A stretch of DNA of 53,304 nt from a virus. A model generated the notes under the pieces. That model searched no databases and was not told where the DNA came from. It saw only the letters and a list, made by a program, of their open reading frames with translations. The position numbers and the translations under genes were made by a program. The DNA lies in IMG/VR virus record IMGVR_UViG_3300018045_000005, positions 1 through 53,304 of that record. One strand, given 5' to 3'. Shown here piece after piece: positions 1-53,304 of this stretch. Each line of letters starts with the position of its first letter. Position 1 is the first letter of the stretch.

Positions 1-55
1 CTGCTGGTGGTACTGCACCTGCTGGTGGTACTGCACCTGCTGGTGGTACTGCACC
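1..55. repeat. Terminal direct repeat, left copy; 18-bp tandem repeats
   Basis: Bases 1-55 are identical to 53250-53304. Inside are three perfect 18-bp units (2-19, 20-37, 38-55) that encode the hexapeptide AGAVPP on the minus strand. The identity reads as an assembly overlap of a circular genome rather than two biological copies. Confidence 0.95.
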
Positions 56-706
56 CATATTAGGATCAACCATAGCACCTTGAGGTAAAGTAGCGGCTAC
101 CGTACCGAAAGTAGCTGAAGCATCTGGACCACCTTGAGATACAATCTCAATACCAGCCTGATACAATTCAACCATTTGAGCATTTAAATACACACCTGGG
201 CTTTGAGCAGGGTTATTACCAACAACGTTAAATACTACTCGGATATAGTCACCGCGTTTGATCTCTTTCTCACTCTGCATAACTTCATGAGGTTGATAAT
301 GATCACGGTGAAAACAACGAATATCAAAGTTAGTTGACATATTCAACACCCAGTGACCAGGATACCCTTCTTTACTATTAGGTAATACACCCTTTTTATT
401 AGGGATAGGGGAATCACCGTCAACAATCTTCCATGCGAAATCAGGTCGTTGGAACTCACCATTAGGCCAACCTTTAGCACCAGTTGAACCAGCTTGATAA
501 ATTTGAGCACCCCATTCAGTTTCAGCCCAATGTGACTCGCCCTGCTTAGGGATAGCCAAACCTAAATAGATGTTACTTTTAGCTTGACCTGTAGCCGGAT
601 CAATAACAGGCTGATTTGTTTTATCATCTTTGATTACATTACGCACCATCGGATGACCCGCAACTAAACGTCCTACCGGACTGGTAATTTCAATAGCTTC
701 ACTCAT
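1..706 (-). CDS. Phage single-stranded-DNA-binding-like protein (DUF2815 type), N-terminal part; continues across the junction
   Basis: Reading starts at ATG 706-704 (MSEAIEITSPVGR...) and runs off base 1 with no stop. Because bases 1-55 equal 53250-53304, the frame continues in phase at 53250 and stops at 53029, giving about 308 residues in total. The first 200 or so residues look like the DUF2815/gp2.5-like OB-fold proteins of phages, which coat single-stranded DNA during replication (family recalled, not searched). After the fold comes a low-complexity Ala/Gly/Pro/Val linker encoded by tandem repeats. The gene lies between a DUF2800 nuclease and a DNA polymerase on the same strand, which fits a replication and recombination role. 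The function is inferred from family resemblance and neighbours. Confidence 0.7.
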   Translation of the reverse strand, partial: MSEAIEITSPVGRLVAGHPMVRNVIKDDKTNQPVIDPATGQAKSNIYLGLAIPKQGESHWAETEWGAQIYQAGSTGAKGWPNGEFQRPDFAWKIVDGDSPIPNKKGVLPNSKEGYPGHWVLNMSTNFDIRCFHRDHYQPHEVMQSEKEIKRGDYIRVVFNVVGNNPAQSPGVYLNAQMVELYQAGIEIVSQGGPDASATFGTVAATLPQGAMVDPNMGAVPPAGAVPPAGAVPPA

Positions 707-720
707 AATATTTTCACCTT

Positions 721-1875
721 TTACTTAAATGCTTTTTCAGCATCTTTAGTTTCGATTTTAGAAACGACCATACTTGATGTACGACTCGCAATTTTATTAA
801 CATTATCTTCAGGAACACCTAGTTTTATAGCCTGTGTAGGTGTAATCACAGTTTTCTTTGAAATATCTAAACCAAATAATAAACCAATATTAATGATGGA
901 TTCTTCAGATAATTCAGAATTCCATTTCAACCTACTACTCTTAGGTTTTAAAGCGTAGTTTTTAACAGGTTTACCACTTTTCAAAGTGTAATAAACTTGT
1001 TGCTCAACTGCATCTTTACGGTCATCAATCATTGACGATATACGTTCAAGTAATAATAATTCTTGACCAGAATCATTACCATCAACTTTACTACCACCTA
1101 CGTTCAATACGTAATCAATACCAGACATCACCGCCCTACGATTAGCTTCACAATGGAACATCGCTTTACAATTAGTACAGTGTGTACCACTACGACAAGT
1201 AGCGTTTGCACCTAATGCTTCATGACCGGAATGATGTAGTTTATTAACATAACCTCGTAAGTCACTGGCTTTTATTTTCCAGCTTCTAACTTTATCACCA
1301 TGATAATATCTTGGTTGAACAATAGTCATCACGATATAAGTGAACTGATCAGCTAAACCATTCACTCCTAGTTCTTCTAAATACCCCTGAGCGTAACCGA
1401 TAAGTTGATTATTTTCATATTCATCTACATATTTATGCCCGTATTTAAAATCCCAAATGTAAAGAGTTTTTTCCTTATCATCATAGGCTCTACAATCCAC
1501 TGTTCCCCAACACTGAGTTTCATGAATCGCAGTAGGGTAAACCTTAGTTTCAACTTGTCGAGTTATACCCATATTCTTGTCGGAACAAGTCTTCAATATA
1601 GAGTCGGTATAAATCTCAACATTCTCGATCATTTCCGAAGTAACAATAACCCCGTTAGGTGCCATTTTATTCAAGAAATCAACCGATGTTTTAATACCAC
1701 CTGAGTTAAGTGAAAAAGACTGTAAAATCTCAGAAGCAACCCAGTGAGCGGCATCACCTTCTTCAGATTCAACAGTTGATTCACCATCATCAAATGCAAA
1801 TTCCATTTGTACCGACCCTGGACAGTTACCCCATCTACCACTGGCAGATATTGATAAAATTGCATGTTCCGACAT
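721..1875 (-). CDS. DUF2800 family nuclease (PD-(D/E)XK, Cas4/RecB-like)
   Basis: The 384-residue product begins MSEHAILSISASGRWGNCPGS, the typical opening of DUF2800 phage proteins. In the middle are the nuclease-like segments TVDCRAYD and YIWDFKYGHKYVD, which resemble the acidic and lysine active-site motifs of PD-(D/E)XK enzymes. Near residues 225-245 is a cysteine cluster, C-x5-C-x2-C-x5-C (CRSGTHCTNCKAMFHC), like the iron-sulphur cysteines of Cas4 and AddB nucleases. Family members are predicted DNA exonucleases involved in recombination or end processing; biochemical activity is inferred. The gene is 8 bases downstream of the Pro-rich protein and 14 bases upstream of the SSB-like gene, so the three are probably co-transcribed. 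Confidence 0.8.
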   Translation of the reverse strand: MSEHAILSISASGRWGNCPGSVQMEFAFDDGESTVESEEGDAAHWVASEILQSFSLNSGGIKTSVDFLNKMAPNGVIVTSEMIENVEIYTDSILKTCSDKNMGITRQVETKVYPTAIHETQCWGTVDCRAYDDKEKTLYIWDFKYGHKYVDEYENNQLIGYAQGYLEELGVNGLADQFTYIVMTIVQPRYYHGDKVRSWKIKASDLRGYVNKLHHSGHEALGANATCRSGTHCTNCKAMFHCEANRRAVMSGIDYVLNVGGSKVDGNDSGQELLLLERISSMIDDRKDAVEQQVYYTLKSGKPVKNYALKPKSSRLKWNSELSEESIINIGLLFGLDISKKTVITPTQAIKLGVPEDNVNKIASRTSSMVVSKIETKDAEKAFK

Positions 1876-1883
1876 ATTAATAC

Positions 1884-2597
1884 CTACTCAACTTCTACTA
1901 ATTTATCCCAAAGAGCATCTAACGTAGCCTGATCCGTAACTTCTTTCAAAGCCATTAGATTAGCAACACCAACCATCACCAACTCATTCATAACAGTATC
2001 AAGTGAAATGACACCAAGTTGGACATTACCTGTAATTTCCGAAACCAAGTCTTCGGCAGTAACGTCTAATTCGTCATCACTAGCAGTCTCTACCACTGGT
2101 GGAGGTGTTGGTACTGATGTCTGCTCTACTAAAACGGCTGGTGGTGTCGGTACTGATGTCTGCTCTACCACTGGTGGAGGTGTCGGTACTGCTGGTTCAG
2201 AGGTAACACCGCCTGTAATCTCAGCTTTGACACGATTAAATACATCATCGGGGATATTACGTCTACGAGACCAAACACCTTTAGCGGTTTTCTTTTTAGA
2301 AGAACTATGGATGCGTTCATCCCAAGGTGTACCTTCCTTATCAATCTCTACATCATCTTCACGGGCAACAGCTCCCTGTAATGGGGCACTCGTTCCAGTA
2401 GTTGATTCTTGAGATTGAGTGGTCACATCTGTCGCAGATTCCGCAGGCTTTCCCGCAAAAGCTTCTTCAGCCGACTTTACTACAGGTTGTGATACTTCGA
2501 CATCACCCATGATGTCTTTAATAGCTTCTAATACTTTATTCGCTTTAACTAAAGATGAACTATCATCTAAATTAACTTGAATACTTACTTTACACAT
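1884..2597 (-). CDS. Unknown phage protein with a GxPWDxRIH motif and Pro-rich linker
   Basis: The product has 237 residues and starts at ATG 2597-2595 behind a good ribosome site (AGAGAGGA). The N-terminal 35 residues are a short helical segment (VKANKVLEAIKDIMGD). Residues about 80-125 carry DKEGTPWDERIHSSSKKK followed by WSRRRN, a conserved phage signature of unknown function. A low-complexity linker follows with two or three copies of EQTSVPTPP. The last 50 residues are predicted helical and acidic. The same PWDxRIH motif occurs near the C-terminus of the DNA polymerase at 50704-52962. It is the first gene of the leftward block, so I infer a replication or recombination accessory role. 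Confidence 0.65.
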   Translation of the reverse strand: MCKVSIQVNLDDSSSLVKANKVLEAIKDIMGDVEVSQPVVKSAEEAFAGKPAESATDVTTQSQESTTGTSAPLQGAVAREDDVEIDKEGTPWDERIHSSSKKKTAKGVWSRRRNIPDDVFNRVKAEITGGVTSEPAVPTPPPVVEQTSVPTPPAVLVEQTSVPTPPPVVETASDDELDVTAEDLVSEITGNVQLGVISLDTVMNELVMVGVANLMALKEVTDQATLDALWDKLVEVE

Positions 2598-2618
2598 CGT
2601 CTTTTCCTCTCTTCGTTA

Positions 2619-2647
2619 TTGACGGTGTGGTCATTATGGAATAAAAT
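2619..2647 (+). promoter_or_regulatory. Sigma70-type promoter for the helicase operon
   Basis: TTGACG (2619-2624), a 17-bp spacer and TAAAAT (2642-2647) lie about 55 bases ahead of the helicase start. The element is interleaved with a mirror-image promoter on the other strand. Confidence 0.75.
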
Positions 2648-2661
2648 GCCTACATCGTCAA
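2633..2661 (-). promoter_or_regulatory. Divergent sigma70-type promoter for the leftward block
   Basis: Read on the minus strand: TTGACG (2661-2656), a 17-bp spacer and CATAAT (2638-2633). It overlaps the plus-strand promoter, and the two -35 regions form an imperfect inverted repeat (TATTGACGGTGTGG at 2617-2630 against TATTGACGATGTAGG on the other strand at 2648-2662). Confidence 0.65.
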
Positions 2662-2702
2662 TAGTGAGTTTGAAAAAAATGAATAATATTTTAAAAGGTG
2701 CA

Positions 2703-4376
2703 ATGAACATCTCTTTACGAAACTATCAAATGGAAGTTTCTAATAAAATCGATCAATCATGGGATGACGGTAACGAAAATGTACTAGCTGTATTACCGAC
2801 GGGTGCTGGTAAAACCGTGATCATGGCATACAAAGTTAGTCAAAATAGAGGTGTGACCACTGTTATAGCCCATCGTGCAGAATTAGTTAACCAAATATCT
2901 ACCACTTTGGCTAAATTCGGATTACATCATCAGATTGTCGCATCTAAATCTACAATAAAGGATGCTGTTAAATCACACCTTGAAGAATGTAGGGCTTCTT
3001 TTTACGATCCAAATTCTAAAATCATCGTAGCCAGTGTTGATACGTTAAATAAACGTAAAGGAAAAATGGATCACCTTTTAAATCAATGTACGTTAACTTT
3101 AATAGATGAATCCCACCATGTACTACGTGATAATAAATGGGGTAAATCAGTATCACTGTTTCCGAACGCTAAATTATTAGGGGTTACGGCTACACCGATC
3201 CGAACAGACCGTAAAGGGTTAGGTAGTCATGCCCACGGTGTATTTGACGACATGGTTTTAGGTCCATCAATGAGATGGTTGATCAACAATGGGTATTTGA
3301 CAGATTACAAAATATTTTCACCACCTTCAGACTTAATATTGACCGAAGAAGATATTAGTAAAAATACAGGTGAGTTCAAATCAGATAATGTTAAAAACGC
3401 TGTTCAGAAATCACACCTTGTTGGTGACGTAGTTGAACAATATCTTAAAATCGCACCAATGAAACAAGGTATCACTTTCGCAGACTGTATCGACAATGCT
3501 ACTTTGATCGCTGAAAAATTCAAAAAAGCAGGTGTTAAAGCGGAAGTGATACACGGTGGCACCCCTGACCATATACGTTCAAAATTCATCAAACAGTTTA
3601 AAAATAAAGAACTTCAACAGTTGGTGAATGTTGATCTATTTGGTGAAGGGTTTGATGTACCTGGTATCGAAGTGGTGTCAATGGCTAGACCAACAATGTC
3701 ATTCGCTTTATTCTCACAGCAATTCGGTAGATGTTTGAGAATAATGGACGGTAAACAATTCGCTATCATCATCGACCATGTAGGTAACGTTATCAAGTTT
3801 GCTCGTACACACGGGTTACCTGACGCAGAAATCGAATGGACTCTGGACGCTGGTGAATTTTCATCTAAAACAAACGGTGTTAACGACGCTATACCAGTTA
3901 AAGCGTGTGTAGAATGTCATCAGACTTACGAAAAGATATACAAACAGTGTCCTTTTTGCGGTCACCACCAACCACCTGCCGAAAGAAGTGGTCCGGAATT
4001 CGTAGATGGTGACTTAACCGAATTAGACGCTGAAACTTTAGCAAATATGAGACGAGACATAAATAAAATCGACGAATCAACACAATCGATGTATCAACGT
4101 ATGAAAAACGCTGGTGCTTCAGAAATGGTCGCAAGATCAGCAATCAAAAGACATGGTGAACGAAGAGAAGAAATAGATAAGTTACGAGATTCAATGGCGT
4201 GGTGGTGTGGTTACCATAAAGCTGTTGGGGAAACAGAAGATATGATCTACAAGAGATTTTATTTCAAGTTCGGCATCGATATAAACACTGCTCAAACTCT
4301 AAGTAAAAAAGAAGCAATCGAATTACAAGGTAAGGTTAACAATGACACCAATCGAATTACAGTCATGGGTGTATAG
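2703..4376 (+). CDS. Superfamily 2 DEAD/DEAH-type DNA helicase with zinc finger
   Basis: I chose ATG 2703 (557 residues) because the fold begins at once (MNISLRNYQMEV) and AAAGGTG sits just upstream; longer in-frame starts exist at 2679 and upstream. Motifs in order: Walker A LPTGAGKT at 31-38, DESH box at 135-138, TATP at 162-165, and the helicase C motif QQFGRCLRI near 355. A four-cysteine zinc ribbon follows (C402, C405, C416, C419), then a C-terminal helical region. The protein belongs to the RecQ/UvsW-like phage helicases that unwind DNA with ATP during replication or recombination. Its 3' end overlaps the VRR-NUC gene by 35 bases, so the two are translationally coupled. Confidence 0.88.
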   Translation: MNISLRNYQMEVSNKIDQSWDDGNENVLAVLPTGAGKTVIMAYKVSQNRGVTTVIAHRAELVNQISTTLAKFGLHHQIVASKSTIKDAVKSHLEECRASFYDPNSKIIVASVDTLNKRKGKMDHLLNQCTLTLIDESHHVLRDNKWGKSVSLFPNAKLLGVTATPIRTDRKGLGSHAHGVFDDMVLGPSMRWLINNGYLTDYKIFSPPSDLILTEEDISKNTGEFKSDNVKNAVQKSHLVGDVVEQYLKIAPMKQGITFADCIDNATLIAEKFKKAGVKAEVIHGGTPDHIRSKFIKQFKNKELQQLVNVDLFGEGFDVPGIEVVSMARPTMSFALFSQQFGRCLRIMDGKQFAIIIDHVGNVIKFARTHGLPDAEIEWTLDAGEFSSKTNGVNDAIPVKACVECHQTYEKIYKQCPFCGHHQPPAERSGPEFVDGDLTELDAETLANMRRDINKIDESTQSMYQRMKNAGASEMVARSAIKRHGERREEIDKLRDSMAWWCGYHKAVGETEDMIYKRFYFKFGIDINTAQTLSKKEAIELQGKVNNDTNRITVMGV

Positions 4377-4830
4377 ACACGGTATCACCCCTCAAGCGTT
4401 GAATGAGTTACTAGCACTCTTTAACGCAACCGATCAACACGTTGAGAGTAATCATGAGAGTGGTAAATCTGAATCAGCAGTACAAGCAGATGTGAGATTA
4501 AAAGCATCCAAAAAAGGATGGTTACTATGGCGTAATAACGTCGGTGCACTGCTTGACAAAAGAGGTATCCCCATCCGTTACGGTTTAGCGAATGAAACTA
4601 AAGCTATGAATAAAAACACCAAGTCGTCAGATTTAATCGGCATCAGACCTATCCTGATCCAACCACGCCATGTTGGTACAACCATTGGTCAATTCGTCGC
4701 AATCGAAACTAAAAAAGCAGGATGGAAGTTCAAAGGTGATGATCATGAGAACGCCCAATTAAAGTTCCATAAGATTGTTGTATCGAAAGGTGGTCATGCA
4801 AGTTTCGCATCAGGTGTTGACATCATCTAA
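4342..4830 (+). CDS. VRR-NUC domain endonuclease
   Basis: The product has 162 residues. After a helical N-terminus it shows the VRR-NUC pattern: VRLKASKKGWLLWRNNVGA, then SSDLIGI (metal-binding Asp) and FVAIETKKAG (the ExK pair), then a helix with QLKFHKIV. VRR-NUC proteins are standalone PD-(D/E)XK nucleases common in phages, often beside a helicase as here, and probably cut branched or damaged DNA. The gene starts inside the helicase gene and is followed after 42 bases by the TetR-like gene. Confidence 0.88.
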   Translation: MTPIELQSWVYRHGITPQALNELLALFNATDQHVESNHESGKSESAVQADVRLKASKKGWLLWRNNVGALLDKRGIPIRYGLANETKAMNKNTKSSDLIGIRPILIQPRHVGTTIGQFVAIETKKAGWKFKGDDHENAQLKFHKIVVSKGGHASFASGVDII

Positions 4831-4872
4831 ATAAATCTTTATTATCCATTACGTCAATAAGAGAATATAAAT

Positions 4873-5193
4873 ATGAGTATTAAAACTAAAAGAATGGAGT
4901 TGGTTGACCGTAAAAAACAACTAATTAATATCGCTATCAAATTATCAGAAGAAAAAGGGTATCAAACTGTAACCCGTAAAATGATCGCTGATGAAGCGGA
5001 TGTTAGAGAAGGTACTGTAACTCACAGTTTGGGTACGATGGAAAATATCAAACGTGACATCATGAGACATTCTATCAAAGACGGTAATATTAAGGTTCTG
5101 GCTCAAGGATTATCAGTTGGTGATAAACACGCTGTGAAAGCACCGGATGAATTGAAACAGAAGGCCGCTGATATGATCGCTAGTATGAATTGA
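4873..5193 (+). CDS. TetR-like helix-turn-helix DNA-binding protein
   Basis: The 106-residue product resembles the N-terminal DNA-binding domain of TetR/AcrR regulators: helix 1 RKKQLINIAIKLSEEKGY, then helix-turn-helix VTRKMIADEADVREGTVTH. It is only about half the length of a normal TetR protein and has no ligand-binding domain, so it may act as a constitutive repressor or transcription modulator. It closes the helicase operon and is followed by a strong terminator. The 5' leader holds CGTCAATAA, one copy of the TTGACG element seen at other promoters (minus strand, 4857-4852), consistent with autoregulation (inferred). Confidence 0.75.
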   Translation: MSIKTKRMELVDRKKQLINIAIKLSEEKGYQTVTRKMIADEADVREGTVTHSLGTMENIKRDIMRHSIKDGNIKVLAQGLSVGDKHAVKAPDELKQKAADMIASMN

Positions 5194-5218
5194 AATAAGT
5201 CGTTTATCAAAATAGAGA

Positions 5219-5245
5219 AAACCCACCGTTAAGTGGGTTTTTTTT
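5219..5245 (+). terminator. Rho-independent terminator of the helicase operon
   Basis: Stem AAACCCAC (5219-5226), 6-base loop, GTGGGTTT (5233-5240), then a run of T to 5245. It lies 25 bases after the TetR-like stop. Confidence 0.92.
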
Positions 5246-5333
5246 ACGCGGGGGAATTGTCACTTCACTTATGTAAAATAACCAATAGTGGCATAAATCA
5301 ATTATATTCAAACCAACCCACTTTGTCTACCTC

Positions 5334-5370
5334 AAAAAAAACCCCTACCGCCACTGCATTTAACGGTAAG
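5334..5370 (-). terminator. Second terminator downstream of the primase operon
   Basis: Read on the minus strand: stem CTTACCG (5370-5364) with CGGTAGG (5350-5344), one G-T pair and a 13-base loop, followed by GG and eight T (5341-5334). It backs up the terminator at 5418-5469. Confidence 0.6.
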
Positions 5371-5417
5371 AGTTTAGAGAAAGATTGAAAACCTTTTCAA
5401 CACCTATTATACAAAAA

Positions 5418-5469
5418 AAATCCAATCGACAAATAGGAAATCCCAAAAACCTACTCATCGACTGGATTT
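5418..5469 (-). terminator. Primary terminator of the primase operon
   Basis: Read on the minus strand: AAATCCAGTCGATGAGTAGG pairs with the later CCTATTTGTCGATTGGATTT (long interrupted stem), followed by a run of T (5420-5413). It starts 25 bases after the primase stop. Confidence 0.8.
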
Positions 5470-5493
5470 GAAACAGTATTATACCTTAATTAT

Positions 5494-7713
5494 CTAAGAG
5501 TTAGCAAAACGATTTATCATATTAGGCATATCGTAAACCTTACCTTTGCCGATCCGTCTAGGTTCTTCAACTTCAAGGAATTTTTTCAACTCAGCACTCA
5601 TGCGACGGGCATCCTTATCAGGTAATTGTAACTCTCTACACACGTCGGTAGCGGTCATCTGTCTAACGCGGGTTTCATCAGCGTTGTAATTCTTCAATAG
5701 CAATTCTTGAATAGGATTTACCGCAGTGAAAGCATCATTGGACTCAATCAACATATTCATCTCTTCAGGACGCAACCAAGTAACATCAATATTATTCAAC
5801 ATCATGGTTTTAATCTGTGCCCAAAACTGTTGCACGTCAACATTATGATCCGGATTCATACCTTTACCGACTTTAAGAGACCAAAAACGTCTGTTTCCAG
5901 TCGGATCATGAAGATAATCATTAGGGTTAACCGTCGCACAAAATATTGTTTTACGTGGGTATTTTGACTCAGCATGAGCGAATGGGTTACGGAATTCATC
6001 AAAATCACGGGTTATGAAGGACTTAAGGTGGGCTATATCCGACTTTCTAAAGGTAGCGTCCAATTCACCCAACTCGACCATCCAATAGGATATGGACTGT
6101 TTCACGCTGTCTCGATCAGCAGGGTTAAGTGTCACCCCCTCTTTAAAGATGTCAGCATTAGAACCGCACAGTTTTGAAAACCAACGTGTCTTACCAAGGT
6201 TCTGAGCACCTTGTAACACTAATACCCCTGATGACTTAGCACCGTACGGGGTGTATATCAAATCCAATGCAGATATAGCCCATTTACGAATAAGCATACG
6301 ACCCATTTTGATGTCTTTAAGGTCCAAGGTCTTAACCATATCCTCAAATCTATCCACACCATCCCAAGGTTTACTATCGATCCAATTTACAACTGGGTGG
6401 TAAGCATTGTTGTTCGCGTATAAGAGGGCAAAACTTTGTAAGTTGTCAACCGGATACTCAACCGTGATCGCTAATGATCTGAGCGTTGCCAAGGCACTGT
6501 TTTTACTGTTATCAGCAACAAAATTTGCACCAGGTATACTAATTTCAACCTCTTTACTCATAATGTTGTAGCGACAGACAACCTTGAAATGCTCAATCAG
6601 TTGGCAAAAATTTGGAAAGTTACCCTTCGGTTTACCGTTACCTTTCACATCGGTAAAACCAATATGGAAATAATCCCAACCTTTACCGATCATTGAACCG
6701 TCACCGTCGGTAGATGTAGGTTTCTCAGGTGCGGGTGTATTTTCTAAAGTCTTTTCTTTACCACCTTTATAAAAATCCTGTTGCTGTGATTTAGCCCGTC
6801 CGATAGTGGTACCTAAATAACTACGATGGGCTGTCCACTTATCTCTCGCTAAACCAGACTCCCACATCAAGTCTTGGATACGCTCACAGTTGTTACCTGT
6901 CCAAAATGCTAATCGTTGAGCAAGTGAAGCATCGGCACTTGATCTGTCAAAATCCTTACCCTCCATTTGGGCAGGAAATGCTTCAGCCAAAACATCTACA
7001 TTACATTCCCACAAGTCTTTAAAACTGACACTATTCCCACCAAAGGCTGATTGTGCAGACTTAGATTTAAGCATCTTCTTAACTAATTCAGCGTTACTCT
7101 CCGGACCATTCCATGAAGGATCAGGTTCGGTTGTCCATTCATCAGAATTATACTTAACAGAGGGGGTGAAATATTTATCAACTAAAGGTTGTAGATAGGG
7201 GGTGTAATCTAAATAAGCGTTACCAGTCATGGTATCAAGATGACCAAAAGCCACGAAACGGTCTTGGTGATAGAACTCTAACCCTAACTCTATATTCTTA
7301 CATGAGTGTTCAGGTGGTGTACCGTAGCCAAAAATATGAAGACCTGTACCGGAACTGGAAATTTCAATAGCCGCCCCAGGTAACATATTAATCACATCGA
7401 GTGCTGTCTGAGTATATTGACCATTTTCAATACACCCGTCAATGTCCACAAACCAAAATGGATCGGTTGCAGTGAAAGAGAAACCTAGACCGAACTGAGA
7501 TAGTGGGTCCAATCGTTGAATATCTTTTAACCCTTTTAAGGCATCTTCAGAAGAGAGCCAAATGTTAGGGTCATGAGCGTTAGACAAACCGCCAGTTTTT
7601 GCATTTAAAGGTAACTTATCGGTTTTACCATTACCCCTTGGAACTAATTTATAAACAATGAATTGATCATAATTACCGAATGATTCTATCGGTGCTGGAA
7701 TTTTTTCTAACAT
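5494..7713 (-). CDS. Primase-helicase: prim-pol domain fused to a VapE/VirE-type ATPase
   Basis: The product has 739 residues. The N-terminus is an AEP-type primase-polymerase: FWFVDIDG at 87-93 supplies the two catalytic Asp (D90, D92), and SSSGTGLHIFGYG at 119-131 is the typical S-x-H-like strand. A linker of about 150 residues rich in Lys and Gly follows. The C-terminal half is a virulence-associated-protein-E type helicase: Walker A GAQNLGKTRW near 503-512, then ELGELDATFRK, the arginine-rich RDFDEFRNPFA and the sensor region CATVNPNDYLHDPTGNRRFW. Such proteins prime and unwind DNA at phage origins. The gene begins one base after the end of the preceding gene and points away from the repeat-rich region 8425-9055. 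Confidence 0.88.
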   Translation of the reverse strand: MLEKIPAPIESFGNYDQFIVYKLVPRGNGKTDKLPLNAKTGGLSNAHDPNIWLSSEDALKGLKDIQRLDPLSQFGLGFSFTATDPFWFVDIDGCIENGQYTQTALDVINMLPGAAIEISSSGTGLHIFGYGTPPEHSCKNIELGLEFYHQDRFVAFGHLDTMTGNAYLDYTPYLQPLVDKYFTPSVKYNSDEWTTEPDPSWNGPESNAELVKKMLKSKSAQSAFGGNSVSFKDLWECNVDVLAEAFPAQMEGKDFDRSSADASLAQRLAFWTGNNCERIQDLMWESGLARDKWTAHRSYLGTTIGRAKSQQQDFYKGGKEKTLENTPAPEKPTSTDGDGSMIGKGWDYFHIGFTDVKGNGKPKGNFPNFCQLIEHFKVVCRYNIMSKEVEISIPGANFVADNSKNSALATLRSLAITVEYPVDNLQSFALLYANNNAYHPVVNWIDSKPWDGVDRFEDMVKTLDLKDIKMGRMLIRKWAISALDLIYTPYGAKSSGVLVLQGAQNLGKTRWFSKLCGSNADIFKEGVTLNPADRDSVKQSISYWMVELGELDATFRKSDIAHLKSFITRDFDEFRNPFAHAESKYPRKTIFCATVNPNDYLHDPTGNRRFWSLKVGKGMNPDHNVDVQQFWAQIKTMMLNNIDVTWLRPEEMNMLIESNDAFTAVNPIQELLLKNYNADETRVRQMTATDVCRELQLPDKDARRMSAELKKFLEVEEPRRIGKGKVYDMPNMINRFANS

Positions 7714-8366
7714 TATTTTAAACCTTTTATAGGTGCTATCACATCTTCTCTATTATCAAACTGGAACCTCACGCAAGGTTTACCATCCACTAATTCAATA
7801 ACTCCACTTTTCGATTGTTCGACAGGCATTAAGAAATGTAAGGCGTTATTAATCGACTTACCTTTTGAGCCGTAAAGTTTAAATTCTAATACATCTCGAA
7901 GACAACCTCTACGTCTTTTGTTATTAATATCTATACCGATTGATTCTGAAATTTCACGAAGGCTCATTAATCTAACATGCGGGTACTCTTCAAATTTATA
8001 TAAATTATCAAGCTTTTCACTAATATCTGTATGTACCGATTTCTTACCGAAACACTTTAAATATTTCAAACGCCCATAAATAGAATTTATGAGAAGGTCT
8101 TTACTCATATACGGAATTTCACCTACATCTATACCCCAAAAGTTACATGTTTCATTAACATCTAACCCACAATAATTCATCAAATCCATCTTATTTATTG
8201 AGTCGATATTAGGTGGTTTTTCGATGTGAAATCCGATCATTGAATCACGTAAAAAAAGGGTCAAATTATCGTTGTCTAAATCGTCCAATTTTAGACCCCA
8301 TTTTTTAGTAAAAATTTCGAGACTTACGCCTGTTTTTAACAAATTTATCTTTTTTAGAGGATTCAT
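7713..8366 (-). CDS. Unknown protein preceding the primase
   Basis: The product has 217 residues and no family I recognise. It is mixed alpha/beta with a basic patch near residues 150-156 (NKRRRGCLRD) that could contact nucleic acid. Repeated short patterns (NINLLKTGVSLEIFTKKWGLKL, MDLMNYCGLDVNETCNFWGIDV, SLREISESIGIDI) each look like helix-turn-helix half-units, so it may be a multi-HTH binding protein. Its stop shares a base with the primase start, so it is probably co-translated with it and could be an origin-binding or primase-loading partner (inferred). It is the first gene after the promoter at 8396-8424. Confidence 0.6.
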   Translation of the reverse strand: MNPLKKINLLKTGVSLEIFTKKWGLKLDDLDNDNLTLFLRDSMIGFHIEKPPNIDSINKMDLMNYCGLDVNETCNFWGIDVGEIPYMSKDLLINSIYGRLKYLKCFGKKSVHTDISEKLDNLYKFEEYPHVRLMSLREISESIGIDINNKRRRGCLRDVLEFKLYGSKGKSINNALHFLMPVEQSKSGVIELVDGKPCVRFQFDNREDVIAPIKGLK

Positions 8367-8395
8367 TTCGATTTCTCAACTTTTATTTTGGCGAA

Positions 8396-8424
8396 ATTAT
8401 AAAACTTATTGACTATATCGTCAA
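8396..8424 (-). promoter_or_regulatory. Sigma70-type promoter of the primase operon
   Basis: Read on the minus strand: TTGACG (8424-8419), a 17-bp spacer and a perfect TATAAT (8401-8396). The -35 forms a short palindrome TTGAC-TATATC-GTCAA (8409-8424), so a regulator could block it. Confidence 0.82.
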
Positions 8425-8516
8425 CGAAATTTGAAATTTTAAAAATTTAAAAATTAAGCTTAAAAATTTTAAAAATGAAATTTATAGGTAAATATACGTA
8501 AAAATCATCAAAATAC

Positions 8517-8721
8517 CGTCGATGCGTCGATAAAAACGCAAAATCCCATATATACCCTAATATATTAGTAATAGCGTTTTACCCACAATATCGCCTTTTA
8601 CCCTATTTTAGTATTACCCCTTATATTCTTATCTTATATATATATACATACACTTATAGTACATAACATAGGAAAACCACCGTGGATTCTGGCTTTGAAG
8701 ACCGTCGATAAAACCGTCGAT
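8517..8721. repeat. CGTCGAT iterons
   Basis: CGTCGAT occurs at 8517-8523, 8525-8531, 8703-8709 and 8715-8721, in two pairs spaced 8 and 12 bp apart. A fifth, inverted copy is at 8854-8860 (ATCGACG). The second pair lies inside a small AGACC/GGTCT stem. Confidence 0.6.
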
Positions 8722-8753
8722 GAAGGTCTATTATGTCGAACTACGTAATTTTT

Positions 8754-8807
8754 CCTTATTCAACCACTTAGTTGAATAGGGCTGTAGCCCGCTCTGGGAG
8801 CGGTTTT
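8754..8807 (+). other. Three consecutive hairpins, the last terminator-like
   Basis: Hairpin 1 pairs CCTTATTCAAC (8754-8764) with GTTGAATAGG (8771-8780) with one bulge. Hairpin 2 pairs GGGC (8779-8782) with GCCC (8787-8790). Hairpin 3 pairs CCGCTC (8789-8794) with GAGCGG (8798-8803) and is followed by TTTT. This could be a small structured RNA ending in a weak terminator, or single-strand origin structure. Confidence 0.45.
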
Positions 8808-9055
8808 GAGCGTTATTCCCTAGTAAAATTTGGAAATCTTTCTAACACAGCGGATCGACGACGCCCACTGACGCCCAGATTGCCAGTAAGTACCTTTTGA
8901 TGAAATATGAACCACAATGAACCATTCATAAACCCTCTGAAACATCGTGAAACATCGTGAGACTAGACTTCTAACCCTAACCTATACCGACATAGCCCCT
9001 AAACAACAAACGCCCCATATTGATCATTTCAGGACGTTTCACGATAACCAACCTT

Positions 9056-9125
9056 TAGACGTAAAAAAACCGCTAAAAAGCGGCTTAAAATAGACGTAAA
9101 AAAACCGCTAAAAAGCGGCTTAAAA
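9056..9125 (-). terminator. Tandemly duplicated terminator of the leftward early operon
   Basis: Two perfect 35-bp copies (9056-9090 and 9091-9125). On the minus strand each forms AGCCGC-TTTTTA-GCGGTT followed by a T run. They lie about 110 bases after the last gene of the operon (stop at 9236). Confidence 0.85.
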
Positions 9126-9235
9126 ATTACGTTGGTATAAGGCTAAAAATGATGAAGAGGAAAACCCCATATTCTACACTGTCAAACAGAAAAACCAGTG
9201 GGGCGAATCCAAACATTAAACACGCCTTAATTAAT

Positions 9236-9445
9236 TTAATTAATGTCATCTAGCACCCCCTTAAATATTTGCGGGTAACATTCAGCAATAATTAAAGCAT
9301 TATCAAGGCTTACTGATTGCACACCATTTAAAAATTTATTCAAGAATTTATACTCTATCCCCGTACGTGTTGATATATCACCCTGTTTGATTTTAGCGGC
9401 CTTAAATGCCACGCCTAAAGATTGCCCAAACTGTTTACCATTCAT
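9236..9445 (-). CDS. Small Cro/CI-like helix-turn-helix protein
   Basis: The product has 69 residues. FKAAKIKQGDISTRTGIEYKFLNKFLNG matches the helix-turn-helix of the XRE/Cro class, and SLDNALIIAECYP supplies the following helix. There is no oligomerisation domain, so it resembles Cro more than CI. It is the last gene of the leftward early operon and overlaps the preceding gene by 4 bases (ATGA). A natural inference is feedback control of the operon through the similar -10 regions at 11382 and 12330. Confidence 0.72.
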   Translation of the reverse strand: MNGKQFGQSLGVAFKAAKIKQGDISTRTGIEYKFLNKFLNGVQSVSLDNALIIAECYPQIFKGVLDDIN

Positions 9446-9663
9446 ACTAAACCCCCCTCACTGTAAAAGCGGCTAACAATATCTTGAACGCTTGTATATT
9501 TTAAATTAAGCATAAAATTAACTTGTTGCTTATGTGGTAAACGGTTCGCCTTTTGTGACTTAACCACAAATAAGCGGGTACTGTCTAAACTATTAAGAAT
9601 GGTTAACCGTTGGACGCTATCACCAAACATAAGCGGCTTTTTATTAAATCTTTTAGTTTTCAT
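9442..9663 (-). CDS. Unknown small basic protein
   Basis: The product has 73 residues and starts MKTKRFNKKPLMFG. It is rich in Lys, Arg, Asn and Gln. No family is recognised. The C-terminus has a predicted helix (YTSVQDIVSRFYSEG). It overlaps the genes on both sides by 4 and 11 bases, so it is very likely translated as part of the operon. Confidence 0.6.
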   Translation of the reverse strand: MKTKRFNKKPLMFGDSVQRLTILNSLDSTRLFVVKSQKANRLPHKQQVNFMLNLKYTSVQDIVSRFYSEGGLV

Positions 9664-10183
9664 TTGCTAAAACCTCCACATATTCACAAGGGTTTTCAAT
9701 CAAATATAACTCATCAACTTTCGCAACAACATTGTGGAAATATTCCAATAAAAGCCCCCATTGGTTAAAATCCCAATTTATATACATATTACCCCAGTCT
9801 AAAAGATCATTACTGTAATGAGGTATAAACCCACTACACGGTGCCATGCGTTCTATTAACCACTTTTTAAAGCCGTCTTTATTCACCATTAATAAACCAA
9901 CTAACTCGTTTAAATCAGCATAAGCAAATATGCGGTCTGTTTCAAAGTTGTATTCTTTAGGACTGGATAGAGACTCAAATTCTAAGAATTTTAAATTATA
10001 TTCACCTTTCACCGTTTCAACGTATTGGACACAATAAGCGGCTCTATCTATCTTAATTTCACAATCATCATAATTTAACTCTAAATGCTCTAATTCCGAT
10101 TCGATACAGTTATCTAAATTTACATCATGTACCGATTGATAGAACCCCTGGAAAGGTACTTGTACTAATACTTTATTCATCAC
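9653..10183 (-). CDS. Unknown acidic early protein
   Basis: The product has 176 residues, is strongly acidic, and starts MMNKVLVQVPFQGF. The segment APCSGFIPHYSNDLLDWG is distinctive and I recall similar strings in uncharacterised phage and plasmid proteins, but no function is known to me. Acidic early phage proteins are often DNA mimics or inhibitors of host enzymes, so anti-defence is a possible role (inference). It overlaps both neighbours by 11 bases. Confidence 0.6.
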   Translation of the reverse strand: MMNKVLVQVPFQGFYQSVHDVNLDNCIESELEHLELNYDDCEIKIDRAAYCVQYVETVKGEYNLKFLEFESLSSPKEYNFETDRIFAYADLNELVGLLMVNKDGFKKWLIERMAPCSGFIPHYSNDLLDWGNMYINWDFNQWGLLLEYFHNVVAKVDELYLIENPCEYVEVLANEN

Positions 10184-10511
10184 TTAAACCTTCTTTTAAA
10201 GCGTCATAATCTACCATTGTGCATTTATTAACCTCAAATATATAATCACATAAATATGCACCGTTGTTATCTTGTAACCCTGCACCGTTTTCAATAACAC
10301 TTAAATTAATCAGACCGTCGTCATTAAAAATATTATTGGTTAAATGTTTATGATCAAACCCAACCCTATCAGCCGCACCAATTAACGCGGCCTTAATCGA
10401 ATCATACTCGCCCACATTAAACCCACCTTTAGAAAATTGAGAGGTTCCAGCACCGTTAACGCTATCCCAATTACTAACCAAACAATCTATACAATCAATT
10501 TTAAAACTCAT
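10173..10511 (-). CDS. Unknown acidic early protein
   Basis: The product has 112 residues. It is acidic, with a short Cys pair (CIDC) near the start and an NGAG repeat-like pair. There is no recognisable family. Its stop overlaps the start of the next gene by 11 bases; the upstream gap is 18 bases with a plausible ribosome site (AGAGGG). Confidence 0.58.
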   Translation of the reverse strand: MSFKIDCIDCLVSNWDSVNGAGTSQFSKGGFNVGEYDSIKAALIGAADRVGFDHKHLTNNIFNDDGLINLSVIENGAGLQDNNGAYLCDYIFEVNKCTMVDYDALKEGLSDE

Positions 10512-10529
10512 TTTTCTAACCCTCTTCTT

Positions 10530-11342
10530 TTAATACACTAAACCTAAAGCTTCAATATCAGTCACAAACTCTTCAATTAAAGCGGGTAAACGTTCTAATA
10601 ATAAATCTTTGTTTTGTAATTGTTCTAACGTTGCATCATGCCAAATTGCTGAACTTCTAGCCGCTTGTAAATTTGGCTCAACTGCTTTATTGAACGTGCT
10701 AGGAATTTGGATAAATTCAAAACCTAAAATTAACGCCTCTTTAAATTCTAATGCCTCTTTGAAGGTGTCAAAAGGACAATAAGCCCAACCATTAACAAAA
10801 CCCTGATATGTGAATTTAGAAGCATATTGATAACCACCTTTTTCATTATCTTTATGTTCAATTTCCTCAATAACTAGATCAATAATATCCTGTTTTCCTA
10901 GACCTTTGATAAAGTCAAAAAACCCGCGTGTAGATTGCCCAAATGTAATAGGGAAATCTTTAAATTTTAAACGCTCAATATAGCTTGTAGGTGCGTTTAA
11001 AGGTTTGGTCATATCTTCACGGTCTTTAGCGTGATACATAGTATTTGCAACATAATGTAGAGGTTCATAACTGCTCATTAAGTGCCATTTAATAAGGTGC
11101 TTAAGTTCTGGGAAATGTTTTTTAATCTCTTCGTGAATACAACCACCTGTTTGAAAATAACGGTCATTTTTATTCCCTGTTTGATTGCTGTAAATATCGC
11201 CAGTAATAGAGAATGAATTATGACCGTTGCCGCATTGATCATCATAACGAACCGTTACATAAATCGTGCTTTTCACCCCGTAATATGTGATATGTTTAGA
11301 AAAATTTAATTTCTGGCTTTTGGTTAATATTGAGTTTTTCAT
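10530..11342 (-). CDS. Conserved phage/plasmid protein of unknown function
   Basis: The product has 270 residues. Residues 45-105 contain SITGDIYSNQ, FQTGGCIHEEIKKHFPEL and LIKWHLMSSYEPLHYVANTMYHA. This block recurs in uncharacterised proteins of phages and mobile elements as I recall (GGCIHDEI, HFPEL and HY-ANT-HA patterns). A basic and acidic C-terminal half follows. The His, Cys and Asp residues could bind a metal, but no catalytic assignment is safe. The gene has its own promoter at 11382-11411, which marks it as separately expressed within the operon. Confidence 0.62.
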   Translation of the reverse strand: MKNSILTKSQKLNFSKHITYYGVKSTIYVTVRYDDQCGNGHNSFSITGDIYSNQTGNKNDRYFQTGGCIHEEIKKHFPELKHLIKWHLMSSYEPLHYVANTMYHAKDREDMTKPLNAPTSYIERLKFKDFPITFGQSTRGFFDFIKGLGKQDIIDLVIEEIEHKDNEKGGYQYASKFTYQGFVNGWAYCPFDTFKEALEFKEALILGFEFIQIPSTFNKAVEPNLQAARSSAIWHDATLEQLQNKDLLLERLPALIEEFVTDIEALGLVY

Positions 11343-11381
11343 TTTCTTTTATCCTTTTGGGTTTTTATTTAATTCGTACTT

Positions 11382-11411
11382 AGTATACGATTAATTTAAT
11401 CAGGTTGTCAA
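11382..11411 (-). promoter_or_regulatory. Internal sigma70-type promoter in the leftward early operon
   Basis: Read on the minus strand: perfect TTGACA (11411-11406), an 18-bp spacer and TATACT (11387-11382). The DNA around the -10 (ATCGTATACTAAGTACGAATT) resembles that of the main promoter at 12330. Confidence 0.8.
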
Positions 11412-11413
11412 TT

Positions 11414-11815
11414 TTAATTTACAATTAAATCTATTAATTCTTTAATCTCTTGTTTTAATAACTCCATTGTATAATCCTGATATTTATTGCAATTTATAAA
11501 TCCATATAAACTCCACTCATTATCATCAGCTTTCATAATGTTCAAATAGTCATCATTTAAATAAGGTCTATCATTAAAAACAAAATCTAAAACTTTAGAT
11601 AAAATACGTTGCTGATTATTACCAGCTAACCAATTAAGGCCGCGTTGATCAAATACGTTAAAAGATAATTCGTTAATATTATCGTTCGGTAATAACTCAT
11701 TTAATGCCGCGTAAACGTTTGATAAAACTTGATAAGGGTCATCTAACTCAACATCGTCATTGATAACAACTTGTAACGAACGCTTACTTTCTGCAAATTT
11801 AATTTGAACTTTCAT
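11414..11815 (-). CDS. Unknown acidic early protein
   Basis: The product has 133 residues, is rich in Asn, Asp and Leu, and has no recognised family. Predicted as alternating beta strands and helices (MKVQIKFAESKRSLQVVIND, then helix VLSNVYAALNELLP), ending in a helix (ELLKQEIKELIDLIV). It has good context in the operon: it starts 12 bases after the preceding gene, with AAGGGGTT upstream as the ribosome site. Confidence 0.58.
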   Translation of the reverse strand: MKVQIKFAESKRSLQVVINDDVELDDPYQVLSNVYAALNELLPNDNINELSFNVFDQRGLNWLAGNNQQRILSKVLDFVFNDRPYLNDDYLNIMKADDNEWSLYGFINCNKYQDYTMELLKQEIKELIDLIVN

Positions 11816-11827
11816 AATAAAAACCCC

Positions 11828-12109
11828 TTAATCAAAATAAGAATTAAATAATTCATTTTCTGTATGGTTGTATACTTCGTTTTCAGCAATACCAAACCAG
11901 CCTTTTATATTACCGTCTACATCACGAATACGACATTCGGACATTTCTACCGAATTAATATCCGACATAATATTTTTAATATTTGTTGAACGTTTAACCG
12001 CCCATGCTTCACCGTCCCAAACGCTAATGGTTAATCCGTTATTAATAAGATGTTCAATTAATGCTTTAATGTCTCTGTATTTATTTTCATTTAATGTGTT
12101 CATTTTCAT
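11828..12109 (-). CDS. Unknown small acidic protein
   Basis: The product has 93 residues. The core TISVWDGEAWAVKRSTN followed by SDINSVEMSECRIRD looks like a small beta sheet and resembles part of the next gene (HYYAAIYIDGEWSEL), so these two small genes may be distant paralogues. ATGA overlap with the upstream gene. Function unknown. Confidence 0.57.
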   Translation of the reverse strand: MKMNTLNENKYRDIKALIEHLINNGLTISVWDGEAWAVKRSTNIKNIMSDINSVEMSECRIRDVDGNIKGWFGIAENEVYNHTENELFNSYFD

Positions 12110-12294
12110 TTAACCCCTGTTAAGTATTCTAAAGCCGTGTAAAACTCAATATCTAAATCGAAATTAATATCACATTCACCGTTGAATAATTCAGACCATT
12201 CACCGTCTATATAAATAGCCGCGTAATAATGGTTATCTGTTTTTTCAATCAAATATGTCTCATTCTCTAACTCTTTACTAACACCGTATGACAT
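12106..12294 (-). CDS. Unknown small acidic protein, first gene of the leftward early operon
   Basis: The product has 62 residues, is acidic (many Glu and Asp), and contains no Cys motif or membrane segment. It is the first gene after the promoter at 12330-12358, so it should be among the earliest and most abundant products after infection. The position is typical of host-takeover or anti-restriction proteins, but the sequence itself does not prove this. Confidence 0.57.
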   Translation of the reverse strand: MSYGVSKELENETYLIEKTDNHYYAAIYIDGEWSELFNGECDINFDLDIEFYTALEYLTGVK

Positions 12295-12329
12295 TTTATT
12301 TAATCCATGTTTTGTTTGAATTCGCGTTC

Positions 12330-12358
12330 ATTATACGAATTATTTAAAAGCTTGTAAA
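12330..12358 (-). promoter_or_regulatory. Main leftward early promoter
   Basis: Read on the minus strand: TTTACA (12358-12353), a 17-bp spacer and perfect TATAAT (12335-12330). It starts about 40 bases upstream of the first leftward gene. ATTCG and CGAAT flank the -10 as an inverted repeat. Confidence 0.82.
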
Positions 12359-12485
12359 GTTTTATTTACAGTTATTTTCATTTTTCGTTATTCCAATTCC
12401 ACCATAAAACCCACTCAACCTGTTGATCTTAAAACAAAATATCGTTATCTATCCTTCAAATCTGAATGGGTAATTTTGCTTATTT

Positions 12486-12613
12486 GTACGTAATTTCACC
12501 TATCTGTACAGAATTTCACTCACACGTACTACCTTGTATACCTCGCCTTATCACACGTACTACCTTGTATACCTCGCCTTATCACACGGACTACCTTGTA
12601 TACCTCGCCTTAT
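12486..12613. repeat. Phased operator or iteron array between divergent promoters
   Basis: Three 31-bp tandem repeats (12521-12551, 12552-12582, 12583-12613) differ by a single base (GTAC to GGAC in the third). Two shorter related units lie to the left (TTTGTACGTAATTTCAC and TCTGTACAGAATTTCAC). The GTAC cores start at 12486, 12506, 12526, 12557 and 12588 (GGAC), spaced 20, 20, 31 and 31 bp, that is two or three helical turns. The array sits just upstream of the consensus promoter at 12635. Confidence 0.85.
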
Positions 12614-12634
12614 TCAAAATTTTGTAAATAAAAG

Positions 12635-12663
12635 TTGACAGTTAAAAATGAGAACAATATAAT
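12635..12663 (+). promoter_or_regulatory. Full-consensus rightward early promoter
   Basis: TTGACA (12635-12640), exactly 17 bp, TATAAT (12658-12663). A copy of TTGACGAC (12663-12670) overlaps the expected start point. Confidence 0.93.
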
Positions 12664-12693
12664 TGACGACAACAGCAATAAGAGGACGTAGAA

Positions 12694-13062
12694 ATGTTGT
12701 TAAAACAATTAATGTTAGGTGTAGTAAATGTTCCAATGCCGACCAATGCACACTCATTCAAACAGTGTAAGCGTACTAAAACCGTCACGATCCGAGACGC
12801 TGAAGGTGTGACACTGTTGACCAGACCTGCACCAGTTGAAGCGATTGATGCTGATAGAGATTTAATCATCACCCCCGTCATTAAAGGTGTACATGAAGTG
12901 CTACATACTGGTTCTAAATGGCAACCTAATTACCAAGTCAAACCGGATTGGGATTTTATCGATTTAGTGTACTGGGATGGTGCGGTTGACATAGGTGTAC
13001 CAATGCGATCAGTTGTATTAGGTGCTGGGGTGGCACTGATTAGAGAAGGAGATAAATTATGA
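12694..13062 (+). CDS. Unknown early protein, first rightward gene
   Basis: The product has 122 residues. It starts at ATG 12694 behind AAGAGGA, 31 bases downstream of the strongest promoter in the window. Mostly beta-rich (TKTVTIRDAEGVTLLTRPAP), with WDFIDLVYWDGAVDIG in the middle. No family is recognised. Expected to be expressed at once and strongly. It overlaps the next gene by 4 bases (ATGA). Confidence 0.65.
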   Translation: MLLKQLMLGVVNVPMPTNAHSFKQCKRTKTVTIRDAEGVTLLTRPAPVEAIDADRDLIITPVIKGVHEVLHTGSKWQPNYQVKPDWDFIDLVYWDGAVDIGVPMRSVVLGAGVALIREGDKL

Positions 13063-13385
13063 AAATCGTAACAAAAAATCCCGTCGAATTAATCAATATT
13101 GAATCTTTATCATCGAATGATATTGTATTAATGGTGAGTGGTCTAGGTAATGCTATTTCACAGCCTTTAATGTTGGAAGATGGTAAATGGGGTGTAAGAG
13201 GTATTAAAGATAATAGATTGTTCGGTGGCACTGACATAGGTATGTTTCATAAAAATAATGTAAGTTTTAAATCTTTCAAAGAAGTGATATTAGTATTCAT
13301 CGACATGGGTTTCACTATCTATACTTTTGATAATAATGCTGAATATCTTCGATTCTTATTAGATCGAGAAGGAGGGAAATTATGA
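13059..13385 (+). CDS. Unknown early protein
   Basis: The product has 108 residues and no recognised family. The chain is mixed alpha/beta with a glycine-rich middle (VSGLGNAISQP, WGVRGIKDNRLFGG). It starts and ends in 4-base ATGA overlaps, so it is translationally coupled to both neighbours. A ribosome site (GAGAAGGAG) is visible inside the upstream gene. Confidence 0.6.
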   Translation: MKIVTKNPVELINIESLSSNDIVLMVSGLGNAISQPLMLEDGKWGVRGIKDNRLFGGTDIGMFHKNNVSFKSFKEVILVFIDMGFTIYTFDNNAEYLRFLLDREGGKL

Positions 13386-13750
13386 TCGTATGGTTCGCTA
13401 TTAACACCTTGATGCTCGTACCCGTGTGGCTACTAATCAAACACGGTGGTAAAGATATGAGTGTATTCAAGGTGTTTTTTTATTGGCCTGGTATTTTAGC
13501 CGCGTTACTTTTGGTAACTGTCAGAAATATTAACTATTTCACTGGTCTTAACTTCAAGAGCGTGTTGTCAGTATTTGTACAAAGAGATGCTTTGGTATGG
13601 TTGCACTCTCGTAAAATGAATCGGTTTTTAGAAAGTATCCATAATCGTAACCTACTGGAATTCACGGTTATTTTAATATCAATCGTTGGAGTGTTAAACC
13701 TGTTATTCCGGTTACCAATGAACATGTTTAGAGTTTGGAGAATGTCATGA
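13382..13750 (+). CDS. Small membrane protein with three predicted transmembrane segments
   Basis: The product has 122 residues. Hydrophobic segments: 1-20 (MIVWFAINTLMLVPVWLLI), about 32-52 (FFYWPGILAALLLVTVRN) and about 94-112 (FTVILISIVGVLNLLFRL). The YWPG pattern before the second segment recalls the WP patterns of the membrane proteins at 15840-16559. Location: inner membrane (inferred). Function unknown; early membrane proteins of phages often exclude superinfecting phage. Confidence 0.65.
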   Translation: MIVWFAINTLMLVPVWLLIKHGGKDMSVFKVFFYWPGILAALLLVTVRNINYFTGLNFKSVLSVFVQRDALVWLHSRKMNRFLESIHNRNLLEFTVILISIVGVLNLLFRLPMNMFRVWRMS

Positions 13751-14040
13751 GTGATAATCCGGTTAGCCTAATTGTACTTGAAAGACACGTTATTAAAAAA
13801 CGCATGGAACTGATTAATAGTCAGCCTGATATGTCTTATGAGCCAAATTTAGCAGTATATTTGAGTCCTCAATATTATGAAGAGTTGATCAGATATTTAA
13901 CAAACTTAAGACTCAAGTCTCCACACCTATATCCTAGCGGGTGTATTCCGCTTGATAAATTAGAGATTAGAGGTTATCCGATTTATAGAGTCAGTTGGCA
14001 ACAGGATCACCCATCATTCAGAATTTTAGAGGTAGATTAA
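13747..14040 (+). CDS. Unknown early protein
   Basis: I chose ATG 13747, which forms a 4-base overlap with the previous stop and has GGAG 7 bases upstream; a TTG at 13735 would add four residues. The product has 97 residues with helical N-terminus (VSLIVLERHVIKKRMELIN) and a Pro/Tyr-rich centre. No family is recognised. Confidence 0.58.
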   Translation: MSDNPVSLIVLERHVIKKRMELINSQPDMSYEPNLAVYLSPQYYEELIRYLTNLRLKSPHLYPSGCIPLDKLEIRGYPIYRVSWQQDHPSFRILEVD

Positions 14041-14041
14041 A

Positions 14042-14779
14042 ATGAGTAGTAATAAACCAAATTGGGCAAACGCTCCAAAAGAAGCAGAATATTTAACGTG
14101 TAACAGATCAGGTAACTGGTACTGGCATACTCAAAAACCTGAGAAGGTAACAAATGGGTTTAATCTAAAACACAGTATCGGTGTTGGGATACCTCTTACA
14201 CCAAATCCTAACTGGGAAAACTCACTTGAGAAGCGACCAGTTGAGTTTGATTATCCGATTTATAAGAAACATTTACATTCGGATTTAGCGGTTCAATTTA
14301 CAGATTTACATAATTTCACGGTGATAATAGGTGATGGTCTTTGTCATAATACTGGTGAGGATCATCATAGTCTCCAACCCCACACCTGTGCTTATGTATG
14401 GGAAGATTGGTCTCCACGTAACGGTTTTGAAGAACTTGCCAATATGTACTCCGGTGTTGAGTATGCTTCTTTTAATCTGAAAGTGAAAGAACCAAACCCA
14501 TACGCTAAACAGTTCACCAATCGTATGAAGCAGAAGATCAAAGAGGCCTTAGAAGCCGCTGATGGTGACTTCAACGCTATCGACTGGTCAACAGTAACGT
14601 ATGACTTCTACGATGTGGCTAATAGCTTTGAAATGGTAAATGAGCAAGTTAAACACGCCACAAAGAAACAATTACAGTCAGGTGGTAGAAGTGGCGGTAA
14701 ATCATTAGTAGATGACTTGAAGGAAGCCAGATGGTCGTTAGATGAAGGTATTAAGGAGCTAGAAGCAGATGACAACTAA
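14042..14779 (+). CDS. Unknown phage protein
   Basis: The product has 245 residues. The N-terminus (PNWANAPKEAEYLTCNRSGNWYWH) resembles the opening of many small phage proteins of unknown role, where a Trp/Asn-rich strand pair is repeated. The centre contains the Cys/His-rich GDGLCHNTGEDHHSLQPHTC. A Gly/Ser linker (SGGRSGGKS) near residue 222 separates a C-terminal helix, DDLKEARWSLDEGIKELE, of a kind seen at the end of DUF3310-like phage proteins. Overlaps the next gene by 11 bases. Confidence 0.58.
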   Translation: MSSNKPNWANAPKEAEYLTCNRSGNWYWHTQKPEKVTNGFNLKHSIGVGIPLTPNPNWENSLEKRPVEFDYPIYKKHLHSDLAVQFTDLHNFTVIIGDGLCHNTGEDHHSLQPHTCAYVWEDWSPRNGFEELANMYSGVEYASFNLKVKEPNPYAKQFTNRMKQKIKEALEAADGDFNAIDWSTVTYDFYDVANSFEMVNEQVKHATKKQLQSGGRSGGKSLVDDLKEARWSLDEGIKELEADDN

Positions 14780-15341
14780 ATACCCAATGCCAGAACCACA
14801 TCCTCAAGCTGAGTTAATTAAAGCTAAGGCCGATGGTGCAGTAATTCAAGAAAGATTACGTTCAGGTGAGTGGGTATTGATATCAAACACTGAATGGGAT
14901 GAAGCACTAAACTACAGAATCGACCCAACCTGCGACTATTCCATAGCTAAAATTGCTGAGTTGGGTGGTGATCACATGGTTGACCTGTATATGTACTGGT
15001 TATATGGTGGTGAACTGGAACTAGAGTTTTGCAAAAAAGTAACAAATGCACTACTAGCGGGGGAAGACCCCTTTGAAGATTTCGTAAGTTACATAAAAAA
15101 CTTCAACACTATTCGCAAAAAGAAACGCATGGTTACTAAGACACTATGGGTTTGTTCTAAATCATATATGAACGGTGAGAACTCGTATCGACCTGAAGTA
15201 TTTACAGATAAGAATCATGTTTCCCAAGATGACATTATCGAAGCTGGGTATGCGGATCATCGAGATATGGGTAGGCAGAAGTGGTACAAAGTACCGGACT
15301 GCACTAGAGAGGTAGAAGTAGATGAAAACCTGCAAACGTGA
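14769..15341 (+). CDS. Unknown phage protein with two small domains
   Basis: The product has 190 residues. Residues 1-52 follow the common phage pattern PxAxLIKAKADGAxIQxRxxSGEWVxxxNxxWDEAxxYRID, a small domain widespread in phage early proteins with no known function. The middle is helical and acidic. Residues 120-190 (TKTLWVCSKSYMNGENSYRPEVFTD...) form a second small beta domain. It lies in the run of tightly packed early genes. Confidence 0.58.
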   Translation: MTTKYPMPEPHPQAELIKAKADGAVIQERLRSGEWVLISNTEWDEALNYRIDPTCDYSIAKIAELGGDHMVDLYMYWLYGGELELEFCKKVTNALLAGEDPFEDFVSYIKNFNTIRKKKRMVTKTLWVCSKSYMNGENSYRPEVFTDKNHVSQDDIIEAGYADHRDMGRQKWYKVPDCTREVEVDENLQT

Positions 15342-15486
15342 TCCATCATGGTCTAGCTGGGCTAAATATAAAGCTGTTGATGCTGACGGTGGTGCATGGG
15401 AATTAATGATGACTGGTGCTCTTATATTTTATAACGAGAATTACAAAGGTGACTGGAAGAAGTCTCTTAGAAAGATTGAGGATTGA
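15322..15486 (+). CDS. Short unknown protein (54 residues)
   Basis: ATG 15322 to TGA 15486, MKTCKRDPSWSSWAKYKAVD.... It overlaps the previous gene by 20 bases and is followed after 3 bases by the next start. The product has three Trp and several Tyr residues and a basic C-terminus (WKKSLRKIED). A GAGAGGTAGAAG stretch upstream can serve as ribosome site. Without this gene there would be an unexplained gap in an otherwise gapless operon. Confidence 0.6.
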   Translation: MKTCKRDPSWSSWAKYKAVDADGGAWELMMTGALIFYNENYKGDWKKSLRKIED

Positions 15487-15489
15487 CAG

Positions 15490-15684
15490 ATGATTGAATT
15501 AACGGATGAGCAAATAGAGTCTGCGTACAGCACAACACTTAAACAAGGTGTGATGTCGTACAACAGATCGAACATGAAGGAAGCTTTAACAGAGTTTATA
15601 TCCTTACTAACCCTCGAACAACTTAAACCCCTAGTCGAAGCAAAGAACGCCAGAGTGGTTGATTGGGCAACACCCCCCGTGTGA
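15490..15684 (+). CDS. Short unknown protein, possibly the first half of a frameshifted gene
   Basis: The product has 64 residues. Helical N-terminus (LTDEQIESAYSTTLKQG) and KEALTEFISLLTLEQLKPLVEAK. It ends WATPPV just after a run of six C (15673-15678). Plus-one frame downstream from 15677 stays open and continues as CEVSVDVTSYVKRIKELEQQN. The pair would make one protein of about 120 residues, a composition common in phage coiled-coil proteins. Confidence 0.5.
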   Translation: MIELTDEQIESAYSTTLKQGVMSYNRSNMKEALTEFISLLTLEQLKPLVEAKNARVVDWATPPV

Positions 15685-15850
15685 GGTATCAGTAGACGTA
15701 ACATCGTATGTTAAGCGTATCAAAGAACTTGAACAACAAAATGTTGAATGTATGACTCGATATGAACATTTAAAAATGATTACTAATTCTACTTACGGTG
15801 GATATGCTGTTAAACCAAAATTACCAAATGGAGATGCTGATGAATCTTGA
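15680..15850 (+). CDS. Coiled-coil continuation, start uncertain (frameshift partner of 15490-15684)
   Basis: The frame is open from before 15659 to TGA 15850. No ATG and no good ribosome site precede the conserved-looking part VSVDVTSYVKRIKELEQQNVECMTRYEHLK, a short coiled coil. A TTG at 15659 is possible but poor. The simplest reading is that ribosomes reach it from 15490-15684 by a +1 shift at CCCCCC, or that a base is miscounted in that run. Confidence 0.42.
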   Translation, partial: CEVSVDVTSYVKRIKELEQQNVECMTRYEHLKMITNSTYGGYAVKPKLPNGDADES

Positions 15851-16082
15851 AATGATCATATATGTAAATGTACTAATAATGTTCATCATATTAATCTTGT
15901 TAATGATGATTGAACGTTTTAAAAGTTACAACCCTGTTGGTGAATGGTGCCTTGCGGATTGGATGATAAATTTATTTTTATCAATCATTTGGCCTATAGG
16001 TGTATATTTTATTTCATCTGTATTTCTACCATCGTTTTTCACTTTTATAGGTCGAGAACTAACCAAAGAAAGGGGTTTATAG
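15840..16082 (+). CDS. Small membrane protein, two predicted transmembrane segments
   Basis: I chose ATG 15840, which has GGAG six bases upstream (inside the previous gene), giving 80 residues; an earlier start at 15798 would overlap more. Segment 1 is IIYVNVLIMFIILILLMMI and segment 2 is MINLFLSIIWPIGVYFISSVF with SIIWPIG. First of three consecutive two-span membrane proteins sharing a W-x(0-2)-WP motif in the second span. Function unknown. Confidence 0.62.
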   Translation: MNLEMIIYVNVLIMFIILILLMMIERFKSYNPVGEWCLADWMINLFLSIIWPIGVYFISSVFLPSFFTFIGRELTKERGL

Positions 16083-16346
16083 ATGTACTCATTTGAAGTA
16101 ACGATAAATGTTGACCTGATTATCACTTTAGTGATGGTTTGGCTTAGTCTGGGTACTTTAGTTATAGGGTTGATTTCACTGACTGTAACTTTAACACCTA
16201 CTTATTTTAGTAACTTAGAACCTAGTCTGAAAACTACTTTCAAAGCGTGGATTTACTGGCCTTTAATGTTAATTTCATTGATCGCTTTATGGTCCGACTT
16301 TGAGAAACCTGATGTAATCAGACGCTTACACGACGAGGATTTATAA
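16083..16346 (+). CDS. Small membrane protein, two predicted transmembrane segments
   Basis: The product has 87 residues. Segment 1 is about 10-32 (LIITLVMVWLSLGTLVIGLISL) and segment 2 is about 58-76 (WIYWPLMLISLIALW). Layout matches the next gene closely: VWLSLGTLVIG against VYLSIGILIMAG, a Thr-rich extracytoplasmic stretch, then a W-x-x-WP span. The two look like a tandem duplication that has diverged. Possible role: superinfection exclusion or membrane remodelling (inference). Confidence 0.62.
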   Translation: MYSFEVTINVDLIITLVMVWLSLGTLVIGLISLTVTLTPTYFSNLEPSLKTTFKAWIYWPLMLISLIALWSDFEKPDVIRRLHDEDL

Positions 16347-16559
16347 ATGGCTAATCACGATGATCTAATAACCTTCGGTTTAGTTTACTTATCGATTGGT
16401 ATTTTAATAATGGCTGGGGTGGTATTAACCACCACTGTTACGGTTACTGATCATGATGATTTAGATGGGATTCACTTAGGGTATATTCTAATGTCTTGGG
16501 TTATATGGCCTATATTTTTCTTTATTTTAGCAATCGATTTTTTTCAACGTAGAGATTAG
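16347..16559 (+). CDS. Small membrane protein, paralogue of the preceding gene
   Basis: The product has 70 residues. Segment 1 is FGLVYLSIGILIMAGVVLTTTV and segment 2 is ILMSWVIWPIFFFILAIDF. It begins directly after the previous stop. Same topology and WP motif as the two genes upstream. No family is recognised. Confidence 0.6.
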   Translation: MANHDDLITFGLVYLSIGILIMAGVVLTTTVTVTDHDDLDGIHLGYILMSWVIWPIFFFILAIDFFQRRD

Positions 16560-16562
16560 TAA

Positions 16563-16835
16563 ATGTCATACCAGTGTCGATGCCGATCATGTGGTGCACG
16601 TAATACCTTAAAACGTCACCCTGATGATTACGTCAGAGATAAAAAGTGCACATCTTGTAAGGCTGTTAACCCTTACAGAGTGGATTGGTATCGAACACTA
16701 GGTGAAGAATCTAAAAAGAATACTTGCCACTGTGACGGGTTGCATTATCCACATCGTAAAGGGTCGTCAGTCTGGTGCCGTGAGCACCCTACTGGACCAA
16801 CTGAAGAAGATTATAAAATGAGATACAAATTATGA
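16563..16835 (+). CDS. Small zinc-ribbon protein
   Basis: The product has 90 residues. YQCRCRSCGA and KKCTSCKAVNPYRV form a C-x2-C ... C-x2-C zinc ribbon at residues about 6-40. A second Cys/His cluster follows (NTCHCDGLHYPHRKGSSVWCREHP), which may bind another zinc. Phage proteins of this form are common in early operons and their role is unknown; nucleic-acid or protein binding is likely. Confidence 0.62.
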   Translation: MSYQCRCRSCGARNTLKRHPDDYVRDKKCTSCKAVNPYRVDWYRTLGEESKKNTCHCDGLHYPHRKGSSVWCREHPTGPTEEDYKMRYKL

Positions 16836-17155
16836 ACAATATTATCGAATGGTTAAATGGTGAAGACACGGGGATGTCTTCAAGATTTATGGTAGCGGTA
16901 CTGACTGGTACAAAATGGGTGGATGACTTTGATGCTCAACCTCACCCCCACGACGTATCAGATTTTGGCAGATGTTACCGGATGCTTAACGCAATTCCTC
17001 AGTTTAAAAACGACTTAGATAAACTCAAACCTTACGGTGATGTGTGGCCTAAGTTGATCGACAACTGGGATGAAATGACAAGACTTTACGAACGTGATAG
17101 ATCGATTGGTAGATGTCCTGAACTTTATAAATTAATGAAAGAATTAGGAGCGTAA
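16832..17155 (+). CDS. Conserved phage protein of unknown function
   Basis: The product has 107 residues, begins with a short helix and contains GMSSRFMVAVLTG and DVSDFGRCYRMLNAIPQF. I recall the pattern DFGRCYRLL...W..L.ELY from uncharacterised proteins in many phages of enteric and marine bacteria, so it is a conserved family without assigned function. Overlaps the previous gene by 4 bases. Confidence 0.62.
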   Translation: MNNIIEWLNGEDTGMSSRFMVAVLTGTKWVDDFDAQPHPHDVSDFGRCYRMLNAIPQFKNDLDKLKPYGDVWPKLIDNWDEMTRLYERDRSIGRCPELYKLMKELGA

Positions 17156-17157
17156 TA

Positions 17158-17328
17158 TTGAAGAATTGCGGTGTATGTGAACACGTCAGAACACAGTTGA
17201 CGGTAAATATCAAAACTGGCTACTGTAGTCTAAATGATATGGTTGTACCTCAACATTCTGAGACGGGTAAACCTATTCAATATTTAAGAGTACCTAATAA
17301 TTGCCCACTAAAGGAACGTAAACAATGA
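17158..17328 (+). CDS. Small cysteine-rich protein with TTG start
   Basis: TTG 17158 has an excellent ribosome site (AGGAG, 7 bases upstream) and is followed by 55 codons to TGA 17328, overlapping the next ATG by 4 bases. The product starts (M)KNCGVCEHVR and contains CGVC, YCSL and NNCPL, a likely four-Cys zinc or metal site. Without a TTG start it would be missed. The continuous coupling on both sides supports it. Function unknown. Confidence 0.68.
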   Translation: MKNCGVCEHVRTQLTVNIKTGYCSLNDMVVPQHSETGKPIQYLRVPNNCPLKERKQ

Positions 17329-18089
17329 GTCATCAAACAGAGTTAAACCCACAATATATTGATCACATGGGTAGTGATATGAGAGCGGTTAACATGGCTA
17401 GACAGTCATTCGGTAAACGTAAAGATGAATCGCAACCCCTAGACGCTAAAGATAAAGGTTTGATCCGATTCTTAGCTGAAGGTATTCGTTCATGTGATAA
17501 AGCTGATCTATTGGATCAGATGACACAATGTGCTGATCCTGAAGAGATGATTGGTCTTGCTAAGAAACTTTTCCCTCAAAAGCATTGGGTGCCACTAGCC
17601 CACAATATGATCAGTATCAGTATGGAAGCACCTGTACCGATCCGTACACAGTGTTTCAAACATAAGATTGGCTTCGTTGAATCAGAAGAATCTCGACGTT
17701 ATATCTCCGATGAACCAGTAGTATTTTTACCTAAACAATTTAACGCGGCACCGTCGAAAGACATCAAGCAGGGTAGTGCTGGTATCCACCATCGTAATGA
17801 CTACTGGCTCAAACGATACAAGCGTCACACTGATAATGCAGTGAACACTTACATTGAGATGGTAGCTGATGGTATCGCCCCCGAAGATGCCCGATTTGTA
17901 CTACCTCAAGGCACTATCGTTAACTGGGGGTGGACTGGTTCACTATTTGGGTTTGCAAGCTTCTATAACCAGCGTAGTGACGCCCATGCTCAGTCACACA
18001 TTCAAGATTTGGCACAGAAGGTGAGTGACATCATTTCACCACTATACCCTACGGCATGGGAAGCATTAACAGGAGTTAAAGCAAAATGA
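17325..18089 (+). CDS. thyX: Flavin-dependent thymidylate synthase ThyX
   Basis: The product has 254 residues. It converts dUMP to dTMP using methylenetetrahydrofolate, NAD(P)H and FAD. The signature region is at residues 111-126, FKHKIGFVESEESRRY, a diverged form of the canonical RHRx7S motif that keeps the E-x-x-S-R-R-Y end with the essential Ser (S123). WVPLAHNMISISMEAPVPIRTQC precedes it, as in other ThyX proteins, and the Gly/Trp-rich NWGWTGSLFGFASFYNQR closes the fold. It lies two genes upstream of NrdB, with both in a nucleotide-supply cluster. A functional tetramer is expected; the variant motif means activity should be tested rather than assumed. Confidence 0.88.
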   Translation: MSHQTELNPQYIDHMGSDMRAVNMARQSFGKRKDESQPLDAKDKGLIRFLAEGIRSCDKADLLDQMTQCADPEEMIGLAKKLFPQKHWVPLAHNMISISMEAPVPIRTQCFKHKIGFVESEESRRYISDEPVVFLPKQFNAAPSKDIKQGSAGIHHRNDYWLKRYKRHTDNAVNTYIEMVADGIAPEDARFVLPQGTIVNWGWTGSLFGFASFYNQRSDAHAQSHIQDLAQKVSDIISPLYPTAWEALTGVKAK

Positions 18090-18712
18090 TGAACAAGGTG
18101 TACCGAGTTAAAAGTATTAGTCGTAGTGACGCTTCACCTTTCATTTTAGATATTCACTATGCACATCGATTCCCATCGATTAGTTATTACTTTGGTCTTT
18201 TCCGTAACAATGAATTAGTTGGAACGGTGACTTTTGGTACACCACCTTCAGCACCGTTAAAATTAGGTATCGCTGGTGGTAATTTTAAAGAAGATGTTTT
18301 GGAATTAAACAGATTAGTTTTGAAAGATAATTTAAAAAATGAAGCCAGTTTCCTAGTCTCAAAATCTTTAAAAATGTTACCTCGTAATAAAATAATCGTG
18401 TCTTTCGCTGATACATCTCAAGGTCATTCAGGAATAGTTTATCAAGCGTGTAATTTCTTATATTCAGGTCTGTCAGCTAAAAGAACCGACTGGGTTGTTA
18501 GAGGTAAAGAACATTTACATGGTCAAACTATAGCTGATGAATTTAGAGGTTGTAAAAATAGAGCAAAGTTGATGCGTGAGAAATACGGTGATGACTTTTA
18601 CTTAAAACCAAGACCTAGAAAACATCGTTACTTAATGGTGATAGGTGATAAAAAATATAAGAAGTTAGTTATGAAAAATTTAAAATACAAATTAGAGGGT
18701 TACCCAAAATGA
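18086..18712 (+). CDS. Mom-like DNA adenine modification protein (GNAT fold)
   Basis: The product has 208 residues. DIHYAHRFPSISYYFGLFRNNELVG, VTFGTPPSAPL, LELNRLVL, EASFLVSKSLKML and SFADTSQGHSGIVYQACNFLYSG match, from memory, the family annotated as Mom-type adenine methylcarbamoylation proteins. Mu Mom adds a carbamoylmethyl-type group to adenines and protects phage DNA from restriction. The Asp in SFADTSQGH and the HLHGQTIADEFRG stretch are conserved in the family. No companion gene like Mu com is evident. It overlaps ThyX by 4 bases, so modification and dTMP supply are made together. Confidence 0.75.
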   Translation: MMNKVYRVKSISRSDASPFILDIHYAHRFPSISYYFGLFRNNELVGTVTFGTPPSAPLKLGIAGGNFKEDVLELNRLVLKDNLKNEASFLVSKSLKMLPRNKIIVSFADTSQGHSGIVYQACNFLYSGLSAKRTDWVVRGKEHLHGQTIADEFRGCKNRAKLMREKYGDDFYLKPRPRKHRYLMVIGDKKYKKLVMKNLKYKLEGYPK

Positions 18713-18894
18713 AAGCATATTTAGTAACAGTAACATTCACCAATGGTGGAAAAGAAGGCGTAATGTTCACCGATAAAGCCGATGCATTAGATGCACTTAA
18801 CGGTACTCAATCTGGTTCAACACTGGCTATTAATTGGTTTGAAGCTTACGGTGATACCGACTGTCCTGTTGAGATGGTGGAGATTGAATTATGA
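18709..18894 (+). CDS. Small unknown protein
   Basis: The product has 61 residues. MKAYLVTVTFTNGGKEGVMFTDKADALDALNG is a strand-strand-helix pattern and the rest is acidic (ENEEDTDC, VEMVEIEL). Some phage-encoded small proteins with this layout exist but no function is assigned. Overlaps both neighbours by 4 bases, between the Mom-like gene and nrdB. Confidence 0.58.
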   Translation: MKAYLVTVTFTNGGKEGVMFTDKADALDALNGTQSGSTLAINWFEAYGDTDCPVEMVEIEL

Positions 18895-20000
18895 GTCACA
18901 CAACATTCAATCAAAATAAAGTTAACCACCTAACCCAACCGATGTTCTTTGGTGAGTCAGTGGGGGTGGCACGTTACGATGAATTACGCTTCCCGTGGGT
19001 TGATAAGTTGACAGAAAAACAACTTGGGTTCTTTTGGAGACCGGAGGAAATTGATCTATCAAGTGACCGTGCAGAGTTTGAAGCATTACCTGAAAATGAG
19101 AAGCATATATTCACATCGAACCTAAAGTATCAAATCCTACTTGATTCAGTACAGGGTCGTTCACCAAATATGGCCTTCTTACCTATCGTGAGTCTACCCG
19201 AAGTTGAGACATGGGTTGAAACATGGTCGTTTAGTGAGACAATCCACAGTCGTTCATACACTCATATTATCCGTAATATATTCAATCACCCTGGTGACGT
19301 ATTTGATCACATTATTGATGTACCGGAAATTGTTGAACGTGCGACAAGCGTAACTGAAGATTATGATGAGTTGATCAGACTGTGTTCAATTAAGACCGGT
19401 GATGATCAACCTTGGACTGATGAACTTCAAATGCAAGCTGAAGATGCACTGTTTAAAACAATGGTCTCAGTCAACGTATTGGAAGCCGTTCGTTTTTACG
19501 TGTCATTCGCTTGTTCATACGCATTTGCTGAACGTAAAGAGATGGAAGGTAACGCTAAAGTTATCAAGATGATCAACCGTGATGAGACACTTCATTTAGC
19601 TTTCACACAGCAAGTATTACAGCACTGGATCAACGGTAAAGATAGTGAAGCAATGCAACAGGCCGCTATTCGTAACTTTGATTTTATCCATAAATGTTTC
19701 AAAGATGCGGCTCAACAGGAAAAAGAGTGGGCTGATTACCTGTTCCAAGATGGTTCAATGATTGGACTTAACGCGGCAATTTTACATCAATACATTGAGT
19801 ATCTAACTAATGTCCGAGTTAAGGCACTGGGTTTAGCACCAATTTATGACGATGTGGTTAACCCTATCCCTTGGGTCAACGCTTGGACTAATAGTGATAA
19901 TGTACAAGTGGCTCCACAAGAATCAGAAATCACGAACTACCTTACTGGTGCCGTTGATTCATCAGTTAAAGATGATGATTTTAAAGATTTTAACTTGTAA
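18891..20000 (+). CDS. nrdB: Class I ribonucleotide reductase small (beta) subunit
   Basis: The product has 369 residues. It carries the di-iron and tyrosyl radical that activates the large subunit to convert ribonucleoside diphosphates to deoxy forms. Ligand residues align with E. coli NrdB: D85, E116 and H119, with the radical Tyr at Y123 (ETIHSRSYTHI), and a second set in FAERKEMEGNAKVIKMINRDETLHL. The last residues, DDDFKDFNL, keep the acidic tail with terminal Leu that docks NrdA. No nrdA or glutaredoxin gene is present in the genome, so it must use the host large subunit or act as a replacement beta chain (inference). Confidence 0.95.
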   Translation: MSHTTFNQNKVNHLTQPMFFGESVGVARYDELRFPWVDKLTEKQLGFFWRPEEIDLSSDRAEFEALPENEKHIFTSNLKYQILLDSVQGRSPNMAFLPIVSLPEVETWVETWSFSETIHSRSYTHIIRNIFNHPGDVFDHIIDVPEIVERATSVTEDYDELIRLCSIKTGDDQPWTDELQMQAEDALFKTMVSVNVLEAVRFYVSFACSYAFAERKEMEGNAKVIKMINRDETLHLAFTQQVLQHWINGKDSEAMQQAAIRNFDFIHKCFKDAAQQEKEWADYLFQDGSMIGLNAAILHQYIEYLTNVRVKALGLAPIYDDVVNPIPWVNAWTNSDNVQVAPQESEITNYLTGAVDSSVKDDDFKDFNL

Positions 20001-20007
20001 ATAATAG

Positions 20008-20036
20008 TTGACACTTTGACGACATGAAACTACAAT
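20008..20036 (+). promoter_or_regulatory. Second rightward promoter, downstream of nrdB
   Basis: TTGACA (20008-20013), a 17-bp spacer and TACAAT (20031-20036), 8 bases after the nrdB stop. A perfect inverted repeat overlaps it. Confidence 0.85.
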
Positions 20037-20051
20037 TAACCATGTCGTCAA
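20016..20051. promoter_or_regulatory. Operator-like inverted repeat
   Basis: TTGACGACATG (20016-20026) and CATGTCGTCAA (20041-20051) form a perfect 11-bp inverted repeat with a 14-bp centre, covering the spacer, -10 and start point of the promoter. A protein dimer of dimers, or an mRNA hairpin in the leader, are both possible. Confidence 0.75.
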
Positions 20052-20068
20052 TAAAGGAGATAAAAGAA

Positions 20069-20260
20069 GTGCCTGATGAAATGGACGTTATCCAAGATAA
20101 CAATACTAAACATGATGATTACGCGGCTAAAAATATCCGTCGAAAAGTCAACCGACCTAAAGCCAATGGTCGTTGTTCATATTGTGATAAAGAGTTAGTT
20201 GACCCGTTACCTACTCAAATTTATTGTAATGGTGAGTGTGCAACCAAGGATTCAAAATGA
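20069..20260 (+). CDS. Small zinc-finger protein, DksA/TraR-like C-terminus
   Basis: I chose GTG 20069, which is downstream of the expected transcript start and 9 bases after AAGGAG; the upstream ATG at 20024 lies before the start point. The product has 63 residues with GRCSYCDKELVDPLPTQIYCNGECA, a four-cysteine site in the pattern of small DksA/TraR-type and phage zinc proteins. It is basic in the middle (NIRRKVNRPKAN). Possible RNA polymerase or nucleic-acid contact (inferred). Confidence 0.55.
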   Translation: MPDEMDVIQDNNTKHDDYAAKNIRRKVNRPKANGRCSYCDKELVDPLPTQIYCNGECATKDSK

Positions 20261-20424
20261 TTAAACTATTACTAAGTGGGGTGCGTTACGTATTCACCCT
20301 ACCTGAAGCAGTTGAGTTCGGTAAAGTAAAAGGTTTAAGAGTGGATGATACCAATCGTAAAGGGGTGTCTAAGAACCCTTTAAACAATGATTATAAAAGT
20401 CAAAAAAGGAAGTCAAAAAGATGA
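20257..20424 (+). CDS. Small basic unknown protein
   Basis: ATG 20257 overlaps the previous stop (ATGA) and has AAGGA seven bases upstream; the product has 55 residues. MIKLLLSGVRYVFTLPEAVEFGKVKGLRV is an alpha/beta start and the end is strongly basic (KSQKRKSKR). No family is recognised. Confidence 0.55.
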   Translation: MIKLLLSGVRYVFTLPEAVEFGKVKGLRVDDTNRKGVSKNPLNNDYKSQKRKSKR

Positions 20425-20756
20425 GTGATGAATTAGTAGACGGTAAAACTTGCAACTGCTTTAACGAGCACTTGGAAAGACTCGGAGAGAAAGTTATTGC
20501 TGACATTCTCCCAGAAAACGCAGATCGTGACTCGCTCCACCTCGATTGGTCAAATAAGGTTTTTAGATTAGATGGTAAGTCAAACAATGTGATGTTAAAG
20601 CTGAACTGCGAGTATCACAGAGTTAAAAAAGACGGGACACGGTATCGTAACAAAACCAACCGCCCTATCACCGTAGCGATGAGTTTTTGCCCGTTCTGCG
20701 GAACTGAATATTAAAAAAAAATAAAGGAAGTCAAAAAGATGAGTGATGAATTAGTA
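20405..20756 (+). repeat. Duplicated ribosome site and first codons (34 bp, two copies)
   Basis: A perfect 34-bp direct repeat occurs at 20405-20438 and 20723-20756. It holds the ribosome site AAAGGAAG, a spacer and the first six codons (MSDELV) of two otherwise unrelated genes. Confidence 0.9.
20421..20714 (+). CDS. Unknown protein with a C-terminal zinc-type motif
   Basis: The product has 97 residues. Contains CNCFNEHLERLGEKV near the start, LKLNCEYHRVKKDGT in the middle and CPFCGTEY at the end, so at least four Cys can form a zinc site. Families with a closing CPFCG are common among small phage proteins. The start region is duplicated at the next gene. Confidence 0.6.
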   Translation: MSDELVDGKTCNCFNEHLERLGEKVIADILPENADRDSLHLDWSNKVFRLDGKSNNVMLKLNCEYHRVKKDGTRYRNKTNRPITVAMSFCPFCGTEY

Positions 20757-21299
20757 AAAAAGTTTTTAGAAGTATCTAACGTAGCTTTACCAGCTACCCA
20801 TTCGGGAGCGGAAGTTAATCAAGCGATTGAGTTTTATCGTCGTAAGATTTGGCCTTCAGAAGTCCGTGAGACCATGTTGGCTTACGAGAATAATGATCAA
20901 GTTGAAATGTATGATGGTGTTGGTGATCAGTCGTTTATCGTTATCGCTGTCGGTCTCATGGGTGGTGATAACGATGACATGAATAACATCTTATCAGGTA
21001 GTGTTGAAATGTCTGGTATTAAACAGGTTGAGGTTTTAGAACACATCATTACGACTGTTTGTGAGAGTAATTTGACTAAGTTTGATACTACTGATGATGA
21101 AGTTGTTAAGACTTCTCAAAAATACCTAGATTTAGGTATCGAAACATATCGTATTTGGAATGAAAAGCATAAATTATTCGCTACTTTCTCATCGTTTGAT
21201 CAGACTGATCACAATGGTAAAGAGTGGCCCGCTAATAAGCTTGTTAAATCAGCCGTAAACTACCGTGAGCCAGACTTTAGAGCGATCCTTCATGTCTAG
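20739..21299 (+). CDS. MazG-like nucleoside triphosphate pyrophosphohydrolase (probable)
   Basis: The product has 186 residues. VNQAIEFYRRKIWPSEVRETMLAYENNDQVEMYDGVGDQSFIVIAVGLMGG resembles the PRA-PH/MazG-like all-alpha pyrophosphohydrolases found in T7-type and marine phages; E(V)RETM and YDGVGD give the acidic residues that hold magnesium. TKFDTTDDEVVKTSQKYLDLG is also typical. It would hydrolyse a (d)NTP or ppGpp-like nucleotide to the monophosphate, fitting the ThyX/NrdB neighbourhood. The family assignment is by eye. Confidence 0.62.
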   Translation: MSDELVKKFLEVSNVALPATHSGAEVNQAIEFYRRKIWPSEVRETMLAYENNDQVEMYDGVGDQSFIVIAVGLMGGDNDDMNNILSGSVEMSGIKQVEVLEHIITTVCESNLTKFDTTDDEVVKTSQKYLDLGIETYRIWNEKHKLFATFSSFDQTDHNGKEWPANKLVKSAVNYREPDFRAILHV

Positions 21300-21528
21300 T
21301 GGTAAGAAACCCTATGTTCCTGTAGGGGATCATCTGATCATCATTTTGGACGGTGATGACGATGGTCTTAAATGGGAGCATCACGCTGAAGGGTTAATAT
21401 CAGCGAGAGAAAGAGGTCATCAGCTAGTCGAAGAGATAGAGGATGCCACACAATGTAAAGTACTACACTGTGTTTACGATTCACAATTTCTACCTTGGAG
21501 TCCTAAATGTCCGTCGAAGAAAAAATAA
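21292..21528 (+). CDS. Unknown small acidic protein
   Basis: I chose ATG 21292, overlapping the previous stop; a GTG at 21265 would add nine residues. The product has 78 residues. PVGDHLIIILDGDDDGLKWEHH is a beta strand followed by an acidic loop, then helix ISARERGHQLVEEIEDA, then two Cys in KVLHCVYDSQFLPWSPKCP. No family is recognised. Overlaps the next gene by 22 bases. Confidence 0.55.
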   Translation: MSSGKKPYVPVGDHLIIILDGDDDGLKWEHHAEGLISARERGHQLVEEIEDATQCKVLHCVYDSQFLPWSPKCPSKKK

Positions 21529-21821
21529 GAACAATCATCGATGAGAAGTGTGACGGTAATGTCGCAACTTTTGCTAATGAAATTGGTTTCACCCGCCAAC
21601 AAGTTTATAACTGGTTAGAAGGTGATGTATTGACTATCTCAACAAAAGCTAAAGAGCGTATTGAAGAACGTTGGCCTGAGTACAATGGTATTTGGTGGTG
21701 GTTAAACTTAGATAATACCAAACACGTTGAAACTTTTGATGAAGTGAGACGTATGGAATTTGATTTAACTAAACCTATCATCATCTACCCTTCCCATATC
21801 GGGTTTAAAGTGAGCCAATGA
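21507..21821 (+). CDS. Helix-turn-helix DNA-binding protein
   Basis: The product has 104 residues. DGNVATFANEIGFTRQQVYNWLEG at 16-39 is a clear helix-turn-helix, followed by helix KAKERIEERWPEYNG. Such XRE/MerR-like small proteins regulate transcription. The C-terminal half is a short beta segment (FDLTKPIIIYPSHIG). It is near the end of the rightward operon, where late regulators of the early-to-late switch are often encoded (inferred). Confidence 0.65.
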   Translation: MSVEEKIRTIIDEKCDGNVATFANEIGFTRQQVYNWLEGDVLTISTKAKERIEERWPEYNGIWWWLNLDNTKHVETFDEVRRMEFDLTKPIIIYPSHIGFKVSQ

Positions 21822-22228
21822 TGATCGTTGATGGGTTTTCTATAGGACAGTTGTCTAAGTCTACCGGTTTATCAAAATCGGTGCTTATACAGCGTTATAA
21901 GAAGCTTAAGAGACGTGGTATACCGGTCACTAAAAAGTCAATGAGGTTTAACACCCCTCTTGACTTTTATGGTAAGACTTTAAAACAAATCTCAATCGAG
22001 ACAGGTGTTGGTGTCACGGTCTTAAGTTCTCGTCACAACACTTATATCCACACTCGTAATTTGACACGTTGGCATCGTAAGAAGTACGGTGGTAAATCGA
22101 TCAATGAATGGGTGATAGTGTTGGGGGTGACTCGATCTAAAGTGTTAGAATCTTTAGATCAATTAGGTATGGGTCACGTTGATTGTAATGTTGAGTTGGA
22201 AGATTTGAGGGAAATTGTTAAAACTTAG
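21818..22228 (+). CDS. Putative regulator made of three helix-turn-helix units
   Basis: The product has 136 residues. Three similar units: GFSIGQLSKSTGLSKSVLIQRYKKLKRRG (7-35), GKTLKQISIETGVGVTVLSSRHNTYIHTR (53-81) and GKSINEWVIVLGVTRSKVLESLDQLG (93-118). Each looks like a helix-turn-helix of the type seen beside homing endonucleases and in phage regulators. Basic overall. Last gene of the rightward block, overlapping the end of the leftward block by 11 bases. Confidence 0.68.
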   Translation: MMIVDGFSIGQLSKSTGLSKSVLIQRYKKLKRRGIPVTKKSMRFNTPLDFYGKTLKQISIETGVGVTVLSSRHNTYIHTRNLTRWHRKKYGGKSINEWVIVLGVTRSKVLESLDQLGMGHVDCNVELEDLREIVKT

Positions 22229-22412
22229 GTACGTATATTGAGTTTTCTATACGCTCAAGTCTTTTATTTGTACGTGCTAAATCCTTTTCCAAATGCTCAA
22301 TCTTAAAAGCGTGGATAGCATTAGATACGTACACTGCAACACCGGACGAACCAGTGGATATAATCAACGCAGTCACAAGGCTTAATAAAAACCGTTTCAT
22401 TGTATCTGACAC
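22218..22412 (-). CDS. Small membrane protein with coiled coil, spanin- or holin-accessory-like
   Basis: I chose GTG 22412 (AAAGGAGG six bases upstream), giving 64 residues; an ATG at 22400 also fits. MKRFLLSLVTALIISTGSSGVAVYVSNAIHAF is a positively started signal anchor and AFKIEHLEKDLARTNKRLERIENS is a coiled coil. This is the layout of inner-membrane spanins. No lipoprotein partner with a lipobox is seen. It is the last gene of the leftward block. Confidence 0.6.
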   Translation of the reverse strand: MSDTMKRFLLSLVTALIISTGSSGVAVYVSNAIHAFKIEHLEKDLARTNKRLERIENSIYVPKF

Positions 22413-22423
22413 TACACCCTCCT

Positions 22424-22558
22424 TTATAATGTTGCGATTGAATAGTATGTAATAAAACCCATAGTGGATATTAAAGTACCCATAACGGTGGTAATTATAG
22501 TACATAAATAAGGGTGATGTCTTGTTATGCACTTTAACTTATCAAATGCTTGTGCCAT
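22424..22558 (-). CDS. Tiny membrane protein (44 residues), holin-like
   Basis: ATG 22558-22556 to TAA 22426-22424. MAQAFDKLKCITRHHPYLCT is followed by a hydrophobic span IITTVMGTLISTMGFITYYSIATL. One predicted transmembrane segment with a basic N-terminus, ending 12 bases before the next start. It lies inside the lysis cassette. Candidate single-span holin or antiholin. A longer ORF in another frame here (from 22532) lacks coding character. Confidence 0.65.
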   Translation of the reverse strand: MAQAFDKLKCITRHHPYLCTIITTVMGTLISTMGFITYYSIATL

Positions 22559-22570
22559 TATAAAATAACC

Positions 22571-22960
22571 TCAGATAAACGCCACGAAGGGTGTCGGGTT
22601 AATATATTCATCATTATGGATAATCTCAAAATGTACATGCTCTGTTATTCCTGGGTAGTATTTGTCTAAAGATTGGGTTGATCCAATTATATCACCCTTA
22701 AAGATGGTGTCACCGACTTTTACTAACGGGTTTAAGTAAAAGAATCGATAGTTATATCCGTTCGCTTCAATCTGTACATATCGGATATAACCTCGATCTG
22801 GGTCACGATAAGGCCAACCGATTTTAGTAACTTTACCGTCAACTGGAGATGTAAATAATTCATTAGGTGGAATGGCTAAATCCACACCATTATGGGTTCT
22901 ACCACCTCGACTTGCACCAAATCGACCATCACCCCAAGCATCTTGTTGTCTAATTTTCAT
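22571..22960 (-). CDS. M23 family metallo-endopeptidase (endolysin)
   Basis: The product has 129 residues. THNGVDLAIP at about 23-32 gives the H-x3-D zinc ligands and EHVHFEI near 107-113 gives the H-x-H ligands of LytM/M23 peptidases, which cut peptide cross-bridges of peptidoglycan. GDTIFKGDIIGST is the usual beta hairpin. It has no signal peptide, so a holin should release it. It shares one base with the holin-like gene upstream. Confidence 0.9.
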   Translation of the reverse strand: MKIRQQDAWGDGRFGASRGGRTHNGVDLAIPPNELFTSPVDGKVTKIGWPYRDPDRGYIRYVQIEANGYNYRFFYLNPLVKVGDTIFKGDIIGSTQSLDKYYPGITEHVHFEIIHNDEYINPTPFVAFI

Positions 22961-23532
22961 TACTTTCCCACCTTAATTAAACCACCAAGTAAACCACTAA
23001 TGGGTTTCAACTCACCCCCGTTAGAAGCGTTTAACTTGTTACGTTGTTCTTCACGTAGATCACCAAAGTAGAGTCGTAGGATCAGAACTAGTGGACCTAA
23101 CAATGTACCTATGACTAGAGCCATTTGACTAACCGCTTTAATCATTTCATCATCTTGAGTAATCACAGCGTAAGAAATAGAAACAATCAGGATCATAATT
23201 GATAAAGCAACCGTCCAACCGAATATTAAAGCTATTTTAGGACGCGTTGAGTGTGGGTTAATAGCGTCTTGAATCAACATTGTCCTCAATGTATCACCGC
23301 GTTGCTTGATCGTCTCTATATCGACCTCAAATTGCATCTTAATGATACGGGTACGCTGTTCAGGTTTAAGTGAATTCACGGTTTCTACTATTTGACCACC
23401 TGTTACAGTATCAGGTAATTTCTTATCATCCGGTAAAAACTGGTTCACTGCGGTTAAAATAGCCGCACCCCCTGGTACGACTGTACTGAAGATGCCAGCA
23501 CCTACGGTTTTTGCTATGTCTAAAAGATTCAT
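22960..23532 (-). CDS. Holin-like membrane protein (3TM GTA-holin type)
   Basis: The product has 190 residues. N-terminal amphipathic segment (MNLLDIAKTVGAGIFSTVVPGGAAILTAVNQFLP), a soluble helical stretch with KPEQRTRIIKMQFEVDIETIKQRG, then STRPKIALIFGWTVALSIMILIVSISYAVI and MALVIGTLLGPLVLILRLYFG as two spans. This resembles the holins of gene-transfer agents with three segments as I recall them. Position next to the endolysin supports a lysis role. C-terminus ends in a Gly-rich tail. Confidence 0.62.
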   Translation of the reverse strand: MNLLDIAKTVGAGIFSTVVPGGAAILTAVNQFLPDDKKLPDTVTGGQIVETVNSLKPEQRTRIIKMQFEVDIETIKQRGDTLRTMLIQDAINPHSTRPKIALIFGWTVALSIMILIVSISYAVITQDDEMIKAVSQMALVIGTLLGPLVLILRLYFGDLREEQRNKLNASNGGELKPISGLLGGLIKVGK

Positions 23533-23533
23533 A

Positions 23534-25210
23534 TTACAATTCCACCACTTCTAATTGACCTAAGTTATCCACTATATTAAACCCGTCGGCATTTGCGTCA
23601 ACGTTTAATTCTGTTAGATCGTCACCATCCCAGTGTATATCTATCAATTCTTCAAATACGTTTGCACCAACACTACCCCAGCCACCAATAGGTTCAAATA
23701 TTTTCTTGAAGCCTTCAATTACAAGTTGTAAGTCCCCACTATCTTCATTAGGTATAGAGTATGTGAGGAAGTCATTAACATCACGGTTGAAAGTACCGAT
23801 GAAGAATTCTTCTGGGCGTAATGCCGTACCTTGTGATAACCCATCACCACTTACGCGGTTTTTAGTAGGTGATACAAACATATTACCGGAACTAACCAAT
23901 GACCCTGTGAAACCGTTATCTGTAATAGAAGCTAGTACATTATTGATAACATAGGCGTTACCACCGTTAGCACCAAATTGACCTCCTATATCACTAATAA
24001 GAACGTTAGTGACGCTATCATTAACTGGGTCGGTTTTACCTGCTCTGAACAACGTGTTTCCTTCTATATAAGAATCGTTAAGACCTGATGGGTCAAACGC
24101 AACTGCCGCCCAAAAAGCTGAAATAGTTCCGATATTACCGTGACAAACCATAGAGTTTGAAGCCGTTAAATAATCATCTTGATAAAAACCTTGTGAGCCA
24201 CCCGAAAATTCAGCCGTCATGTGCCATAAGTTAGACCTTACAACAGAGTTGTATCCAGAAACAATATCTGAACTATTACCTGTTTGGAAGAAGTCTTGAT
24301 GAAGAGGTGATAAGTCTACATGATCTATGAAATCACAGGATACATTGAACTCTATCACGCTATAAATGGTGTCAGCTATCGACCAGTATTCGGTGTCAAC
24401 AAAACCGAAAGAATTAAAGTTGTCGTCGGAACACTGATGTATAAAATTTCTACTTGCTTTAAAGTATTTAGCACCGCCACGGAGTACACTAACCACCCCG
24501 TAAAAATCATTATTATCTAAATAAACGCTTAGAGCGTTCTGGGTTTTTATAACATTACAGTAGCTAGTCCAAGGTTCAGAAGGAAACCAATGTTTTGCAC
24601 CTGTATTACTATTCTTAACAGATAACATCATAGGTAACGGGTAAGTACTATTAGTATATACATTAAGTGCGTAAGTATTACCACCAACTGTCCAGTCTGT
24701 AGAACCAGACCGCGTGGCAAACCCTACACCGTTAATCTCTAATCTAGGGAAACCGTAGGCACTTACCGAACCTGAACCATTGTTACCAATAGCAGGTGTT
24801 CGACCATCAGCATTGGTAATTAATACTCCACCTGACGGTCTATCGTAACCGCCTTTTTCAGATGGATTCGCTGTCAGAACTAGATAAGTGAGACCTCTGA
24901 GGGATGTGGAAGTCATCTCTGACACCCCGTCCCAGTTACACACTATTTTATGCGATTGCCCTACACCACTAGCTTTGTAAGCTTCAGTTGCAGTTCTAAC
25001 TTCATCTGCTGTTGTACACACTGTAGTCACATCCCAAACTTGACTGTCAGGAAACCCAGTCCATAGATTCGCATCTAACTCAGCTACAATCGCATCCTCT
25101 AAAGCTTTAGCACCAGATGAGAGTGAATGTCTTGCTTTTGTAAGTTTATAGAAAGTGTCCCCACCTAATAAAGCGTTACCATTAACACCTATATTTCTTA
25201 AATATTTCAT
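23534..25210 (-). CDS. Tail spike, putative right-handed beta-helix protein
   Basis: The product has 558 residues. After a head region (1-60) the chain is rich in short strands with Asn, Gly and Val (NNDFYGVVSVLRGGAKYFKASRNFIHQC, NSYIEGNTLFRAG-like repeats) as in pectate-lyase-like spikes that bind or cut surface polysaccharide. The final 35 residues (IHWDGDDLTELNVDANADGF...) are shared with the C-terminus of the adjacent 884-residue protein and contain a DxNxDG calcium-type loop. It overlaps the neighbour by 4 bases. Confidence 0.6.
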   Translation of the reverse strand: MKYLRNIGVNGNALLGGDTFYKLTKARHSLSSGAKALEDAIVAELDANLWTGFPDSQVWDVTTVCTTADEVRTATEAYKASGVGQSHKIVCNWDGVSEMTSTSLRGLTYLVLTANPSEKGGYDRPSGGVLITNADGRTPAIGNNGSGSVSAYGFPRLEINGVGFATRSGSTDWTVGGNTYALNVYTNSTYPLPMMLSVKNSNTGAKHWFPSEPWTSYCNVIKTQNALSVYLDNNDFYGVVSVLRGGAKYFKASRNFIHQCSDDNFNSFGFVDTEYWSIADTIYSVIEFNVSCDFIDHVDLSPLHQDFFQTGNSSDIVSGYNSVVRSNLWHMTAEFSGGSQGFYQDDYLTASNSMVCHGNIGTISAFWAAVAFDPSGLNDSYIEGNTLFRAGKTDPVNDSVTNVLISDIGGQFGANGGNAYVINNVLASITDNGFTGSLVSSGNMFVSPTKNRVSGDGLSQGTALRPEEFFIGTFNRDVNDFLTYSIPNEDSGDLQLVIEGFKKIFEPIGGWGSVGANVFEELIDIHWDGDDLTELNVDANADGFNIVDNLGQLEVVEL

Positions 25211-27861
25211 TCTTCAATAACCTCACCCGTGAATAAATAGACTGGTTGTTCAATAACCTCAAGAGTATCGTTACCAATAACAGCAAACCCGTCAGCATTT
25301 GCGTCAGTATTCACCTCAGATAAGGTATCCCCATCCCAATCAATAGCTTGTTCTAAAACAGACTGTAAACCGTGATAGTAACCGTTAACTGCTAAACCTG
25401 ATGTTGTCGCAGTGGTGTTACCTAAAGTATCAAGAGTATCGTTAAGCAGCGGGTAAAAAGAGATCATGCCAGTTTTATCAACTAATTCAGGCGTCTGTTC
25501 AATTAACTTATGATCTAATGCTTTTTGTTTATAACTATAAGGTAGTACATCACCGATAAACTGTTCAAATTGTAATCCACGTTCTAAGTAGGGTACTTCT
25601 TCAATCAATATTTTATCTAGTTCTACAAGTTGTGAAGCTGAGTCTAACATTCCGGTAATAGGTGCTCTGTAATAAGCCTTTACATTAGTTTCAGTATCAA
25701 AAATAGTCTGAAAACTACTACCATCAACGGCTGTTAATACAACTTCTTCATTAATAGTATCGATAACTCCATTACACGGGATATTTGTAAGATAGGTACT
25801 GTAAGTAACACGTACATATTCCACTTCAGTACCATTACCTACAGTCCTTACATTACCACCGTGTGCTGACATATATGGCATACGTATCTCTAACCCATCT
25901 TGGGAGATATAAGCATTTCTGAACTTAGGGTTTTGATAGTCTCTTTTACTTGCAAGCCACGCGGCTGTAACACCAATACTAGTTGCAATTCTACCATTAC
26001 CAGTAACACCAGCTAATTGATGTGGCCCACTAACACCGTCCATCTGACAGTCAAAGTTTTGAGCACCTATCACTATTTTATTAGACACTTCATTGATTAA
26101 CTCTTCACGCCACAATGCGTTTTGTCTATCACGCAAACCATCGTTAGAGCTAACGTAGGCACTAGGTGCTGTATCGTCTTCATGTCTAACATGACCTGAC
26201 ACACCTATACCACCAATCGTAAAAAAGTCATTCAAGTGTTTGTAAGTCACCCCAGTGTAACCCACTCCTGTGTTGAACATTAACCCTCTAACTTGTTCTA
26301 CATAATCTGAGCCGACTTGACCCGCATCACTTGTACCCCAGTTAATAACAAAATTCATAATGTCGTTATTTATCATATAGGTTAACGTGCTGACTTGCCC
26401 TGAACCGAAAGTACCATCACCTATGATAGGTATACTGTCATCGCCTAAATTATTGTTTAACCAATCTAAATGACCTGTACCGTTGTCTTGCATACGCACC
26501 CATATAACGGGTGTATCACCCATAAATTTCTGCCAGTGCTCTTGCATGATATAGACACTGTTACGATATGTATTTGGTGCGTCTAATTTATTAACCACCC
26601 CTTTATTAATATAGTAACCTCTACCTCCGTGTGTAACCGTCGGTAATGAAGACTTATCAGCAGTGTATTCACCTAACAAAATGGACATTTGGGATTGCCC
26701 TAAGATAGCTATTGCTGGTGCAACAACTAATTCTGCTCTACCCTCAAATACCGCATTAGGGTTGTTAGATGGTCTAGCTTCAACATGATAGATGTTAGGG
26801 TCGGTGACAGTAATTGTCCCACTAAAGCTAGTAGTTGGTGCGTTATCTAATAACACCCAATCTTGAACAACTGTTAAGTTTTGTGCGTTTAAAAGCCTAA
26901 CTTCAACACCTGTTACTGTTCCAGATACATGACCTGAGATAGTCACGCTGACTGGTTGAATACCCGTTCTGGAAATCTCCATAGACCAAAGGTTGTATTT
27001 CTCTTCATGTACCACTACTGAACCAGCACTGTCTACAGGGATAGGGTTTGAAGTTACCTTTATTAGATTATTAATAGGGTCAAGGAGAACAATATCGTCA
27101 TACAGCGTATCTTGCGTAGATGAGGGCTGTAAACCTGTACCTAAATCATTTAAGGTTCTGTAACATTCAAGCTGTAACGGGAATAGAGTGTCCGGATGAA
27201 CACCATCTAAAATAAAGCTTTGTAACTTAGTCTCTACATCTACTATGTCATCATCAGCTTTAATAACTAAGAAATGTCCTATTTTCTCACGCCAGTTTTC
27301 AGCAGTATTATCATCTACATTAGGTGCGTAAATTCCACCTAAGTAGTGGTTAGTGTAATTAACATCATGTGTTTGAATACCGCATAATAAACTTGATACG
27401 GTATCACCATAAGTTATAGTGCCGTCTGACGCAATAAGGTTTAATCGCCAATCGTACAGTCCAGCAACACTATCATATACTTTCTCAACATACACCCATT
27501 CACAGTTATCTAACGTCACCTCTTGACTTCTGATCGTAACGGTTGTTTGGGTTGCACCAGCACAGCCGTTATATTTACTCTTAGACGTGAGGGTGAATTT
27601 ATTATCGTCAGTGTCTAAACCTAATAATGTTCTACCATTACTACTTGTAGCACCATTACCAAATAAAACTAAAAATCCATTCGCACCAGCGTTTACATCT
27701 AATAGTACATTTCTTTTGAGAGGGTTACCGCAGTTAATTAAGATACCACCGTACACGCTGTTAGACATAAAGAATGTATTACCGTCTGTACGCTTTATGT
27801 ACATTCGATTGTCATTCACATCATCGTACTTGTTGTTTAAATCAGGAAGTTGAATACTCAT
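25207..27861 (-). CDS. Tail fibre/spike with SGNH-type O-acetylesterase domain
   Basis: The product has 884 residues. An N-terminal lectin-like beta domain (about 1-250) precedes a Thr/Val-rich linker and then AIAILGQSQMSILLGEY, the block I of sialate O-acetylesterase/SGNH hydrolases (normally GQSNM, catalytic Ser in GQS). Downstream DGVSGPHQLAGVTGNG supplies the D-x-x-x-x-x-H block. Such phage domains deacetylate capsule or O-antigen sugars during adsorption. A C-terminal tail with DGDTLSEVNTDANADGF matches the next gene. Substrate is unknown. Confidence 0.78.
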   Translation of the reverse strand: MSIQLPDLNNKYDDVNDNRMYIKRTDGNTFFMSNSVYGGILINCGNPLKRNVLLDVNAGANGFLVLFGNGATSSNGRTLLGLDTDDNKFTLTSKSKYNGCAGATQTTVTIRSQEVTLDNCEWVYVEKVYDSVAGLYDWRLNLIASDGTITYGDTVSSLLCGIQTHDVNYTNHYLGGIYAPNVDDNTAENWREKIGHFLVIKADDDIVDVETKLQSFILDGVHPDTLFPLQLECYRTLNDLGTGLQPSSTQDTLYDDIVLLDPINNLIKVTSNPIPVDSAGSVVVHEEKYNLWSMEISRTGIQPVSVTISGHVSGTVTGVEVRLLNAQNLTVVQDWVLLDNAPTTSFSGTITVTDPNIYHVEARPSNNPNAVFEGRAELVVAPAIAILGQSQMSILLGEYTADKSSLPTVTHGGRGYYINKGVVNKLDAPNTYRNSVYIMQEHWQKFMGDTPVIWVRMQDNGTGHLDWLNNNLGDDSIPIIGDGTFGSGQVSTLTYMINNDIMNFVINWGTSDAGQVGSDYVEQVRGLMFNTGVGYTGVTYKHLNDFFTIGGIGVSGHVRHEDDTAPSAYVSSNDGLRDRQNALWREELINEVSNKIVIGAQNFDCQMDGVSGPHQLAGVTGNGRIATSIGVTAAWLASKRDYQNPKFRNAYISQDGLEIRMPYMSAHGGNVRTVGNGTEVEYVRVTYSTYLTNIPCNGVIDTINEEVVLTAVDGSSFQTIFDTETNVKAYYRAPITGMLDSASQLVELDKILIEEVPYLERGLQFEQFIGDVLPYSYKQKALDHKLIEQTPELVDKTGMISFYPLLNDTLDTLGNTTATTSGLAVNGYYHGLQSVLEQAIDWDGDTLSEVNTDANADGFAVIGNDTLEVIEQPVYLFTGEVIEE

Positions 27862-28202
27862 ACTGTCACCATTAAATTGTTCACTGGATTGTAGTGAGTG
27901 AACACGTAGCTGGATACTTCAGCGTCTACCACTTGTTCCACCATCTTCCCCGTGATTAAATCATTTGCGTAAATAGCAAACACGTAAGTCGGTGTTTGAA
28001 AAGTAATATTAAACCCGTCATCAACCTCAACACCAGAACCAGTTTTAAGTACGATATTAACTTCACCACTACCTTCATTTACTATATCACGAGTACCAGT
28101 TATATAATTGATACTCGTATTACCAGTAAATTTATAAATTAGTGATTGCATAAGTGTCTGCAATGGTGAACCCATTCCTAGATTCAAGTCGAGATTGAAC
28201 AT
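27858..28202 (-). CDS. Unknown tail-region protein
   Basis: The product has 114 residues with an N-terminal amphipathic part (MFNLDLNLGMGSPLQTLMQSLIYKFTG) and a beta-rich rest ending MVTV. I do not recognise a family. Between the tail fibre cluster genes, overlapping the esterase gene by 4 bases, so probably a fibre-associated or chaperone protein (inferred). Confidence 0.55.
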   Translation of the reverse strand: MFNLDLNLGMGSPLQTLMQSLIYKFTGNTSINYITGTRDIVNEGSGEVNIVLKTGSGVEVDDGFNITFQTPTYVFAIYANDLITGKMVEQVVDAEVSSYVFTHYNPVNNLMVTV

Positions 28203-28204
28203 AT

Positions 28205-28468
28205 TTACATCACCTGGATCAATACTGGTCCGTTAATTGAGAAATCTAAATCTTTAGTAAGACCCGTTACAACCCACGGTTGGATGGTATCAGTCGTACC
28301 GTCTTTAGTAATAGTGACAATTTGACTCGAACGGAAAGCTACGAATTCTGACAAATTACGTGTTTGACCGTCGATACTAATAGTAGTCCCATTAGCACTA
28401 CCGATATGACTAATCTTAAAAGCTTGGATGTTTTCGTTATCGTAATTTTTAGGTAAGCCGTTATTCAT
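28205..28468 (-). CDS. Small tail-region protein, beta-rich
   Basis: I chose ATG 28468 (AAAGGTGAAG upstream) for 87 residues; an upstream ATG at 28513 lies within the other gene. The sequence AFKISHIGSANGTTISIDGQTRNLSEFVAF and TITKDGTTDTIQPWVVTG is a compact beta fold. No function is recognised. It overlaps the 50-residue gene by 8 bases. Confidence 0.55.
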   Translation of the reverse strand: MNNGLPKNYDNENIQAFKISHIGSANGTTISIDGQTRNLSEFVAFRSSQIVTITKDGTTDTIQPWVVTGLTKDLDFSINGPVLIQVM

Positions 28469-28613
28469 CTTCTTCACCTTTCCCCTTATCTTCAGGTTGA
28501 TTCGCTTGTTCAATAATCGTATTAATCAATACGTTCACTTCACGGTGTGGTTGATCTTGTAATACGTTCAAAACATACTGTGCTTGTTCCGGTGTTAATT
28601 CTAATTTAACCAT
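28461..28613 (-). CDS. Small helical protein (50 residues)
   Basis: ATG 28613-28611 to TAA 28463-28461. MVKLELTPEQAQYVLNVLQDQP is a helix followed by HREVNVLINTIIEQANQ and a charged tail KGKGEEDE. The pattern LTPEQxxYVLNVLxxxPxREVxxLI is typical of small phage proteins of unknown function that pair with tail-fibre genes. It fills the gap between the 87- and 99-residue genes. Confidence 0.62.
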   Translation of the reverse strand: MVKLELTPEQAQYVLNVLQDQPHREVNVLINTIIEQANQPEDKGKGEEDE

Positions 28614-28633
28614 TTTCTACGTTCTCATTTTAG

Positions 28634-28933
28634 TTATTTACGGATAATGGTGTCACGGTATAATTTTACACCGATAACCATGATTTTACTTATCATATCA
28701 TTAGGTAAAAGTTCTTCAAATATTTTATTCCCTTCACCCCATTCACCTTGTTCAGTTAAATAGTCGTGAAATATCACGGCTTTAATGTATCTAGGATCGA
28801 AACGATTGATGAATATACCGATCAGACGGTATTTATAACTGATACCGTTTGTTTTAAAACCGATAGGTACAACCGTAGAACCGTGTATCAATAGTTTGGT
28901 AGTTTGGTAATGTTTACCGCAAGGTTCTATCAT
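28634..28933 (-). CDS. DUF1353-like protein
   Basis: The product has 99 residues. VVPIGFKTNGISYKYRLIGIFINRFDPRYIKAVIFHDYLTEQGE matches the DUF1353 form (a short beta strand pair, then helix with HDYLT). DUF1353 proteins are often found near lysis or tail genes; the conserved His-Asp suggests a catalytic or metal function but none is proven. Three bases from the next gene. Confidence 0.72.
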   Translation of the reverse strand: MIEPCGKHYQTTKLLIHGSTVVPIGFKTNGISYKYRLIGIFINRFDPRYIKAVIFHDYLTEQGEWGEGNKIFEELLPNDMISKIMVIGVKLYRDTIIRK

Positions 28934-28935
28934 GA

Positions 28936-29313
28936 TTAAAACTCTAAGTCATAAGTGAATTGAAGGTTGATCACATCATAGTTATCGGTCAATTTACCAA
29001 AAGGCCATGATGTTTCAACCCTTATGTTTTTGTAAGTTAATGAATTTTTAGGGTAAATCGTGTATTCACCACTCACTGCTTTAGGGTTATCCTCATAACC
29101 GTTAGCGGCAATCACACCTAAACCGTAATAACCCCAGTGTTTTGAGACTGAAGCCATTACGGATAATTTATCATAACTATTTTGATACGCACCGATACCG
29201 TAAGTAAAGTTATCAGTGTATTCTACTGCCGCGCCATAATTTTCATTATTGAACAATTCATTATCATCTGAATGAAGTGACAGCGTGATTAATATTAACT
29301 GTAATGTTGTCAT
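28936..29313 (-). CDS. Putative small outer-membrane-barrel-like protein
   Basis: The product has 125 residues. A hydrophobic start (MTTLQLILITLSLHSDD) could be a weak signal peptide lacking basic residues. The rest is alternating aromatic/hydrophobic strands (YGAAVEYTDNFTYGIGAYQNS, VMASVSKHWGYYGLGVIAAN) and ends in FTYDLEF, with the C-terminal Phe typical of BAM-inserted barrels. Similar proteins occur in marine phages as I recall. Candidate receptor-masking or cell-surface protein. Confidence 0.5.
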   Translation of the reverse strand: MTTLQLILITLSLHSDDNELFNNENYGAAVEYTDNFTYGIGAYQNSYDKLSVMASVSKHWGYYGLGVIAANGYEDNPKAVSGEYTIYPKNSLTYKNIRVETSWPFGKLTDNYDVINLQFTYDLEF

Positions 29314-29319
29314 TTTAAT

Positions 29320-29721
29320 TTACCCGTTAAAAACAGGTAACTCAGTCAGAAACTCTACTGTTGTCGGTATTGTTCTATCGCCACTTTTTAACAATACTAT
29401 CTGTGCTTCACAATAGACCCATACTTCAGCTTCATAAGCACCCAACGCTTCAGCATTATTACGAAAAATATTATCATAACCTACATACTTAGAGTAATTT
29501 ATACGAGACGAGTATCCATTATCAGTAATCAACTGACTTAACATTGACTCAACCGCTTGATTAATATCACCTATTAGTTGATCCAGTGTTTTTTTAGAGT
29601 GATTGATTGCGTTTACATCGTCAATCGTTATTTCAACCATGTTGTCTTTAATTAAATGATTCTGTGATCCGTCCGGTTCAAAACCAAAAATTTCATCATT
29701 ATCGTCTTTAAAATATTTCAT
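29320..29721 (-). CDS. Tail fibre assembly-like protein
   Basis: The product has 133 residues. It starts MKYFKDDNDEIFGFEPDGSQNHLIKDNMVEIT, the usual opening of tail-fibre assembly chaperones, followed by a helical KTLDQLIGDINQAVESMLSQL and a C-terminal ELPVF. It lies directly after the fibre gene at 29726, as such chaperones do. It would help fold or trimerise the fibre. Confidence 0.62.
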   Translation of the reverse strand: MKYFKDDNDEIFGFEPDGSQNHLIKDNMVEITIDDVNAINHSKKTLDQLIGDINQAVESMLSQLITDNGYSSRINYSKYVGYDNIFRNNAEALGAYEAEVWVYCEAQIVLLKSGDRTIPTTVEFLTELPVFNG

Positions 29722-29725
29722 TTTT

Positions 29726-31189
29726 CTACCTCAGTTCAATCCAGTTATAAATTGTACCGCCTACTACCTTATATGAAGCATCTGTTGGGATTATTACCAT
29801 CCCCCCGTATAAGGAAAGCCCTATTGCTTGGGTCCATACCGCCCCGCCACTTGTAGTTACTTGAAAGGAGCTATTTGAATCACCACGGTAGTAAACTTGT
29901 ATAGGTCGGCCTGTACTGTTGTTATACTGCACGCCTACACTTCTTGATACGTTTTGCCATGATTGATTTGAACCTAATACTGGTATTACTTCGTTACCAC
30001 CGTTACCCTTGTACAATCTTAACTCACCGGAAGAAACCCTAACGGTATCACTATCTGCCAAGGCTTGATTGTCATTTTTAGTGACCGCATTCAAAGCTGT
30101 TGCAACTTGAGCGGGGGTCGATGGGCGCAAATAGTTATCAGTGGTAAAATTCACCTGTGTCATTATGTAATTGATATTAGCATTAGCAGTGGTATATTCT
30201 GATCTAAATAATCTAGCGTTAATATCACCTGCCGCACTTCTTACAGCTATCGCATTACCTGTTGAAGTTTGAGTAATACCCCACCCGTTTAAAGTACCAT
30301 TCAAAGTGGTATTTTTTTGTAATGTTATAGCTGTCTCAGTCAACTTAACAATTTCTGTTAAAGCTGTAGCCGCACCCCCTGTGACACTACTTTTCATCTC
30401 GATTGACATCGTTGCGGTATTATTATCAGTAGATGTCTCAATACGGTAAGCAGAACCGTTTTGTTCAGGAATACCGTTTTGGTGATTGAAGGTTACGTTA
30501 GCGTTACCGTAATTATCATTGATTGTAAGTGCTACACCTCCTGAACCCTTACCGGATACAATGTCACCGTAACTGATCAAATCCACACCGTCGATTCTAA
30601 GTCTAGCGTTTAACCCTTCACGAAATGATAATGAGTTTTCATTATCAGGACGTATAGACCAATCCGAACCAGCATTACCACCTGATAACTTTAATTCACC
30701 ACCAACTTCACCAGAACCGCTATTCTTATGGATCATCACGCTGGATTCGACCTGAAGTACATCAGTACCGTTATCCGTGGTTAAACCGATAAGAGTATTA
30801 CCACCATATAAGGTAGCGGCACCCGCTCTTAAATTCGCTTGACCGACCGAACCTTGAGCCAATCCGTTTACGAAATGCCAAGTACCTGTAGCTTCATGAA
30901 ACCAAAAGTGATCAATATCTGAAGCAGAAGTGTAATTAGCTATTAACGCATTACCCTGCATATCAATGTTAAGCGTCTTAACGTTACCAAGATTATATTC
31001 ACTTGATAAATCAACCCAATTAACACCGTCAAACTTTTCAAACTTATTAGTACCACTGTTCCAGTGAATATAACCTATTGGTGGATTAGCAGGTTTTGAC
31101 ATCTTAGCTAAATCTTCACTTCGATCTTGCAATAGACCCAAAATGTTAGATTTAAGATTTGTATTTTGAGGGCTTAACCAATCAGCCAT
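29726..31189 (-). CDS. Tail fibre protein
   Basis: The product has 487 residues. N-terminal 70 residues (LSPQNTNLKSNILGLLQDRSEDLAKM, WNSGTNKFEKFDGVNWVDLS) form the tail-attachment part. The centre holds repeats of short Gly/Asn-rich strands (NTLIGLTTDNGTDVLQV, GELKLSGGNAGSDWSIRPDN), and the end resembles fibre tips (NQSWQNVSRSVGVQYNNSTG). Probably a trimer that contacts the host surface. It lies immediately downstream of the J-like gene. Confidence 0.75.
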   Translation of the reverse strand: MADWLSPQNTNLKSNILGLLQDRSEDLAKMSKPANPPIGYIHWNSGTNKFEKFDGVNWVDLSSEYNLGNVKTLNIDMQGNALIANYTSASDIDHFWFHEATGTWHFVNGLAQGSVGQANLRAGAATLYGGNTLIGLTTDNGTDVLQVESSVMIHKNSGSGEVGGELKLSGGNAGSDWSIRPDNENSLSFREGLNARLRIDGVDLISYGDIVSGKGSGGVALTINDNYGNANVTFNHQNGIPEQNGSAYRIETSTDNNTATMSIEMKSSVTGGAATALTEIVKLTETAITLQKNTTLNGTLNGWGITQTSTGNAIAVRSAAGDINARLFRSEYTTANANINYIMTQVNFTTDNYLRPSTPAQVATALNAVTKNDNQALADSDTVRVSSGELRLYKGNGGNEVIPVLGSNQSWQNVSRSVGVQYNNSTGRPIQVYYRGDSNSSFQVTTSGGAVWTQAIGLSLYGGMVIIPTDASYKVVGGTIYNWIELR

Positions 31190-31190
31190 T

Positions 31191-34100
31191 TTAATATCCT
31201 CGTGCTATCCAACTGAAATCACCAGTTGTTTTAGTATTAGTTTCATCTAAAAGATAAACAGTAAATTCAGTTGGGTTCGCTTCGTCTAAGAAATCCACAA
31301 TCGCATTAGTGGCGGTGCCACCGTATAAAGCTGTAGGTACAATACTGATAATATCAATGAAATCAACATTGAATGTTTGTAATGACCCTGTAGCCGCATT
31401 GGTAATTGTACCCTTACCAGCATCATTTTTTAACTTACTATCGAGTTTAACTTCCAATCTGTCAAAAATAACCTGATCGTTAATATCACCTGAAGTTGTA
31501 ATATCGATGGTAAACCTTAAATATCTAAAATTGGTAGCGTATACCGACCAGTTATCGACGTAGGTAATCCATATTACACCATCCGCTGATACTTCAATCG
31601 TCGGTGCCACCGTGACCGTACCTGTCACTCTCAAGTAACTTGGTGTAAGGTTGATCAAAGTGGCTGGTAAAATAGCACCGTAGTCATATTCTTCGGTATA
31701 TGAAGCTGTTGTTAAACCTTGACCTTCCAACCAGTTAGTAAAACCTACGTCTAATTCATCTTGAATTGTACTATAACCATTAGCTAAGTAATCAGACCAT
31801 AATTCGTCTAAGCTGACAGGTGCTATTAACTTACCGTTATCTTCGAGACAGTTAACCTTAGTACCTAGAAATTCACTATCAAATTTAACGTTAAGTACAT
31901 AATCTGGTGGTTGAGCAACATTAGCCGTAAAACTACCAACATCTGAGCGATTACCCGCCACGTCGATAGCTGTCACATTATACGTATAAAGACCACCTGA
32001 GTTTTCAAATAGCAGATGGAAGTTACTTGCACTCTCACCAACAATCTCACCACCTCGTTCAATCTCGTAAGATTCAATCGGTATGGTTCCAACCTGACTT
32101 ACGAATTTGAGTAGCACGTTGTTATCAATTACTTCAGCGGTCACCACTGGTGTACTAGGTTTAACAATATTGATACTTAACGCTTTAGCATTATCGCTGT
32201 AAAGACCGCTTGTATCAATGGCTTTAACTAACCATGTGTGATCACCTATGATGTCGGCTGGTCTATCCCATGATGTCGTTTTAATACGATCAATAAATAA
32301 TGCGGTATCCCATGTCGGACCTTTACGTAATTCATATTCTCTAATATCAGGGTCGGTTACAGCATCCCATGATACTGATAAATGTCTATCAACAACTGAT
32401 ACTTGACCTACTGTAACGTCTGATGGTGGTTCAGTTTTACCAATAACAATGTGGGTAGTACAAGCACACTCTGAATACACCCCGATGACATAGAAGGCTC
32501 TTACTCTAATATCGTAGCTGACACCATCATTAAGCGGTGATAAGTGGGTTTCAGTTGTATCACCTGGTACAACTAATGTCTGCCATTCCACGTCGGTTTC
32601 ACGCTTAAATGAGACGTTATAGTTAAACGGTTCAATTTTAGTAGCCGGACTACCCCAATCAACAAATACTCTTGAAACAATAGTACCGTCGGCTTGACGT
32701 AATAAATGATCAGTACCACTCTGTACATCGTTAATAGTGGGTCTAGCGTTCACATCTACGTAATCTAAAATATCAAACGCTTTAACCGTCTTCTTAGGGT
32801 TGTTACGAGAGTATTTACCTGTCTCTGAGACAGCTACTAATTCAACTTCGTAATATGAGCCACTTTCAATATTTTGACCTAATACGTACAACTGTGTATC
32901 GTTTGAGCCAACTGAAACTTTACGAACAACACCTTTCGTATACTTACCGGACTCAATCAAACTAACATCAGTAGTAAGTATTTCAGCGTATCTAATCTCA
33001 ACTCTCTCAACAGGTGTAGCGGATGATTGAATCAACCAACCCACATCGATTGTTGATGAATATGAGTTATCAGGGTTACGTACAAAGTTATCAATGTCAC
33101 TTTCTAAAACTGAGAATAACGGGGGTGACGGTTCTCTCAAACTTGGTGGTACGGTGATACCTGTCTCAAAGTCTGGGATAACACCTGTCCAAGCGTCAAA
33201 TATATCATGTGCCGCATCTACCATAGTCACCGTCGCGTTATAGTCACCAGCACGAGTGATGTTAGTCACTTTAGCATCGATTGATACCTTATCTGACTCA
33301 CCGAATGAGAATAGGTCACCGTCGTTAACACCCGCAACTTGAGTCCAATCTACAATGTTGGTTTCACTTGGATCACCAGAAACGTTGAAGGTCACCGTCG
33401 TACCATCCTGCTTACGAACGAGCATTGAATAGGTTTTACCAGCTTCAATCACCACTCGTTCGTCTAAGGTCAACTCAGTAGCCGTCATGGACTTAATACG
33501 CCCCCAATGCAGACTCACCAACATAGTGTCATAGGTCAACTTAACAGTATCACCATTGGTGTATGTGATCGACTCAATATCCAGATCAACATTGTAAGTT
33601 TCCGGTCGTAATTTAACTTGTGCTAAATGGTATCGTCCAAACTTCCAAGCGTGTTCATGATTACTAATACCCTGTGTGGTCAAAACCTCAAACTTAGTAG
33701 CGTTGGTAATATCATAACCATCGTTGTAAACAATGATTTCATCCTTCTGATTGATGTCAGGGTTGATGAATTCGACACGAAAAGCATGTGGTATATCGAT
33801 AAACTGTTTAGTGGCACTGAACCCATTTGAGTTACGAGGTGTGATCACATGGCTGTATGGTTGCTGTACATCACGAATCACGGTGAACTTATCTGCTTCA
33901 ATATCAAACTTACCAAAACCTGCCGCTGAAATAATTCTTAAACGTTGAGGTAAAGTTTCATCTTTAGAGTGAACCCAGTTATAAGTGATATTGTTCAACT
34001 CACACCAATCGTACCAGTTCTTCAATTTATAAAAATCAATTCTCGATTCATCTATAACATGAAGATTTTGAACCCCAGTCATCGCTTCTAAATAACAGCT

Positions 34101-35783
34101 TGCGGCATTATTACCAACCGTGTAACCACCAGTTAAACCATTTTCATCAAAGTTTGGTAATAGTGACTGAGTGTAAACACTGACATTATCTAAGTTACCG
34201 TTCAGTTGATCAGTGGCCTTCATTCTAATAGCCATTAGAAGAGTATTATCAATGTTGAAATTTTGACCTGTAGTAACTGATCTTAAAGTGGTCCATGAAA
34301 AATCCATGAATACGTAATCGGTATATTTAGCAGTAGTGCTAACACGGGTTAATTTAATATCGTATTGACCACGGGAGGGGAATTTAATATCAAAAGAATT
34401 AGCGAAAGGGTCTTTAGTACCACCTGATATAAATGATTCTTTACTTACTGTCCACGATTCGGTGCCGGTCGGTGCGTATTCAATTTTAATAGCTACACCG
34501 TCACCTTCATTTAATACATTTTCGACTGAAAACCCAATATAGTTTGAACCATTTTTAGTCATACTATCGAGTTCACCATTAACAACTGACACCGTGTAAG
34601 TGTAGTCAGTTATAGTTGATAGTTCATTCAAAGTACGAATTGTAAACTCATCAGTGTAGTCACCGAATCTTGGATTGAAATAAATTTTATTACCGATTAC
34701 AGAAACAATACCGTCTACTACTTGATTCAAAACATACATGGTGTCGTTAAGGTCTTGATCAACCAAGTAACCAATATTGTAACCAGCTTCACCCTTAGAA
34801 CCTTTATCACTCATCGTGTAACAACCTTGAGCGAAAGTAACATCAATACTCGCTTCATCAGCTTCAGGTACAGTAGTTCTCACCGTGGATAGTGGCTCAT
34901 TGTCTTTCTCATAAACCACACTTACCCGATCTTCATAAATATCATCGACGAACAGAGTTACATCATCTTTATAACCAATCTCAATTTCAAAGTCATCAAA
35001 CTCTTCAATGGCAGTCTCACCAATTTTGATCAGAGATAAATCTAACGCAGAATGTGATTTGGTAACTTGACCTTCAGACTTTGAAACCGTAGCTAATCCG
35101 TCAGTGTACAGTCTTTCTAAACCTGCCACTTTCAGATTACCGTAACCGATAGCCATAAGTGAATAAACGTATTGCTCATCACCACCTCTAACCTCGGTAA
35201 ATGGTAGAGCGGCTAATGGTGGTACAACCCAGTTAAAACCGAATAGTTTAGGAACTAGACCGTAAGGGTTTGGACGGTTATTTGTTGAAGTGATAGCGTT
35301 ATACTGATCTGGTTGATCATTGTCACTATAAGGATCGCTAACATCTGAAGTTAGGAAACTAGCAATTAAGGCACCACCCGCTAAGAATATACCAGCAGTG
35401 ATGATACCGCCTACAACCACGCTTCCTGTTAAGATTGATGATACACCCCATACATAGTTAGCCGCGTAAGGAGCGTAAACGGTGATAGCAATCATAGCGA
35501 CAACCATTAAAGCATCACCGATATTACCACCGTGAGGGGTTCTTGAAACAACCATTGTCGTATTAGACTTAGGTTTGACTAAACCCCATTTATCACGAGG
35601 AATGAATTGACCTTCTAATACTACTCTAACATCATCAGACGCATCTTTACCTACGATACTCAATACAGTAGCACCAACAGGTACATTTGCTTGAAGATTG
35701 ATAGGCTCTAAAACAGATGGTCTACCTACGACATTTATGCCTGAATGTGCCGATAATGTTGTTTTTCCATCGAAATGAGTCAT
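31191..35783 (-). CDS. Central tail tip / host specificity protein J-like
   Basis: The product has 1530 residues. Residues 1-70 show the J-type opening (INVVGRPSVLEPINLQANVPVGATVLSIVG). Residues about 90-150 are hydrophobic (MVVAMIAITVYAPYAANYVWG, VVVGGIITAGIFLAGGALIA), as in other tip proteins, then NRPNPYGLVPKLFGFNWVVPPLAALPF. About residues 900-1290 hold several fibronectin-III-like repeats. The C-terminal 250 residues are probably the receptor-binding or fibre-joining part. Only one plausible ATG (35783), so it overlaps the NlpC gene by 62 bases. Confidence 0.85.
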   Translation of the reverse strand: MTHFDGKTTLSAHSGINVVGRPSVLEPINLQANVPVGATVLSIVGKDASDDVRVVLEGQFIPRDKWGLVKPKSNTTMVVSRTPHGGNIGDALMVVAMIAITVYAPYAANYVWGVSSILTGSVVVGGIITAGIFLAGGALIASFLTSDVSDPYSDNDQPDQYNAITSTNNRPNPYGLVPKLFGFNWVVPPLAALPFTEVRGGDEQYVYSLMAIGYGNLKVAGLERLYTDGLATVSKSEGQVTKSHSALDLSLIKIGETAIEEFDDFEIEIGYKDDVTLFVDDIYEDRVSVVYEKDNEPLSTVRTTVPEADEASIDVTFAQGCYTMSDKGSKGEAGYNIGYLVDQDLNDTMYVLNQVVDGIVSVIGNKIYFNPRFGDYTDEFTIRTLNELSTITDYTYTVSVVNGELDSMTKNGSNYIGFSVENVLNEGDGVAIKIEYAPTGTESWTVSKESFISGGTKDPFANSFDIKFPSRGQYDIKLTRVSTTAKYTDYVFMDFSWTTLRSVTTGQNFNIDNTLLMAIRMKATDQLNGNLDNVSVYTQSLLPNFDENGLTGGYTVGNNAASCYLEAMTGVQNLHVIDESRIDFYKLKNWYDWCELNNITYNWVHSKDETLPQRLRIISAAGFGKFDIEADKFTVIRDVQQPYSHVITPRNSNGFSATKQFIDIPHAFRVEFINPDINQKDEIIVYNDGYDITNATKFEVLTTQGISNHEHAWKFGRYHLAQVKLRPETYNVDLDIESITYTNGDTVKLTYDTMLVSLHWGRIKSMTATELTLDERVVIEAGKTYSMLVRKQDGTTVTFNVSGDPSETNIVDWTQVAGVNDGDLFSFGESDKVSIDAKVTNITRAGDYNATVTMVDAAHDIFDAWTGVIPDFETGITVPPSLREPSPPLFSVLESDIDNFVRNPDNSYSSTIDVGWLIQSSATPVERVEIRYAEILTTDVSLIESGKYTKGVVRKVSVGSNDTQLYVLGQNIESGSYYEVELVAVSETGKYSRNNPKKTVKAFDILDYVDVNARPTINDVQSGTDHLLRQADGTIVSRVFVDWGSPATKIEPFNYNVSFKRETDVEWQTLVVPGDTTETHLSPLNDGVSYDIRVRAFYVIGVYSECACTTHIVIGKTEPPSDVTVGQVSVVDRHLSVSWDAVTDPDIREYELRKGPTWDTALFIDRIKTTSWDRPADIIGDHTWLVKAIDTSGLYSDNAKALSINIVKPSTPVVTAEVIDNNVLLKFVSQVGTIPIESYEIERGGEIVGESASNFHLLFENSGGLYTYNVTAIDVAGNRSDVGSFTANVAQPPDYVLNVKFDSEFLGTKVNCLEDNGKLIAPVSLDELWSDYLANGYSTIQDELDVGFTNWLEGQGLTTASYTEEYDYGAILPATLINLTPSYLRVTGTVTVAPTIEVSADGVIWITYVDNWSVYATNFRYLRFTIDITTSGDINDQVIFDRLEVKLDSKLKNDAGKGTITNAATGSLQTFNVDFIDIISIVPTALYGGTATNAIVDFLDEANPTEFTVYLLDETNTKTTGDFSWIARGY

Positions 35784-36147
35784 AACGTTCTATACATGAA
35801 TTAGAGTTCTCAGAAGTATGTAGCATATACCGTTGATCCAAGTATAAACCTACATGGCGTTGTTTACCTTGACGGAATAATATCACATCGGCTATTAGAG
35901 GTGTATCAGTTTCAACCCATTCGTCATGTTTAACTTGAGCAAGTTGATGTATTTCACCGTCCGAATAAGTGTGATCTAAACTGTCTAAATGGATATTTAA
36001 CACATTGTTATAAACATGATGAACCAACCCGTAACAGTCCATACCTTCAACCGATCTACCGTTTAAAACATAAGGTATACCGACTAAATTATTTAAACAA
36101 TCCTGGGGAATTACCTGGTAAAAATCTGTCTTTGGTTGCTGGTTCAT
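35722..36147 (-). CDS. NlpC/P60-type tail assembly peptidase (gpK-like)
   Basis: The product has 141 residues. GMDCYGLVHHVY carries the catalytic Cys, and GKQRHVGLYLDQRYMLH the catalytic His, of the NlpC/P60 family. In siphophages this protein assembles the tail tip and may help peptidoglycan entry. Unlike lambda K it lacks the N-terminal Mov34/JAB part. It overlaps the DUF1833-like gene by 59 bases and the J-like gene by 62 bases. Confidence 0.85.
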   Translation of the reverse strand: MNQQPKTDFYQVIPQDCLNNLVGIPYVLNGRSVEGMDCYGLVHHVYNNVLNIHLDSLDHTYSDGEIHQLAQVKHDEWVETDTPLIADVILFRQGKQRHVGLYLDQRYMLHTSENSNSCIERYDSFRWKNNIIGTFRHKCRR

Positions 36148-36571
36148 TTAGATAATCCGCATCTAATGTTAATGTCACAGTTAATTTAGTGTCATCGTAT
36201 TTCAAATTACCAGCTTTTAAAACCATCGGTGGTAACTCTAAAGTATCAGTACCGTCAAATGATCGTCTGAATAAGAACAATTCTACATCAGGGGGTGTTT
36301 GAATACTTCTAAGTTCGTCAATGAATAAACGATCAATATTATCCACGGTTATATCCACGGTGGGTAATTGACCTTCTTCTTGAGATGGTAAGCTAGTTTG
36401 AAAAGGAAAAGCTATCCAATTATGACCGTCGTAAGTCATATCAGTTTCATCACCAATCAAACGTATTTCTTCAACCCATTCAGCGTGAGTCATCTTTAAC
36501 GCAAACGCAAATACTTCATCAGTCTCTTGAGCAAATATAGCTCTCATACCCTCGGCAGAGATAGCCTTCAT
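36089..36571 (-). CDS. DUF1833-type tail protein (lambda gpL position)
   Basis: The product has 160 residues. IFAQETDEVFAFALKMTHAEWVEEIRLIGDE and FPFQTSLPSQEEGQLPTVDITVDNIDRLF match DUF1833 tail proteins. By position it stands between M- and K-like proteins, and would be part of the tail tip baseplate. It overlaps the NlpC gene by 59 bases; four-base overlap with the M-like gene. Confidence 0.78.
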   Translation of the reverse strand: MKAISAEGMRAIFAQETDEVFAFALKMTHAEWVEEIRLIGDETDMTYDGHNWIAFPFQTSLPSQEEGQLPTVDITVDNIDRLFIDELRSIQTPPDVELFLFRRSFDGTDTLELPPMVLKAGNLKYDDTKLTVTLTLDADYLNEPATKDRFLPGNSPGLFK

Positions 36572-36921
36572 GGTAGTAAATCCAGTTCGGCAGTCAAGTA
36601 ATAATGACTGTTACCGATACTTCGATAATTATAAGTCGATGACGTAAAAGCAAATTGACGAACCACCCCCGTGACAGGGTGAGTCATATCAAAACTCAAC
36701 GAACCGTCTCTCAAATCAGTATCGTAAAATGAGATGAATTCAGTGAGTTCAGTTACATTCAAAGTCATACGTAACGGGAACTTGTCCACACGGGCTGTTG
36801 ATCGTCTACGACGCTTTTCAGGACCGATAGACATCTGGCTACGTATGACGTTATCACCGATAGTACCGGATACCTCATTACCTCTAATACGACTTTGTAA
36901 ACCTTGAGACATTACAGGCAT
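36568..36921 (-). CDS. Minor tail protein (lambda gpM-like)
   Basis: The product has 117 residues. Pattern of a compact beta domain (FPLRMTLNVTELTEFISFYDTDLRDGSLSFDM and VVRQFAFTSSTYNYRSIG...YYLTAELDLLP), typical of M/DUF proteins that join tape measure and tail tip. It abuts the tape measure gene by sharing one base. Confidence 0.72.
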   Translation of the reverse strand: MPVMSQGLQSRIRGNEVSGTIGDNVIRSQMSIGPEKRRRRSTARVDKFPLRMTLNVTELTEFISFYDTDLRDGSLSFDMTHPVTGVVRQFAFTSSTYNYRSIGNSHYYLTAELDLLP

Positions 36922-39900
36922 TATCGTCTACTCCCTCTTCTCGATGATCCAAATTGAGCCATTGTAGTATCCATACTACCGTTATTTAACTCACTCTTAA
37001 CAGTGTCGCGAATTAGAACCTTGATAGTTTCCATACCGTCACTTGATGAACGGGTTGTTTGCACTTCAGGGGCATCACTACCACGCTGGTCAATGATCTC
37101 AACCTTAGTACCACTTCCCAACCCACCGTTCAATCTATGACGAGGATCAGAACGGGTCAACACCTCTTCAGTATTCTCAGCGATAATTGGTACTTCATTA
37201 GGTTTCAGACCAACTAGACCACCTGTATGATAACGAGCGGCACTAGCAAATATGGAAGGATCAACCATTCTCGACATACCAGATTGACCAACCATACCAC
37301 CAGTGTGATTTAAACCGATACCAGTGATACCACCTAGACCTGAACCCTGCATTGCTTTTAAAATAGCGGCCTTAAGGATCATTTGACCAATTTGAATAAG
37401 GAAGTTTGAAGCAAACTGAGTGAATGACTGACTAGCTCTATTAAACGCATCACTTAGTGACCCCACACCTGATATAGCATCGCTAATACCGTAAGCAAAC
37501 TCAGTAACAGAATTAGTTAATCCGTCAGCTATAGTCTCACGAACCTGTGTACCCGTCATGAGCATATCGGAGGTGGTGCTATCAAATGTAGCTTTTACAG
37601 CATTAAGGCCGTCAATGGCTCTCTGTGCTTCATCAGTACCTAGTTTTTCATAGAATGTAATCGCGTTATCAATAGACTTCCTGATCTGATCATCAAGAGA
37701 TATGAATGACTCTTCGATTTGATTCGCTTTAGTTTCACTAGCACTATCGCCACGCTCTCGTAATCTGGAAATTTCTTCAACTTGACTCTTACGAGTATCT
37801 AATAGTCGATTAACTTCTTTTTCAGCGGTGGTAGCCTTAGATAAACGTTCATCTTGAATTCGCTTATTCTCTTTAGCGATAGCTAACTCTTCATCAGCAA
37901 TGACTTGAGCCTTGAGTAAATTCTTATACTCTTCAACTGCAACCACATCATTCAATCGACCAGCTTTAGTTAAATTAGCAATTAACTCAGAGTATTGATC
38001 GTCGATGTATTGGATTTGTTTATCAATCGAATCGGCAGATAACTTAGCAAGTGCGGCTGTTACCTTCTCAAACTCGGATTGGAGTTTAGAATCGGCTTTA
38101 GCGGCAACCTCTGCCGTCTCACGGTCTCTAGCGGCTTTACGCTTATTATCAGCAATTTCTTCAGCTAATCTACGTTGTAATTCCTCTTCTTCATTACGGG
38201 AATATGGGGCTTCACCACCATCTTCAGCAATTTTAACTTTCTTATATTTTTTCTGAATAGCTTTTAGAGTGTCGCTTAATTCTTTCTCAGCTTGACCTCT
38301 AAGTACATTTAACTCATCTGGGATAGAATAGGCGAATTCTGGAATGAAGGCATATTTAAGTTCAAGACTCATCATTTTAGCGTGATGTTTCCACACCGCT
38401 ATGTATTCTTCACCCCATCTACGAACCTTGTTGAGAAGATCATCCAAGGTCTGCTCGGTGTTTAAAGCCCAATCGATAAGATAAGTAGCACCGACAAATA
38501 AAGCTATTTGTGGGCCTAACACTATTAACGCGGCTCTGAGTTTACCCATTGTGACAGCTAAAGCACCTATACTCACCCTAGCAGTGTTAGCGGCAACACC
38601 CCACCCGTATAAAACTTTAGCTAACTGATAACCTATAAGTGCTTTGATCCAAAATGAAACAGTCTCTAAGTTATCGACAACCCATGTTGTGAACTTCACT
38701 AGATTCAAAAACGCCTTAGCCATAGCATCGACTAACTTAGCACCCCCTTCACCGGATAACAGATCATTCAACTCTCTTAAAGCGTCATTCACATCGGATT
38801 CAGCAACCTCACCAAATCTCTCACGTAAACGGGTCACTGTATTACCAAGACGATTGAAGTTAGCGACTAAAGATGTAGTAGCGGTATCTAAACCACCTTC
38901 CATCTCTTTAGCCGCTTCCATCGTGAACAATAGAAGTTCTTTGGAAGTCAGTTGACCTAATTCCATCATCTTCTTAAGTTCGTGTGCTTCTCTCTCCATC
39001 GCATTAGCGAATGTGGCTACAGCACCAGGGAAACGTTCAGCTAATTGACCTTGTAATTCTTCAGACTGTACAACACCTTTCGACATGATCTGAATCATGG
39101 CTCTCATGGCACCCTGAAGGTCATCAGTGGATAGTTTCATGACCGACGCAGATTCAGCGATACCTAAGAACATCTCTCGAATATCAGCACCAGTCTCACC
39201 AGACTTAGACGCGGCAACAAAGAAGTCAGCGTAGGTGCTTCTAAGAACTTTTAAATCCAAACCTAAGTTATCAGCCGTCCGGCCTATAAAATCCATCTCA
39301 GCGGCTACAGCTTGAGCGTCATCCTTGAATACAGCGGTGAACTTAGCTTGTGCGGCTTGACCAGCACTATAAGCCTTGAATGAATCACCGATGTTACTAA
39401 TCACACCATATAAACCAACGTAAGCGGCAGTGATGGATAATACTTCACCACGTAGACGTTGAGTAACAGACATAGCCTTACGAGACTTATCATCGAATAG
39501 ACTCATGTTATTCGATGTTTCTTTTACAGCTTTACCTTGCTTCTCAACAGCAGTAGTGGAATCGCGTACCGCTTTGTCGTACTGCTTAATCTTAGAACGT
39601 GTTGAATTTAACTCAGAACCAGTGTCATTGATGACTTTATTTAACTTACGATGTTCGTTAGCCAAATCGTCAATATTAACACCAGCTTTACGTGCCGCTT
39701 CAGATAGTTCTTGAGTCGCTTTAACATCTCTGACTTTAACCGCTGAAGCTTTTTTATACTCACGGGTGATTGATGTTAAGGCTTTCTCTTGAAGTGCCAA
39801 CTCTTTAGCAGACGCTTTTTGAAGTTCGTTTAATCGACGGGTGTTATCACGGGCTTCAACAATAGCTTCGTTATCTTTCTTACGAGCCGTTGTGAGGGTA

Positions 39901-40280
39901 TCAAGAGTCTTCTTAGATTCAAGCCACTCTTCTTTTAGATCAGCCGCATTTTTAGCCGCTTCTGAAGTAGCAATCTTTTGTTCTTTAAGGGATTCAGATA
40001 ATTTGGTAAAAGACTCGACAGAAGCTTTAGAAGCGTCACGAGCCTTTTGTAGATTTGTAACCAGCTTTTGAACACTGGTTAGATCGGACATGGTTTTTTG
40101 TAGCTTAGAATACTGGGTATTCAAACCATTTAATACAGCGTCGTTTTCTAACGCCACATCTGTTGCAGACTTAAGTGAATCAATCACCTTATCAGCAGAC
40201 TTAACGAAGGCTTTAAGAACCTTACCAGATTCATCTCTAGCTGAAATGAGTAATTCGATATCGTTATTTTTAGTCGCCAT
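36921..40280 (-). CDS. Tape measure protein
   Basis: The product has 1119 residues. Long helical and coiled-coil N-terminus (to about 290), then the tape-measure domain with MSVTQRLRGEVLSITAAYVGLYGVISN and LKVLRSTYADFFVAASKSGETGADIREMFLG. A hydrophobic stretch (ALIVLGPQIALFVGATYLID) near 600 may insert into the host membrane during DNA entry. The C-terminus contains QIGQMILKAAILKAM and a Gly-rich region. Length sets tail length (roughly 165 nm if the usual 1.5 angstroms per residue holds). Follows the T-type ORF of the chaperone by an 11-base overlap. Confidence 0.9.
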   Translation of the reverse strand: MATKNNDIELLISARDESGKVLKAFVKSADKVIDSLKSATDVALENDAVLNGLNTQYSKLQKTMSDLTSVQKLVTNLQKARDASKASVESFTKLSESLKEQKIATSEAAKNAADLKEEWLESKKTLDTLTTARKKDNEAIVEARDNTRRLNELQKASAKELALQEKALTSITREYKKASAVKVRDVKATQELSEAARKAGVNIDDLANEHRKLNKVINDTGSELNSTRSKIKQYDKAVRDSTTAVEKQGKAVKETSNNMSLFDDKSRKAMSVTQRLRGEVLSITAAYVGLYGVISNIGDSFKAYSAGQAAQAKFTAVFKDDAQAVAAEMDFIGRTADNLGLDLKVLRSTYADFFVAASKSGETGADIREMFLGIAESASVMKLSTDDLQGAMRAMIQIMSKGVVQSEELQGQLAERFPGAVATFANAMEREAHELKKMMELGQLTSKELLLFTMEAAKEMEGGLDTATTSLVANFNRLGNTVTRLRERFGEVAESDVNDALRELNDLLSGEGGAKLVDAMAKAFLNLVKFTTWVVDNLETVSFWIKALIGYQLAKVLYGWGVAANTARVSIGALAVTMGKLRAALIVLGPQIALFVGATYLIDWALNTEQTLDDLLNKVRRWGEEYIAVWKHHAKMMSLELKYAFIPEFAYSIPDELNVLRGQAEKELSDTLKAIQKKYKKVKIAEDGGEAPYSRNEEEELQRRLAEEIADNKRKAARDRETAEVAAKADSKLQSEFEKVTAALAKLSADSIDKQIQYIDDQYSELIANLTKAGRLNDVVAVEEYKNLLKAQVIADEELAIAKENKRIQDERLSKATTAEKEVNRLLDTRKSQVEEISRLRERGDSASETKANQIEESFISLDDQIRKSIDNAITFYEKLGTDEAQRAIDGLNAVKATFDSTTSDMLMTGTQVRETIADGLTNSVTEFAYGISDAISGVGSLSDAFNRASQSFTQFASNFLIQIGQMILKAAILKAMQGSGLGGITGIGLNHTGGMVGQSGMSRMVDPSIFASAARYHTGGLVGLKPNEVPIIAENTEEVLTRSDPRHRLNGGLGSGTKVEIIDQRGSDAPEVQTTRSSSDGMETIKVLIRDTVKSELNNGSMDTTMAQFGSSRRGSRR

Positions 40281-40943
40281 TACTAAGTTTCTCCACCAGT
40301 TCTAACCATTCCTTGTGACCATCTTTATCAAGTAAAGCACCAACGGCTTTTTGAGTTACAAAACCTTGCGTAATTAACACTTGGTTTTGAATTTTCTTAA
40401 TTATAGATGATTCAAGCCATAGAAGCCACAATGGATATTCTCTAGCAAGAGGGTGACCATTCATCAAACATAAGCTTACACTCGTCTTTAATGAAATAGT
40501 CCAATGTTCAGTTATAGATTCTCTGTCGCTTTCGTCAGTTCTGTCGTCGCACTCGTCAACATCCCTACTACTAACTGTAGATACTTTCCCACACTGCCCG
40601 ATTCACTAAATGTCAAAGTAGCAATTTCTTTCAAAATGATAGTTTGGGCAGAGAGTGTCATGTCATTGACAACCCCTTTAGCATCAGGATCATTGGCAGA
40701 GTACGCAATAATTGAAGCAATCAAATCAGGTGACTCGGATACTAACTCGGTGACAATAGAAGTCATATCAACATTTTCACCTTTGTTAAATAAAGTCTTA
40801 CCTTTATCAATCAAACGTTCAAGCTGTTCGGGGTCTTCAGTGAAAATCTGAACAACATCGCTGTAAGATAACCCACGGAATTCAATAGAATCGTCACCCA
40901 CTGGGTATTTATAAACTGGTAATTTTAAATCTGAAAGTTTCAT
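40270..40943 (-). CDS. Tail assembly chaperone GT fusion (programmed -1 frameshift product)
   Basis: Ribosomes read the G frame from ATG 40943 to the slippery heptamer GGGAAAG (minus-strand bases 40590-40584, codons G GGA AAG). A -1 slip then continues in an ORF open without stop to TAA 40272-40270. The fusion would have 120 + 104 = 224 residues; the T part holds HWTISLKTSVSLCLMNGHPLARE. This mirrors lambda gpG/gpGT, whose slippery site has the same sequence. The fusion acts with the short G form to load tail tube subunits onto the tape measure. The T part alone (40464-40270) has no good start. Confidence 0.85.
40512..40943 (-). CDS. Tail assembly chaperone (gpG-like)
   Basis: The product has 143 residues. 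Opens KLPVYKYPVGDDSIEFRGLSYSDVVQIF, typical of the G-type chaperone; the C-terminus contains GSVGKYLQLVVG, where the slippery site lies. Stop TAA at 40514-40512. Made in excess of the GT fusion, which sets the ratio for tail assembly. Confidence 0.82.
   Translation of the reverse strand: MKLSDLKLPVYKYPVGDDSIEFRGLSYSDVVQIFTEDPEQLERLIDKGKTLFNKGENVDMTSIVTELVSESPDLIASIIAYSANDPDAKGVVNDMTLSAQTIILKEIATLTFSESGSVGKYLQLVVGMLTSATTELTKATENL
40584..40590 (-). promoter_or_regulatory. GGGAAAG slippery heptamer (-1 frameshift site)
   Basis: GTG GGA AAG in the G frame gives the heptamer G GGA AAG, identical to the lambda G-T site and in the correct phase. The -1 frame is open from here to 40270. Confidence 0.85.
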
Positions 40944-40967
40944 ATTGCGTTCTCCTTAACAATATTA

Positions 40968-41759
40968 TTAAGCTGGGTTATAAGGTCTACCATCAACAAT
41001 GATAGCAGGGGTGTTAATATCTAGTTCTATAATTTCGATACCGAAAGCTAACTGTTGCCATTCATCACCTTTAAGTGACTGGTCACCGTTTGGTGTAATT
41101 TTAACAGAAGCCATATAATAATCACGTTGCGGACCAGTAGCGTTATATGAAATAAATCGTAACGCACCTTCAACTTCGTTATTTTTAGATGAAATAATCT
41201 GATCACGTGTGTAACTAGCTTCAGTGTAATCAGCAGTCAATACAGTACCATCAACAATAGCGCCACCAGGCACAATGTAGATACGACCCATCGCTAAATC
41301 AACGGTATAATCATCACCTACGGTAAAGACAGTCGCACCTTCTTTAATAGTTACAGCACTTACGTTACGAGCACCAGTGTCATTATTAGCAAGGTCTTGA
41401 CCTAACTGGTAATAACGATCTTGTATAACAGCACCAATAGCGTAATCAACGACAGCACCACCAGTAACCGTTAAAGCATTTTCATCACCTAACATAAATA
41501 GAGCAACGTTAGGAACACTGATATTATCAGTCGTCAATGAAGCGTTACGTAAGATTTCCATAAGAACAGTTTCATCTTTGGTACGTAAACCTTCTTCCAT
41601 ACCGTAATGGTCTAATGTTTCAGAAGTAACGTTTAGTGAAAAAGCCGACGTACTACCAAAGTAACGCTCACCAGTTAAATTACCGCCAACACGAGGGTCA
41701 AAATATATTTTACCACGCCCTAGACTGTAATTGTTTTCTTGAGTTGTTGTTTGAGCCAT
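40968..41759 (-). CDS. Major tail tube protein
   Basis: The product has 263 residues. YSLGRGKIYFDPRVGGNLTGERYFGSTSAFSLNVTSETLDHYGMEEGLRTKDETV is typical of the phage tube protein family whose monomers stack as hexamer rings. Ig-like or insertion segments are rich in Thr/Val. Directly upstream of the G gene as expected. Confidence 0.88.
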   Translation of the reverse strand: MAQTTTQENNYSLGRGKIYFDPRVGGNLTGERYFGSTSAFSLNVTSETLDHYGMEEGLRTKDETVLMEILRNASLTTDNISVPNVALFMLGDENALTVTGGAVVDYAIGAVIQDRYYQLGQDLANNDTGARNVSAVTIKEGATVFTVGDDYTVDLAMGRIYIVPGGAIVDGTVLTADYTEASYTRDQIISSKNNEVEGALRFISYNATGPQRDYYMASVKITPNGDQSLKGDEWQQLAFGIEIIELDINTPAIIVDGRPYNPA

Positions 41760-41801
41760 CTCAAAATCTCCAATATCACAAGTTAAAAAGTAAAACCTTC
41801 A

Positions 41802-42326
41802 TCACGGTAAAGCGTAAGGGTCTTTTATGTTTTCTAAAATACCCAACTTGACGGGTAACCAGAAATAAGAAGCATCAGGTGAAATCTGTGCATCAGGCGG
41901 TCTCACCAAACCACTTGCGACGATTATATCACTGACTAAACCATTACCACCACTATTGTAGTTTTTCATTAGAAAAAATGACGAGTTCATATCCATTAAC
42001 ATAGATAATGACTTCTTCACTTCCGCTAATAACAAGTGTGATGATAACGAAGGGTCTTGATCATCATAGATAGGTGAACGGTTATAAACCCACCCTTGAA
42101 TGAAATATAATTTATTCTCTTTACGAACATTACCTGTACCAGCGTGATCAGGCATTGTCTCCAAATCAGGTGCTTGTAAGATACTAATCATAGTATCAGG
42201 ATCACCATGTCCAAATCTTTCACGGCCTATAAATACATCCTCACCCACGGTTGTTTCGGAAGGTAAGGTATTTACAAGGTGTTGACGTAATGATTTCTCA
42301 ACCGTCATTAAATAACTATCAGCCAT
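41802..42326 (-). CDS. Tail terminator-like protein (lambda gpU position)
   Basis: The product has 174 residues. LRQHLVNTLPSETTVGEDVFIGRERFGHGDP and FIQGWVYNRSPIYDDQDPSL fit small alpha/beta tail-completion proteins; ILENIKDPYALP at the C-terminus. Position between the Z-like gene and the tube protein gene suggests it caps the tail. Overlaps the Z-like gene by 8 bases. Confidence 0.7.
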   Translation of the reverse strand: MADSYLMTVEKSLRQHLVNTLPSETTVGEDVFIGRERFGHGDPDTMISILQAPDLETMPDHAGTGNVRKENKLYFIQGWVYNRSPIYDDQDPSLSSHLLLAEVKKSLSMLMDMNSSFFLMKNYNSGGNGLVSDIIVASGLVRPPDAQISPDASYFWLPVKLGILENIKDPYALP

Positions 42327-42915
42327 TTAACAATCTCCCAAAATGAGCATTGAATCTAATGTTTAACTGACTCGATATGTCAGCCTGAATATAGTCATTA
42401 TTCTCAATAACTTGATTCATAATCTGAGAAACACTCGGTCCGTAAAGTAAGAATAAACCTTTATGTTTTAATTTTATAGCACCTTTTGAGAAAGGGTGAA
42501 CATTAGGGTTACCTTTAACACGATGTGCTAAACCTATATTACCCGATCCAAGATTCATTAAAAATGCACCAGTTAATGTTCTAGGTGTACCTGGCGTTAT
42601 AGATAACGAAACTCGTTGACCACGTTGGGGTGTCTTAGTTAAGAAACGTGCCAATGAAGTACCTCTCATACGAGCGTTAATAGAAGCTGTAAGATCACCT
42701 CTAGTAGCCTTTCTACTCACTCTCAACCGACCACTTTTCTGATCACCGATATAACTTGACGACAAGGTTGTACGCTTCATCATGTCTTGTTTAAGACGGG
42801 AATGACCCATACCTACGGTGTCATTAATAGCCATTACCGCGGCTTGATTAATACTCTCACCGTAGCTATCAGCTAACTTATCAAAATCAGGTATTGATAC
42901 GGTGTCTAAAATCAT
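42319..42915 (-). CDS. Minor tail protein Z-like (GPZ)
   Basis: The product has 198 residues. AVMAINDTVGMGHSRLKQDMMKRTTLSSSYIG and LRVSRKATRGDLTASINARMRGTSLARF match the lambda gpZ family, which links the tail to the head. The middle is basic, in line with contact to DNA or the head vertex. Overlaps the upstream gene by 4 bases. Confidence 0.78.
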   Translation of the reverse strand: MILDTVSIPDFDKLADSYGESINQAAVMAINDTVGMGHSRLKQDMMKRTTLSSSYIGDQKSGRLRVSRKATRGDLTASINARMRGTSLARFLTKTPQRGQRVSLSITPGTPRTLTGAFLMNLGSGNIGLAHRVKGNPNVHPFSKGAIKLKHKGLFLLYGPSVSQIMNQVIENNDYIQADISSQLNIRFNAHFGRLLNG

Positions 42916-43235
42916 AGTAGAACCATCTCACACTTGATATAACCCCTGATAGGTTTTAGTACATTAGTTATTTTATACTCTTCACCACTGTCGAAAGTAA
43001 CAATAGCGTTACGCTTCGGTGTGACCTCACTGAGATCAAATACAAAATAAATAACAGACTCGTTACGTTTACCCCAAGAATCTTCAATGGCACCCACGTC
43101 TTCAGGTTCATCAAAATTCTGACGTACATTAATTGATAAAGGTGATTCAAGATCAACAAAAGTATAAACCGCACTCAGTGAGAACGCAGAATGGATACGC
43201 TTTTTACTTTTGTTTCTAATATCTTGAATCGCCAT
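42912..43235 (-). CDS. Head-tail joining protein (lambda gpFII position)
   Basis: The product has 107 residues and is beta-rich (SAVYTFVDLESPLSINVRQNF, SVIYFVFDLSEVTPKRNAIVTFDSGEEYKITNVL), typical of the small head-closure proteins. Position between the FI-like and Z-like genes supports the role. Named by synteny with moderate confidence. Confidence 0.68.
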   Translation of the reverse strand: MAIQDIRNKSKKRIHSAFSLSAVYTFVDLESPLSINVRQNFDEPEDVGAIEDSWGKRNESVIYFVFDLSEVTPKRNAIVTFDSGEEYKITNVLKPIRGYIKCEMVLL

Positions 43236-43244
43236 GATTTAACC

Positions 43245-43538
43245 TTATTCAGCCGATGTTCTGCGTCTACGACGTGTTTTAGGTTTTGTTTCTTCAGTTA
43301 CTTCATTAGTATCTTTAGCTACTTCAGTTACTTCATTAGTATCTTTAGCTACTTCAGTTACTTCTTCAGACGATTCAGTATCCTCAATAACATTAGTTTC
43401 TGCAACTTCCAAAGCGTTGTTTTTATCTAAATCAAGAATCTCATCTTTAGTAAAATCAAATTCATGACCAGGTTTAACAGTAACCTGTTCACCTTTTCGG
43501 ATAACTCGGATAGAGTTTTTTGCAATACGTTTAGTCAT
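43245..43538 (-). CDS. Small head protein with repeat linker (lambda gpFI position)
   Basis: The product has 97 residues. The N-terminal 50 residues (IRVIRKGEQVTVKPGHEFDFTKDEILDLDKNN) form a small domain; the rest is acidic and repetitive (EVTEVAKDTN copies), then a basic end KTRRRRRTS. A 30-bp direct repeat (two full copies at 43293-43352, plus a partial third) encodes the linker, so its length probably varies between related phages. Confidence 0.65.
   Translation of the reverse strand: MTKRIAKNSIRVIRKGEQVTVKPGHEFDFTKDEILDLDKNNALEVAETNVIEDTESSEEVTEVAKDTNEVTEVAKDTNEVTEETKPKTRRRRRTSAE
43293..43364 (-). repeat. 30-bp tandem repeat in the head-protein gene
   Basis: Copies at 43293-43322 and 43323-43352, then a partial third to 43364. 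On the minus strand it encodes VAKDTNEVTE. Confidence 0.9.
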
Positions 43539-43567
43539 TATCGTTCTCCTTCGTGACTAAAATGAAA

Positions 43568-43587
43568 GACCACCCGCTAAGGTGGTC
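43568..43587 (-). terminator. Hairpin after the capsid gene, weak terminator or attenuator
   Basis: GACCACC (43568-43574), 6-base loop, GGTGGTC (43581-43587). On the minus strand it is followed by TTTCATTTT. It sits 14 bases after the capsid stop and could cut downstream transcription or stabilise the capsid mRNA. Confidence 0.72.
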
Positions 43588-43600
43588 GATATATCAAACC

Positions 43601-44620
43601 TTAAAGTACAGTCGCAGTGAATGTAGCATTAGGGTTTGTTGGAACCATCAGAGGTGCCGATTGAGTCATAGTGTAGACCACTGAAGGGTCTTGCTGTAAC
43701 CACATCTTCGGGAACATCTCAACAGCTTGCATACTAGCCGCATCTTGAATTGCACCGAAACAACGTACACCTTGTACACCGCTAGATGTAAGAGCGATAG
43801 TACCAGCTTCCATTACAGGAACAGTAACACCTTGGTAATTTTCGTAAAGTTCATTATAAACCCACACTTCCAAGATAGCGCCTAGACGACCTTTATACTG
43901 AACAGGCATCCCGTTACCTACTGCTAAATCTAAACTCGCTGTTTGACCAGCCATTTTAGTATCTAGTAAAGCTTTAACTTCAGCATCCTTAGACATGATC
44001 TTCCATACCGAAGGTGTCACTGTCAAACGATCAGGAGCGAAACCAGATAACTCTTGAGTTTGATTAACCCAATCTTCAACATCGTCAACGATAGAAACAC
44101 CAGCTTCACCCCATTTAGAGCCTACAGCTAACGTTACTGTTTGACCAGCATCACGTCCAAAATCAACCACTGTCGTAGGGTAGTTATCACCAGAAACAGT
44201 GGCAGTACCTTTAAGTACAGCTTCAGAAGCCATAACTTCAAGACGACGATTAATCATCTCTTTTTCCATACGCATATTCTCACCAACAGCCGCGTTAAGA
44301 CGTTGCGCAGTGGATAAAGTACCACCAATGTCTTCACCAGCTAAACGCTTAAACTGTTTATTAGGATTAACAACATGTTTAGGTTTAACATAAGCTGGTG
44401 TAAAGCGATTAGTTGTATAACCCTGTTCCGTCATGATCTTACCTTGAGAGGTAGGAGCAACGAAAGGTGCTAGACGACGACCACCTTCAACTTTATCAAA
44501 ATCAATGTGTTCAGTATCAAAAGTCTGAACCATTGGGAAAAGTAAAGCTAACCAGTAGTTTGATACAGGTTTAATGTTACGTTGTACCGCCATAAGGGTA
44601 GTAGTATCGTAAATATTCAT
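43601..44620 (-). CDS. Major capsid protein (lambda gpE family)
   Basis: The product has 339 residues. PVSNYWLALLFPMVQTFDTEHIDFDKVEGGRRLAPFVAP, then ERMGG-type REVAEDIGG (RLAGEDIGGTLS) and a C-terminal PLMVPTNPNATFTATVL match the lambda gpE HK97-fold capsid family. It forms the icosahedral shell. Good ribosome site (AAAGGAAT). Directly after the decoration gene as in lambda. Confidence 0.94.
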   Translation of the reverse strand: MNIYDTTTLMAVQRNIKPVSNYWLALLFPMVQTFDTEHIDFDKVEGGRRLAPFVAPTSQGKIMTEQGYTTNRFTPAYVKPKHVVNPNKQFKRLAGEDIGGTLSTAQRLNAAVGENMRMEKEMINRRLEVMASEAVLKGTATVSGDNYPTTVVDFGRDAGQTVTLAVGSKWGEAGVSIVDDVEDWVNQTQELSGFAPDRLTVTPSVWKIMSKDAEVKALLDTKMAGQTASLDLAVGNGMPVQYKGRLGAILEVWVYNELYENYQGVTVPVMEAGTIALTSSGVQGVRCFGAIQDAASMQAVEMFPKMWLQQDPSVVYTMTQSAPLMVPTNPNATFTATVL

Positions 44621-44637
44621 TGTAAATATTCCTTTAA

Positions 44638-45012
44638 TTAACCGCTATAAGCAGGTGTTGTTAGTACGATGTTTGATCCGGTGAAAGCTACCGCTTTATG
44701 AACATCAGTGAAAGACGCATCCCACACTAACTTAGCTGGGTCAAATACACCACCTACGTAAGCAGGTGCAGATACAGCACCACCAGAAGCATCAACAGCT
44801 TCAGTTAAGATTGCAACAGGAACTTGAGAACCATCAGTAGCAGTCTGAACAGATTGAATATATTCACCTGTAGTTGTTACTTGACCTAACACCGTCAATG
44901 CCGCTAAAGCACCCGTCGTGATAGTCAATGAATTGGTTACAAGATCAGCTTCACCAGAAATATGCTCAGATACAGCCTGAGTGAAGGTTTCGTTAGAGGC
45001 TAGTTTAGTCAT
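44638..45012 (-). CDS. Head decoration protein (gpD-like)
   Basis: The product has 124 residues. ITTGALAALTVLGQVTTTGEYIQS and SQVPVAILTEAVDASGG fit the small trimeric decoration proteins that stabilise lambda-like heads. It lies between the protease/scaffold and capsid genes exactly as in lambda. Confidence 0.85.
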   Translation of the reverse strand: MTKLASNETFTQAVSEHISGEADLVTNSLTITTGALAALTVLGQVTTTGEYIQSVQTATDGSQVPVAILTEAVDASGGAVSAPAYVGGVFDPAKLVWDASFTDVHKAVAFTGSNIVLTTPAYSG

Positions 45013-45023
45013 GCCAATACTCC

Positions 45024-45422
45024 TTATTTAACGCCAGTGGCAGTGTTGAGATCAGCTAAGATCGAATCAGAGTCAGACATTCCAGTGTCACCTGCTGAAT
45101 CTTCAGCTTCAATGTTAGGGTTACCTGTCGCATCCATAGCGGCACCAAAACCCTGAGAGTCATCTTCAGCCTTAACAGTTTCGGTAGCTGAATTACCTAG
45201 AATACCGATAGCGGCTTCAACACTCATATCAGTATCATACGCTAAATGAGCCGCCAAAGTAGAACGATCATTAGCTTCATCAGAACCCATGATTGCTTTA
45301 ATTCGGTTACGCTCATTAACAGCACCTTCTTGTTTCATAGCTGTTGCATCAACAACCACTTCGACCGTAGCACCTTCAGGTGTGGAAGCCTTATCTTCTT
45401 GCTTTTGTGTATTGGCACTCAT
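45024..45422 (-). CDS. Capsid scaffold, nested in-frame within the protease (Nu3-like)
   Basis: An internal ATG 45422-45420 has a strong ribosome site (GGAGGT, 6 bases upstream) and would give 132 residues identical to the protease C-terminus: MSANTQKQEDKASTPEGATVEVVV, then an acidic helical region. Lambda makes gpNu3 the same way inside gpC. The product would guide capsid assembly and then be cleaved. Confidence 0.78.
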   Translation of the reverse strand: MSANTQKQEDKASTPEGATVEVVVDATAMKQEGAVNERNRIKAIMGSDEANDRSTLAAHLAYDTDMSVEAAIGILGNSATETVKAEDDSQGFGAAMDATGNPNIEAEDSAGDTGMSDSDSILADLNTATGVK

Positions 45423-46226
45423 ACCGATACCTCCGTTATTATCATTTAACAATTTATCCGCAAACATAGCGTATGCTTCCACGGGAGCCATAACCATGTC
45501 AACTAACCCAACTTCAACAGCACTGTCAGCATCGTACAGTCCAGCCTTAGTATCTCTTACAACCGAAGCTTCGATATTTCTACCATCAGCTACAGCATCA
45601 ACAAATAGATTATATGATTTATCTAATCTGCCTTCAATTCGTTTTTGTGCGGCTTCACTCAAAGCTTCAAACGGGTTACCATCAACTTTGAATTCACCGG
45701 AGTATAACATTTTAACTTCATAACCTGCATCTTCATACGCTTTCGACATATTAACATGCATTGTAACCACACCGATACTACCGACACCGCCAGCTTTAGG
45801 AACAGTAATCATATTAGCGGCTGAAGCTAATAGGTATGCGGCTGAATAAGCTGAAGCATCTACAATGGCGATATTCGGTTTAGTCATCGCTTTAATACGA
45901 TCTGATGACTCAAACGCACCGTTGACCATACCACCACCGGACTGAATATCAAAAACTACACCGTCGATAGTATCATCAGCTTCAGCCGCATCGATAGCCG
46001 CATTAATGAAATCATAACCAGTATAGTAACCGTTGATATGAAAATTACTACGGTGTGCTAAATACCCGTGAATCGGGATGATAGCAATGTTAACACCTGT
46101 CTCAAACGATTCAACAGTGTACGTAGTCAAAGCTTGACTCATATCAATATTCTGTAGAATATCATCCACTGACGAAGCATATTCTGGTGCTAATAAAGCA
46201 ATCTGATTATTTACTTTAGGTTGCAT
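45024..46226 (-). CDS. S49-family capsid maturation protease fused to scaffold (lambda gpC-like)
   Basis: I chose ATG 46226 (AAGAGGA eight bases upstream), giving 400 residues; an upstream ATG at 46259 lies within the portal gene. DIQSGGGMVNGAF, then DASAYSAAYLLASAA (catalytic Ser near 128) and GEFKVDGNPFEALSE (catalytic Lys near 180) define the SppA-type protease with Ser-Lys dyad. The last 132 residues are the scaffold, made alone from an internal start. Confidence 0.92.
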   Translation of the reverse strand: MQPKVNNQIALLAPEYASSVDDILQNIDMSQALTTYTVESFETGVNIAIIPIHGYLAHRSNFHINGYYTGYDFINAAIDAAEADDTIDGVVFDIQSGGGMVNGAFESSDRIKAMTKPNIAIVDASAYSAAYLLASAANMITVPKAGGVGSIGVVTMHVNMSKAYEDAGYEVKMLYSGEFKVDGNPFEALSEAAQKRIEGRLDKSYNLFVDAVADGRNIEASVVRDTKAGLYDADSAVEVGLVDMVMAPVEAYAMFADKLLNDNNGGIGMSANTQKQEDKASTPEGATVEVVVDATAMKQEGAVNERNRIKAIMGSDEANDRSTLAAHLAYDTDMSVEAAIGILGNSATETVKAEDDSQGFGAAMDATGNPNIEAEDSAGDTGMSDSDSILADLNTATGVK

Positions 46227-47808
46227 CTGGTAATTCCTCTTTAGGATCATTGATACCACTTACGATAATGATACCTTTATCTTCGATAATTTTTTGTTCG
46301 CGTTCAAGCTGGGCGAAAATGTCTCTAAAGTCATTACCCAACTTAGCTGATTCGATTTCATAAGTAGATAGACCACCTTGAATTCGCATTAGAGCGGCTT
46401 TAGTTTCTTTCAATGGATCAATTTGAGCATCAGACGCACCGATCCAAGTACAACCTGTCAAGGCATCTTTGATAAGACCTTGATAAAAATCTTTAGTCTT
46501 GAAACCAGAAGGTAGTAATAAACCACCGCTATGCAACTTCTCTTCAAACCAAAGTTGGTAAATGATCGTAGCGAAAGGATCAGCAAACATTTTCTTACGA
46601 GCCTTCATGTGCTTACCAGTTTCACCAATAGCCGCACGAGCAGAAGAGTAGTTAGTTTGAGTGAAATCTTTAGCGAACTGTTCATAACTTAACCCTAAAG
46701 GTGCCGCTACATGACGTAATAACGATTGTTCAAAGTTATCGCCAACACCACCTGGTTCACTCGCGTTCTGAAGATGTAATTTTTGACCAGGCCATAAATG
46801 AGGGATTCTAGCACCATCGATATTAATGTTATTAGAACTACCCATGTAAGCCGCCACTTGAGCCATATAGTCACTAGCGGCAGTGCTTTCACTACCAGCA
46901 CCTAACTGTTCATACGTTGCGGCAGGGGGTAATTCAGACTCAATGGTGGCGGCAAAAGTAGCGTTCATAACAGCATTTTGCAAGACGACATCTTTATACT
47001 TTTTAGTCATCTTCATTTCTTTAAGAGCCGCAACGATAGGTGCTACTGCTCTCGTCTGAGACGCTCTATTCTGCTCATATAAATGAATGACTTGACGACG
47101 ACCCCAAGGCTTACGAGTAGCAATTCTCTTCCATTTATAAGCGTCGGCACCGATCATCCCATCAGAAGCGTGTGATGTACGAATATGGTGATGAGTGGCG
47201 GCACCGTATCGATCTTTCTCAACACCCGCTATTAAACGAGGGCTATCAGATACACCATTAGGGTTACTCAAACGATCAACATCAATCATTTGAATAGCGG
47301 TGTTCATTGGTCTGCCGCCAGTTTTAATCCACTCAGCAGTTGCTAAAATTTCACCACTGAAGGTCGATGTACCCACACCTAATCTGATTAAGTCAGTGAA
47401 ACTATTTACTCTTTGAGCATCAATCCAGTTATCAGGACTTTCACCCCATAAAGTGAATTCAGTCTCAACCATCTCTTGAAATTCGATTAACCATGATTCA
47501 TCAAACGCTTTATTAAAACGCTTTAGATAATCTAACTTAGGTTTAACGTTCAGAGTGAATTGAGAACCGACGATACTATCTTTATGAGTATCAATCGCAC
47601 CAGCAACATAACCATCATTACGCATTAAATCTCTTGCACGAGAGTCAATAATAATTTTATCACCGGATAATTCACGGTCTGCTGACATACTAGGTGGTTG
47701 CCAAAGTGCGATTTCTTGAGATGTACGACTAGCACCTTCATAGGCACCACCGACCATCTCTTTCACTTCACCAGATGTTGTAATTTTGAAATGAGGTTTA
47801 GTAGACAT
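46216..47808 (-). CDS. Portal protein (lambda gpB-type)
   Basis: The product has 530 residues. RDLMRNDGYVAGAIDTHKDSIVGSQF and RVNSFTDLIRLGVGTSTFSGEILATAEW are typical of the lambda-type portal family; ARAAIGETGKHMKARKKMFADPF near 400. It forms the dodecameric ring through which DNA enters. Overlaps the protease by 11 bases and gpW by 1 base. Confidence 0.92.
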   Translation of the reverse strand: MSTKPHFKITTSGEVKEMVGGAYEGASRTSQEIALWQPPSMSADRELSGDKIIIDSRARDLMRNDGYVAGAIDTHKDSIVGSQFTLNVKPKLDYLKRFNKAFDESWLIEFQEMVETEFTLWGESPDNWIDAQRVNSFTDLIRLGVGTSTFSGEILATAEWIKTGGRPMNTAIQMIDVDRLSNPNGVSDSPRLIAGVEKDRYGAATHHHIRTSHASDGMIGADAYKWKRIATRKPWGRRQVIHLYEQNRASQTRAVAPIVAALKEMKMTKKYKDVVLQNAVMNATFAATIESELPPAATYEQLGAGSESTAASDYMAQVAAYMGSSNNINIDGARIPHLWPGQKLHLQNASEPGGVGDNFEQSLLRHVAAPLGLSYEQFAKDFTQTNYSSARAAIGETGKHMKARKKMFADPFATIIYQLWFEEKLHSGGLLLPSGFKTKDFYQGLIKDALTGCTWIGASDAQIDPLKETKAALMRIQGGLSTYEIESAKLGNDFRDIFAQLEREQKIIEDKGIIIVSGINDPKEELPDAT

Positions 47809-48017
47809 TAAAAGAAACCTTTTAAAGCACCAGGATGTGAACTGGTGGAATTAATACTAGCTTCTAAAGAACTAATATATTGTTGGAGACGAAAAGCAGT
47901 GGTTGAATTATACTCAACTCTTTCACCGTTTTGATCAACATACACTTTAGCTTTTTGACCTGTCATCAATAAATGATATTCAGTTTTAGCTTCCTGTAAT
48001 TGTTCCAATAAAGTCAT
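47808..48017 (-). CDS. gpW-like head completion protein
   Basis: The product has 69 residues. LLEQLQEAKTEYHLLMTGQKAKVYVDQNGERVEYNSTTAFRLQQYISSLEASI is a clear gpW family sequence. It joins the portal after packaging and gives the site for tail attachment. Single base overlaps with both neighbours. Confidence 0.9.
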   Translation of the reverse strand: MTLLEQLQEAKTEYHLLMTGQKAKVYVDQNGERVEYNSTTAFRLQQYISSLEASINSTSSHPGALKGFF

Positions 48018-50092
48018 TAGCCTAAAATTCCACCTAGTTCTTTAGCCGTACTATATACTTTTTGTTTTTTAGGTGCAAGGTCATTATCTTCATTCTCACT
48101 AAATACTAAAGAGTTTTTATTCCACTCACTAGCCCATAAAGGGGGTGAATCCCAATTAAAATACTCAATACGTAAATGAAAGCAAACAGCGAAAAAGTAA
48201 ACTATTAAATCTAAAGACTCATTTCGTAACTTTTTAGGGTTGGTCCATTTACCATCAATGTCACGTTGTTCGGCTATTAATTCAGGATAGAAACTATCTG
48301 GTAAAGCTGAAGTAAATCGGATCATACCACCTGGTTCTAATCTATCTAACGCATTATCCACATGGTCTTTAATCTTATTAGTATTGATCATCATAACTGG
48401 GATTTGACCACTAAATTGAGGTTTAACACCTTTAATAGCATTATCAGGGTATGTCACTTCAGTACGTGGTGAATTAGGTCTAGGTTTACCTTTCGCTAAT
48501 AGGAACTTACCAGCTTTACCTTCAGATTTTAATTTCAACCAATAATTATAAACCATACTGGTAACACCTTTAACACCACCGGAGTCACACATCGTGGCTT
48601 TAATGTACATTCTACGACCACTATCATCAGCCAACTCATAAGAAGCATCAATAACTTCTTCTGTCAAAATATCCCAATCTTCAAGATACGATCCTGGCTG
48701 TACCCACAATCTATCACCGTCATCGTCAACTCGGTTCGACTTCTTGATATTAAAACGATCAATTACAATCGAATCAAAAACTAAACCTTTAGACGGGGGT
48801 GCCAATACACCATGAACCTGAACAACCCAATGGTTCTTCTGAACATCGACTGTAGCCACTAGAAATCTAACACCCTCCGGTACAACAGGGTAATCATCAG
48901 CATCAAACTGTTCGACTCGATCTTTTAAATCTTCAGCCGTTCTATCAGAACCTAAACCTCTAGGGAAGTAAGGCTCACCCTGATCAGTGTTAACTGTAGT
49001 TTTTAAAGCACCTTGATCACCAGTTTGCTCAAATTCTTTTTCAGCCTTGATATAGTTAGTAACAAGAGTCTTCCATGAAGCGAATGATGCCGCAACCCCC
49101 ATTAGCCAGAATGAAGCAATATCCGATCTCTCACGTTCCCCATCCAACTCACCGTGATCATTTACAGACATACCATCCGGCACCCATAAACCACTTTTGT
49201 TCAATTCATATTTTGAATCGTGTTGGGTCAAACTTGCACAGTGTGGGCACATCATCTTAGCTGATTCAGCACTTTCAATAATATCGTTACTATCAACCCA
49301 TTTTAATAATTCAAATTTAGGCTCGTAAAAAGTACCGCAATGATCGCAAGGCCAATACCATCTACGACGATCTCCACGGTTGTAAAGAGAAAGAATACCT
49401 TTAGACGGAGGTGCTTCGTGCTTACTATTAGGGATGTAGTTGATGTCGGTAACTTCATGACCAGGTGACGATTCAGCAAGGGTCATAGCATAACTACCAA
49501 AAGTAGTTGTACGTTTACGAGCCAAATCAAACGGTGAACCTTCGTTATCAATGTTCAAAGCCATACGGTCATAATCCGTCAAAGCAACTTTACCGATAGG
49601 TCTACCTGACATCTCATTGATGGTAGGCCAACTTAACGTCAACATCATTCCGGAAGTGTAATGTTTATCATGAGTGTTATCGGAATCTGAACGTTGCATT
49701 AAACGTTTACCGACTTCAGGTGAATGACGATGTAAACGGTCAATACGACGCTTTGAGAAGTCGCGGGCAACACCTTGGGAAGTCTGATAAAGAATCATGT
49801 CAGCAGGGTCACACGTCACCGTATGAGCCACCCAGTTAACTAGAAGTGCATCGGTCTTACCTGACTGAGCAGGACCAACAAATATCTCAGCAATGTAATC
49901 TCTACTTGCCAACACATCCATTGGTTCAACCATATAAGGGGTGGTCTCATTCTTCCAAGGACCAACATAAGCACCAGGGTTATTTACCAATCGATATTTA
50001 CTGGCGGCTTCAGAAACTTCTAAACGCTCAGACGGCTCTAATATCTGTACAACATCTTTCAAAAGGTCATTGAAATTACCATAATTATTCAT
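48017..50092 (-). CDS. Terminase large subunit (GpA family)
   Basis: I chose ATG 50092 (691 residues); a GTG at 50104 adds four. Walker A FVGPAQSGKTDAL is near residue 55; CDHCGTFYEPKF ... MMCPHCASL is the Zn ribbon typical of GpA; the nuclease part includes ATVDVQKNHWVVQ, CDSGG and NESLDLIVYF. ATP drives packaging and the nuclease cuts concatemers. GpA types often cut cos-like ends, but no obvious cos site was recognised. Confidence 0.93.
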   Translation of the reverse strand: MNNYGNFNDLLKDVVQILEPSERLEVSEAASKYRLVNNPGAYVGPWKNETTPYMVEPMDVLASRDYIAEIFVGPAQSGKTDALLVNWVAHTVTCDPADMILYQTSQGVARDFSKRRIDRLHRHSPEVGKRLMQRSDSDNTHDKHYTSGMMLTLSWPTINEMSGRPIGKVALTDYDRMALNIDNEGSPFDLARKRTTTFGSYAMTLAESSPGHEVTDINYIPNSKHEAPPSKGILSLYNRGDRRRWYWPCDHCGTFYEPKFELLKWVDSNDIIESAESAKMMCPHCASLTQHDSKYELNKSGLWVPDGMSVNDHGELDGERERSDIASFWLMGVAASFASWKTLVTNYIKAEKEFEQTGDQGALKTTVNTDQGEPYFPRGLGSDRTAEDLKDRVEQFDADDYPVVPEGVRFLVATVDVQKNHWVVQVHGVLAPPSKGLVFDSIVIDRFNIKKSNRVDDDGDRLWVQPGSYLEDWDILTEEVIDASYELADDSGRRMYIKATMCDSGGVKGVTSMVYNYWLKLKSEGKAGKFLLAKGKPRPNSPRTEVTYPDNAIKGVKPQFSGQIPVMMINTNKIKDHVDNALDRLEPGGMIRFTSALPDSFYPELIAEQRDIDGKWTNPKKLRNESLDLIVYFFAVCFHLRIEYFNWDSPPLWASEWNKNSLVFSENEDNDLAPKKQKVYSTAKELGGILG

Positions 50093-50717
50093 CCGATAAC
50101 ACACCTTGTTGTAAAGATTTAGTGGCTATGGAGTCAATACCGTCACTACCATCCTCACCTTGTATTAACGAGTTTTCAAATTTAGCAAATTCTTCACTAC
50201 TAACAAGTTTTCTAGCTGTCTCAATCAATAATTCATCAGACATATCTATAATCAAAGCACGTTGGGCTTCATCTAAACCTACTTCACGGTCAACCTTATC
50301 GGAAAATAAATTAACCGACGACCGGATGATCTTAAAAACTTCTGTTAAAGCGTCATAAATTTCTTCAGTACGCCATAAATCACCAGCCTTCTCTTCATAT
50401 TTTTGACGAGATAAAGCACTATCCCAAAACTCTTTACGAATTTTAACTGGTAATTTATGAGGTGGCATTTGTTCAATTAAACGCACAACCTGTTCATCAG
50501 TGGGGGCGGCTAACACACTGGCGGCATCTGCAATATCATAAACTGGGTAACTATTACGTTCACCAACAGGTTTAACACCAGCTAAACGCACCCCCACCGT
50601 CTTTTTATCAATTCTGAATAATTTGGCTAGTGCGGTTTTAGATAACCCTTCCATCAATGATACGGTAGCTTCCGAACTACGGTGATGTGCCGTAGCCCCA
50701 CTTTTATTTTCTGCCAT
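50085..50717 (-). CDS. Terminase small subunit (Nu1/DUF1441 type)
   Basis: The product has 210 residues. GLSKTALAKLFRIDKKTVGVRLAGVKPVG is the N-terminal helix-turn-helix that recognises DNA at the packaging site; the rest is helical (REVGLDEAQRALIIDMSDELLIETARKL) and forms the large-subunit interface. It overlaps the polymerase gene by 14 bases, an unusual arrangement that fuses replication and packaging genes into one transcript. Confidence 0.85.
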   Translation of the reverse strand: MAENKSGATAHHRSSEATVSLMEGLSKTALAKLFRIDKKTVGVRLAGVKPVGERNSYPVYDIADAASVLAAPTDEQVVRLIEQMPPHKLPVKIRKEFWDSALSRQKYEEKAGDLWRTEEIYDALTEVFKIIRSSVNLFSDKVDREVGLDEAQRALIIDMSDELLIETARKLVSSEEFAKFENSLIQGEDGSDGIDSIATKSLQQGVLSDE

Positions 50718-52962
50718 TTAATAAAGGCTCCACTAATTTTTTAGTCTCAGCAATATAGAAATCATAATTTAAATTATCTCGATTGAAGGTAGACATATCG
50801 TTACATTCAGTACATAGCCAACCACCTTGAATTGAAGTAGTTGTCGGATAATATCGACTCTTATTCCCCGTGTGAATTCTAGCATCCCAAGGCATACCTG
50901 CCGTGTCTAAATCAACACCTTCAGGGTTGGAAATATTACGAATTTCATTCGACACTTGATTAAAGAATTCATCAGTCAATCCAGATCGACGCTTCCAACC
51001 ACCCTCAACGTATTTATCAGCCACGGGGATTACTTTCTTCAAATACCCACCTGTTTTAGATACATAATATCTAGTAGTACCCTGTAACTCTTCAGTTTCT
51101 ACAGCATATTCGATATTCAATACATTCGACCGCGGTATTTTAGTACGTAACATGAAGTCGTTAATATCTTCATGATTTTTAATAAACGTTTCAATATCTT
51201 CACCCCTAACCAAAGCGGCTTCAGCGGCCTTAGCAACCACGATCATACTACGGTTCTGGTGCCAACCTAAACGCCCATCATCTTCAACTTTCTTATGCTC
51301 GTAAGCACCGATTCGTTTAAGATCACCACTACCATCATACTCTGCGATATAGTTGTTCACATCTCTAACAAACATTCTTGAATATTCAGCACGTTCCAAT
51401 TCTAGTTTGGTTAAAGTTTCCCACCATTTACAGACCGCATGAACATGATCCTTATAAATACGAGGATATTTAATAGTCAAACCATCAGTATTAATTTGCA
51501 CCATTTCAAGACTTGGTGTTTTGATCAACTGATCAGCCAACATACACAGTGATAATTGACCATTAATAGTGATGGACATTGTATATAAAGGGTCATAGAA
51601 CGGTGAATATTGATTGTTAGAGTCACCGTAAACACCATTCAAAGCAAGTTTTAACATACCGTTTTCAGTAGGGTGAGTCTTCTTCGGGAACTGCTTACGC
51701 TGAAGATAAACACCTTCATAAATATCACAGAACTCTTCCCCTAAATGAGCAGGGTAAAGACGGTTTGAAATACCTAAATTCGGGTAATAACTAGCGACAT
51801 CCCAATCTTCTAAAATATAATCTTCATCAGCGTGAACAATTTGGGATTCAACAGACCCGTGAATACCACCTGTACCAAAATCATATTGGAAACCGTCGAT
51901 AACACAGTTTAAACCGGACTTATCTTTTAAACCACTTACCATTTTAATATTAGGATATTGACTCATCACATCTAGTATTTGAGGGCATTGACTTAAATAC
52001 ACGTAGCCAGATTTACGTTTCAACCCTAAAGATTCTCGATCCGCTGAAGTAACACCTTTCAACTGAATAACAGATTGATCCATCATTTTAGCCATAGCAG
52101 GTGTTACATCAACATATTCAAATACACCTTTAGTTTTGTTGATAACTTTCTTATTCAACCAATCCAAAACCATGTTGAAAGCAGGGTGTTCAAAACTTAC
52201 ATACGGTAACACGACCCCACCTAATGAAATCATAGCACGAGGGGTTTGAAGTGGGATTTTACGATTAGTAACTGGGTCTTTACCGAAGCACTTAATTCCT
52301 GACGCTTCAAGTTCCATAATGAAAAAATCTTTACCGATTTTAGTGTCATTATGGTTCATAAAATCCCGACCGTATTTCTCAGTCAATTCAACTCGAAATT
52401 TAATCTGTTTCATCGAATGTTTAAGAAATGATTTAGTTTCACCAACATCATGTTTGTTATATCTTAAAGTCACGTCTTTCGCGTAATCATCTAACACTGT
52501 GCCAGGTTTATAAGGTAAATCAATAATATTCTCAGAACTCATATTGAATTCTAAAATCTTAAGACTTGTCGCACGAGCCTTATTATCGAAGTGATGGATT
52601 TTAAATAAATCTATTTGTTTAATGAATCTATCATTAGGCCAAATCATCTGATTAAAACCACCAAAACCATCAATAATACTCTGTGACTTCTGATACAAAC
52701 CTTGATACCCGATAGTCGGGTCTTTCATGAATTCATGCATTATTGGGTAATCAAAATTCAAATTATTATAACCGACCAGTACATGATTATCGTTAGCTAA
52801 CCATGTAAGAAAATTGAATAAGTATGTGGAATCATCTCGACGATCACTTATCTCAAAAGTGTAAACATCACCAGTCGAAAAGTTATCAAAAACTACCGAA
52901 AAGAAATTAGGGTATATTTCTTCATCATAAACCCACAATTTTAGTAAATCTAACAAATTCAA
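50704..52962 (-). CDS. Family B DNA polymerase with 3'-5' exonuclease
   Basis: The product has 752 residues. Exonuclease motifs: DEE in VYDEEIYPNFF (about 12-22), GYNNLNFDYP (Exo II) and YNKHDVGET (Exo III, Y-x3-D). Polymerase motifs: DWDVASYYPNL (motif A), KLALNGVYGDSNN (motif B) and QINTDGLTIKY (motif C with TDG). The C-terminal 80 residues add a PWDARIH motif and a CTEC zinc-like pair, so an additional domain shared with the protein at 1884-2597. It replicates phage DNA. The palm motif C has NTDG in place of the usual DTD, which may be family-specific. Confidence 0.9.
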   Translation of the reverse strand: MNLLDLLKLWVYDEEIYPNFFSVVFDNFSTGDVYTFEISDRRDDSTYLFNFLTWLANDNHVLVGYNNLNFDYPIMHEFMKDPTIGYQGLYQKSQSIIDGFGGFNQMIWPNDRFIKQIDLFKIHHFDNKARATSLKILEFNMSSENIIDLPYKPGTVLDDYAKDVTLRYNKHDVGETKSFLKHSMKQIKFRVELTEKYGRDFMNHNDTKIGKDFFIMELEASGIKCFGKDPVTNRKIPLQTPRAMISLGGVVLPYVSFEHPAFNMVLDWLNKKVINKTKGVFEYVDVTPAMAKMMDQSVIQLKGVTSADRESLGLKRKSGYVYLSQCPQILDVMSQYPNIKMVSGLKDKSGLNCVIDGFQYDFGTGGIHGSVESQIVHADEDYILEDWDVASYYPNLGISNRLYPAHLGEEFCDIYEGVYLQRKQFPKKTHPTENGMLKLALNGVYGDSNNQYSPFYDPLYTMSITINGQLSLCMLADQLIKTPSLEMVQINTDGLTIKYPRIYKDHVHAVCKWWETLTKLELERAEYSRMFVRDVNNYIAEYDGSGDLKRIGAYEHKKVEDDGRLGWHQNRSMIVVAKAAEAALVRGEDIETFIKNHEDINDFMLRTKIPRSNVLNIEYAVETEELQGTTRYYVSKTGGYLKKVIPVADKYVEGGWKRRSGLTDEFFNQVSNEIRNISNPEGVDLDTAGMPWDARIHTGNKSRYYPTTTSIQGGWLCTECNDMSTFNRDNLNYDFYIAETKKLVEPLLNGRK

Positions 52963-52990
52963 TACCTCTTTAATATGGATAATTACTTAC

Positions 52991-53016
52991 GATACGCACT
53001 CGTTAAAATGCGTATC
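52991..53016 (-). other. Hairpin between the SSB-like and polymerase genes
   Basis: GATACGCA (52991-52998), a 10-base loop and TGCGTATC (53009-53016) form a perfect 8-bp stem. No T run follows, so it may be an mRNA processing or stability element rather than a terminator. Confidence 0.65.
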
Positions 53017-53028
53017 AGATGTAACTAT

Positions 53029-53304
53029 TTAAACAATATGACCTGCTTGACGCATTTGATCATCAGTCCAATTAGCACCTTTCAAGGCTTGATAAGTGAA
53101 ACCTTGTTGGATAGCTGTCGCTGTCATTTGCGGTTCTGCTGGTGGTACTGCCGCAACTGGTGGTACTGCACCTGCATTATTAACCATACCGTAGTCTGGT
53201 TGTACTGCACCTGCATTATTAACCATACCGTAGTCTGGTTGTACTGCACCTGCTGGTGGTACTGCACCTGCTGGTGGTACTGCACCTGCTGGTGGTACTG
53301 CACC
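53029..53304 (-). CDS. SSB-like protein, C-terminal part (continues from base 1)
   Basis: This is the end of the gene begun at 706. In the minus frame it encodes AGAVPP repeats, then two QPDYGMVNNAGAV copies, a short PPVAAVPPAEPQ spacer and TATAIQQGFTYQALKGANWTDDQMRQAGHIV. The last 28 residues look like a small helical domain (YxALKGANWTDDQM-x3-GHI) of a kind found at the ends of some phage proteins. It could bind a replication partner, as acidic SSB tails do (inference). Stop at 53029-53031. Confidence 0.7.
   Translation of the reverse strand, partial: GAVPPAGAVPPAGAVPPAGAVQPDYGMVNNAGAVQPDYGMVNNAGAVPPVAAVPPAEPQMTATAIQQGFTYQALKGANWTDDQMRQAGHIV
53171..53248 (-). repeat. Two perfect 39-bp tandem repeats
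   Basis: Copies at 53171-53209 and 53210-53248 encode the 13-residue unit with QPDYGMVNNAGAV order on the minus strand. They directly adjoin the 18-bp AGAVPP array. Confidence 0.92.
53250..53304. repeat. Terminal direct repeat, right copy
   Basis: Identical to bases 1-55: one base plus three 18-bp units (53251-53268, 53269-53286, 53287-53304). Confidence 0.95.

Follow-up and report, generated by a model that had tools for sequence, protein, structure and literature searches.

A direct-repeat array at the early/metabolic divergence of a distant Casjensviridae relative corresponds in position to repeat arrays of the family

The stretch of DNA analyzed here (the window, a virus record of 53,304 bp) contains a 399-bp noncoding gap at 12295-12693, which separates the start of a leftward gene (12294) from the start of a rightward gene (12694). 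The leftward operon is composed of small genes, and the rightward operon is one of nucleotide metabolism, encoding between 17325 and 21299 ThyX, a Mom-like DNA modification protein, the small subunit of ribonucleotide reductase, a DksA-like zinc finger, and a MazG-like protein. Judged by its sequence, the phage is a distant relative of the Casjensviridae (Chi-like phages). Its TerL is about 50% identical to those of the family (49% to that of Chi), DUF2800, DNA polymerase, and a 270-aa early protein are common to both, and the portal also fits. The gene order is the mirror image of that in Chi: TerL, polymerase, DUF2800, primase, small early genes, the gap, the metabolic operon, and late genes. 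Both ends of the contig (1-55, 53157-53304) lie inside a coding tandem repeat, CTGCTGGTGGTACTGCAC. The identical 55-bp ends represent this repeat, and the circularity of the contig is therefore not proven.

The features of the gap and its flanks are as follows.

10530-11342, minus strand: leftward-operon gene for the 270-aa protein, which has 42-44% identity to gp59 of Providencia phage Stilesk
12106-12294, minus strand: first gene of the leftward operon, 62 aa, no family
12295-12469: A+T-rich stretch from the array to the leftward gene, 73% AT, a possible unwinding region
12358-12330, minus strand: leftward promoter, TTTACA-17-TATAAT, 11/12 match; with its upstream box the element covers 12330-12370
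12470-12489, plus strand: 20-bp direct repeat unit 1, GTAATTTTGCTTATTTGTAC
12490-12509, plus strand: 20-bp direct repeat unit 2, GTAATTTCACCTATCTGTAC
12510-12519, plus strand: half unit AGAATTTCAC, bridging the 20-bp and 31-bp series
12520-12550, plus strand: 31-bp direct repeat unit 1, TCACACGTACTACCTTGTATACCTCGCCTTA (reference copy)
12551-12581, plus strand: 31-bp direct repeat unit 2, 100% identical to unit 1
12582-12612, plus strand: 31-bp direct repeat unit 3, 97% identical; a single T to G change turns GTAC into GGAC
12623-12633, plus strand: box TGTAAATAAAA, just upstream of the rightward -35
12635-12663, plus strand: rightward promoter, TTGACA-17-TATAAT, 12/12 match
12663-12670, plus strand: operator-like TTGACGAC, directly after the rightward -10 and found also at other promoters of the genome
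12694-13062, plus strand: first gene of the rightward operon, 122 aa, no family

The repeat array in the gap is real. It opens with two full 20-bp units and a half unit (12470-12519), which run directly into three 31-bp units. An earlier note on this DNA had described GTAC or GGAC cores at intervals of 20, 20, 31, and 31 bp and three 31-bp repeats. Our recount agrees on both points, with GTAC cores at 12486-12489, 12506-12509, 12526-12529, and 12557-12560, a GGAC core at 12588-12591, and 31-bp copies that are contiguous across 12520-12612 (identities 100%, 100%, and 97%). A second core, GTATAC, follows GTAC at a distance of 11 bp in every 31-bp unit. If GTATAC is counted in, then the centers of the GT..AC elements step by 20, 20, 11, 20, 11, 20, and 11 bp. 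The block that is invariant in all three 31-bp copies is 23 bp long (ACTACCTTGTATACCTCGCCTTA), and copy 3 is mutated in GTAC.

The gap (12295-12693) has a self-similarity score of 94, compared with a mean of 1.6 and a maximum of 10 among 200 dinucleotide shuffles, none of which (0/200) reaches the repeat level of the array. No other noncoding 400-bp stretch in the window scores as high, and the sole higher score belongs to a coding repeat near the contig end. A coding repeat is excluded by the period, as 31 is not divisible by 3, and a hairpin repeat by the lack of any strand-fold signal (z 0.26, no unusual folding). A search of Rfam returned nothing. The unit has no copy elsewhere in the window; it is present at one locus and is not a regulon operator.

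Searches of larger collections give a similar picture. The invariant 23-mer is absent from IMG/VR, and exact and spaced-pattern searches there for the array unit gave only unrelated coding or 11-bp-step matches. The unit is also absent from the 80 viral contigs that carry the 270-aa protein, and the nearest relative by this protein (L029) has a gap without repeats. No relatives were found for the first rightward protein or, in the phage collection, for most early proteins of the window. The searches turned up no phage near enough to this one to reveal whether the unit is conserved. Two other contigs were recorded as separate observations. In L126, TTTGTATACCA occurs at 11-bp steps (2846-3090) upstream of a small ribbon-helix-helix gene and is a candidate autoregulatory operator. 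L119, a 90-kb viral contig, has four tandem copies of GTACTACCCAACTAGT together with TTGTATACCA repeats in a divergent gap (about 7780-8614). The L119 repeats contain both sub-motifs of the window unit, possibly by coincidence.

The earlier note proposed that the cores lie near whole numbers of helical turns, such that a protein could line up on one face of the DNA. The spacings between neighbors are indeed near whole turns, but the cores drift by 0.2-0.3 turn over 102 bp. Moreover, the array has only two independent spacings, because tandem duplication gives equal 31-bp spacing automatically, and a spacing drawn at random has about a 20% chance of lying no more than 1 bp from a whole number of turns. 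Two independent spacings and a drift do not make phasing a strong argument for alignment on one face. This proposal is weakened further by the second core in each unit and by the arrays of Casjensviridae relatives, which are not phased and have irregular spacings (31, 45, 51, 59, 71, 91, and 168 bp).

The position of the array between the leftward promoter (12330) and the full-consensus rightward promoter (12635) is as the earlier note described it. The rightward promoter is the sole perfect sigma-70 match in the window. The array (12470-12612) ends 23 bp upstream of its -35 and overlaps neither promoter. The TGTAAATAAAA box is common to the two promoters and lies directly upstream of each -35. 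With 0-1 mismatch, it precedes the -35 of four promoters, at 11423(-), 12370(-), 12623(+), and 19996(+), and is probably an early-promoter upstream element or the site of a common regulator. Operator-like TTGACG/CGTCAA sequences are found at promoters near 2619/2656, 4852, 8406/8419, and 12663, and an inverted repeat of this type, TTGACGACATG...CATGTCGTCAA (20016-20051), surrounds the promoter at 19996. These sequences are likely the real regulon operator of the phage. It is they, and not the array unit, that are distributed over several promoters. Classical repressor operators overlap the promoters they control and recur as symmetric sites at other promoters; the array overlaps no promoter, and its unit is confined to the gap. 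A simple repression loop, one of the options raised in the earlier note, becomes less likely, given that the adjacent promoter is already full consensus, no promoter is overlapped, and there is no distant second copy of the motif.

The 270-aa protein serves as a synteny anchor, since the gene for gp59 of Stilesk adjoins a repeat-bearing gap. In this matching divergent gap, the repeats of Stilesk lie between divergent promoters. The motif CTTACTT[GC]AAAAA(N5-7)CCGG[CT]TG, or a close variant of it, is present in the gap of 10 genomes (Stilesk, JC01, SP-030, Enc34, Smarc1, Soft, JS26, XAP3, Redjac, and Chi), and a 29-bp tandem array lies in the corresponding gap of Burkholderia phage AH2. When a motif model built without Chi was used to scan the complete genome of this held-out phage, the five best sites, with scores of 32-35, were all in the gap, and the next best scored 11. 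The Chi gap iterons are in L128+L129 (53504-54263), and other iteron-bearing records are L013, L016, L017, L023, L024, L026, and L114-L116. A query of two iteron units matched 144 phage records. In a shuffle test, 7/10 gaps, including that of the window, beat every shuffle; the repeat scores of the Nazgul, Saba, and 13AC503A gaps were not above all shuffles. In AchV4 and SS2019XI, the gap is short or missing at the corresponding place.

Family iterons number 3-6 copies per genome, in a single orientation and at irregular spacing (31-168 bp), within a gap that measures 0.4-0.8 kb in most Casjensviridae. Their distance to the -35 varies among relatives. In every array-bearing relative examined, the array is on the side of the metabolic operon, upstream of its promoter. 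The gap also coincides with a transcriptional boundary in JS26. RNA-seq of this phage assigned gp01-13 to early genes and gp15-45 to middle genes, and gp14 had no reads (PMC8754663). By gene coordinates, gp14 falls within the iteron gap and the early and middle operons diverge from it, and thus the gap is a control hub. A packaging site was considered and rejected: In Nazgul, Soft, and Enc34, several kb separate the annotated cos ends from the gap.

The window array resembles these family iterons in its place, on the metabolic-operon side of the early/metabolic divergent gap and close to the rightward -35, and in its makeup of several direct repeats of about 25-31 bp that share one orientation, abut a promoter, and are confined to the gap. 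The number of copies agrees as well. It differs from the family iterons in motif, because CTTACTT[GC]AAAAA...CCGG[CT]TG is absent, and in arrangement, because its copies are contiguous whereas those of the family are mostly dispersed. Homology of the window unit to the Chi-type iteron was not supported by a PWM, a one-gap PWM, nhmmer, or a lineage-weighted two-block model. Since the unit has no match to the motif, the relationship is claimed by position and layout and not by sequence: The window array is the positional and architectural counterpart of the family iterons, and its status as a homolog is not demonstrated by sequence. The nearest-neighbor iteron spacing in Smarc1 and Soft is 31 bp, equal to the period in the window, which may be a coincidence. 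The contiguous tandem arrays beside an 11/12 promoter in AH2 (29 bp, corresponding gap) and L051 (26 bp, divergent gap) resemble the window in arrangement, but their units, in contrast to that of the window, are G+C-rich and resemble the Chi iteron by eye.

On the evidence of these comparisons, what is new is that the gap at the matching place in the family carries direct-repeat arrays of its own, to which the array in the window corresponds by position. We found no published description of the Casjensviridae gap repeats in the open papers searched, and the iteron is apparently undescribed so far. The earlier note knew of no described phage operator of this layout. This still applies to the sequence in the literature searched, but the layout itself recurs across the Casjensviridae.

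We consider it quite likely that the array is a functional protein-binding array, one that probably binds a phage protein that starts DNA replication or activates the set of genes expressed next. What stands of the earlier proposal is a cis-acting array between divergent promoters, which is supported by its restriction to the gap, by its noncoding and unstructured nature, and by the arrays of the family; its argument from helical phase is weak. We lean, tentatively, toward an iteron-type replication-origin element in preference to a middle-operon switch. Several copies of one phage-encoded protein probably occupy adjacent 31-bp and 20-bp units. In an origin, the resulting nucleoprotein complex would melt the neighboring A+T-rich DNA and load the phage primase-helicase, with help from transcription that starts at the abutting consensus promoter. 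Binding by a phage protein, the identity of that protein, and replication initiation as the outcome are the parts of this model that we infer.

Multiple direct repeats of about 20-30 bp are a trait of iteron origins that the window array displays. In relatives, the copies all point the same way, are unevenly spaced, and lie at differing distances from the -35, a pattern better suited to iterons than to fixed activator sites. The rightward promoter of the window, having a full consensus, should need no activator. The large size of the gap also suggests an origin. The 73% AT content of 12295-12469 is only modestly above the average of this A+T-rich genome. No initiator family was recognized among the genes of the window, the 217-aa gene next to the primase matches no family, and a search of the gap for consensus sites of DnaA and IHF found none. 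Synonymous-site skew gives no consistent signal and does not indicate an origin at the gap. Also counting against an origin are the gaps of Nazgul and Saba, which have no repeats, and the fact that a recent tandem duplication can look alike. A rival candidate for an origin is the 869-bp noncoding A+T-rich region at 8367-9235, which adjoins the primase operon and contains repeated CGTCGAT, a run of ATATATATAT, and a duplicated terminator-like hairpin (9056-9125).

Known systems offer partial parallels. The SPP1 origins consist of direct repeats beside an A+T-rich element and are bound by gp38 (PMC6316719). As in the window, the direct repeats of oriL and oriR in the siphovirus SPP1 adjoin A+T-rich DNA in the early region, and a single genome has two candidate repeat regions (PMC6316719). 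SPP1 possesses a known binding protein, gp38, and a helicase loader, whereas neither was identified in the window. Since SPP1 has two repeat-type origins, a siphovirus can have two (PMC6316719), which may be compared with the gap and 8367-9235 of the window. Short direct repeats near promoters, unexplained or regulatory, are also known as the 21-bp intergenic repeats of TLS/T1-like phages and the stoperators of L5 (PMC11447400), but these are scattered over many intergenic sites and the window array occupies a single locus. The O-protein iterons of lambda resemble the window array in being tandem direct repeats, few in number and about 20-30 bp long. The lambda origin iterons are near-palindromic. 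They lie inside a replication gene (PMC11447400), whereas the window array is noncoding and no initiator is recognized.

The main competing explanation is that an early phage protein binds the repeats, which act as an upstream enhancer or silencer to time the rightward middle-type operon, perhaps also tuning the divergent early promoter. This is possible, if somewhat doubtful. The arrays of relatives are constantly placed beside the metabolic operon and upstream of its promoter, the two promoters have the TGTAAATAAAA box in common, and three HTH-like proteins are encoded by the window (the predicted structure of one, of 136 aa, had a pLDDT of 46 and was too poor for use). In JS26, the early and middle operons leave the gap, and hence a switch is needed somewhere (PMC8754663). 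Set against this are the 23 bp that separate the array from a full-consensus -35 with no promoter overlapped, the differences in spacing and promoter distance between relatives, and the occurrence of the array unit at no other promoter, unlike TTGACG/CGTCAA.

An array without any specific role, in which slippage multiplied a 31-bp piece of nonfunctional spacer, is unlikely. A recent duplication would predict what is seen in 31-bp copies 1 and 2, which are identical and contiguous, and it accords with the lack of any relative of the unit in IMG/VR and with the repeat-free gap of L029. However, a diverged series of 20-bp units, likewise ending in GTAC, continues the 31-bp series, and repeats of differing sequence recur at this locus across the family, where neutral slippage would not place them. 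It is quite improbable that the array is the site of another DNA-organizing protein, for example, a partition-like (ParB-type) or anti-defense protein. AH2, Nazgul, and SS2019XI do have ParB-like genes in the operon adjoining the gap, and TTGTATACC forms 11-bp-step repeats upstream of the ribbon-helix-helix gene in L126. Yet the window yielded no ribbon-helix-helix protein, the proteins scanned included no ParB match, and the two features part company among relatives: Nazgul and SS2019XI have ParB but no gap array, whereas Chi has the array but no annotated ParB.

For Chi-like (flagellum-using) phages, we found no published replication origin or middle-gene switch. The family comparison directs the search to one short locus, found in >100 sequenced records, and the window indicates that a different repeat sequence can be accommodated there. 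Laboratory strains support the growth of Chi and JS26, and the question is therefore directly testable. A broader and more speculative idea, to which we give limited credence, is that Casjensviridae and their distant relatives keep an iteron locus at the early/middle divergence, and that lineages (Chi, AH2, and window types) exchange the repeat, presumably with its binder, as a module while position, orientation, and the abutting promoter stay constant. If this is true, then the module would be an interchangeable origin or switch cassette, and it could set the compatibility of coinfecting phages.
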